From: an uncultured Trueperaceae bacterium
GTDB taxonomy: Bacteria; Deinococcota; Deinococci; Deinococcales; Trueperaceae
Assembly: GCA_913057685.1 (NCBI GenBank)
Contig: CAJXOA010000023.1
Location: 1-38,893 of the forward strand
DNA length: 38,893 nucleotides
Direction of reading: 5' to 3'
Every line of letters begins with the position of its first letter. Within the stretch, counting starts at the first letter, position 1. Below, piece by piece: positions 1 through 38,893 of the stretch. The position numbers and the translations under genes were made by a program. The notes under the pieces are model-generated. The model did not search any database, had not been told where the DNA came from, and worked only from the letters and a program-made list of their open reading frames with translations.

Positions 1-926
1 GGGGCGGGCGGGCCGGCCGGGCCGCGCTGGAAGCGCCCGGTGACGTTCGGGTCCATCCCCAGGCCGCTGACGTCCTTCCCGGCGCGCTCGACGACCAGGA
101 CGTCCAGTTTCGTGAACGGCAACCGCGCCATGCGCGCCTTCGCGTCGCGCAACAGCGCCGGTTCGCGCGCCCCGAGCGCGGGGCCGGGGATCGCCTCGAC
201 GTGGGCGGGGCGGCCCTCGGCGTCCTCGACGACGCCGACCCCCACGAGCGGCGGGTAGTGCGGCAGGAGCGCCTCGCGGGCGGCTTCGAGGCGGTCGGCG
301 AAGCCGTCGTAGCCGAGCGCGTGCAACGCCGCGGCGCCCGCCCGCTTGCCGAGCCCGATGACGAACATCTTCGTGAGGCCGGACTCGACGTCGCCGCGAA
401 AGCCGGTGTGCGACTTGATGCGGTTCAGCAGCACGACGGCGTCGGCGGTGCGGGCGACGGTGGAGGCGAAGAGCGGCGTCCCGAGGGGGCTGACGCCCAC
501 CCGGTCGACGGCGTCGTCCGCCTCGAGCGGCACGCCGTCGGGCACGACGCCGTACTCGCGGAGGACCTGCGCCTGCCCCGCCGGCGTCCCGCCACCGTGG
601 CTGCCCATCGCCGGCATCACGAACGTCGATGCGCCGGCCGCGTCGAGCGCGTCGCGGGCGCCGGCGACGAGGTCGGGGTAGCGCCCCAGGCCGCGGCTGC
701 CGAGCGCCAGCGCGACGCGGGCGCCCGCCAGGCCGCCCGGCCGGAGGTCGGCGAGGGCGACCTCGAGGGCGGTGCGGACCGCGGCGCGGGGGTCGGCGAG
801 GGGCGGCGGAGGGTCGGGGGAGCGGACCGGGACGAGCGGGGGCAGGGGCGCGTCGCGGATCTCGGGCGGCACGAGGTCGGCCGGGATCTCGACGGCGATG
901 CGGCCCCTCCGCCCCGCGTCGCTCAC
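1..926 (-). CDS. LarA-like nickel-pincer isomerase (lactate racemase domain protein), partial
   Basis: This gene runs off the left edge of the window, so only its first 308 codons are present. The GTG start at 926 overlaps the argS stop by four bases, so the two are probably co-transcribed. Visible motifs are MGSHGGGTPAGQ (about residues 107-118), the segment LLNRIKSHTGFRGDVESGLT (167-186) and, near the cut end, a GLGMDPNVTGR segment. These match the lactate racemase N-terminal domain family (LarA and the wider nickel-pincer-cofactor-dependent isomerases, formerly DUF2088). LarA itself interconverts D- and L-lactate; other groups act on other 2-hydroxyacids, so the substrate cannot be named from this fragment. 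The short, proline-rich first 45 residues are not typical of LarA itself. Confidence 0.8.
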   Translation of the reverse strand, partial: MSDAGRRGRIAVEIPADLVPPEIRDAPLPPLVPVRSPDPPPPLADPRAAVRTALEVALADLRPGGLAGARVALALGSRGLGRYPDLVAGARDALDAAGASTFVMPAMGSHGGGTPAGQAQVLREYGVVPDGVPLEADDAVDRVGVSPLGTPLFASTVARTADAVVLLNRIKSHTGFRGDVESGLTKMFVIGLGKRAGAAALHALGYDGFADRLEAAREALLPHYPPLVGVGVVEDAEGRPAHVEAIPGPALGAREPALLRDAKARMARLPFTKLDVLVVERAGKDVSGLGMDPNVTGRFQRGPAGPPA

Positions 927-2809
927 ATCGCCTCCGGCGCCTCGATCCCGAGCAGGTCCAGGGCGGCGGCGAGGGTCGCCTGCACCCGCCCGACGAGGGC
1001 GAGGCGGGCCTCGCGGAGGCCGGGCTCGGCGCGCAGGACGGCGGTGTCGGGCGCGCCGTCCGGCCCGCGGTGGTTGTAGTAGCCGTTCCAGGCGGTCGCC
1101 AGGTCGAGGGCGTACTGCGCGACCAGGTGCGGCGCGAGCTCGTCGGCGGCCTGCGTGCGGACCTCGGGGAACTGCGCGACGCGGCGCGCGAGCGCCACCT
1201 CGAGCGGGCCGACGGCCGCGAAGGCGTCGGCGCCGGGCGGCGCGTCGGGGTCGAGGCCGGCGTCGCGGGCGGCCCGCCGGATCGAGGCGGCGCGGGCGTG
1301 CGCGTACTGCACGTACGGCGCGGTGTCGCCCTGCAGGTCGAGGGCGCGCTCCCACCGGAAGTCGATGATCCGTTTCGCTTCGCTCTTGAGCATCGCGAAG
1401 CGCAACGCGCCGAGCCCGACGGCGCGGGCGACGGCGTCCGCGTCGGCGAGGTCGGGGTTCTTCTCCGCGACGACGGCGCCCGCCCGCCGGACCGCTTCGT
1501 CCATCGCGTCGTCCAGCGCGAGGGTGGTGCCCTTGCGGCCGCTCATCGCTTCGCCCTCGAGGGTGACGACCTCGTAGGCGAGGTGGTGGGCGTGGCGGGC
1601 GGCGGTCTCCCCCTCTGGCGTCCCGGAGAGCGCCAGCGCGGTCTTCACGAGCGTCTGGGGGTGGGACTGCCGGGCGTCGATGACGTTGACGATCGCGTCG
1701 GCGTGCGCGAACGTCCGGCCGTCGGCGTCGTCGGCGCCGGCGGGGTGGCTGGTCCACAAGCGACCGCCGCCGGGCTGCTCGGCGAACGGCGCGTAGCGCA
1801 GGCCCTCGAACAGGCCGGCCTTCCAGAACTGGTAGCCGACGTCCTTGGCGACGTACATGGCGTTGCCGTCGCTGCGCACCAGGACGACGCGGTCCTCCTC
1901 GAGGCCGGGGAGGAAGTCGCCGACGCGCATGACGAGGGCGCCGGCGTACTTGCCTTCGTCGGGCCGTTCGACGTAGGGGCTGGCCTCGAGCACCGCGAGG
2001 CCGCGCGACAGGAAGCCGCTGGCGACGACGTCGGACTCCCACACGAGCAGGTCGTACGTCGCGCCGAGCGCCCAGAAGGTGGCGAGCTGCGCGGCGACGA
2101 TCCGTTCGATCTCCGCCCGGCGTTCGCCGCGCTCGAGGGCGTGCATGACGTCGGCGACGCCCGCCTCGATCGCGTCGCCGTCGGCCTCCTTCGCCCGCCC
2201 GAGGCGGACGTAGCGTTCGCCGTACCAGTGGTCCAGCTTCCACGCCGTCCGCGGGGCGCCTGGGTCGGCGGGCGCGTGCGGGTCGGGCGGCGTCTCCCCG
2301 AAGTAGTGGGCGGCGAACAGGCTTTCCGCCGCCTGCCGGCCGGTGTCGTCGACGTAGTTCTGGACCTCGACGTCGTAGCCGTCCGCTCGCAGGATGCGGG
2401 CGACCGCGTCGCCCAGCACGACGTTGCGGAGGTGCCCGACGTGCGCCTCCTTGTTCGGGTTGACGCTGGTGTGCTCGACGACCACCTTGCGGCCGCGCGC
2501 GGGGGCGGGCGCGGGGCCGGCGACGACGCCGGCGGTGAACGCGGCGGGGTCGAGGACGACGTTGATGTACGGCCCGACCGCTTCGGCGCGGAGCACGCCG
2601 TCGGGGGGCTCGAAGGCGTCGACGACCTCCGCGGCGATGGCGGCGGGGTTGCGCTTCAGGGTCTTGGCGAGGACGAAGGCGACGGGCGTGCCGTAGTCGC
2701 CGGGCTTGTCCTCGGGGACCTCCTGGACGGGGATGGCGTCGACCGTCGCGCCGAGGTGGGCCACCGCCCGGGCGAAGGCGGCACGGAGGGCGTCCTTGAC
2801 GTCGCTCAT
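923..2809 (-). CDS. argS: arginyl-tRNA synthetase
   Basis: Class I aminoacyl-tRNA synthetase that charges tRNA-Arg with arginine in the cytoplasm, 628 aa. The N-terminal ArgRS-specific domain covers about residues 1-85. The class signature HVGH is at 123-126 within VNPNKEAHVGHLRN. The second signature appears as MSGRKG, the usual ArgRS variant of KMSKS, and the C-terminal anticodon-binding DALR domain includes PYVQYAHAR. An in-frame ATG lies six codons upstream at 2827. The start at 2809 is preferred because a TACGCT hexamer sits eight bases before it, which fits a leaderless transcript, whereas the upstream start would lie inside or ahead of that promoter. It overlaps the LarA-like gene downstream and is divergent from lon. 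Confidence 0.95.
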   Translation of the reverse strand: MSDVKDALRAAFARAVAHLGATVDAIPVQEVPEDKPGDYGTPVAFVLAKTLKRNPAAIAAEVVDAFEPPDGVLRAEAVGPYINVVLDPAAFTAGVVAGPAPAPARGRKVVVEHTSVNPNKEAHVGHLRNVVLGDAVARILRADGYDVEVQNYVDDTGRQAAESLFAAHYFGETPPDPHAPADPGAPRTAWKLDHWYGERYVRLGRAKEADGDAIEAGVADVMHALERGERRAEIERIVAAQLATFWALGATYDLLVWESDVVASGFLSRGLAVLEASPYVERPDEGKYAGALVMRVGDFLPGLEEDRVVLVRSDGNAMYVAKDVGYQFWKAGLFEGLRYAPFAEQPGGGRLWTSHPAGADDADGRTFAHADAIVNVIDARQSHPQTLVKTALALSGTPEGETAARHAHHLAYEVVTLEGEAMSGRKGTTLALDDAMDEAVRRAGAVVAEKNPDLADADAVARAVGLGALRFAMLKSEAKRIIDFRWERALDLQGDTAPYVQYAHARAASIRRAARDAGLDPDAPPGADAFAAVGPLEVALARRVAQFPEVRTQAADELAPHLVAQYALDLATAWNGYYNHRGPDGAPDTAVLRAEPGLREARLALVGRVQATLAAALDLLGIEAPEAM

Positions 2810-2817
2810 GACCGTGG

Positions 2818-2823
2818 AGCGTA
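2818..2823 (-). promoter_or_regulatory. leaderless -10 hexamer of argS
   Basis: TACGCT preceded by TGC (extended -10 form TGNTANNNT), eight bases before the chosen ATG. No -35 element is seen. It matches eleven other genes in this window. Confidence 0.55.
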
Positions 2824-2835
2824 GCACGGGCCTCC

Positions 2836-2895
2836 GGCGCCGGACCCGGCGGCGGGCTCGGCGGCGGGCCCGGCGGTGGGCTCGGTGGTGGACCC
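2836..2895. repeat. five tandem 12-bp units between argS and lon
   Basis: Five contiguous units begin at 2836, 2848, 2860, 2872 and 2884, with a consensus close to GGCGGCGGGCTC. Units two and three differ only at one base, and the outer units are more diverged. The array lies between the divergent argS and lon promoters and encodes no recognised protein. Confidence 0.75.
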
Positions 2896-3104
2896 GCCGC
2901 CGGAGGGGGCACGGTGAGCGCGGCCGCGGTCGGGGGCGGGGTGGGCGCGCTACACTCCCCCATCCGGCCGCGGGTGTGGGCCGGCCGACGCCCCCCGGGC
3001 CCGCAGCGGGTATGCTTGATACGTGCTCGCTCAGGTTTCCTTCACACCCATCCCCTGGTGGGGGGCTGCGCGCCCCACGGCCGCCCCGACCCCACCCGCG
3101 ACGC

Positions 3105-3111
3105 GAGGAGG
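3105..3111 (+). promoter_or_regulatory. lon ribosome binding site
   Basis: GAGGAGG, nine bases before the ATG at 3121. It is one of the strongest Shine-Dalgarno matches in the window and decides the lon start over upstream in-frame candidates. Confidence 0.8.
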
Positions 3112-3120
3112 CACCTCCGC

Positions 3121-5592
3121 ATGACCGACGCCCCGAGCGACGTCCCCCGCTTCGACGCCCCCGTCCCGGTCTGCCCCGTCCGCGGCAGCGTGCTCTACCC
3201 GAGCATGGTCATGCCGATCGACGCCGGCCGAGCGATCAGCATCCGCGCCATCAACACCGCCCTCGACCGCGACCGCACCATCCTCATCGCCAGCCAGCGC
3301 GACCGCGAGGTCGAGGAACCCACCCCCGAGGACCTCTACGACGTCGGCACCGTCTGCACCATCATGCGGATGAAGAAGAACCCCGACGGCAGCATCCAGA
3401 TGCTGGTGCGCGCCATCGGGCGCGTGCAGGTCGAGCAGTACCAGGCGTCGACCGGCCTCATCGAGGCGGAGCTCGCCCCCTACGAGGTCGAGGAGGGCGA
3501 CGAGACCGTCATCGAGGCCAGCTTCCGGGAGCTCAAGGAGAAGTTCTCCGACCTCCTCGAGAACGGCAACCGCGGCCTGCAGGCCGAGGTCGCGCAGTTC
3601 ATCCTCAACCTCGACGACCCCGGCCAGTTCGCCGACTACGTCGCCTACCACCTCGACTTCCGCCTCGAGGACAAGCAGGCGGTGCTCGAAGCGACCACCG
3701 TCGCCGAACGCCTCCGCCGCGTCCTGGTGCTGATCGACACCGAGATCGAGCTGGCCGAGACGCAACGGCGCCTGCAACGCGAGGTCAAGGAGGAGATCGA
3801 CCGCAACCAACGCGAGTACTTCCTCCGCGAACAGATCAAGGCGCTGCAGAAGGAACTGTCCGGCAGCGACGACGAGGAGGACGAGGTCGAGGCGTTCCGC
3901 GAGAAGCTCGAGGCGGCCGACCTGCCCGAGGAGGCGATGAAGGAGGCGCAACGCGAACTGAACCGCCTGTCGCGCATGCACCCCGACAGCGCCGAAGCCA
4001 GCGTCATCCGCACCTACCTCACGACCCTCACCGAACTGCCGTGGAACCACCGCAGCGAGGACCAGCTCGACGTCACCGTCGCCGCGAAGGTCCTCGAGGA
4101 GGACCACTACGGCCTCGAGAAGGTCAAGGACCGCGTCCTCGAGTACCTCGCCGTCCGCAACCTCAAGGCCGAACGCGCCGCGAAGGGGGAGCTCGAGGAG
4201 AGCGACGTCAACAAGGGCCCCATCCTGCTGTTCGCCGGCCCGCCCGGCGTCGGCAAGACGTCGATCGCGCAGTCGGTCGCCAAGTCCCTCGGGCGCGAGT
4301 ACGTCCGCATCAGCCTCGGCGGGGCGCGCGACGAGTCCGACATCCGCGGGCACCGCCGCACCTACATCGGCAGCATGCCCGGGCGCATCATCCAGGGCAT
4401 CCGCACCGCCGGCACGAAGAACCCCGTCTTCCTCCTCGACGAGGTCGACAAGCTGGGGATGTCGTACCAGGGCGACCCCAGCTCCGCGCTGCTCGAGGTC
4501 CTCGACCCCGCGCAGAACCAGAACTTCGTCGACCACTACCTGGGCGTCTCCTTCGACCTGTCCGAGGTGCTGTTCATCGCCACGGCGAACTACCAACAGC
4601 AGATCCCCGAGGCGTTGATGGACCGCATGGAGACGATCGTCTTCAACAGCTACATCGAGCAGGAGAAGCTCGAGATCGCCAAGCGCTACCTGGTGCCCCG
4701 GCAGATCAAGGAGAACGGGCTCGGCGCGAAGCAACTGACGATCAGCGACGGCGCCATCCACAAGGTCATCAACGCCTACACCCGCGAGGCGGGCGTCCGC
4801 ACCCTGGAGCGGACCCTCGGGACCCTCGCGCGCAAGGCCGCGCGCCGCGTCGCGGAGGGCGACGCCAAGCGCGTCCGCATCACCGAACGCAGCCTCGAGG
4901 GGTACCTCGGCAGCGCCCGCTTCACGCCCGAATCGGAGGCGGAGGAGGACCTCGTCGGCGTCGCGACCGGCATGTACTACACGCCGGTCGGGGGCGACAT
5001 CCTGTTCGTCGAGACCAGCATCACGCAGGGCAAGGGCGGCCTCGTCCTCACCGGCCAACTGGGCGACGTCATGAAGGAGTCCGCCCGCGCCGCCCTCACC
5101 TTCGTCAAGTCGAACGCCGAACGCTTCGGGCTGGACCTCGCCGACGTCGAGGACCACGAGATCCACATCCACGTCCCCGCCGGCGCCACCCCCAAGGAGG
5201 GCCCGTCCGCCGGCGTGGCGCTCGCCACCAGCCTCGTCAGCGCCCTCACCGGCGTGCCCGTCCGCCGCGACGTCGCCATGACCGGCGAGATCACGCTCCG
5301 CGGTCGGGTGCTGCCGATCGGTGGCCTCAAGGAGAAGATCCTCGGCGCCAAGCGGGCCGGCATCGGGCACGTCGTCTACCCCGAGAAGAACGCCGCGGAC
5401 GCCGCGGACATCGACGCGGCGCTCCTCAAGGGCATCCACACGCACGCCGCCGGCGACCTCGAGGCGGTCCTCGACCTCGCGCTGGTCGGCGGCATGGACG
5501 CCCTCGAAGGGCCGGGCGGCGGCCCGAAGGGCCGCGGCAAGGGCAAGGGCAAAGGGAAGGGCGGCGCGCGCGTCCCCAGCGCCCAAGCCTGA
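3121..5592 (+). CDS. lon: ATP-dependent Lon protease
   Basis: Cytoplasmic AAA+ serine protease that degrades damaged and regulatory proteins, 823 aa, close to the usual length of about 800. The N-terminal substrate-recognition domain occupies roughly residues 12-210, followed by a coiled-coil segment with many charged residues. The AAA+ module has Walker [10 protein letters not shown] near 372 and Walker [10 protein letters not shown]. The C-terminal protease domain carries the Ser-Lys dyad: Ser696 in [10 protein letters not shown] and Lys739 in LKEKI, 43 residues apart as in E. coli Lon (679/722). The tail ends in a Gly-Lys-rich stretch ([12 protein letters not shown]) that is not part of the conserved fold and may bind nucleic acid; that role is inference. 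A strong GC hairpin follows the stop. Confidence 0.97.
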
Positions 5593-5608
5593 CCCCCACC
5601 GCACGTCC

Positions 5609-5636
5609 CGCCGCCGCGCCCCCGGGCGCGGCGGCG
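5609..5636 (+). terminator. hairpin after lon
   Basis: A perfect 12-bp GC stem (5609-5620 with 5625-5636) and a four-base loop, 16 bases after the lon stop. It lacks a clear T tract, so it may need Rho or act mainly as an mRNA 3' end. Confidence 0.6.
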
Positions 5637-5671
5637 TTCGCGTGCCCCCGGGGCGCGCCCGCACGAGGCGG

Positions 5672-5677
5672 TACCAT
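5672..5677 (+). promoter_or_regulatory. leaderless -10 hexamer of tpiA
   Basis: TACCAT, six bases before the ATG at 5684. There is no Shine-Dalgarno sequence between the two, so the transcript probably begins at or near the start codon. Confidence 0.5.
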
Positions 5678-5683
5678 GCCCGC

Positions 5684-6454
5684 ATGCGCACCCCCCTCAT
5701 CGCCGGCAACTGGAAACTCCACAAGACCCCCCGCGAGGCGGTCGCCTGGTTCACCGACTTCCGGGCCGCCCTCGCCGACCACCCCCACGACCGCATCGAG
5801 GTGGCGCTCGGCGTGCCCGCGACGCACCTCCCCGGCCTCGCGCCGCTCGCCGGCCCCGCCGGCGTCGCCCTCGCCGGGCAGGACCTCTCCCGGCACGACG
5901 ACGGCGCGCACACCGGCGAGATCGCCGGCGCGATGCTCGCCGACGCCGGCGCGACGTACGTGATCGTCGGGCACTCCGAACGCCGCGCCGATCACGCCGA
6001 GACCGACGCCGTCGTCCGCGACAAGGTCGCCGCCGCCCGCCGCGCCGGCCTCACCCCCATCCTCTGCATCGGCGAGGTCGAAGCGGAGCGCGACGCCGGC
6101 CGCGCCGAAGCGGTCGTCCTGGACCAACTCCGCGCCGCCCTCGACGGCCTCGAGGCGGACGCCGACTGCGCCGCCCTCGTCGTCGCCTACGAACCCGTGT
6201 GGGCGATCGGCACCGGCCGGACCGCCACCGCCGACGACGCGCAAACCATGAGCGCCGCGATCCGCGGCGCCCTGCGCGAGGCCCGCCCCGCCCTCGCCGA
6301 CGACGTCCGCATCCTCTACGGCGGCAGCATGAAGCCCGCCAACGCCGCGGAGCTGCTCGCGCAGGCGGACGTCGACGGTGGCCTCATCGGAGGCGCCAGC
6401 CTCGACGTCGACGCCCTCCTCGCGATCGTGGACGCCGGACAGGCGGCGGCGTGA
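5684..6454 (+). CDS. tpiA: triosephosphate isomerase
   Basis: Glycolytic and gluconeogenic enzyme interconverting dihydroxyacetone phosphate and glyceraldehyde 3-phosphate, 256 aa, the normal size for the TIM barrel. Catalytic residues are all visible: Lys11 in GNWKLHK, His97 in VGHSERR and Glu170 in YEPVWAIGTG. The phosphate-binding YGGSM loop is near the C-terminus. The ATG at 5684 gives the canonical start MRTPLIAGNWK and has a TACCAT hexamer six bases upstream. The stop overlaps the GTG of the following M24 peptidase gene by four bases, indicating an operon tpiA-peptidase-argB with translational coupling. Confidence 0.97.
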   Translation: MRTPLIAGNWKLHKTPREAVAWFTDFRAALADHPHDRIEVALGVPATHLPGLAPLAGPAGVALAGQDLSRHDDGAHTGEIAGAMLADAGATYVIVGHSERRADHAETDAVVRDKVAAARRAGLTPILCIGEVEAERDAGRAEAVVLDQLRAALDGLEADADCAALVVAYEPVWAIGTGRTATADDAQTMSAAIRGALREARPALADDVRILYGGSMKPANAAELLAQADVDGGLIGGASLDVDALLAIVDAGQAAA

Positions 6455-7548
6455 GCGCCGCCATGAACGCTGCGGACGTCGCCGCGCAGCGGCTGGCCGC
6501 CGTCCGCACCGCCCTCGCCGAACGCGAGGTCGCCGCGCTGCTCGTCACCCGCCCCGCCAACGTCCGCTGGCTGTCCGGCTTCACCGCCCCCGAGGACGCC
6601 CGCGTCCTCGTCACCGCCGACGACGCCTGGTTGTTCACCGACGGGCGCTACACCGCGCAGGCGGCGGAGACGTCGGTCCTGCCCGCCGTCATCGACCGCT
6701 CCTGGCGGACCGAGGTCGCCGCCCGCCTCCCGAGCGGCGCCCTCGCCGTCGAGGCGGAGCACCTGACGCTCGCCGGCGCCGCCGCGCTCGCGAAGGCCAC
6801 CGACCGCGAACCGGTCCGCACCGACGGCCTGATCGCGCACCTGCGGCGCCGCAAGGACGCGACCGAGATCGACGCCATCCGCCGCGCCGCCGAGCTGACC
6901 GACCGCGCCTACGCGCACGTCCTGACGCACCTCGCGCCCGGCGTCCGCGAGGTGGACCTCGCCCTCGAGATCGAACGGTTCGTCCGCAGCGAGGGGGGCG
7001 ACGGCATGGCGTTCGACGTCATCGTCGCCTCCGGCGTGCGCAGCGCCATGCCGCACGGCGTCGCCTCCCCGAAGGTCGTCGAGGCCGGCGACCTGGTGAC
7101 GTTCGACCTCGGTGCGCGGGTCGACGGCTACTGCGCCGACATGACCCGCACGGTCGGGGTCGGCGACGTCGCGCCCGCCCACCGGGCGTTGTTCGGCGCG
7201 GTCCTCGAGGCGCAGGAGGCCGCCGTCGCCGCCGTCGCGCCGGGCGCCACCGCACACGAGGTCGACGCCGTCGCCCGCACCGTCCTCGCCCGGCACGGGC
7301 AGGGCGACGCGTTCGTGCACTCGCTCGGGCACGGCGTCGGCCTGGAGATCCACGAGGGGCCCGGCCTCGCCCCCCGCGCCGACGACGTGCTCGAACCGGG
7401 CATGGTCGTTACCGTCGAGCCGGGCGCCTACCATCCCGGCGACGCCGGCGTCCGCATCGAGGACCTCGTCGTCGTCACCGACGCCGGCGCGGAGGTCCTC
7501 AGCCGCAGCCCGAAGGGCTGGACGACCGTCCCGGACGCAGCCGCGTGA
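6451..7548 (+). CDS. M24B metallopeptidase (Xaa-Pro aminopeptidase/dipeptidase)
   Basis: Predicted cytoplasmic peptidase of 365 aa that removes residues from peptides with proline in second position. It has the creatinase-type N-terminal domain (about 1-130, with [12 protein letters not shown]) and a pita-bread catalytic domain. The five metal ligands are present: Asp219 and Asp230 (eleven apart, in [13 protein letters not shown]), His294 in LGHGVGL, Glu323 in TVEPG and Glu337 in RIEDL. The GTG start at 6451 overlaps the tpiA stop; an ATG at 6463 is an alternative. Its own stop overlaps the argB start in the same GTGA manner. Whether it is an aminopeptidase P or a prolidase (PepQ) cannot be settled from sequence alone. 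Confidence 0.92.
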
Positions 7549-8312
7549 GCGGCGCCGCGCAGGTCGTCAAGTACGGCGGCGCCGCGATGCAGGACGGCGG
7601 TGCGCGCGCCGCGGTCGCCGAGGCGCTCCGCACCGTCCGCGCCGACGGCGCGACGCCGTACGTCGTGCACGGCGGTGGGCCCGCCATCGGGCAGGCGCTC
7701 GCCGCGGCCGGCCTCGAGGCGCGCTTCGTCGACGGGCGGCGCGTCACCAGCGACCGGGCGCTGCCGGTCGTCGAGGCGTCCCTGACGCTGCTCGGCAAAC
7801 GCATCGCGCAGGAGATCGGGACGGCGGCCGCCCTCACCGGCCGCGACGCCGGGCTGCTGCGCGGCGAGCCGATCGACGAGGCCCTCGGTCGCGTCGGCCG
7901 CGTCACGCACGTCGACGTCGCCCGCCTCACCGCCCTCGCCGGGATCGGCCTGACGCCGGTCCTGGCCTGCCTCGCCCTCGCCGACGACGGGGAGCTCCTC
8001 AACGTCAACGGCGACGAGGCCGCCGCCGCCGTCGCGGCGGCGTTGGGCGCGCCGGTCACGTTCCTGACCGACGTGCCGGGGGTGCTCGACACGCCGGACG
8101 GGGACGGCCCGCCGCTGGCGGAGTTGAGCGCCGCCGACGCCGAGGCGCGCCTCGCCGACGGCCGCATCGCCGGGGGGATGGTGCCGAAGGTCCGCGCCGC
8201 CCTCGACGCGCTCGCGCGCGGCGCGCCGTCGGCGCGGATCGCGGCGGCCGACGACGCCCCGACGATCCTGGCGGCGTTGCGGGGGACCGGCGGGACCGCC
8301 CTCGTCCCCTGA
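7545..8312 (+). CDS. argB: acetylglutamate kinase
   Basis: Amino-acid kinase of 255 aa predicted to phosphorylate N-acetylglutamate, the second step of arginine synthesis. Family motifs are in order: Lys9 in VVKYGG, HGGGP at 42-46, Arg66 in DGRRVTSDR, NVNGDEAA at 153-160 and Lys215 in GGMVPK. Deinococcota also use a related kinase, LysZ, in LysW-dependent lysine synthesis. LysZ usually shows a different substrate loop in place of GRRVTSDR, and no lysW-like gene is near, so the arginine role is favoured. It starts at GTG 7545, four bases overlapping the M24 peptidase stop. A short GC hairpin follows the gene. Confidence 0.85.
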   Translation: MSGAAQVVKYGGAAMQDGGARAAVAEALRTVRADGATPYVVHGGGPAIGQALAAAGLEARFVDGRRVTSDRALPVVEASLTLLGKRIAQEIGTAAALTGRDAGLLRGEPIDEALGRVGRVTHVDVARLTALAGIGLTPVLACLALADDGELLNVNGDEAAAAVAAALGAPVTFLTDVPGVLDTPDGDGPPLAELSAADAEARLADGRIAGGMVPKVRAALDALARGAPSARIAAADDAPTILAALRGTGGTALVP

Positions 8313-8313
8313 C

Positions 8314-8331
8314 CGGCGCCGGGGGGCGCCG
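8314..8331 (+). terminator. short hairpin after argB
   Basis: A seven-base-pair CGGCGCC stem around a GGGG loop, directly after the argB stop and before the next promoter. No T tract is present. Confidence 0.35.
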
Positions 8332-8365
8332 TCGGCCGTCCGACCCGGCCAGCACGGCGTTCTGG

Positions 8366-8371
8366 TAGACT
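8366..8371 (+). promoter_or_regulatory. leaderless -10 hexamer of the LysM-M23 gene
   Basis: TAGACT preceded by TGG, eight bases before ATG 8380. It overlaps the alternative TTG start at 8371, which argues against that start. Confidence 0.55.
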
Positions 8372-8379
8372 TGCGACCG

Positions 8380-9801
8380 ATGTCGCTCGGGCCCCGCACC
8401 GCGCTGGCCGCCCTCCTCACGCTCGCGTGGGTCGCAGGGGCCACCGCCCTGGCCCAATCCACGCACGTCGTCCGCCCCGGCGACACGCTCTGGGACCTCG
8501 CCCGCGCGCACGACACCAGCGTCGAGGCGCTGCGCACCGCGAACGACCTCGCCGGGACCGCCCTCACGCCCGGCGACCGCCTCACGATCCCCGGCGGCGA
8601 CGCCGCCTCCGACGCCCCGCGCGCCGCGCCGCCCGAAACGTGGCGCGTGACGCCCGGCGACACGCTGTACGACATCGCCGCTGCAGCGGGCGTCACGACC
8701 GACGACCTGATGGCGTGGAACGACCTGACCTCCCCCACGCTGCACCCGGGCGACGTGATCGCCCTCGGGCCGCCCGTCGCCGACGCCACCCCCGTCCAGA
8801 CCGATGCGCCCGCCGCCCCCGCCGCGGAGGACGACGGGCCCGTGTGGGTCGTGACGCCCGGCGACACCCTGTCCGACATCGCGCTCGCCAGCCGCGGCAG
8901 CGTCGAGGACCTGATGGCCTGGAACGGCCTCGCGACGCCCGACATCCACCCCGGGGACGTCATCGCCCTCACCGCCCCCACCGCCGCGCCGGACGGCTCC
9001 GCCGGCACCCCCACCCGCACGCCGCTCGCCGTCGAGGTGAAGCCGGGCGACACGCTGTGGCACATCGCCCGCCGGCACGACACGACCGCCGAAGCGATCG
9101 CCGCCGCCAACGGGTTCCCCCCGTCCGCCGTCCTGCGCGTCGGGACCGAACTGGCGATCCCCGGCGCGTACGCCGAGACCGCCCCGAGCGGCGACGTCGG
9201 CGGGTTCGCCGCGCCGACCATCACCGTCGACCCGGGCGACACCCTGTGGGAGATCGCGCTGCGCTACGACACGACCGTCGACGCCCTCATGGCGGCCAAC
9301 GCGCTGAACGACCCGACCCTCAGCGTCGGCCAGGAGTTGCGCCTCGTCGGCCGCGACGGCGCGCCCACGACGCGCCTGGCGACGCCCACCCCGCGCCCCC
9401 GTCCGGACGCCTGGACGTGGCCGCTGGAGGGCCCCCTGACCTCCCCGTTCGGGTGGCGCGCGCTGTCGGTCGGCGGGACGAACATGCACTACGGCATCGA
9501 CATCGACGGCGAGGTCGGCGACCCGATCCGGGCGGCGGCGGCCGGCACCGTGACGCACGCCGGCTGGTTGGGCGGGTTCGGGAAGGTCGTCATCGTCGAG
9601 GCCGGCACGACCGAGTGGTACTACGCCCACGCGTCGGAGCTCCTCGTCCGCGTCGGCGAGACCGTCGCGGCGGGCGACGTCATCGCGCGGGTCGGCGCCA
9701 CCGGCCGCGTGACCGGGTCGCACCTGCACTTCGAGATCCGCGAGAACGGTACGCCCGTCGATCCCCTCCCCCTCCTCGAGGCGCGGGCGTCCGCCCGCTG
9801 A
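8380..9801 (+). CDS. secreted LysM-repeat M23 peptidoglycan endopeptidase
   Basis: Exported cell-wall protein of 473 aa. A signal peptide occupies residues 1-25 (cleavage near ALAQS). Five LysM domains follow at about 28-70, 87-128, 156-197, 218-260 and 280-322, each with the PGDTL or close signature; they bind glycan strands. After a proline-rich linker, the M23 (LytM) domain spans about 350-465. The zinc ligands His370 and Asp374 (HYGID) and His450 (HLH 448-450), plus His417 (YYAH), are intact, so it should be an active endopeptidase rather than an EnvC-like activator. Five LysM copies is more than usual for this type. A phosphoesterase gene begins seven bases downstream. Confidence 0.93.
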   Translation: MSLGPRTALAALLTLAWVAGATALAQSTHVVRPGDTLWDLARAHDTSVEALRTANDLAGTALTPGDRLTIPGGDAASDAPRAAPPETWRVTPGDTLYDIAAAAGVTTDDLMAWNDLTSPTLHPGDVIALGPPVADATPVQTDAPAAPAAEDDGPVWVVTPGDTLSDIALASRGSVEDLMAWNGLATPDIHPGDVIALTAPTAAPDGSAGTPTRTPLAVEVKPGDTLWHIARRHDTTAEAIAAANGFPPSAVLRVGTELAIPGAYAETAPSGDVGGFAAPTITVDPGDTLWEIALRYDTTVDALMAANALNDPTLSVGQELRLVGRDGAPTTRLATPTPRPRPDAWTWPLEGPLTSPFGWRALSVGGTNMHYGIDIDGEVGDPIRAAAAGTVTHAGWLGGFGKVVIVEAGTTEWYYAHASELLVRVGETVAAGDVIARVGATGRVTGSHLHFEIRENGTPVDPLPLLEARASAR

Positions 9802-9808
9802 GCCCAGC

Positions 9809-10585
9809 GTGCGCATCGTCGTCGTCGGGGACCTCCACGCGCAGGAGGGGAAGTTGTGGCGCATCCTCGACGAGGCCGGCCTCCGTGACCCGGACGGCGG
9901 GCCGTCGGACGGCCTGCGGCGCGGCGAAACGCACCTGGTGCTGCTCGGGGACCTCGTGCACGCCAAGTCGCGCACCGTGTACGCGCACCTCGCCGGCGTC
10001 GAGCGGTACGACGAGTTCGATCCCGACCACCTCACGCGCGCCGAACGCGCGCAGGAGGAGTTCCTGCGGCGCGTCGCGGCGTTCCTCGCGCCGCTCCCGG
10101 AGGGGATCGCCACGATCCTGCTCGGCAACCACGACGCGAACGCCGTGACGCCCGACCAGGGGCCCCTGCGCAGCGACGACGTCAGCCACCTCGAGTGGAA
10201 ACCGGGGTACGGCCGGGAGTTGCCCGCCGACCTCGCCCGCTGGGTGGCGTCCTGGCCGCGCGAGGTGGTGCTGGACGGCGTGCACTTCGCGCACGTCGGG
10301 CCGCGCCCGGAGCACAACGTCTACGACACCGCCTTCTACCTGGAGAACCGGCGGCGCTGGATCTACGCCGACGCCGACGCGCTGCAGGGCACCCCCTACC
10401 GCTTCGGGGTGTACGGCCACACGCCGGTGCGCGGCGGCCTGAACCTCGCGTCGAAGGGACGCGCGCTGCTCCTGGACGGCAACGGGCACGACGGGGAGTA
10501 CGTCTGGGCGGAACTCCTCACCGCCGACGAGGGCGTCCGCGTCCGCCTCCGCGGGTTGGTGTTCGACGAGTTCGTCCCCGGCTGA
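9809..10585 (+). CDS. calcineurin-like metallophosphoesterase
   Basis: Predicted two-metal phosphoesterase of 258 aa with no signal peptide. Motifs are Asp8 and His10 in VGDLH, Asp48 in LLGDLVH, Asn107-His108 in LLGNHD, a later FAHVG and the final YGHTPVRGG. The pattern and the YGHTP ending resemble PPP-type and diadenosine-polyphosphate-like phosphatases, but the substrate cannot be named. The GTG start at 9809 begins seven bases after the LysM-M23 stop, so it is probably expressed with it. The stop is only six bases from the convergent end of the DUF3048 gene. Confidence 0.85.
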   Translation: MRIVVVGDLHAQEGKLWRILDEAGLRDPDGGPSDGLRRGETHLVLLGDLVHAKSRTVYAHLAGVERYDEFDPDHLTRAERAQEEFLRRVAAFLAPLPEGIATILLGNHDANAVTPDQGPLRSDDVSHLEWKPGYGRELPADLARWVASWPREVVLDGVHFAHVGPRPEHNVYDTAFYLENRRRWIYADADALQGTPYRFGVYGHTPVRGGLNLASKGRALLLDGNGHDGEYVWAELLTADEGVRVRLRGLVFDEFVPG

Positions 10586-10591
10586 CCGTCG

Positions 10592-12532
10592 TCAGGGGTC
10601 GAACGCGACCCGCTGACCGGTCGGCACGAACGCCACCCAGCGCCGCATCCCGTCCAGCGCGATCTCGGTGCCGTCGTCCGCGACGAAGCGCACGCCGTCC
10701 GAAAGCCGCCAGCTGCCCTCCACCCGCCGGCCGCGCAGCAGCAACGTCGCGTCCCCGCCGCGCGTGACGTCCATCGACACGCGCCCCTCGGGGTCGCCCG
10801 GGATGGGCGTGACGTCGAGGCGGGCGATCACGACGGCGTCGAGCAGGACCGGTGCGCCCCCCGCCGCCGACGCCGGCTCGCCTTCCCGAATCCACCGGTA
10901 GCGGCCGGTGTCCCCCTCGAGGCGGAAGCCGGAGGCGTAGGCGCCCCCCCAATCGATGCGTACCTCCGTCGCGGACGGCGCGCCCACCGGCGCGGTCGGC
11001 CGCACCTGCGCGACGAGGCGCGGCGCGTCGTCGTCCCCGACGTAGCGTTCCGCCGCCGCCCGCAACGCCGCCCCCTGCGCGTACGTGTTGAACGGCGCGC
11101 GCCCGCGCGCCGGATCCTGCACGAACAGCGGGCCCTCCAGGAAGGCGTCGAGGGAGTCCGCCGCGCCGTCCCCGATCCGGGCGAGGGCGGCGGGCGACCC
11201 CCCGACGTGCACGAGGACCGCGTCCGCATCCGCGGCGAGGTCGATCATGTACGGCCGGGCGCTGCGGATCGGACCGACCTCGCGCGGCTCCTCGGCGTCG
11301 AAGAACGGAAGCAACCGCGTCACGCCCCCCTCGACCGGGATCTCCGCCGTCCACGTCGCCTGCGCCAGACCCTGCTGCGGGTACCCCCCGACGTTGTCCA
11401 GCACGACCGCGAGGGGGGTCGGGACCGGCCGGGCGGGCGGCGGCACCGGTTGCGCCGGCGCGCCGCCCGCCCCCGCCTCCCCGTCGGGCGACGCGGCGCG
11501 CCCGAGCGCGTCGGCGGGCGCGTCGGGGTCGCCGTCCGGCTGGCCCGGCCGGGCGGCGTCCCCCCCGACCGGCCCGTCGGGTCGCGGCGCCCGCGCCGCC
11601 GACCCCGGCGCCGCCTCGCTCGGGACGTCCCGCGGGATCGCCTGCACGGTCGGCGTCGGCAGCGGACGCGCGGACGGCACGCTGGCGGTCGGCGCGACCC
11701 CCAACTGTTGGGCGCGCCCGACGTCGGTCGTCAGGTTCGGCGCGTCCAGGTCCCGCCCCTCGGGCGCCCCGACGCTGGGGGTGGGCGCCGCCACCGAGCG
11801 GGCGTCGGCGTCGACGTCGGGCGTGGGGGCGCGCACCCCCCGCACCGGGGGCGCCTCCACCGCGGCGTCCGGCGCGGCGAGGGCGCGCGCGTCCGCCTCC
11901 ACCTCCGGCGCGACCTCGGTGAGGGCCGTCGCGCCGTCGCTGGGCTCCGGCGACGGGGTCGGCACCGGCAACGGCTCGGTGGTCGCGTCGACGGTGACGT
12001 CGGGCGTCTCGATCTCGGGCACGGCGGCCTCCACCGACGGTTCGGGCGTCGGCAGGGCCGCCTCGGGGGCGGCGGTCCGCGGCGAGGGGGTCTCGAGCGG
12101 CGTCGCCGCCTCCGCGTCGTCCGCCGGCGCTTCGGACGCGTCGGCGGCGTCGGGCGGCGCCGGCGGCGCCGGCGCCTCCGCGGCGGGCGGCCCGTCCGCG
12201 GCGGGGTCGCCACCGCTCTCCGCGTCGGTCGCCGGGTCGCCCGGCGCGGGCCGGCCGGTGGCGTCCGCCTCCACCTGCGGGCGGGGGGCGGGCTGCGCGA
12301 CCGCGTCGTCGGCGGTGGCGGGCGCCTCCGCCTCCGCTTCGGCGGGGGTGCCGAGGTCGACCACCAGGTACGTCTCCGGCGGGTCGCTCGGCGTGAGGTC
12401 GAGCGTCACCATGAGCGCCAGCAGCACGAGGGCGTGCAGCAGCAGCGACAGGCCCGCCGCGCGGCGGCGGTCGGGGTCGCGCCACACCCGCACGACGGCG
12501 TTGGCGACGGCGGCCCGCATCCCCCCGCTCAT
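10592..12532 (-). CDS. TonB-like inner-membrane anchor fused to a DUF3048 domain
   Basis: 646 aa. The N-terminus is cytoplasmic and basic, followed by one membrane segment (about 24-45) containing Ser29 and His33 in SLLLH. This Ser-x3-His pattern is the one in the TonB membrane helix that contacts ExbB/ExbD. Residues 60-370 form a long Ala/Pro/acidic linker long enough to extend across the periplasm. Residues about 372-646 match DUF3048 (YerB family): AVVLDNVGGYPQQGLAQA, EGGVTRLLPFF, GPIRSARPYMIDLA, VHVGGSP and FNTYAQG. No TonB C-terminal domain is seen. The ATG overlaps the exbD stop by four bases and exbB lies just upstream, so the three genes form one unit. DUF3048 has no firmly established function to my knowledge. 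The role proposed here, force or signal transfer from the proton-driven ExbBD motor to a cell-wall-facing domain, is inference. Confidence 0.85.
   Translation of the reverse strand: MSGGMRAAVANAVVRVWRDPDRRRAAGLSLLLHALVLLALMVTLDLTPSDPPETYLVVDLGTPAEAEAEAPATADDAVAQPAPRPQVEADATGRPAPGDPATDAESGGDPAADGPPAAEAPAPPAPPDAADASEAPADDAEAATPLETPSPRTAAPEAALPTPEPSVEAAVPEIETPDVTVDATTEPLPVPTPSPEPSDGATALTEVAPEVEADARALAAPDAAVEAPPVRGVRAPTPDVDADARSVAAPTPSVGAPEGRDLDAPNLTTDVGRAQQLGVAPTASVPSARPLPTPTVQAIPRDVPSEAAPGSAARAPRPDGPVGGDAARPGQPDGDPDAPADALGRAASPDGEAGAGGAPAQPVPPPARPVPTPLAVVLDNVGGYPQQGLAQATWTAEIPVEGGVTRLLPFFDAEEPREVGPIRSARPYMIDLAADADAVLVHVGGSPAALARIGDGAADSLDAFLEGPLFVQDPARGRAPFNTYAQGAALRAAAERYVGDDDAPRLVAQVRPTAPVGAPSATEVRIDWGGAYASGFRLEGDTGRYRWIREGEPASAAGGAPVLLDAVVIARLDVTPIPGDPEGRVSMDVTRGGDATLLLRGRRVEGSWRLSDGVRFVADDGTEIALDGMRRWVAFVPTGQRVAFDP
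11741..11908 (-). repeat. duplicated about 29-residue linker segment in the TonB-DUF3048 protein
   Basis: Residues 209-235 and 238-264 are clear copies: PEVEADARALAAPDAAVEAP against PDVDADARSVAAPTPSVGAP, both ending in an Arg-containing segment. A weaker third copy may follow (VGRAQQLGVAPTASV, from about 271). Confidence 0.65.
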
Positions 12533-12939
12533 CCCCCCGCAGCGATCGCGACGCGGGTCGCGCCGGCCCGACGGATCGCGTCCATCACCCGCACGGTCGT
12601 GCCGTGCGCCACGCGCTGGTCGGCGCGCAGGATCACGGTGCCGGCGTTGCGTTCGGCGAGGAGCGCCTGCAACGCCGGCACCAACTGCGCTTCGCTCAGC
12701 GCCTCCCCACCCAGGAAGATGCGTTCCTCGGCGTCGAGGGTGACGGTCGGGAGGCCCTCGGGTTGCGCCGCGGCGCTGCTCGCCTGCGGCAGGTCGACCG
12801 GGAGGCCGTTCTCGAGGGTGATGAAGGTCGTGGAGACCATGAAGAAGATGATCAACAGGAACACGACGTCGACCATCGGGGTGAGATCCAGGATCGGCGA
12901 GGTACGCCCCCGGCCCCGCCGTCGCGACGTCACGCGCAC
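12529..12939 (-). CDS. exbD: ExbD/TolR-family proton-channel subunit
   Basis: 136 aa. A short basic cytoplasmic start leads into one membrane helix with the family signature LDLTPMVDVVFLLIIFFMV (about 18-36). Its aspartate (LTPMVD) is the proton-carrying residue in ExbD and TolR. The rest is the periplasmic domain, with LPVDLPQA and ILRADQRVAHG. The GTG start at 12939 gives MRVTSRRRGRG. It lies 13 bases after exbB and overlaps the TonB-like gene by four bases. It could equally be called TolR-type; the adjoining TonB-like protein favours ExbD. Confidence 0.92.
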   Translation of the reverse strand: MRVTSRRRGRGRTSPILDLTPMVDVVFLLIIFFMVSTTFITLENGLPVDLPQASSAAAQPEGLPTVTLDAEERIFLGGEALSEAQLVPALQALLAERNAGTVILRADQRVAHGTTVRVMDAIRRAGATRVAIAAGG

Positions 12940-12952
12940 GCCCCGACCCCGC

Positions 12953-13594
12953 TCACGCGGCGGGCGACCGCTCGCCCGCGTCGCGGCGCGACGCCACCGC
13001 TTCGGCGACCTCGCCCATCAACTCCTCGCGCCGCCGGTCGATCTCGAGGAGCATCGCGTCGACGCGGCTCGAGAGGACGTTCTGCCCGATCAGGGTCGGG
13101 ATCGCCACGATCAACCCCGCGGCGGTCGTCACGAGCGCCTGCCCGATGCCGTCGGCGAGGGCGGCGGGGTTCCCCGTCCCCTGCGACGAGATCTCCGCGA
13201 ACGCCACGATCATGCCGGTCACCGTCCCCAGCAACCCCATGAGGGGGGCGATCTGCGCGATGGTGGCGAGCGGCCGGATGCCGCGCGCGAGGCGTTGTTC
13301 CTCCTCGAGGCTGGCCTCCTGGAACGCCGACTCCAGCGCCGACCGGCCGTACGGGAGGCGCGTCAGCGCCGCGCCCAACACCCGCGCGACCGGACCGCCG
13401 TGGGTCTCGCAGGCGGCGAGGGCGGCGTCGAGGTCGCGTTCGCGGACCGCGGCGTTCACCGTCCGCATGAGCGCCTCGTTGTCCGCCGGTTCGCGCGACA
13501 ACGTCCGGAACCGCACGAGGAACACGTACAGCGCGTAGATCGAAACCGCGATGATGGCGACCAGGATCGGTCCGCCGCTCAAGATCAACTCCAT
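12953..13594 (-). CDS. exbB: ExbB/TolQ/MotA-family proton-channel subunit
   Basis: 213 aa with three membrane helices: near residues 4-24, then about 110-133 (QIAPLMGLLGTVTGMIVAF) and about 150-172 (LVTTAAGLIVAIPTLIGQNVL). The large cytoplasmic loop between helices one and two is typical of MotA/TolQ/ExbB. With ExbD it forms the proton-driven motor complex in the inner membrane. The ATG is preceded by AAGGGGG, so this gene uses a conventional ribosome binding site, and a TAGGAT hexamer lies 21 bases upstream. It is the first gene of exbB-exbD-tonB/DUF3048. Confidence 0.92.
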   Translation of the reverse strand: MELILSGGPILVAIIAVSIYALYVFLVRFRTLSREPADNEALMRTVNAAVRERDLDAALAACETHGGPVARVLGAALTRLPYGRSALESAFQEASLEEEQRLARGIRPLATIAQIAPLMGLLGTVTGMIVAFAEISSQGTGNPAALADGIGQALVTTAAGLIVAIPTLIGQNVLSSRVDAMLLEIDRRREELMGEVAEAVASRRDAGERSPAA

Positions 13595-13615
13595 GGGTGG
13601 CCCCCTTCTCGCGCC

Positions 13616-13621
13616 ATCCTA
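13616..13621 (-). promoter_or_regulatory. -10 hexamer of the exbB operon
   Basis: TAGGAT, 21 bases before the exbB ATG, leaving room for a short leader that carries the AAGGGGG ribosome binding site. Confidence 0.4.
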
Positions 13622-13657
13622 CGCGCGACGCCCCTGAGGTGCATGAGGTGCCGCGCG

Positions 13658-14497
13658 TCAGACCGCACGCGCGCCCTCCGCCCGCACGACGTGACCGGTC
13701 CGCCCGTCGCCCGGCTCCGCCCCCCCGCCGGTCGCAGGGTCGTGCCGCCAGCGGATCCGCTCGATCGACGTCGCGCGGGCGCCGTCCAGCTCCAGCGCGA
13801 CGGCGCACACCGTCGCGGCGCCCTCCGCCGGCGTGAAGCGGTGCCGGCGTTGGGTGCGGAACGCCGCGTACGGCCCCTCGAACGTCACGCCGATGCTGGA
13901 CGCCTCGACGCCGGTCATGCCGACGTCGGTCAGGTAGGCGGTGCCGTCGAACACCTGCTCGTCGGCGGTCTGCACGTGCGTGTGCGTCCCCAGCAGCGCC
14001 GCGGCGCGGCCGGCGACGTGGTGCCCGAGCACCTTCGTTTCCGCCGTCGTCTCCGTGTGCGCATCGAGGATCACCGGCCGCCCCTCGGGAAGCGACGCGA
14101 ACAGGTCGTCGAGCGCCCGGAACGGATCGTCGAGCGGATCCATGAACAACCGCCCCATCACCTGCGCGACGGTGACGTGCGTGCCCGCCACCTCCACCGT
14201 CGTCGCCCCGAGCCCGGGCGTCCCGGGCGGGTAGTTCAGGGGCCGGATCAGGTGGGTCGTGCGCTCCAACAGCTCCGCGGTGTCCGCCTGGTCGAAGGTG
14301 TGGTTCCCGAGCGTGACGACGTCGGCGCCGGCGGCGCGCACCAGGTCGAAGTGCTTCTCGGTGAGGCCCCGCCCGCCCGTCGCGTTCTCGGCGTTCACGA
14401 TGCGCAGGTCGTAGTCGCCGCCGTACGCCCCCAGGTAGGCGCGGACCGCCTTCAGGCCGGGGGTGGCGAAGACGTCGCCGACGAACAGCACGCGCAT
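13658..14497 (-). CDS. ymdB: YmdB-family metallophosphoesterase (DR1281-like)
   Basis: Cytoplasmic phosphodiesterase of 279 aa in the TIGR00282/YmdB family, whose members hydrolyse 2',3'-cyclic nucleotides and include Deinococcus DR1281. Motifs run in family order: MRVLFVGDVF at the start (Asp8), NAENATGG, TLGNHTFD, IRPLNYPPGTPG, VMGRLFMDPLDDPFR, LDAHTETTAE and GTHTHVQTAD. The last 25 residues are a low-complexity Gly/Arg-rich tail not needed by the fold. The start is supported by a TACGCT hexamer six bases upstream. It lies upstream of exbB in the same direction, but exbB has its own promoter. It is divergent from the Lrp/AsnC gene. Confidence 0.92.
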   Translation of the reverse strand: MRVLFVGDVFATPGLKAVRAYLGAYGGDYDLRIVNAENATGGRGLTEKHFDLVRAAGADVVTLGNHTFDQADTAELLERTTHLIRPLNYPPGTPGLGATTVEVAGTHVTVAQVMGRLFMDPLDDPFRALDDLFASLPEGRPVILDAHTETTAETKVLGHHVAGRAAALLGTHTHVQTADEQVFDGTAYLTDVGMTGVEASSIGVTFEGPYAAFRTQRRHRFTPAEGAATVCAVALELDGARATSIERIRWRHDPATGGGAEPGDGRTGHVVRAEGARAV

Positions 14498-14503
14498 GAG
14501 GGA

Positions 14504-14509
14504 AGCGTA
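14504..14509 (-). promoter_or_regulatory. leaderless -10 hexamer of ymdB
   Basis: TACGCT preceded by TGG, six bases before the ymdB ATG. It is back to back with the lrp promoter at 14545-14550. Confidence 0.55.
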
Positions 14510-14544
14510 CCAGGCGCGGCGCGCGGCCCGCCGCCGGACGGTGG

Positions 14545-14550
14545 TACCGT
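14545..14550 (+). promoter_or_regulatory. leaderless -10 hexamer of the Lrp/AsnC gene
   Basis: TACCGT preceded by TGG, six bases before ATG 14557. Confidence 0.55.
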
Positions 14551-14556
14551 TTTCGC

Positions 14557-15045
14557 ATGGCTACGTACGACTTCGACGACGTCGATCGCGCGATCCTCGC
14601 CACCCTCCGCGAGGACGGACGCGCCTCCCACGCCGAGGTCGCCAAGCGCGTGGGGTTGTCCGCCCCCGCCGTCGGGGAGCGCGTCAAGAAGCTCGTGCAG
14701 CGCGGCGTGATCCGCGGCTTCCACGCCACCCTCGCGCCCGACGCCGTCGGCCTCCCCGTCGCGGCGTTCGTCGCCCTCGCGCCGACCCCCGGCAGCGACG
14801 TGCGCGACCTCGTCGCGCGCCTGGGGCGCCTGCGCGAGATCGAGGAGCTGCACTCGGTCGCCGGGACGTACAGCTACCTCGCGAAGGTCCGGACCGCCAG
14901 CCCGACCGCCCTCGACGAGTTCCTCGACGACCTGACGATGATGGACGGCGTGGAGCGGACGGAAACGACGATGGTGCTGCGCACGAACCTCGAGCGGCCG
15001 GCGCTGCTGCCGTTCGACGACGCCCCCACCCCCGACGACGCGTAG
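14557..15045 (+). CDS. Lrp/AsnC-family transcriptional regulator
   Basis: 162 aa. The N-terminal winged helix-turn-helix (about 5-58) includes DRAILATLREDGR, HAEVAKRVGLSAPAVGERVK and GVIRGFHATL. The C-terminal RAM domain (about 66-150) is the ligand-binding and oligomerisation module and includes SVAGTYSYLAKVRTAS. Such proteins form dimers to octamers and respond to amino acids; the ligand here is unknown. It is divergent from ymdB, with the two promoter hexamers about 35 bases apart, and convergent with the helicase gene. Confidence 0.93.
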   Translation: MATYDFDDVDRAILATLREDGRASHAEVAKRVGLSAPAVGERVKKLVQRGVIRGFHATLAPDAVGLPVAAFVALAPTPGSDVRDLVARLGRLREIEELHSVAGTYSYLAKVRTASPTALDEFLDDLTMMDGVERTETTMVLRTNLERPALLPFDDAPTPDDA

Positions 15046-15059
15046 GCGCCTGCGGCGCC
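15045..15059. terminator. small hairpin between convergent lrp and helicase genes
   Basis: GGCGCC at 15045-15050 pairs with GGCGCC at 15054-15059 around a TGC loop, and it overlaps the last base of the lrp stop. It is the only structure in the 15-base gap and could serve both directions. Confidence 0.3.
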
Positions 15060-15060
15060 C

Positions 15061-16674
15061 CTAGCGGTCGCGCCCGGCGCGCACGAGCGCGTCCAGGTCG
15101 GGGTCCCCCGTGGGCACGTCGTCGGTCGCGTCGTCGTCCACGATCGCCTCGAGGAACCAGTCCGGGAGGCGCGCGCGTTGCCCACGCAGGAACGCCGGGA
15201 AGCCGGCGTCCAGCAGGTACGTCGCGGCGTGATCGGTGTCGCTCCGGACCGACCGCCCGTACGCCTGCACCACCGTCAGGCACGCCCGCCAGGCGTACCA
15301 GGCGGGATCGCGTTCCTTGCGGGCGGCGACCTGCGGGTCGCCCAGGAACGGCCACGGCACCTTGCAGATCGCTTGGAAGCGGGCGGCGTCGTCCGCCAGG
15401 TCGATCCCCTCCGTCATGCTGGGCGTCACCAGCACCGTCGGGCTGCGCGCCGCGAGGTGCTGCGTGAGCGCCGCGTCGCGCCCCGACGCGTCGTCGTGCG
15501 TCACCACCCGCGCCGCCAGGTCCCGCGGGAGCCCGTCGCGAATGGCGCGGGCCACGGCGTACGTGTGGGCGTGCACCACCCCCTTCTCGTTCGGGTGGTC
15601 GCGGAGGATGCGCGCGACGCCGTCCACCAACTTCGGGAGGTCGGCGTCGCGGTAGCGGCGCGTCATGCGGGCGGTCGGGCGGACGACCATCGGCCGCCGC
15701 TCGGGGGGGAAGGTCGACGGCATGCGGACGACGGCGACCTCGTCCGCCTCGATCCCCAGCGACGCGGCGTACGTCGCGGGATCGAGGATCGTCGCGCTCA
15801 TCAGGAGGACCCGTTCCCCCAAACGGAACAGGAGCGGTTCGGCGAAGGCGGCGACGTCGACCGGTCGGAACGTCAGGATGCGGCCGGCACCGTCCGCGCC
15901 GGTCTCCACCACCCAGTCCGCCTCCCCCGCTTCGCTGGACGCCGCGAGCAAGGCGAGGCCGTCGAGCGTGCCGTCCAACCACCGCGCGGCGCGCAACGCC
16001 TCGACCGTCGCGGCACCCTCGGGCGGCATCCCCTCGAGCTTCGCGCGGAGGCGGCGCGCGCGTTCGGTGAGGACCGGAACGAGGTCGAGGACCTCGTCCA
16101 GCAGGACGTCCACGTCCTCGCCGGCGGGGAGGCGGACCTCGACGCCGGCGCGCGCCAGGTCGGCGTCGGCGAGGCGCACCTCGACGAAGCGCATGAGGGC
16201 GCCCTCGACGTTGTGCGCCTCGTCGAGCACCAGCAGGTCGCGGGCCGCGAAGGCGCCGGCGTGGTGGGTTTCGGCCAGGAAGTACGGGTAGTTCATGACC
16301 GTCGTGTCGGCGGCCAGGGCGACGTCCTTCGCGGTGAAGTACGGGCAGTCGTCGCAGGCGGGGAACGTCCGCCCCACCAGGCACGGCGCGGCGGCGGCGT
16401 GCGTGTCGGCGACGAGGCAGTCGTAGTTCGCGCGCCCCGCCATCGAGGCGAGCTCGGGCGCGTCGCGCAGGTACTGCGCCTGCAGCACCTTCTGGGCGGT
16501 CAGGACGTAGGCGCCGCCCGCTTCGCGGGCGAGGGCGACGGCGAGCGCGGACTTCCCCGCCCCGGTCGGCGCCTCGAGGATCACGAAGCGCGCGCCGTCC
16601 TCGTACGCCGCGCGAATCGCATCGAGCGCCTCGCGTTGGCCGGTGCGGTAGCGCGGGTGGGGGAAGCTCGACAC
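15061..16674 (-). CDS. DinG/XPD-type iron-sulfur superfamily 2 DNA helicase
   Basis: 537 aa. Walker A is EAPTGAGKS (34-42, Lys41) and the DEAH box is at 151-154 in LVLDEAHNVEG. Four cysteines between them (Cys86, Cys98, Cys107, Cys110) match the 4Fe-4S domain of XPD/DinG helicases, which unwind DNA 5' to 3'. The last motif appears as QAYGRSVRSDTDHAATYLLD. There is no N-terminal exonuclease domain, so it is the short DinG-like type. The GTG start at 16674 is chosen because the protein then begins at conserved-looking sequence (MSSFPHPRYRTGQREAL) and a TAGCGT hexamer is five bases upstream. An ATG at 16746 would place the promoter inside the gene. Confidence 0.9.
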   Translation of the reverse strand: MSSFPHPRYRTGQREALDAIRAAYEDGARFVILEAPTGAGKSALAVALAREAGGAYVLTAQKVLQAQYLRDAPELASMAGRANYDCLVADTHAAAAPCLVGRTFPACDDCPYFTAKDVALAADTTVMNYPYFLAETHHAGAFAARDLLVLDEAHNVEGALMRFVEVRLADADLARAGVEVRLPAGEDVDVLLDEVLDLVPVLTERARRLRAKLEGMPPEGAATVEALRAARWLDGTLDGLALLAASSEAGEADWVVETGADGAGRILTFRPVDVAAFAEPLLFRLGERVLLMSATILDPATYAASLGIEADEVAVVRMPSTFPPERRPMVVRPTARMTRRYRDADLPKLVDGVARILRDHPNEKGVVHAHTYAVARAIRDGLPRDLAARVVTHDDASGRDAALTQHLAARSPTVLVTPSMTEGIDLADDAARFQAICKVPWPFLGDPQVAARKERDPAWYAWRACLTVVQAYGRSVRSDTDHAATYLLDAGFPAFLRGQRARLPDWFLEAIVDDDATDDVPTGDPDLDALVRAGRDR

Positions 16675-16679
16675 ACGGC

Positions 16680-16685
16680 ACGCTA
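16680..16685 (-). promoter_or_regulatory. leaderless -10 hexamer of the helicase gene
   Basis: TAGCGT preceded by TGG, five bases before the GTG at 16674. Confidence 0.55.
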
Positions 16686-16785
16686 CCACCGGCCCCGGAA
16701 CCGCCCGCTGCCCCCTCGCGGCGCCGGGCACGGGGCTGAGCGCCATCTCGGGCGCGGGGCCGGGCTCGGTCCGCGAGGCATGCGA

Positions 16786-16811
16786 ACGGGCCGGCCCGAA
16801 GGCCGGCCCGT
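16786..16811 (-). terminator. terminator hairpin after tRNA-Leu
   Basis: A perfect 11-bp GC stem closes a four-base loop that reads TTCG on the minus strand, a very stable tetraloop. It begins eight bases after the CCA end of the tRNA. Confidence 0.8.
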
Positions 16812-16819
16812 CGCTGCGT

Positions 16820-16907
16820 TGGTGCCGAGGATGGGACTCGAACCCACACGACCTCAGCGGTCACTAGCCCCTCAAGCTAGCGCGTCTACCAATTCCGCCA
16901 CCTCGGC
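16820..16907 (-). tRNA. tRNA-Leu, anticodon GAG
   Basis: The acceptor stem GCCGAGG (16901-16907) pairs with CCTCGGC (16824-16830). The anticodon stem CTAGC/GCTAG closes the loop TTGAGGG, giving anticodon GAG (16871-16873), which reads CUC and CUU leucine codons. A long variable arm, as expected for leucine tRNA, lies between the anticodon and T arms. The T loop GTTCGAGTC is present. The discriminator is A, and CCA is encoded at 16820-16822. A consensus-like promoter and a strong terminator flank it. Confidence 0.97.
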
Positions 16908-16932
16908 GCACGCAGGTGCAGACGCAGAGGCG

Positions 16933-16961
16933 AGGCTACCGCCGGGCCCCGGGGGTGTCAA
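16933..16961 (-). promoter_or_regulatory. tRNA-Leu promoter with -35 and -10
   Basis: TTGACA (16956-16961), exactly 17 bases, then TAGCCT (16933-16938), placing the tRNA 5' end 25 bases further on. It is the clearest housekeeping sigma-factor promoter in the window and contrasts with the -35-less promoters of most protein genes. Confidence 0.85.
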
Positions 16962-17061
16962 GCGAATCGACGATCTTCCGTGGCTCCCCATCCTCTCCCC
17001 CGTCCACGCCCAGGAGCGTCGGCACGAGAGGCCAGAACGGACCACGATGCAGGAAGATTCG

Positions 17062-17241
17062 TCACGGACGCTCGATGGGGATCGAGGCGCACGAGGCGGA
17101 CACCGCGGGCGTACCGGAACTGGCCGTGACGCACACCTTGAGTTCCAGCGGCGCCGCCTCGGAGACGGTGTCCGTCGATGCGCACGAGGTCAGGATCGTG
17201 ACGAAGAGACCGAGCAGCAGCAGGCCAAGAACACGTCGCAT
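17062..17241 (-). CDS. small lipoprotein paired with the first GLUG protein
   Basis: 59 aa. It has a signal peptide with lipobox LTSC (lipidated Cys20), then a mature part of only 39 residues. The tail has two cysteines, Cys37 and Cys51, with 13 residues between them (VCV...CAS). The same VCV/CA spacing recurs in the lipoprotein encoded after the second GLUG gene (33984-34340), so the two are probably homologous. The ATG shares one base with the GLUG stop (TGATG), which suggests translational coupling. The function is unknown; a membrane-tethered partner of the GLUG protein is inferred from position. Confidence 0.75.
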   Translation of the reverse strand: MRRVLGLLLLGLFVTILTSCASTDTVSEAAPLELKVCVTASSGTPAVSASCASIPIERP

Positions 17242-19733
17242 CAACGGACCTCGCTTTCGAGCGTGAGGACGACCGAGGCGCCCTCTCCGGCAGGGAGTCC
17301 GGCGTTTCGCCAGTGCCAAGCGTCCCCGAGTTTGGTGATGTCTCCGTTCGCGGTCGGACCGGGCACCACGTCCCGGACGATCGCGCCCGGCACGTCGACG
17401 TGAAGCCACACCGAATCGAGCACCGCAGCGTCGTCGTTGCGCACCTCGAGGGTGATCGTGCGCGTAGCCGCCGGCCCCTCCACCGTCCAGCCTCCCTCGA
17501 CGGCGCCGGCCGCATCGAAGGTGAGCGTCACGGGAGAATCGTCGGGTGCGCGGGGCGTGACGCGCACGGGTGCACTCGAGGCGGTCTCGCCCTGCGCCGT
17601 GACGCCGCGAACGCGCACCGTATACGTCGTGCCGTCGACCAGACCGTCGAGCCGGAGCGGCGCTTCGGTGCGTGCTGGGAAGAAGGCGGTCCAAGGCCCA
17701 TCATCCACGCGAACCTCGTAGTTTTCGAGGTCGGTGACGGCAGGCGGCGTCAGGGTCAGCCAGGCACGTCCGGCATCGGAAACGGCGCGCACGTTCGTGG
17801 GCGCCTCGTCGCTGGCCGTACCCCGCGTGAGACCAAGCGTGTACGTCGCCACCGCGGTGCTCCCCGTTCGCCGGACGCGCATGGTGACGGTCGTCGTCTC
17901 GCCTGCCTCCAGCGGAATCGTCGTCACCACACGCGTCGTGCCCGACGTTCCTCCCACCTCGACGACGTCCCCTTCACGGGCGGACGCCGAGACGCGCGCC
18001 GACGTGGTGGCATGGGGCACGCGGAGCTTGTAGGCGGTGACGTCCGGGGCGAAGGCAGGGGTCAGGTCGGCGCCGGCAACCTCGAGCGCCGTGAGGGCGA
18101 CGGGGGGTGGATCGGCATCGTCGATCGGCTCGTCGGGGGGCGTGGGGGACGGCTCGGTCGGTTCCCGTGGCGCGTCGTGCCAGAGGTGGAACGGCGTCCC
18201 GCCGTTGCGGTCGGCGGCGATGCCCCACACGCTCGACGCGGCCTCGTAGGGACCGACACCGTCGAGGATTGGCCAGCCGGCAGCATCGAACGTCGACCAC
18301 GATCGTAACGCCGAGAGGCCGACCCCCGTAGCTGAGCTGGGCCCGCCGCTCCCCACGTCGGGGAGTGGGGTCGCCTCGGCGTTCCAAAAGGCTGCATGCA
18401 ACGTACCGTTCCCCGGGTTCGCTCCGATCACGGCACCGACATCGTCGTTGCCGGACACCGCACCGAGTGCATAGGCGTTGAAGACATCGATTGCGTCGAA
18501 TACTCCACCGAAGAGGCCCCCCACGATCTCGGGAGCGGATACCGCCCCAGAGGCGTAGACGTCGGAGATGGACACGGTGTTGTAGACCTCGCCGGCGAAG
18601 CCCCCGGCGTAGGCCTGGGTCGCGGTCACGTCCCCCGAGGCGAAGGCGTCCGCGATGCGCACGTCACCGAACTGCCCGATGAGCCCACCGACGTACTGCG
18701 TTCCGCTCACCGACCCGGTGGCGAAGCCTCGCGTGACGGCGGAGAATTCGCCCCCGACGTCCGTCCCGTAGATCGCTCCAAAGAGACCACCGGCGAGCTC
18801 CGTCGTGGCGATCACGTCTCCATGGGCGGACACGGCGTGATAGCGACCGGAGTCTGCCATGCCGATCAGGCCGCCGATGGAGCCGCCATTGCTCGCCCCA
18901 CCGGAGACGGCGCCTCGCGCCACGGCGTCCGTGACCGACACCTGATTGTCGTCGTCGAGCACGACGCCGATCAGGCCGCCGGCCCACGCGATGGTCGCCA
19001 TGACCTCGCCCGTCGCCTCCACGGCCGAGAGGACGAAAGGTCCATCCGTTTCGACGTCAGGAACAGAGCCCAGCCAACCGATCAATCCGCCCGCACCCTC
19101 CTCGGCGAGGACGTCCACGTGGACGTCGACGTTCGCGATGTCCGACGCACTCACGACGCGACCGATGAGGCCACCGGCCCTCCCCCCGGTCTGGGCAACG
19201 GTGCCGACGGCGTGAACGTTCCGCACGTGACTCGTGAGCAGCGTCCCTCCGAGGCCGCCTGCCGAACCGTCCGCTGCCGTCCCGGCCACGTCGAGGTCGA
19301 CCAGGCTGACGTCGGTCACCGTGACGACCGATCCGTAGCCGAACAGGCCGACGTGCCCGTCACTACTCGAGACCGTGAGGTCGTGGATGGCGTACCCATC
19401 ACCGTCGAACCATCCCGAGAACGGTTGGCTGGCCCCCGTCCCGATCCCGGACGTCCAAGCGGTCGTGGAACTCATCTCGATGTCGTCGACCAGTCGAAAG
19501 GCGTAGCCCGACCAGCACCCAACGTTCGCCCGCAAACTCGTGAGGTCGGCGGCCGTCCCAAGGTGATAGGGCGCACCCAGGGAGCCGTCCCCACCGGAGA
19601 AATCCTCGCTACAGCCGTTGGCGGCAGCGAGCGAGCCGAGCGTGAGGATCACGAACGTGGTCGCCAGCCAGCGTGCGGTACGCAGGCACAACGACCGGCC
19701 GTTGGCTACGGCGCGAGTCAAACAAGAAGTCAT
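17241..19733 (-). CDS. secreted GLUG-repeat surface protein with Ig-like and FN3 domains
   Basis: 830 aa. A signal peptide covers residues 1-38. A conserved head follows, with Cys41, PYHLGTAADL and Cys73 in CWSGYAF; the two cysteines may pair. Residues about 125-440 hold around ten GLUG-type repeats (GGLIG, GGLFG), predicted to form a beta-solenoid. After a proline-rich linker (523-545) come a cadherin-like beta-sandwich (548-638), an FN3 domain (643-728) and a final DUF11-like beta domain (733-830). Such proteins occur in adhesins and envelope layers; no catalytic motif is seen. The ATG at 19733 has GAAAGGA seven bases upstream. Codon and base use are visibly less GC-biased than in flanking housekeeping genes, suggesting transfer or fast evolution. 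Confidence 0.85.
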   Translation of the reverse strand: MTSCLTRAVANGRSLCLRTARWLATTFVILTLGSLAAANGCSEDFSGGDGSLGAPYHLGTAADLTSLRANVGCWSGYAFRLVDDIEMSSTTAWTSGIGTGASQPFSGWFDGDGYAIHDLTVSSSDGHVGLFGYGSVVTVTDVSLVDLDVAGTAADGSAGGLGGTLLTSHVRNVHAVGTVAQTGGRAGGLIGRVVSASDIANVDVHVDVLAEEGAGGLIGWLGSVPDVETDGPFVLSAVEATGEVMATIAWAGGLIGVVLDDDNQVSVTDAVARGAVSGGASNGGSIGGLIGMADSGRYHAVSAHGDVIATTELAGGLFGAIYGTDVGGEFSAVTRGFATGSVSGTQYVGGLIGQFGDVRIADAFASGDVTATQAYAGGFAGEVYNTVSISDVYASGAVSAPEIVGGLFGGVFDAIDVFNAYALGAVSGNDDVGAVIGANPGNGTLHAAFWNAEATPLPDVGSGGPSSATGVGLSALRSWSTFDAAGWPILDGVGPYEAASSVWGIAADRNGGTPFHLWHDAPREPTEPSPTPPDEPIDDADPPPVALTALEVAGADLTPAFAPDVTAYKLRVPHATTSARVSASAREGDVVEVGGTSGTTRVVTTIPLEAGETTTVTMRVRRTGSTAVATYTLGLTRGTASDEAPTNVRAVSDAGRAWLTLTPPAVTDLENYEVRVDDGPWTAFFPARTEAPLRLDGLVDGTTYTVRVRGVTAQGETASSAPVRVTPRAPDDSPVTLTFDAAGAVEGGWTVEGPAATRTITLEVRNDDAAVLDSVWLHVDVPGAIVRDVVPGPTANGDITKLGDAWHWRNAGLPAGEGASVVLTLESEVR

Positions 19734-20084
19734 GTGATCGTCCTTTCGCGCGCGACGGGCGGATGGAGTCGCCTCCGGTAGCGCGTCGACCAAGCGCGGG
19801 CGCCGAACGCGGGTCAAGTGTACGACACGTAACCGCTGCGGACCCGCACGACGGTTCGGTCGACACCGTTGTGCACGCACGGAGCCGGGCTGGAACGCGA
19901 CGAAACCCGGCGGCACAAGACCCATGCAAGCGGTGAACCTCGAAAGGCCACGACGCACCGTTCGCTCCAGGGCCGAAACGAAGCTCCGACGGAGGGTCGT
20001 GTGCGGATCGAGCCATTGCGGGCGCATCGCCCTCTCGCCGTGTCGCTCACGACACGAGGGGTATCGGACAGATCCTAGCCCCGC
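19734..20084. other. intergenic region upstream of the first GLUG gene
   Basis: About 350 bases with a lower GC content than the flanks. Short open frames exist on both strands, but none shows a recognisable domain, a ribosome binding site or high-GC codon bias. It contains the GLUG gene's ribosome binding site (GAAAGGA, 19741-19747) and a hairpin at 20039-20056. No confident promoter was found. Confidence 0.5.
20039..20056 (-). terminator. hairpin downstream of the DsrE-like gene
   Basis: CGTGTCG (20039-20045) pairs perfectly with CGACACG (20050-20056) around a four-base loop, 28 bases after the dsrE-like stop. It could end that transcript, though no T tract follows. Confidence 0.4.
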
Positions 20085-20438
20085 TCAGTACGTCAGCACC
20101 CGGTAACCGTCCGCCAGGTAGCCCCGCACGCTCGGGTGTCCCTCGAACGCGTCCAGGAGTGCGACGCCGGCCCCCTGGATCGCCTCGGACGCCCCGAACG
20201 CCGTCGCGCAGTAGCTGCACGCGCCGACCACCCGGTCCTCCACCGCCTCCCATATGTCGTGGCGCCGGTGCGCAGGATCGGCGAGGATCCCGACCCACCG
20301 CGTGCCCGCCCCGTCGAACGTCAGGGCGACGTCGTCGCCCGCCTCCTTCGCCTCCTTGACGACCTCCATCGCGTTCACGACGCGGCCGAGGTCGCCGTGC
20401 GTCTCCACGTCGGCCAACACCTGCACCAAAAGGTTCAT
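20085..20438 (-). CDS. DsrE/DsrF-like family protein
   Basis: 117 aa, a small cytoplasmic alpha/beta protein of the DsrE-like fold (MNLLVQVLADVETHGDL at the start, with VVKEAKEAGDDVALTFDGAGT). Cys74 and Cys77 form a CSYC pair in GACSYCATAFGA. DsrE/TusD proteins carry sulfur on a single conserved cysteine; whether this one transfers sulfur or only shares the fold is unknown. The ATG is preceded by GGGAGG five bases upstream. It is divergent from the flavoprotein gene; together with the nearby Crp/Fnr gene, it suggests a redox-linked locus, which is inference. Confidence 0.75.
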   Translation of the reverse strand: MNLLVQVLADVETHGDLGRVVNAMEVVKEAKEAGDDVALTFDGAGTRWVGILADPAHRRHDIWEAVEDRVVGACSYCATAFGASEAIQGAGVALLDAFEGHPSVRGYLADGYRVLTY

Positions 20439-20591
20439 GGCGCCTCCCAAGGCGGCGGTTCCGCCGACCTCGAGTCGACCGCACTCGCACGAGGGCGTCC
20501 GTCGAATTCTTGACGGGCACGCCCATGCGACCGTGGGACGCTGGTCGCGTCGGCCGACGGCCGGCGAATCCCCCGACCTGCAGGAGACCGC

Positions 20592-21332
20592 ATGCCCGAC
20601 CCGTCCACGTCCGAGGCCACCCCCCACGACGCTCCTCTCCGCGCGCTGTACGTCAACGGCACCCTGAAGCCATCGCCCGAGCCCTCGCACACGCAGGGAC
20701 TCATGGACCGCTCGATCGCGATCCTCGAGCATCTCGGGGTGGAGGTGGACGTTCTTCGCGCCGCCGATCACGTCCTCGCTCCGGGCGTCCAGCCCGACAT
20801 GCGTGCGCACGGGCAGGCACGCGACGACTGGCCCGACCTCTGGCCCCGGGTCGCGCGCGCCGACATCCTGGTGCTCGGCACCCCCATTTGGTTGGGGGAA
20901 CGCTCGTCGGTCATCAGTCGCGTCATCGAACGCCTCTACGCCATGTCGGGCCAGGTGAACGAACGCGGACAGTATCTGTACTACGGCAAGGTCGGCGGCG
21001 TGATCGTGACCGGCAACGAGGACGGTGTGAAGCATTGCGCGATGGGGATGCTCTACGCGCTCCAGCACCTGGGGTACGTCATCCCCCCGCAAGCGGACGC
21101 CGGCTGGATCGGTGAGGTGGGGCCGGGCAAGTCCTACCTCGATCCCGGATCGGGAGGTCCCGAGAACGACTTCACGAACCGCAATACGACGTTCCTTTCG
21201 TACAACCTCGTGCACGTCGCGCGGATGCTGCAACGCGCCGGGGGCCTCCCCGCGGAAGGCAACGTGCGCACCGCCTGGGATGCGGGCGAGCGGCCCGACC
21301 CGCTCCGCTCCGGAGGGCCCGAGGGCACGTGA
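20592..21332 (+). CDS. flavodoxin-fold NAD(P)H-dependent oxidoreductase
   Basis: 246 aa. The flavodoxin-like fold is indicated by the FMN phosphate loop NGTLKPSPEPSHTQGLMDRS (22-41) and the second FMN segment GTPIWLGERSSVISRVIERL (96-115). A VIVTGNEDGVKH segment follows. Members of this IsiB/FMN-reductase-like group reduce quinones, flavins or other small acceptors; the substrate is unknown. The ATG at 20592 has CAGGAG six bases upstream. The 153-base gap to the divergent DsrE-like gene includes CGTCGAATTCTTGACG near 20501-20516, which is partly palindromic and might be an operator. It is convergent with the Crp/Fnr gene, 25 bases away. Confidence 0.8.
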   Translation: MPDPSTSEATPHDAPLRALYVNGTLKPSPEPSHTQGLMDRSIAILEHLGVEVDVLRAADHVLAPGVQPDMRAHGQARDDWPDLWPRVARADILVLGTPIWLGERSSVISRVIERLYAMSGQVNERGQYLYYGKVGGVIVTGNEDGVKHCAMGMLYALQHLGYVIPPQADAGWIGEVGPGKSYLDPGSGGPENDFTNRNTTFLSYNLVHVARMLQRAGGLPAEGNVRTAWDAGERPDPLRSGGPEGT

Positions 21333-21357
21333 TCGCGGTGGCGCGAGGCGTGACGCG

Positions 21358-22068
21358 TCACACCTCGGATTCGGTCCCCTCGACGACGCGCTCGAGCGCC
21401 TCGCGGTCGAGGGCGTAGCGCCCGCGGGTCCCCTCCAGCCGACCCTCCCGGCGCAGCGCGGCGATGGCGGTCGAAACCGACACGCGGGTCGCGCCGACCA
21501 TCGCCGCGATCTCCTCGTGCCCCAGGGCCACGTCGACGTCGACCCACCCCACCCGGTCGGGCCGGTCGCGTCCGAAGCGACGTGCGTGATCGACCAGGAC
21601 GGCAGCGACCCGCCCCCGGATGGGGCCGTGCCCTTCGGTGAGCCGGTCGCGGCAGCGAAACAGGTTCTCCGTGAGCATCTCGGTGAACGATTCGACGAAT
21701 CGCGGTGCCTCGCGGGCGAGGCGGCGGTACTGCTCCCGCGACATCGGACACGTCACGACGTCGGTCGACGCGACGGCGTCGAGGCGGTAGTACGCCCCCT
21801 CCCCGACGAACGCCTCCCCGATCAGGTCGTCGGGCCCGACGACCCCCAAGATCCGCTCGCCGCCGTCGGGCGTCGTCCGCACGAGCTTCACGCGGCCGCG
21901 AGCCACGACGTGCATCGCGTCGGCCGGATCCCCCTCGCGGAAGACGACGTCGCCGGGCGCGAACGTCCGGTCGGGGCAGATGCGGCGGAACGCGGCGCGC
22001 TCGTCGTCGCGCAAGCGCTCCAAGAAGCCGCTGTCGCGAAGGATCCAGGCGTCCGGCCGCGTCGTCAC
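21358..22068 (-). CDS. Crp/Fnr-family transcriptional regulator
   Basis: 236 aa. The cyclic-nucleotide-binding-type beta-roll spans about residues 12-130 (FREGDPADAMHVVARGRVKL), followed by a long dimer helix and a C-terminal winged helix with recognition region LGHEEIAAMVGATRVSVSTA (182-201). It lacks the N-terminal cysteine cluster of FNR. The effector is therefore unknown and could be a cyclic nucleotide or nothing. The GTG at 22068 is chosen because TATCGT lies six bases upstream; the reading frame extends further upstream, but that part overlaps the divergent trmH gene. The trmH and crp promoters share a 7-base inverted repeat, a possible autoregulatory site. Confidence 0.88.
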   Translation of the reverse strand: MTTRPDAWILRDSGFLERLRDDERAAFRRICPDRTFAPGDVVFREGDPADAMHVVARGRVKLVRTTPDGGERILGVVGPDDLIGEAFVGEGAYYRLDAVASTDVVTCPMSREQYRRLAREAPRFVESFTEMLTENLFRCRDRLTEGHGPIRGRVAAVLVDHARRFGRDRPDRVGWVDVDVALGHEEIAAMVGATRVSVSTAIAALRREGRLEGTRGRYALDREALERVVEGTESEV

Positions 22069-22074
22069 CTCCCA

Positions 22075-22080
22075 ACGATA
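22075..22080 (-). promoter_or_regulatory. leaderless -10 hexamer of the Crp/Fnr gene
   Basis: TATCGT, six bases before GTG 22068. It forms one arm of the inverted repeat ACGATAC (22075-22081)/GTATCGT (22097-22103). Confidence 0.5.
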
Positions 22081-22097
22081 CGCACGACGAGGGTGGG

Positions 22098-22103
22098 TAT
22101 CGT
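22098..22103 (+). promoter_or_regulatory. leaderless -10 hexamer of trmH
   Basis: TATCGT, seven bases before ATG 22111. It is the mirror of the crp hexamer 17 bases away, so two polymerases could hardly bind at once. Confidence 0.5.
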
Positions 22104-22110
22104 GCGGGTC

Positions 22111-22842
22111 ATGCCGACACCGGAACGCGCCGCGCGGGTGTTCGAGGTCCTGCGCCGCCGCCAGACCGACCTCACCGTCGTCGCGGAGGACGTCTACAAG
22201 CCGCACAACCTGTCCGCGATGCTGCGGAGTTGCGACGCGGTCGGGATCCCCGAGGTGCACGCCGTCCGCCCGACGGGCGGCGTGCCGACGTACGACGCGA
22301 CCAGCGCGTCCGCCCACCGGTGGGTGGACCTGCGGGTGCACGGCAGCCTCGACGCCGCCTGGGACACCCTCCGGGCGCGCGGGATGCAGGTCCTCGCCGC
22401 GCACTTCTCCGACGCGGCGGTCGACTACCGCGACGTCGACTACACCCGCCCGACCGCGGTGCTGTTCGGCAACGAGCGCTCCGGCGTGACCGACGCCGCC
22501 GCCGCGCGCGCCGACGCGCACGTCGTCATCCCGATGCTGGGGATGGTGCCGTCCCTGAACGTCTCGGTCGCGACCGCGGTGGTGCTGTTCGAGGCGCAAC
22601 GGCAGCGGCGGGCGGCGGGGGCGTACGACCGACCGGCGATGACGGCGCGGGCGCGCAACGACCAGGCGTACGCCTGGCTGTACCCGGACGACGCCGCCGC
22701 CCGCCGGGAGGCGGGCGCCGCGTTCCCCTGGCTGGAGGCGGACGGCGGCGTACGGACGGCGGACGGCCCCCCGGTCTGGGCGCGGGACGACGGGGCGGAC
22801 GACGGCGGCGCGGGGGACGGGCGGGCGGCGGACCCGGCGTAG
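22111..22842 (+). CDS. trmH: tRNA (guanosine-18-2'-O)-methyltransferase (SpoU/TrmH family)
   Basis: 243 aa, predicted to use S-adenosylmethionine to methylate the ribose of G18 in tRNA. The SPOUT motifs are present: motif 1 with Asn33 and Arg39 (NLSAMLRSCDAVG), motif 2 LFGNERSGV (Glu122) and motif 3 IPMLGMVPSLNVSVATAVVL (140-159). The start MPTPERAARVFEVLRRRQ resembles TrmH rather than TrmL or RlmB, which supports the G18 assignment. The C-terminal 70 residues are longer than in Thermus TrmH and end in an acidic Gly/Asp-rich tail. It is expressed divergently from the Crp/Fnr gene. Confidence 0.9.
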   Translation: MPTPERAARVFEVLRRRQTDLTVVAEDVYKPHNLSAMLRSCDAVGIPEVHAVRPTGGVPTYDATSASAHRWVDLRVHGSLDAAWDTLRARGMQVLAAHFSDAAVDYRDVDYTRPTAVLFGNERSGVTDAAAARADAHVVIPMLGMVPSLNVSVATAVVLFEAQRQRRAAGAYDRPAMTARARNDQAYAWLYPDDAAARREAGAAFPWLEADGGVRTADGPPVWARDDGADDGGAGDGRAADPA

Positions 22843-22885
22843 CGCGACGGTGCGCCCAGGCGCGGTGCGCGGGCGCGGCGGCTGC

Positions 22886-24595
<1,710 letters not shown>

Positions 24596-24597
<2 letters not shown>

Positions 24598-24634
24598 GGC
24601 GAGGTCCTCCGAGGCGAGGCCCTCCGAGGCGAGG
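24596..24634. repeat. 15-bp tandem repeat starting in the lipA stop codon
   Basis: Units GAGGCGAGG-N-CCTCC begin at 24596 and 24611, with a partial third at 24626. The first unit overlaps the lipA TGA. It is noncoding on the plus strand. Confidence 0.7.
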
Positions 24635-24652
24635 GCGTGGCAACGACGAAGC

Positions 24653-24679
24653 GGGGCCCGCGCCGATGGCGCGGGCCCC
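24653..24679. terminator. bidirectional hairpin between lipA and ppa
   Basis: GGGGCCCGCGCC (24653-24664) pairs perfectly with 24668-24679 around a GAT loop. It lies between two convergent genes and is the only strong structure there, so it probably ends both transcripts. Confidence 0.7.
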
Positions 24680-24693
24680 TTCGCGTGGTCGGG

Positions 24694-24738
24694 TTCGGGT
24701 ACGGCGGACTCGGGTACGGCGGATTCGGGGACGTCGGT
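24694..24738. repeat. second 15-bp tandem repeat, before the ppa stop
   Basis: Units at 24694, 24709 and 24724 share the form YTCGGGTACGGCGGA; the third is degenerate and reaches the ppa stop codon. The sequence differs from the 24596 array but has the same 15-bp period. Confidence 0.65.
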
Positions 24739-25298
24739 CAGTCGTCGGCGTCGTCGGCGTCGGCGTCGTCGGCGTGCGCGGCGAGGTACGCCTCGCGCGC
24801 CTCGAGGATCATGGCGTGCGTCTCCTCGATCCCGTGCCAATCCTCGACCTGCACCGACTTGCCCTCGAGCGCCTTGTAGATGTCGAAGAAGTGCTCGATC
24901 TCGCGCAGGCGGTGGGGGCTGACCGTCGAGATGTGGCGGTTGTTGTCGTACCGCGGGTCGTCGACGGGGACGGCGAGGACCTTCTGGTCGCGGCCCTTCT
25001 CGTCCGACATCTCCAGGAACCCGAGCGGGCGGGCGCGCCACACGACCCCCGGGTAGGACGGGTAGGTCGTGAGGACCAGGACGTCGACCGGGTCGCCGTC
25101 CTCCGCGAGGGTGCCGGGCATGAAGCCGTAATCGCCGGGGTAGTGCATGGCGCTGTAGAGGACGCGGTCGAGGAAGAACGTCTCGGTCTCGGGGTCGTAC
25201 TCGTACTTGTTGGCGCTGCCGCGGGGCACCTCGATGACGCAGGTGACGATCTCCGGTGCGTCCGCACCGGGGTCGAGGTGGTAGAGGTTCGTGCTCAC
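24738..25298 (-). CDS. ppa: inorganic pyrophosphatase
   Basis: Soluble family I pyrophosphatase of 186 aa that hydrolyses pyrophosphate to two phosphates and so drives biosynthetic reactions. Characteristic segments are EVPRGSANKYEYD, YPGDYGFMPGTLAEDGDPVD and MSDEKGRDQKVLAVP. The metal-binding aspartates Asp67, Asp72 and Asp104 are present. The protein ends in an acidic repeat DDADADDADD, encoded by a GTC/GGC-rich simple repeat on the plus strand; this tail is outside the family core. The GTG at 25298 overlaps the pdxT stop by four bases, with AAAGGA about eight bases upstream. It is the last gene of the pbp1A-peptidase-pdxT-ppa chain. Confidence 0.95.
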   Translation of the reverse strand: MSTNLYHLDPGADAPEIVTCVIEVPRGSANKYEYDPETETFFLDRVLYSAMHYPGDYGFMPGTLAEDGDPVDVLVLTTYPSYPGVVWRARPLGFLEMSDEKGRDQKVLAVPVDDPRYDNNRHISTVSPHRLREIEHFFDIYKALEGKSVQVEDWHGIEETHAMILEAREAYLAAHADDADADDADD

Positions 25299-25909
25299 GA
25301 AGGGGTCCTTTCGTTGGGGGGCGGGAGGGCGACGCCTGCGATGCGCGTCAGGAACGCGGCGTGGAGGCGGTCGTCGCCGGTGAGTTCGGCGTGGAAGACG
25401 GTCGCGAGGACGCGACCGGAGGCGACGGCGACCGGGTCGCCGTCGTGGCGGGCGAGGACGTCGACGTCGTCGCCGACCTCCAGGATGCGGGGCGCTCGGA
25501 TGAACACCCCGCGGAACGGCGCGTCGAGGCCGACGACGTCGACGTCCGCTTCGAAGCTCGCGACCTGTCGGCCGTAGGCGTTCCGCGCGATCGTCAGGTC
25601 GAGGAGGCCCAACCGCGGTTGGTCGGGGCGACCCTGGATCGTCCGCGCGATCAGGATCGCGCCGGCGCACGTGCCCCACACCGCCCCGCCCCGCTCGACG
25701 AAGGTGCGGAGGGCGGCCTCGAGGTCGTACGCCCGCATCAACTTCGCCATCGTCGTCGATTCCCCGCCGGGGATGACGACGGCGTCGAGGCCCTCCAGGT
25801 GCGCTGGGAGGCGCACCTCGCGGACGTTCGCCCCGAGCCGCTCGAGCGCGCGGCGGTGTTCACGGAAGGCGCCTTGGAGGGCGAGGACCCCGACCCGGGG
25901 GGCGGTCAC
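25295..25909 (-). CDS. pdxT: pyridoxal 5'-phosphate synthase glutaminase subunit
   Basis: Class I glutaminase of 204 aa that supplies ammonia to PdxS for vitamin B6 (PLP) synthesis. The triad is complete: Cys81 in GTCAGAI, His173 and Glu175 in VFHAELTGDDR. IPGGEST (46-52) is the family oxyanion region. The GTG at 25909 overlaps the stop of the P1 peptidase gene. Its partner pdxS lies upstream at 29140-30084, separated by two unrelated genes and a terminator, whereas in many bacteria pdxS and pdxT are adjacent. Confidence 0.95.
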   Translation of the reverse strand: MTAPRVGVLALQGAFREHRRALERLGANVREVRLPAHLEGLDAVVIPGGESTTMAKLMRAYDLEAALRTFVERGGAVWGTCAGAILIARTIQGRPDQPRLGLLDLTIARNAYGRQVASFEADVDVVGLDAPFRGVFIRAPRILEVGDDVDVLARHDGDPVAVASGRVLATVFHAELTGDDRLHAAFLTRIAGVALPPPNERTPS

Positions 25910-26829
25910 GGGGCGTCCCCCGCGGACGCGCCGGCCCGGGCACCGCGCAGGATCGCGTCCGCGACGCCCTCCTGCGCCGTGGTCGCGAGGGCCGTCGGGT
26001 CGACGGGCGGCCGCGCGCCGGTCGCCAGCACGAACGTCGTGTCGCCGTCGAACGGCGTGTGCGACGGCCGCGTGACGCGGGCGATGCCGGCGTGCGCCGA
26101 CGTCGCGAGCGCGCGGGCGCCGGCCGCGTCGAGGGTCGCGTCGGTGGCGACGACGACGAGGGTCGTCTGCGTGCCCGCGACGAGGGGCGCCGCCCCGCCG
26201 TCGGGCGGGGTCGCGCGCCCGGCGACGGGCGTGCCGTCCGGCGCGACGAGGGCGCCCGCGGCGTTGGAGACCGCGAGCACCCCGAGCGTCGCGCCGCCCT
26301 TCATTCGCCGCGAGACGCTGCCGACGCCGGACCGGACGGCGTGCTCCATCCCGGCGAGCTTCCCGACGGTCGCGCCGGCCCCCACCCCGACGGCGCCCTC
26401 CGCGACCGGCCCGTCGTGCGCGGCGTCGGTCGCCGCGCGCCCCTCCGCCGCGCCGGGCCGGACGTCCGCCCGGCCGACCGCGAGGTCGTACAGGACCGCG
26501 GCGGGGACGATTGCGACGGGACCGGCGGGCGTCGGGACGCCCTCCCCCGCCGCCTCGAGGGCGGCCATCACGCCCCCTGCCGCGTCGAGGCCGAAGGCGC
26601 TCCCGCCCGTCAGCAGCAGGGCGTGGACGGTCGAGACGGTCGCGGCGGGGTCGAGGAGGGCCGCCTCGCGCGTGCCGGGCGCCGCCCCGAGGACGCGGCC
26701 GGAGCCGACCGCCCCACCGGGCGGGGCGAGGACGACCGTGCAGCCGGTCCGGGCGCCTGCGTCGGTCCAGTGCCCGACGCGCAGGCCGGGCACCGCCGTC
26801 AGGCCGGGGTCCGCCTCGCCGTGCGTCAC
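25906..26829 (-). CDS. P1-family (S58/DmpA-NylC-like) self-processing peptidase
   Basis: 307 aa. It contains GLRVGHWTDAGARTGCTVVL near the start, LLTGGSAFGLDAAGGV, GAVGVGAGATVGK and GTQTTLVVVATDATL. This is the DmpA/NylC N-terminal-nucleophile family, made as a precursor that cleaves itself into two chains. The cleavage site should lie just before a Thr of TQTTLVVVATD; in NylC the preceding residue is Asn, but here it is Gln. Family members hydrolyse D- or beta-amino-acid peptides and nylon oligomers, so a role in trimming unusual peptides such as wall fragments is possible but inferred from its place after a penicillin-binding protein. It overlaps pbp1A and pdxT by four bases each. Confidence 0.88.
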   Translation of the reverse strand: MTHGEADPGLTAVPGLRVGHWTDAGARTGCTVVLAPPGGAVGSGRVLGAAPGTREAALLDPAATVSTVHALLLTGGSAFGLDAAGGVMAALEAAGEGVPTPAGPVAIVPAAVLYDLAVGRADVRPGAAEGRAATDAAHDGPVAEGAVGVGAGATVGKLAGMEHAVRSGVGSVSRRMKGGATLGVLAVSNAAGALVAPDGTPVAGRATPPDGGAAPLVAGTQTTLVVVATDATLDAAGARALATSAHAGIARVTRPSHTPFDGDTTFVLATGARPPVDPTALATTAQEGVADAILRGARAGASAGDAP

Positions 26830-29024
26830 GGGGCGATCTCCTCGAGGTACGCATCCAATCGGGCGCTGGGCACCGCGACGAGTTCGATGCGGTCCACCGG
26901 CGTCGACGCGGTCGCGCGCCGCCCGGTGGCGGTATCGATCGGGATCTCCACCTCCAGCGCGCCGGCGAGGCTGCGGTCGGGGAGGTCGGTGCCCTCGAGG
27001 AAGGCGGCGCGCGTCCCGCCGGGGTCGGCGGTGCCGGTCGCCCGGTCGAACCGCAGGAAGGTGACGCCGTCGGGCACCGGGAAGCCGTCCGGGTCGGCCG
27101 GCACGCCGGTGAGGGCGCCCTGCACGAAGTCCTTCCAGACGTAGATCGGTTGCCGGGAGCTGTTCACCAGGTCGGTGGTGCCGTCCTCGAGGGTCATGGT
27201 GCGGGGCAGCGACCCGCTCTGGTCGTTGCCGATCCACACTGCGGCGGTGATCTCGGGGGTGGTGCCGAGGAACCAGATGTCGCGCTCGTCGTTCGTCGTG
27301 CCGGTCTTGCCGGCGACGTACCGGCCGGGGAGCGCCGCACGCCAGGAGAAGGCGGTCGGGCCGCGATCCTCGACGTTGCCGCGCAGCAGGTCCAGCACGA
27401 GGTACGCCGTCGTTTCCTCCCACACGCGGTGGCGGCGGGGGGCGGCCTCGTAGAGGACGTTGCCTTCGGCGTCCTCGACGCGGGTCACGAAGTGCGGTTC
27501 GACCCGCACCCCGCCGTTCGCGAAGGCGGAGAAGCCGCTGGCGTGCTGCAGGGGGGTGACCTCGAACGACCCGAGCGCGAGGCTGTAGTACGGCTCGACG
27601 TCGTACCCGAGTTCGCGGGCGCGTTGCGCGACGGCGTCGGGCGAGGCCGCCTCGAGCGCCTTGACGGCGGGGATGTTGCGCGAGAGGTTCAGGTGCTCGC
27701 GGATCGTGGCCGCCCCGACGAACGTGTCGTCGTGGTTGCCGGGCTCGTACGGCGGTTGGCCGCGCTGGTTGAACGCCGTCGCTTCGTCGACGAGGACGGT
27801 GGCCTGGTGGAAGCCGGCCTCCTCGATGGCGGTGGCGTAGGCGATCGGTTTGAACGAACTGCCGGGCTGGCGGTTCGCCTGCGTCACGCGGTTGAGTTCC
27901 CCTTCGCGCACGCCGGGCCGCAACTTCTCGCCGACCATCGCCAGCACCCCGCCGGTGGCGGGGTCGAGCCCGACGATCGCGAGTTGCGCGCCGTCGGGCA
28001 GCTCCGCGTCGAGGGCCGCGCGGTTGGCGGCCGCCTGCGCTTGGACGTCGATGGTGGTGGTGACGCGCAGGCCGCCCCGCCCGAAGACGGCGGCCTCCCC
28101 GAAGCGGTCGGTCAGCCAGTTGCGGACGGCGACGACGACGTGCCAATTCAGCTCGCTGCTGATCGAGTCCTGCACGAGGACCGCGTCGCCGGTCGGGGTG
28201 GCGGACACGAGGCTGCCGTCGGGGGCGTACGTGACGTCCCACCCGCGCGGTTCGAGCGGGTAGCGCCAGGCGCGGTCGGCGGCCTCGCGACTGAGGGTGC
28301 CCTGCCGCACCATGCGGTCGAGGACGGTGCGCATCGAGGCGCGCGTCGTCGCGAAGTCGGCGTGGCGGGCGTTCGGCGCGGGGATGAGGCGGGCGAGGTA
28401 GAGGCCTTCGGCGAGGTTGAGTTCGATCGGGTCCTTGCCGAAGTACGTTTGCGCCGCGGCGCGGATCCCGTAGACGTTGCCGCCCCAGAAGACGACGTTG
28501 ACGTAGCGCTGCAGGATCTCGGGTTTCGTGAGGCGCCGCTCGAGTTGGATGGCGAGCAGCAGCTCCTTCGCCTTGCGCTCGAGCGAGCGGTCGGCGCGGA
28601 TGTCCGCCAGCACGGTGTTCTTGACGACCTGCGTCGTGATGCTGGAGCCGCCCCGGTCGCCGCCCCCGACGAACTCCTCGTAGAAGGCGCGGGCGATGGC
28701 GGGGAGGTCGAACCCGTAGTGCTGGAAGAACTGGTCGTCCTCGTACGCCACGATCGCCTGCAACGCCGCGGGACTGATCTCGTCGAGGCCGACGGGGATG
28801 CGGTTGGTCGAGGCGCGGTCCTCGCCGGTGACCGGCACGATCCGGCCGATGCGGGTGCCGTCGCGGGCGTACACCTCGCTCGTGGCGGTGAACTCGAGGG
28901 CGACGACGGCGCCCAGGTCGGGCAGCTCCTGCGACCACTTGAGCGCCGCGACGGCGAACCACGACCCGACCGACACCAGGCCGGCGAACACGGCGAGCAG
29001 CAGCCCCTGCACGAGCCTCGTCAC
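26826..29024 (-). CDS. class A penicillin-binding protein (transglycosylase/transpeptidase)
   Basis: Bifunctional peptidoglycan synthase of 732 aa, PBP1A type. A membrane anchor spans about residues 4-27. The GT51 glycosyltransferase has catalytic Glu95 in AYEDDQFFQHYG, then GGSSITTQVVKN and RKAKELLLAIQLE. The transpeptidase domain has nucleophile Ser389 and Lys392 (SSFK), Ser448-Arg-Asn450 (SRN) and Lys573-Thr-Gly (KTG). All catalytic residues are present. The GTG at 29024 is preferred, with TACACT seven bases upstream. It begins a four-gene overlapping chain with the P1 peptidase, pdxT and ppa. Confidence 0.95.
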   Translation of the reverse strand: MTRLVQGLLLAVFAGLVSVGSWFAVAALKWSQELPDLGAVVALEFTATSEVYARDGTRIGRIVPVTGEDRASTNRIPVGLDEISPAALQAIVAYEDDQFFQHYGFDLPAIARAFYEEFVGGGDRGGSSITTQVVKNTVLADIRADRSLERKAKELLLAIQLERRLTKPEILQRYVNVVFWGGNVYGIRAAAQTYFGKDPIELNLAEGLYLARLIPAPNARHADFATTRASMRTVLDRMVRQGTLSREAADRAWRYPLEPRGWDVTYAPDGSLVSATPTGDAVLVQDSISSELNWHVVVAVRNWLTDRFGEAAVFGRGGLRVTTTIDVQAQAAANRAALDAELPDGAQLAIVGLDPATGGVLAMVGEKLRPGVREGELNRVTQANRQPGSSFKPIAYATAIEEAGFHQATVLVDEATAFNQRGQPPYEPGNHDDTFVGAATIREHLNLSRNIPAVKALEAASPDAVAQRARELGYDVEPYYSLALGSFEVTPLQHASGFSAFANGGVRVEPHFVTRVEDAEGNVLYEAAPRRHRVWEETTAYLVLDLLRGNVEDRGPTAFSWRAALPGRYVAGKTGTTNDERDIWFLGTTPEITAAVWIGNDQSGSLPRTMTLEDGTTDLVNSSRQPIYVWKDFVQGALTGVPADPDGFPVPDGVTFLRFDRATGTADPGGTRAAFLEGTDLPDRSLAGALEVEIPIDTATGRRATASTPVDRIELVAVPSARLDAYLEEIAP

Positions 29025-29031
29025 GTCCCGG

Positions 29032-29037
29032 AGTGTA
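29032..29037 (-). promoter_or_regulatory. leaderless -10 hexamer of the pbp1A operon
   Basis: TACACT, seven bases before GTG 29024, located after the pdxS terminator. Confidence 0.5.
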
Positions 29038-29072
29038 CCGCCCCGCTCCGGGGTGCACCGCCGCGCACGCGT

Positions 29073-29100
29073 CGCGCCCCCACCGGGGGGTGGGGGCGCG
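29073..29100 (-). terminator. terminator hairpin after pdxS
   Basis: A perfect 12-bp stem (29073-29084 with 29089-29100) around a four-base loop, 39 bases after the pdxS stop and upstream of the pbp1A promoter. Confidence 0.7.
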
Positions 29101-29139
29101 CCGTCCCGGGCGGGGCCGGGCGGTCGTCGGGGTAGGGGA

Positions 29140-30084
29140 TCACCAGCCGCGGCCGGCGAGCAACTCCGTTTCGTCGAGGGTGTCGATGTCGATGCCGACC
29201 ATCGCTTCGCCCAGGCCGCGACTGACGTCGGCGAGGACGTCGGGGTCGTCGTAGTGCGTGGTGGCTTTGACGATCGCTTCGGCGCGACGGCTCCAGGCGC
29301 GGTGCTTCTCCGCGACGTCGTCGACGCCGGGCGCGCTCTTGAAGATGCCGGAGCCGACGAACACGCCGTCGACGCCGATCTGCATCATCAACGCCGCGTC
29401 GGCGGGGGTGGCGATGCCGCCCGCCGCGAAGTTCGGGACCGGCAGGGCGCCGTGCTCGCGGACGTAGCGCACGAGGTCGACGGGCGCACCGTGCTCCTTG
29501 GCGTACGTCATGACCTCCTCGGCGGGCATGGCGTGGATCCGGCGGATCTCACCGAGGACGCTGCGGGCGTGCCGAACCGCTTCGACGACGTTGCCGGTGC
29601 CGGCCTCGCCCTTCGTGCGGATCATGCTCGCGCCCTCGCCGATGCGGCGCAGCGCCTCCCCGACGTTCGTCGCGCCGTTCACGAACGGCACCGTGAAGGC
29701 GAACTTGTCGACGTGGAACGCCTCGTCGGCGGGGGTGAGGACCTCGCTCTCGTCGATGAAGTCGACCCCGAGCGCCTGCAGGATCTGCGCCTCGACGAAG
29801 TGCCCGATGCGGACCTTCGCCATGACGGGGATCGAGACCGCCTCGACGATCCCGCGGATCATGTCGGGGTCGGACATGCGGGCGACGCCGCCCTCCTTGC
29901 GGATGTCGGCGGGGACCCGCTCGAGCGCCATGACGGCGGTCGCGCCGGCGTCCTCGGCGATGCGCGCCTGGTCGGCGTCGATGACGTCCATGATGACGCC
30001 ACCCTTGAACATTTCGGCGAAGCCGGTCTTCACCATCGCGGTGCCGGTCGTCGCCGGCGTGCTGTCGTTGCGCTCGTTGCTCAC
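29140..30084 (-). CDS. pdxS: pyridoxal 5'-phosphate synthase subunit PdxS
   Basis: 314 aa. It condenses ribose 5-phosphate, glyceraldehyde 3-phosphate and ammonia into PLP as part of a dodecamer that binds PdxT. Asp36 (MDVIDADQA) and the Schiff-base Lys90 in MAKVRIGHF correspond to the known catalytic pair; [16 protein letters not shown] carries the second lysine. The sequence is highly conserved ([21 protein letters not shown]). The GTG start at 30084 has an unusually strong TGGGGAGGA ribosome binding site about six bases upstream, with a CACAAT hexamer further on, so the transcript is leadered. TpiA in this window makes one of its substrates. Confidence 0.97.
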
Positions 30085-30113
30085 GGTTCGTCCTCCCCAG
30101 ACGGATTTCCTTC

Positions 30114-30119
30114 ATTGTG
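30114..30119 (-). promoter_or_regulatory. candidate -10 hexamer of pdxS
   Basis: CACAAT, 29 bases before the GTG, leaving a short leader with the Shine-Dalgarno site at 30091-30097. No clear -35 was found. Confidence 0.35.
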
Positions 30120-30184
30120 CCGCACGGGCGCGCCGCGCGTGAGGGGCGGGCACACAGTCGGGCGCCGCGCGGGGTGGGGCGACG

Positions 30185-31249
30185 TCACCGGCCGCCGGCC
30201 CGCGCGCCGGTGAAGGTCACGTACCGCTCGAGGACCTCGAGGCCGGCACCGGCGTCGAGCAGTTCGCCGGCGCGCCCGACGCCGTCGGCGATGCTGCTGG
30301 CGCGGTCGGCGAGGTACAGCGCCGCACCGGCGTTGAGTTGCACGACGTCGCGGGTCGGTCCGCGCGTCTCCCCCGCCAGGATCGCGCGGGCCGCCGCGGC
30401 GTTCGTCGCCGCGTCGCCCCCCGCGAGCGCCGCGGCGGGCGCCCGGTCGAGACCGACCTCCTCGGGGGTGAGGACGTGATCGACGATCTCGCCGTCGGCG
30501 CGGAGTTCGGCGTAGACGCTTTCGCCGGAGATCGTGAAGTCGTCGAGGCCGTCGCCGTGCACGACGAGGGCGCGCTCCAGCCCGAGACCGCGGAGGACCT
30601 CGGCGAGGGTGCGGGTGAGGGCGGGCCCGTACGTGCCGAGCAGTTGCCGGTCGGCGGCGGCGGGGTTCGTGAGGGGCCCGAGGTTGTTGAAGATCGTCCG
30701 GGCGCGCAGGTCGGCGCGGATGGGCGCGACGAACTTCATGGCGGGGTGGTGCTGGCGGGCGTACAGGAACGCGACGCCGACCTCCCCGAGGGCGGTGGCG
30801 AGCGCGTCGGGGGGGACGTCCAGGTGCACGCCGAGCGCCTCGAGGACGTCGGCGCTACCGCTCTTCTTCGTCACCCCGCGGTTGCCGTGCTTCGCGACCG
30901 GCACGCCGCCGGCCGCCGCAACGAACGTCGCGGTGGTGCTGACGTTGATCGTCGAGCGGCCCGTGCCACCCGTCCCGCAGATGTCGAGCAGCGGGCCGTC
31001 CACGTCGGCGTCGACGCGGATGGAGCGGTCGCGCATCGCTTCGGCGAAGCCGACGATCTCCTCCACCGTCTCGCCGCGCGTCCGCAGGGCGGCGAGGAGG
31101 GCGGCGGCCTGCATCTGCGACAGGTCGCCGTCCATCAGGCGGCCCATGACGGCGCGCGCCTCGTCGCGGGGGAGCGTCGCGCCGTCGAACACCGCCCCGA
31201 GGGTGGCGGCGACGTCGAAGGTCGGGCGGTCGGAGGGAGCGTCGCTCAT
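30185..31249 (-). CDS. trpD: anthranilate phosphoribosyltransferase
   Basis: 354 aa. It joins anthranilate to phosphoribosyl pyrophosphate in tryptophan synthesis. The glycine-rich phosphoribosyl-binding loop is DICGTGGTGRSTINVST (89-105), followed by VAKHGNRGVTKKSGSADVLE (118-137). In most TrpD the loop reads GTGGDG; here the Asp is Thr, a small departure in an otherwise standard enzyme. No other trp gene is in the window. In-frame ATG codons at 31261 and 31258 precede the chosen one. The start at 31249 is favoured by a weak CATGAT hexamer seven bases upstream and by the predicted protein start MSDAPSDRP. Confidence 0.88.
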   Translation of the reverse strand: MSDAPSDRPTFDVAATLGAVFDGATLPRDEARAVMGRLMDGDLSQMQAAALLAALRTRGETVEEIVGFAEAMRDRSIRVDADVDGPLLDICGTGGTGRSTINVSTTATFVAAAGGVPVAKHGNRGVTKKSGSADVLEALGVHLDVPPDALATALGEVGVAFLYARQHHPAMKFVAPIRADLRARTIFNNLGPLTNPAAADRQLLGTYGPALTRTLAEVLRGLGLERALVVHGDGLDDFTISGESVYAELRADGEIVDHVLTPEEVGLDRAPAAALAGGDAATNAAAARAILAGETRGPTRDVVQLNAGAALYLADRASSIADGVGRAGELLDAGAGLEVLERYVTFTGARAGGR

Positions 31250-31303
31250 GGGCGGCATCATGGCACGCCCGGCCGGGCGGCGCGGCCGCCCACGAGCCGC
31301 TGC

Positions 31304-31309
31304 TACCCT
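31304..31309 (+). promoter_or_regulatory. leaderless -10 hexamer of the SARP-type gene
   Basis: TACCCT preceded by TGC, six bases before ATG 31316. Confidence 0.55.
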
Positions 31310-31315
31310 CGCGGC

Positions 31316-34006
31316 ATGACGGCGTCGACGGCGCCCCCGGGGGCCGCCCCCGGCGCGCCCACCTCCCCCTACGCGGTCCGCGTGCTGGGCGGACTGGAGG
31401 TCCTGGCCGACGGGACGCCCGTCGCGATCCGCTCACGCAAGGGGGTCGCCGTCGTGGCCTACCTCGCCGCGGTCGGTGCGCCGGTCGACCGCGGGGTGCT
31501 CGCCGACGTCCTGTGGCCCGAACGGGACGAGGCCAGCGCACGGAACAACCTCCGGGTGACGCTCGCGACCCTCAAACGTCGGGCGCCCGGCCTGATCCAC
31601 GCGCGTCGCACCGACCTCCGCCTCGCCGACGGCGTCACCGTCGATCGCGACGCGCTCCTGTCCGCCTGGCGCGACCGGCCACGCACGCCCGCGCCCGACG
31701 CGCTGTTCGCACCGCTCCTCGACGGCGTCACGGTGCCCGAGACGGAGGCGTTCGAAGCGTGGCTCGCGGAGGAACGGGGGCGCTGGCGGGCGACGCTGCT
31801 GCGCACCCTCGACGCCGCCGTGGACGCTGCGACGGCGGCGGACGACGCGGCGCTCGCGACCGCCCTGCTGGAGCGCTCCCTGGACGTCGACCCGTGGGAC
31901 GAGACGCGGGTCGCGCGGGTGGTGGATGCGTTCGTGGCGCAGGGGCGGACCGCCGCGGCGGTCCGCCGCTTCGACACCTTCGCCGCGATGGTGCGCAGCG
32001 AGATGGGGATCGAACCGGATCCCGACCTCGCAGCGCGCGTGCGGGCCGCTCGCGCCGACGCGACGCCGCCGACGGCGGCGGACGATCCGCGCCACCCGGC
32101 GCCGCGCGTCGGGCAGGAGGACGCCCTCGCCCAGGTCCGCGCCGCCCTCGCCGACGCGACGACCCCGTTGCTCGTCGTGCGTGGGCCGCCCGGCGCCGGC
32201 GCGTCGCGGTTGGTCCGCGACGGCCTGGCCGCCGGCCCTCCGCCCGGGATCGATGGACGGGACCCACCCCGCGTGTCGCTGGAGGGCATCGAGGACGCCG
32301 ATGCGGCGTGGGCGCGCCTCGCCGACGCGCTCGCCGTCGGGGAGGCGGACGGCGGACCGGTCGAGGCGCTCGTCGCGGCCTGCACCGGACCGACGCTGTG
32401 GTGGTTCGACGACGTGCACGGCGCCCTCGCGCCCGCGCTGGCGCCCGGCCTCGCGACGCTCCTGGAGCGTGCACGGCACCTGCGGGTGGTCGTCGCGGGG
32501 CACGACGCGGTCGGGTGGGCGGGGGAACGAACGATCGACGTGCCGCCCCTGACGCCGGAGGAGGGAGCCGACCTGCTGCGGACCTTCCTGCCCGAGGGTC
32601 GCGCGCCCGACGGGCTCGACCCCACCCACCTCGCGGCGTGGGCGCAGGGGCACGCCCTCGCGCTGGTGTTGACCGGGGCCCGGCTCCGGGCGGCAGGGGG
32701 CGCGGAGATCGCGCCCGACGGCGCCCCTCCCCCGGCCGTCCTGCGGGAGGGACCGTACGGCCTGACCGAGCGCCATCGGTCGTTGGCGACGGCGGTCGCG
32801 ACCGGCCTCCAGGGCGTCGGGGGCGGACGGCGGGCGCTGTTGGCGGCGGTGGCGACGGCGCGGGCGCCCGCCGCCTGCGAGGCGGTGGCGGCGCTCCTCG
32901 ACCGCGACGTCCACCTCACCGCCCGCAGCTTGGATGCCGAGGTACGGCGCGGCGCGGTGCGGGTGGTGCGCGGTCCGGGGGGAGCGCCGCACTACGCGCC
33001 GGAGCCCGCCTACGCGTGGGCGGTGTCGGCCCGGGCTCCCGGGGGACGGGACGCGCCCCCCACCCTCGCCGCCCGCCACGCCCGCTGGTTCCTCGAGCAA
33101 GCCCGGGAGGCGGCCGACCGCACGCAGGGGCCGTACGAAGCGCGCCTCCTGGAGCGGGTGGGGTGGGCGATGGACGACGTCGATGCGGCGCTCGACACCC
33201 TCGAGCGACGGGACGCGGTCGAGGCGCTCCACACGGCGGTCGCGCTCGCGCCCCTCCACCGTCGCTTCGATCGGTCGCGTCCCGCGCTCCGGCGCATCGC
33301 GCGGCTCGAGGCGGCGGTCGGCGACCGCCTCGATGCCCGCGCGCGCAGCGACGCCGCGCACGCGCGCGGCACGCTGGCGCTCCTCGCGGCGCGATGGGGC
33401 GACGCTCGCGAGGCGCTCGCGGCGGCGCTCACCGCGCGCGAGAGGGAGGGGGACCCGGTGCGGTTGGCGGAGACGCGGATGGCGTGGGGGATCCTCGAGG
33501 GGCAACGGGGGGCGTTCGACGAGGCGCGCCGCACCCTGGAGGGTGCCGCCGCCCTGCTGGGCGACGACCGGGCGTCGTGGACCCGGGCGGCGGTGGCGAT
33601 GAACCTCGCGAACGTGCACGCCCAAGCGGGGGCGGACGCCGACGCGGTCGCCGCCTTCGCCGACGCGACGCGGCGCTTCCACGAGCTGGGCGACCTGGAG
33701 GGGGCGGCCGGTGCGGCGCTCGGGTGGCTGGGGGCGGCGGCGACGGTGGGCGAGGCGCGCCAAGCGCGGTTGTCGCTCCGGCGCCTGATCGAGGTCGTGG
33801 AGCGAATGGACGAGGGGGGCGACGTGCGCCTCGCCGGCGCCTTCCAGGATGCGGTGTTGCGCCTCCGGGACGCCGGCATGGACGCCTACGCCCGGGACGT
33901 GCGGGCGCTCGCGAAGCGCGTCGCGACGGCGTTCGGGTGGGCGGACGACCCGCGGGCGGGGCCGGTGGTCGCGACCCTGCTGGCTACGGACGCGCCGGAA
34001 CCGTGA
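31316..34006 (+). CDS. SARP/BTAD-family regulator with degenerate P-loop and TPR-like tail
   Basis: 896 aa. The N-terminal OmpR-type winged helix spans about residues 18-112 (VRVLGGLEVLADGTPVAIRS, VLADVLWPERDEASARNNLR). The bacterial transcriptional activation domain follows (about 130-245, GIEPDPDLAARVRAA at its end). The centre looks like a STAND/AAA-type NTPase with GPPGAGAS at 290-297 and LWWFDDVHGA at 361-370. The P-loop lysine is replaced by Ala296, so ATP binding is doubtful. The last 400 residues are alpha-helical with TPR-like repeats (ARSDAAHARGTLALLAARWG, MAWGILEGQRGAFDEARRTL). Such proteins activate nearby or secondary-metabolite genes; no biosynthetic cluster is visible here. Its 3' end overlaps the convergent lipoprotein gene by 23 bases. 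Confidence 0.85.
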   Translation: MTASTAPPGAAPGAPTSPYAVRVLGGLEVLADGTPVAIRSRKGVAVVAYLAAVGAPVDRGVLADVLWPERDEASARNNLRVTLATLKRRAPGLIHARRTDLRLADGVTVDRDALLSAWRDRPRTPAPDALFAPLLDGVTVPETEAFEAWLAEERGRWRATLLRTLDAAVDAATAADDAALATALLERSLDVDPWDETRVARVVDAFVAQGRTAAAVRRFDTFAAMVRSEMGIEPDPDLAARVRAARADATPPTAADDPRHPAPRVGQEDALAQVRAALADATTPLLVVRGPPGAGASRLVRDGLAAGPPPGIDGRDPPRVSLEGIEDADAAWARLADALAVGEADGGPVEALVAACTGPTLWWFDDVHGALAPALAPGLATLLERARHLRVVVAGHDAVGWAGERTIDVPPLTPEEGADLLRTFLPEGRAPDGLDPTHLAAWAQGHALALVLTGARLRAAGGAEIAPDGAPPPAVLREGPYGLTERHRSLATAVATGLQGVGGGRRALLAAVATARAPAACEAVAALLDRDVHLTARSLDAEVRRGAVRVVRGPGGAPHYAPEPAYAWAVSARAPGGRDAPPTLAARHARWFLEQAREAADRTQGPYEARLLERVGWAMDDVDAALDTLERRDAVEALHTAVALAPLHRRFDRSRPALRRIARLEAAVGDRLDARARSDAAHARGTLALLAARWGDAREALAAALTAREREGDPVRLAETRMAWGILEGQRGAFDEARRTLEGAAALLGDDRASWTRAAVAMNLANVHAQAGADADAVAAFADATRRFHELGDLEGAAGAALGWLGAAATVGEARQARLSLRRLIEVVERMDEGGDVRLAGAFQDAVLRLRDAGMDAYARDVRALAKRVATAFGWADDPRAGPVVATLLATDAPEP

Positions 34007-34340
34007 ACGCCACCTCCTGACGGGCGCACGTGCGCGCGTCCGGTTCGGAGACCGGCGTCGTCGCGACGCAGACGTCGACGGGGAGGACCGAGGCGGTGCT
34101 CGGAGGGGGCGGGTCGCCCCCGTCCGGTGCGGGCTCGTCGGGGTCCGGTGCGTCGGGTGCGGGGTCCTCGGGCGCGGGGTCCTCCGGGGCGGGCGTTTCG
34201 GGGCCAGGGGGGTCGGTCGGCGCACTCGCGGTGCCGTCGGGCCCACAGGCCGCGAGGGACACGACGAGGGCGAGGGCGGCGAGGGTGGGCCACCACGCCG
34301 GGGCGGTGGGGCGGGAGCGGGTCGTGCGCGACGTCGTCAT
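33984..34340 (-). CDS. small lipoprotein paired with the second GLUG protein
   Basis: 118 aa. The signal peptide ends in lipobox LAAC (lipidated Cys32), followed by a Pro/Asp/Glu-rich linker (about 40-82) and a short tail with Cys91 and Cys105 (VCV...CAR). The cysteines are 14 positions apart, exactly as Cys37 and Cys51 in the lipoprotein at 17062-17241, and the surrounding VCV, CA and terminal residues also resemble it. The start overlaps the GLUG stop by four bases (ATGA), and the stop overlaps the end of the convergent SARP gene. The function is unknown; an inferred envelope-anchored partner of the GLUG protein. Confidence 0.75.
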   Translation of the reverse strand: MTTSRTTRSRPTAPAWWPTLAALALVVSLAACGPDGTASAPTDPPGPETPAPEDPAPEDPAPDAPDPDEPAPDGGDPPPPSTASVLPVDVCVATTPVSEPDARTCARQEVAFTVPARP

Positions 34341-37300
34341 TCGTCGTCTCCTTCGGGGGCGGGCACGTCGTAGGTGACCGTGAAGCGTTTCGGGGTCCCG
34401 GCGGGCCACGGCGATCCGGTCCAGCGCCACCCCCCCGCTTCGCGGGTGGCGAAGCCGTCCTCCGGTTCGACCGTGCGGACCGTCGCGCCGTCGGCCGGCG
34501 TCAGGACCAACCACACGTTCTCCAGGTCGGCGTCCTCGTCGTGACGCAGCACGACGTCCGCCGTGACGCGGAGGGCGTCGCCGTCCCACGCCGCGTCGGT
34601 CGGGGAGGCCGGCGGCGGGTCGAACGCGACGGTGGGTGGGGTGGGGGCGGCGGGCGTGACCGACGCGGGACCCTGAAGGGCGACGGGGGTCCCGCCGGCC
34701 ACGCCGCGCAGCTCCACCTCGTGGAGTTGGGCGTTCGTGAGGTCCGCGATGCGGAAGGGCCCGGTGAGGCCCGCCTCGGCCACGTCGGTCCAGGTGCCGC
34801 CGTCGACGCGGTACTGCACCGCGTCGATGGTGAGGTCGTCGTCGAACGGCGCGGGGTAGGCCCACGCGACGCCGTCGCCGGGGACGAGCGCGAGGGCCTG
34901 ACGTCCGAGGAAGGGGATGCGGACCTCCTGCGTGCAGGAACCGGGGCAGGCGACCGTGACGCGGGCGGTGCCCGCGACGTCGGAGCGGACGCCGACCTCG
35001 ACGGTGCCGTCGGCGTCGGTCGCGAGGGCGGCCGACGTCCCCGCCGCCGCCCCGTCGACGACCAGCGTGCCGAGGGTCGTCGCGAGGGTCAGCGTGCGGT
35101 CGGCGAGGGGCGCGCCGTCCGCGTCGGTGAGGGTCGCGACGACCGTCGCGACGTCGGTCCCGTCCGCCTCGCGGGGGCCTCCGTCGTAGGCGAGGGCCAA
35201 CGCCACGTCGCGGACGCTCGTGGCGGCGGCGGTGCCGGTGAGGCCCTGGGCGGAGCCGGAGGTGCCGGAGACGGTGACGACGACGTCGCCGCCCGCCTCC
35301 GCGCTGAGGCCGGTGTAGTACAGGTCGTCGGCGGTGACGACGGCGGAACCCGCCGTCAGGTCGACGCTCGCGGGGGCGTCCGGCTCGCCGACGCGGCGCA
35401 GGACGCCCGCCTCCGCCCCGCCGGTCGCGGTGAGCACGAGCGTGGAGGTCTCGAGCACGGGGGCGGGGGCGCCCTCCGCGTCGACGGCGGAGATCGTGAC
35501 GGAGAACGGCAGGTCGCGCAGGACCGACGTCGGCACCCCGACCTGCAGGGTCGAGGCGAGGTCGGCCGGTGGGCAGTCGGTCGGCGCGTGCAGGGTGAGG
35601 TGCGGCCCGTCGTTGCCGCAGAACGTCCAGACGGCCGACGCACCCGCATCGGCCCCGTTGGCGAGGTCCCACGTCGCGAAGGTCGCGTAGTCGCGGAGGC
35701 CGTCGGTCGTCAGGAGGGTGCCGGGGCCGCGGTCGGCGTCGGCATCGAGGAAGTAGGCCTCCCCGACCGTGACCGCGAACGCCTCGTTCGTCTCCACGAT
35801 CCCGAAGCGGGCGACGTCGGCCGCCAGGTCGGCGCGCACGACGGCGCGGGTGACGTCGACCGCGTCGTCGGGGAAGTACGCGTACCCGACGACGCCGGCC
35901 GCCGCGTCCCCCGCGAGGGTGCTCGACGCGACGTGCACGTCGGTGATCGAGGCGTTCCCGAGGCCGACGTACCCGAGGACGCCGCCGACGTTCTCCCCCC
36001 CGCCGCCGGTGAGCGTCCCCTCGACGGTCACCTGGCGGGCGGTCAACTCCGAGGCCGGATTGGTGTTGCCGAGGTACCCGACCGCGCCGCCGACGAACGC
36101 GCCGTCGGCGCCGGTCACGTCCGCGGCGACGCGGGTCCGCTCGACGGTGACCGGCGTCGAGATGCCGGTCCCGACCAGCCCCCCGACGCCGTCGCCGCTG
36201 CTCGTCCCGGTGCGCGTGCCGAGGACGGTCCCGTCGACGGTGGCGTCGGCGATCGTGAGGTGCGCGCGGAAGAGTTCGCCGGCGACGAGGCCGGCGGACC
36301 CGCTGCCCTCGACCTCGGCGGTGGGGGTGCTCACGTACCCGTCGACGTCGACCGTGGCGTCGGTCACGCGTCCGACGACGCCCCCGACGTCCTCGTACCC
36401 GCGGACGGTGCCCTCGAGGCGCGCGTTGCGGACGGTGAGCCGGTCGGCGTCGACGCCGCTGCCGTCGACGCGCCCCACGAGCCCGCCGACCCGGTCCTCC
36501 TCGGACACCGTGGCGCGCACGTCGACGCCGGAGACCAGCACCTCGACGTCGGGGGTACTGGATACGTCGACGTACCCGAACGCGCCCCCGCGGTAGGTGA
36601 GGGCGGACGCGTTCGAGCCCGTTCCGATCGTGCCGTCGATCGTCGCGCCGTGCACGGCGACGGGGCCCTCGACGAAGCCGGCAAGCCCGCCGACGCTCTC
36701 ACTGGCACCGGTGACGGTCCCGTCCACGACGGCACCCTCGATGTGGACCGGCGTCGCGCCCCCGTCGGCGATCCAGCCGATCAGGAGGCCGCCCCCGATC
36801 CCCACCGCGCGGACGGTGCCGTCGTAGCCGACGTTCTCGAAGCGCAGGGCGCGCGAAGCGTCGGTCGAGTACCCCTTTCCGACGAGACCCCCCGCGACGC
36901 TGCCGTGCACGTCCCCGCCCTCGACGTGCACGTTGCGGAACGTCGACTCCGCCGCCCCTCCGGCCACCATGCCGGTGAAGGCCGTGTAGCCCATGTCGAG
37001 CGAGGCGTCGACGCCGCTGAACGTGAGGTCCTGGAAGGTCGCGCCGCGGACCATCGTGAAGAGGCCCTCGCAGCCGGTGCCGCTCGGATTGAGGTACCCG
37101 TTCGCGATGACGTGGCCTCCCCCGTCGAACGTGCCGGAGAAGACGGGGTCGACCCCGATGGGGTTGCACTGCAGGTTCGCGCTGCCACTCGCGGCGTACC
37201 CCTGGATGCCGAGGTCGATGTCGTTCGTGACCTCGTAGTGCGCCGACCAGCAGGCCGCCTCCACCGACCCGTCCAGGTGATTGAGCTCGTTGGTCAGGGT

Positions 37301-37450
37301 CAGGAAGTCGTCCGCCGTCGCGATGAGGAACGGCGATTCGGACGTCCCGGACCCTTCGAGCGAGAGGGCGGTGCAGGTTTGCGCGTGGGCGAACCCGACG
37401 GTTGCGAGGATCGTGAACAAAAGCGGAAGGAAGCACCGTCGACACAACAT
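34337..37450 (-). CDS. large secreted GLUG-repeat surface protein with Ig-like domains
   Basis: 1037 aa. The signal peptide is residues 1-23 (FAHAQ). The head resembles the first GLUG protein: Cys26, then GTSESPFLIATADDFLTL and Cys67 in ACWSAHY, suggesting a conserved disulfide. Many GLUG-type repeats (GGLVG, GGVVG, GGLAG) fill roughly residues 110-590, followed by LRDYATFATWDL, comparable to LRSWSTFDAAGWPIL in the first protein. After that come two invasin-like Ig domains (DGTDVATVVATLTDADGAPL in the second), an FN3-like domain and a final beta domain with ENVWLVLTPADGATV, similar to the last domain of the first protein. The ATG at 37450 is chosen since it begins the signal peptide; in-frame ATGs at 37468 and 37477 are alternatives. 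A surface or adhesion role is inferred. Confidence 0.85.
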   Translation of the reverse strand: MLCRRCFLPLLFTILATVGFAHAQTCTALSLEGSGTSESPFLIATADDFLTLTNELNHLDGSVEAACWSAHYEVTNDIDLGIQGYAASGSANLQCNPIGVDPVFSGTFDGGGHVIANGYLNPSGTGCEGLFTMVRGATFQDLTFSGVDASLDMGYTAFTGMVAGGAAESTFRNVHVEGGDVHGSVAGGLVGKGYSTDASRALRFENVGYDGTVRAVGIGGGLLIGWIADGGATPVHIEGAVVDGTVTGASESVGGLAGFVEGPVAVHGATIDGTIGTGSNASALTYRGGAFGYVDVSSTPDVEVLVSGVDVRATVSEEDRVGGLVGRVDGSGVDADRLTVRNARLEGTVRGYEDVGGVVGRVTDATVDVDGYVSTPTAEVEGSGSAGLVAGELFRAHLTIADATVDGTVLGTRTGTSSGDGVGGLVGTGISTPVTVERTRVAADVTGADGAFVGGAVGYLGNTNPASELTARQVTVEGTLTGGGGENVGGVLGYVGLGNASITDVHVASSTLAGDAAAGVVGYAYFPDDAVDVTRAVVRADLAADVARFGIVETNEAFAVTVGEAYFLDADADRGPGTLLTTDGLRDYATFATWDLANGADAGASAVWTFCGNDGPHLTLHAPTDCPPADLASTLQVGVPTSVLRDLPFSVTISAVDAEGAPAPVLETSTLVLTATGGAEAGVLRRVGEPDAPASVDLTAGSAVVTADDLYYTGLSAEAGGDVVVTVSGTSGSAQGLTGTAAATSVRDVALALAYDGGPREADGTDVATVVATLTDADGAPLADRTLTLATTLGTLVVDGAAAGTSAALATDADGTVEVGVRSDVAGTARVTVACPGSCTQEVRIPFLGRQALALVPGDGVAWAYPAPFDDDLTIDAVQYRVDGGTWTDVAEAGLTGPFRIADLTNAQLHEVELRGVAGGTPVALQGPASVTPAAPTPPTVAFDPPPASPTDAAWDGDALRVTADVVLRHDEDADLENVWLVLTPADGATVRTVEPEDGFATREAGGWRWTGSPWPAGTPKRFTVTYDVPAPEGDDE

Positions 37451-37466
37451 GCGACGGTTGTAACAC

Positions 37467-37472
37467 ATTATC
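37467..37472 (-). promoter_or_regulatory. candidate -10 hexamer of the second GLUG gene
   Basis: GATAAT, 16 bases before ATG 37450, within an AT-rich patch that is exceptional for this window. No clear -35 is seen. Confidence 0.45.
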
Positions 37473-37584
37473 TGCACACCTGTATCACCGACGCATCAGG
37501 TCCATGACCTCACCGGGCGGCCGGTCCAACCTCCCTCGGCCGCACGCCCCACCGCCCTTCCGGCCACCCCTCCGGCCACCCTCT

Positions 37585-37632
37585 CGACCGCACGCACGCA
37601 CGCACCCTCGACCGCACGCCCGACCGCACGAC
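37585..37632. repeat. 12-bp CGACCGCACG tandem units
   Basis: CGACCGCACG occurs at 37585, 37609 and 37621, with a diverged unit at 37597 in phase, giving a 12-bp period. A further diverged unit follows at 37633. Confidence 0.6.
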
Positions 37633-37672
37633 CGAACGCCCTCCCGCACCCGCATCGCTCCCCCCACGACGC

Positions 37673-37705
37673 CGTCCGCCGCCCCGTGGGTCGGGGCGGC
37701 GGACG
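37673..37705 (-). terminator. terminator hairpin after the beta-barrel gene
   Basis: A perfect 13-bp stem (37673-37685 with 37693-37705) around a seven-base loop, 84 bases past the beta-barrel stop. No T tract. Confidence 0.6.
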
Positions 37706-37721
37706 ATGGATCGTGCGTAGC

Positions 37722-37777
37722 TGGAGGGGTGGAGGGATGGAGGGGTGGAAGAGTGTAGGGGTGGAGGAGCGTAGGGG
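37722..37777. repeat. seven 8-bp TGGAGGGG units
   Basis: Units start at 37722, 37730, 37738, 37746, 37754, 37762 and 37770, with consensus TGGAGGGG on the plus strand. A run of G tracts follows to 37789, so G-quadruplex formation is possible. On the minus strand it lies in the 3' untranslated part of the beta-barrel transcript. Confidence 0.75.
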
Positions 37778-37789
37778 GGCGGGGTGGGG

Positions 37790-38893
37790 TCAGTACCGTC
37801 GTTCGATGCTCAACCGCACACCGAGATCGTGGACGTTGCGTCGTTCGTACGTCACGCCCGCATCGAGGGTCGTCCCCACCGAGATGGGGGTCGCGACCGC
37901 CGTACGAACGCCGTACCCGCACGTGAAGACGTCCCCTTCGTCCAGCGGCACGCTGCACGAAAGCGACGGGGTGAAGGACAGATCGACGTCGCGGTTCTCC
38001 AGCCACGCCGGGGGAAGGAGGCCCACGACGTCGAGCTCGACGCGAGGATCGAACGACGCCTCCACCACCTCCTGCGCGGTCGTGGTGAGGGAAGCGCGTT
38101 CCTGCATGTCGAACGCATCCATCTCCAGCGTGGCGGACCCTCCCGCCGCGCGCGCATACGCGACCCCCAAGCGCGGCACGAACGACACGGCCCCCCACGT
38201 CGCGTGCCCCGTCACGCCCATGCCGACCTGCACCTGTGGACGGGTGGGACGCGTCGTGACGCGAACGTCGTCGTTCTCGACGTCGAGTCCGACGCGTACG
38301 AACCCGATCCCTCCGTACGCATCCAGCGTCAGGGCCTCCAGCAACGGCGTCACGACGTACGAGCCGACCGACAGGCTCGTGAGGGTCCGTACCCCCGCGA
38401 GGGAGCCCTCCTCGACGTCGCCCGTCGTGCGGTCCACCGTCACGACCCCCCCGACCACCACGCCGTCGTCCGCACCGGAGAGGACCGACGCAAGCGGAGT
38501 GGGCAGGGTGCGTACACGCCGGTGAGCGTGCAGGCGCGCACTCCACGTACTCTGCGTCGCCTGCTCCGCACTCCACGACGCCGTATAGCTGGTGTCGAGG
38601 CGTGCCCGCACGCCCTCCAGGTCGACCTCCGCACGCAGGAACGCATCCGCGTTCCCCTCCCCCGCCGCATGCGTGACGGTCGCGTCGTACGTCACGTCCT
38701 CCAGGACGTCCGTCGAGGACGACGTCGCACGGGGGGTCGGGATGGGCCGACGCAGGTACGCCTGCGCCTCATGCACGGTGGTCCGCCACGCGCGCATCGT
38801 CCGCGTGAGGCCCTCCCGCGTCCCTTCCTCGAGAAGCGCTTGCACGTCCGGTGCGACGTCCTCCAGGAAACTGCTGGGGCCCAACACCTCCAC
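37790..38893 (-). CDS. outer-membrane beta-barrel protein, C-terminal part
   Basis: The gene enters from the right edge, so only its last 367 codons are seen and its start is missing. The visible part has alternating polar and hydrophobic strands separated by turns (GGIGFVRVGLDVENDDVRVT, VGMGVTGHATWGAVSFVPRL, GVAYARAAGGSATLEM) and ends in RLSIERRY. A final aromatic residue after alternating hydrophobics is the usual beta-barrel insertion signal. It resembles the barrel of autotransporters, but no passenger domain can be judged. A hairpin and repeat array follow the stop. It lies in the same direction as the second GLUG protein and its lipoprotein, so a surface role for the locus is plausible but inferred. 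Confidence 0.65.
   Translation of the reverse strand: MEVLGPSSFLEDVAPDVQALLEEGTREGLTRTMRAWRTTVHEAQAYLRRPIPTPRATSSSTDVLEDVTYDATVTHAAGEGNADAFLRAEVDLEGVRARLDTSYTASWSAEQATQSTWSARLHAHRRVRTLPTPLASVLSGADDGVVVGGVVTVDRTTGDVEEGSLAGVRTLTSLSVGSYVVTPLLEALTLDAYGGIGFVRVGLDVENDDVRVTTRPTRPQVQVGMGVTGHATWGAVSFVPRLGVAYARAAGGSATLEMDAFDMQERASLTTTAQEVVEASFDPRVELDVVGLLPPAWLENRDVDLSFTPSLSCSVPLDEGDVFTCGYGVRTAVATPISVGTTLDAGVTYERRNVHDLGVRLSIERRY

Follow-up and report, generated by a model that had tools for sequence, protein, structure and literature searches.

A three-gene cassette from an uncultured Trueperaceae bacterium of the phylum Deinococcota joins exbB and exbD to a gene for a 646-aa protein in which a TonB/TolA-like N-terminal half is combined with a DUF3048 end domain. 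We consider it likely (probability about 0.7) that this is an ExbBD-driven force transducer ending in DUF3048, perhaps for Tol-like envelope work without Tol-Pal. Gene architecture, domain content, linkage in two phyla, the absence of TonB_C domains and of receptor plugs, and the joint inheritance of motor and end domain as a cassette are shown by sequence analysis. Docking, energisation and topology are inferred, and the ligand and role are guesses. The cassette lies in a window (the whole stretch of DNA analysed) of 38,893 nucleotides, and the genome to which it belongs (2.29 Mb) encodes a single copy of ExbD, as do those of its relatives.

All three genes lie on the minus strand. The 213-aa product of exbB (12953..13594) is a MotA/TolQ/ExbB proton-channel subunit (MotA_ExbB PF01618, E=3.9e-30) that scores below the NCBIfam equivalog cut-offs for both ExbB and TolQ. 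The 136-aa product of exbD (12529..12939; PF02472, E=5.3e-31) keeps the conserved membrane aspartate, Asp24, in the stretch LDLTPMVDVVF. A gap of 13 nt separates exbB from exbD, and the exbD stop overlaps the start of the transducer gene (10592..12532) by 4 nt (ATGA). Compared with the nearest relative (L041), dN/dS is 0.03 for exbB, 0.08 for exbD and 0.22 for the transducer, which shows that purifying selection maintains all three genes; the linker of the transducer alone gives 0.20. In Trueperaceae, ymdB and a PEP carboxylase gene occur near the cassette; they were judged to be unrelated, and the neighbours give no functional clue.

The transducer has an anchor helix, DRRRAAGLSLLLHALVLLAL (residues 24–42; 12407..12463, minus strand), identified by sequence, alignment and profile, in which Ser29 and His33 are embedded. 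Arginines preceding the helix predict an N-in/C-out topology, which remains an inference. The helix is followed by a motor-box-like strand, YLVVDLG (residues 55–61; 12350..12370, minus strand), and Ser-x3-His helix and strand together define a TonB/TolA-type N-terminus. The term motor box follows PMC12204202 and PMC10771500; the corresponding part of TonB is bound between the protomers of ExbD (PMC10771500). The strand is present in all transducers compared, from Trueperaceae (f1), a neighbouring Marinithermaceae-like family (f4) and Atribacterota, and in the alignment it is conserved at least as well as the Ser/His pair. Ser-x3-His is not universal: it is absent from f4 and most Atribacterota have Ser-x3-Asn, with Ser-x3-His carried by the basal Atribacterota sequence L229. 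When a helix profile built from the N-termini of 25 proteins, drawn from both phyla and from the second transducer class of Deinococcota described below, was compared with PDB sequences, TolA ranked first and in register on RRA..S...H, but with E=0.6, below significance; 14 of the 25 members match the NCBIfam TolA model, again weakly and below significance. The linker (residues 63–365; 11438..12346, minus strand) is Ala/Pro-rich, with 25% Ala and 20% Pro over 303 aa. An extended linker spans about 0.31 nm per residue, which gives a rough reach of some 94 nm. The periplasm of D. radiodurans is 121 nm wide (PMC9388160).

The end domain is a DUF3048 domain by both sequence and fold. Its N-terminal part (residues 372–496; 11045..11419, minus strand) matches PF11258 (E=2e-26) and its C-terminal part, DUF3048_C (residues 532–627; 10652..10939, minus strand), matches PF17479 (E=8.3e-8). 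An AF2 model based on 37 sequences (pLDDT 90.5) matches Bacillus subtilis YerB (PDB 2psb) with E=1.5e-23, 27% identity and a TM-score of 0.76–0.79, and a Foldseek search with this model gave no PDB relative apart from YerB. Across the 37 sequences a set of enzyme-like charged residues is invariant (D, N, E, E, R, R, R, H-x-GG) and is partly retained in B. subtilis YerB. An extra Trueperaceae copy (L043:3089-5038, minus strand) fuses a trypsin-like protease to DUF3048 and has no exbBD neighbour, which fits DUF3048 as a binding or targeting module. The open-access literature searched held nothing useful on YerB/DUF3048 function, with DUF3048 described there as a lipoprotein of unknown function, nor on Truepera together with ExbD. 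A first-pass annotation, made from the sequence alone, had proposed an ExbB-ExbD motor paired with a TonB-like anchor carrying a complete DUF3048 domain in place of the TonB domain, encoded by genes that overlap or nearly touch, with Ser29 and His33 in the helix. These claims hold, and its linker of about 310 residues is approximately right. It missed the YLVVDLG strand, and Ser-x3-His holds only partly as a family signature.

The association between motor and DUF3048 extends well beyond the window. Among Deinococcota, DUF3048 occurs in 43 of 111 genomes and is confined to Trueperaceae and f4; all 36 of the DUF3048 proteins with a detected N-terminal helix have exbBD directly upstream. DUF3048 is also found in 46 of 50 Atribacterota genomes, where the long form (helix and linker of ~175 aa) has exbBD upstream wherever the contig reaches far enough, and where exbBD is missing beside all ten short paralogues, whose N-terminus is no more than a signal sequence. 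Overall, exbD lies directly upstream of 65 of the 67 DUF3048 loci with a helix and long linker (Trueperaceae, f4 and Atribacterota), compared with none of the 70 loci with short N-termini (Firmicutes, Patescibacteria and the extra Atribacterota copies). Long types were defined by a helix hydropathy >1.9 and a linker >100 aa, and only loci with ≥900 bases upstream were counted. The corresponding Fisher p of ~2e-37 overstates the independent evidence because the rows are related; the real weight lies in the two phyla and in the paralogue contrast inside Atribacterota. Recurrence of the trio in Trueperaceae, f4 and Atribacterota shows that the cassette is more than a chance arrangement.

The two long-linker proteins without exbD upstream (L158 and L160) start with a signal peptide or a lipobox. 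At loci with sufficient sequence upstream, every TonB-like anchor with DUF3048 had exbD directly upstream, and the same helix without an exbBD neighbour, which the first-pass annotation had set as a refutation, did not occur. Its statement that YerB-like proteins are normally simple lipoproteins mostly holds, since most of those elsewhere are lipoproteins or carry a short anchor, with no exbBD. No exbBD lies beside the DUF3048 proteins sampled outside the two phyla (Firmicutes, Patescibacteria, Actinomycetota, Chloroflexi and a few others), all of which have short N-termini; this sample was limited to the 80 top-scoring of at least 590 matches, and other phyla may have been missed. Diderm Halanaerobiales have DUF3048 without exbBD, which indicates that the motor is not required for every diderm use of DUF3048. 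At L118 (1-3585, plus strand) and six other Atribacterota loci, a gene for a large TPR protein (~1195 aa, with a weak CsgG-like start) lies directly upstream of exbB, resembling the TPR genes near Tol and vWA transducer operons.

Motor and end domain are inherited together. In a tree of concatenated ExbB and ExbD, motors partnered with DUF3048 (f1, f4 and Atribacterota) are split from the others with 100/100 support. The tree is unrooted, has one row (L060) on an artefactually long branch and does not show which came first. In other Deinococcota (f2, f3 and f5), exbBD is followed by a similar helix and linker, but the transducer ends in a C-terminal domain of ~115 aa without a Pfam family. Fold comparison of its AF2 model (pLDDT 85.7) gave no more than a borderline match, to Treponema Tp0624 (E=1.5e-3). 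That related motors in a single phylum carry exchanged end domains shows the modularity of these transducers. In the tree of transducer domains, Deinococcota (100/99) and Atribacterota (99/93) each form a supported group, and an AU test does not reject holding the two together (p=0.18). A single origin is neither shown nor rejected, and convergence is not claimed. Loci with the alternative domain include L075, L079, L080, L083, L088 and L093, with the pattern C-x-V-x-V-D-x-R-G-L ... V-F-L-R. A conserved secreted protein of ~200–234 aa without a Pfam family is encoded directly after the alternative transducer at L080 (9437-10138, plus strand), at L083 (9360-9971, plus strand) and in eight other loci. 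In f5, at loci of the L082/L083 type, the ExbB frame was found at only ~126 aa.

The gene inventory of these genomes appears to offer little else for the motor to drive. The window transducer has no Pfam match to TonB_C (PF03544), a domain also absent from the rest of its genome and present in 1 of the 111 Deinococcota genomes, a draft MAG. TonB-dependent receptor plugs (PF07715) number zero in the window genome and occur in 2 of the 111, both draft MAGs. The isolated TonB_C and plug matches in two Trueperaceae MAGs (G076 and G088) lie on short contigs, and from this and the draft quality they were judged likely to be contamination. With one ExbD and so few TonB_C domains and plugs, DUF3048 appears to be the sole output of the sole such motor. 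Two Atribacterota genomes also encode a canonical TonB_C protein elsewhere. Pfam and NCBIfam searches gave no match to the TolA C-terminal domain in the window transducer. OmpA-type domains are rare in Deinococcota (9/111 genomes), and that of the window genome sits in a 1737-aa frame rather than in a Pal-sized protein. SLH domain proteins are common (30/31), and this combination agrees with the SlpA/OmpM-type wall tether known for Deinococcota (PMC9388160, PMC10628300). Tol-Pal has been reported only from Gracilicutes (PMC12204202).

These observations suggest a model in which an ExbB-ExbD proton-channel motor would have its own dedicated force transducer. The TolA/TonB-type helix would anchor the transducer and dock on ExbB, the strand after the helix would bind between the ExbD periplasmic domains as that of TonB does, and the linker of ~300 residues would cross the wall. 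The YerB-fold domain would then hold on to a ligand, either in the wall or at the outer membrane, and proton flow would cause the motor to pull or cycle it. Its purpose may be Tol-like, that is, to hold wall and outer membrane together or to remodel both, in diderm Terrabacteria that lack Tol-Pal. Coupling of the DUF3048 transducer to the motor is very likely, as inferred from linkage, motif, motor-box strand and cassette inheritance, although docking has not been modelled; the first-pass proposal that the proton gradient drives DUF3048 is to this extent supported and not shown. The Tol-like role and the ligand are guesses; the envelope role taken by itself falls short of an even bet, and nothing ties the cassette directly to outer-membrane integrity.

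Three other explanations could account for the cassette. The main alternative is that DUF3048 does not serve as a grip for pulling but acts as an enzyme of the envelope, or regulates such an enzyme, with the motor setting its activity or position. The invariant charged residues and the protease fusion in the Trueperaceae paralogue favour this view, but with YerB as the only PDB fold relative it has no catalytic precedent, and the fusion suits a targeting module at least equally well, so that we regard it as unlikely. A TonB system of the usual type, with DUF3048 in place of the TonB C-terminal domain but still serving nutrient uptake by opening receptors in the outer membrane, would account for the motor family, the helix, the motor-box strand and the linker rich in proline, all of which are as in TonB. 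Against it, PF03544 is missing from the window genome, the canonical TonB_C proteins of the two Atribacterota genomes exist separately, and plugs are confined to two contaminated-looking MAGs among the Deinococcota. TonB-type import is set aside because its receptors are wanting, and it is very unlikely. Equally hard to sustain is a plain membrane anchor with exbBD as mere neighbours and no energy coupling. The variable Ser-x3-His motif and the want of a docking model leave room for it, but adjacency is held across two phyla with overlapping genes in the window, long and short DUF3048 types are split perfectly within Atribacterota and almost so overall, the motor-box strand is present, and motor phylogeny tracks the end domain.

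A motor-driven DUF3048 transducer would be of wider importance. Energised outer-membrane work is unexplained in diderm Terrabacteria without Tol-Pal, and a motor with DUF3048 as its sole output is a concrete candidate. The cassette also provides a first functional context, motor-linked and envelope-spanning, for DUF3048, which is widespread in Firmicutes and Patescibacteria and has no known role. A bolder reading is that this is an undescribed transducer class, the sole ExbBD output in Trueperaceae and Marinithermaceae-like Deinococcota and near-universal in Atribacterota, with a Tol-like role in these diderm Terrabacteria; we hold this only tentatively, with the balance slightly against it.

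Among known systems, YerB/DUF3048 lipoproteins (PDB 2psb) share the two-part domain but, unlike the window transducer, begin with a lipobox or a short anchor, continue with a linker of only 20–60 aa and have no exbBD. TonB-ExbB-ExbD shares the motor, the N-terminal half and the proline-rich linker, and differs in the PF03544 domain and plug-bearing receptors that the window genome lacks. Tol-Pal (TolQRA) shares the motor, the RRA..S...H helix (the top profile match) and the motor-box strand; the window transducer is without the TolA C-terminal domain, and OmpA/Pal-type domains are scarce in the phylum. That the energised device is undescribed, as the first-pass annotation supposed, is only partly correct: the DUF3048 version was not found in the open-access literature searched, but transducers of this kind are known. 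The closest precedent is the vWA force transducers, motor-driven proteins whose end domain is not that of TonB (Williams-Jones et al. 2025, PMC12204202), a paper whose main text mentions neither Deinococcota nor DUF domains. They share with the window cassette TolQ/ExbB-type motor genes, a TonB/TolA-like helix, a motor box, a disordered linker, a C-terminal domain unrelated to TonB/TolA and, in some cases, a nearby TPR gene. The window transducer differs from them in its end domain, which by Pfam and fold is DUF3048 rather than vWA, and in its taxa, Deinococcota and Atribacterota.
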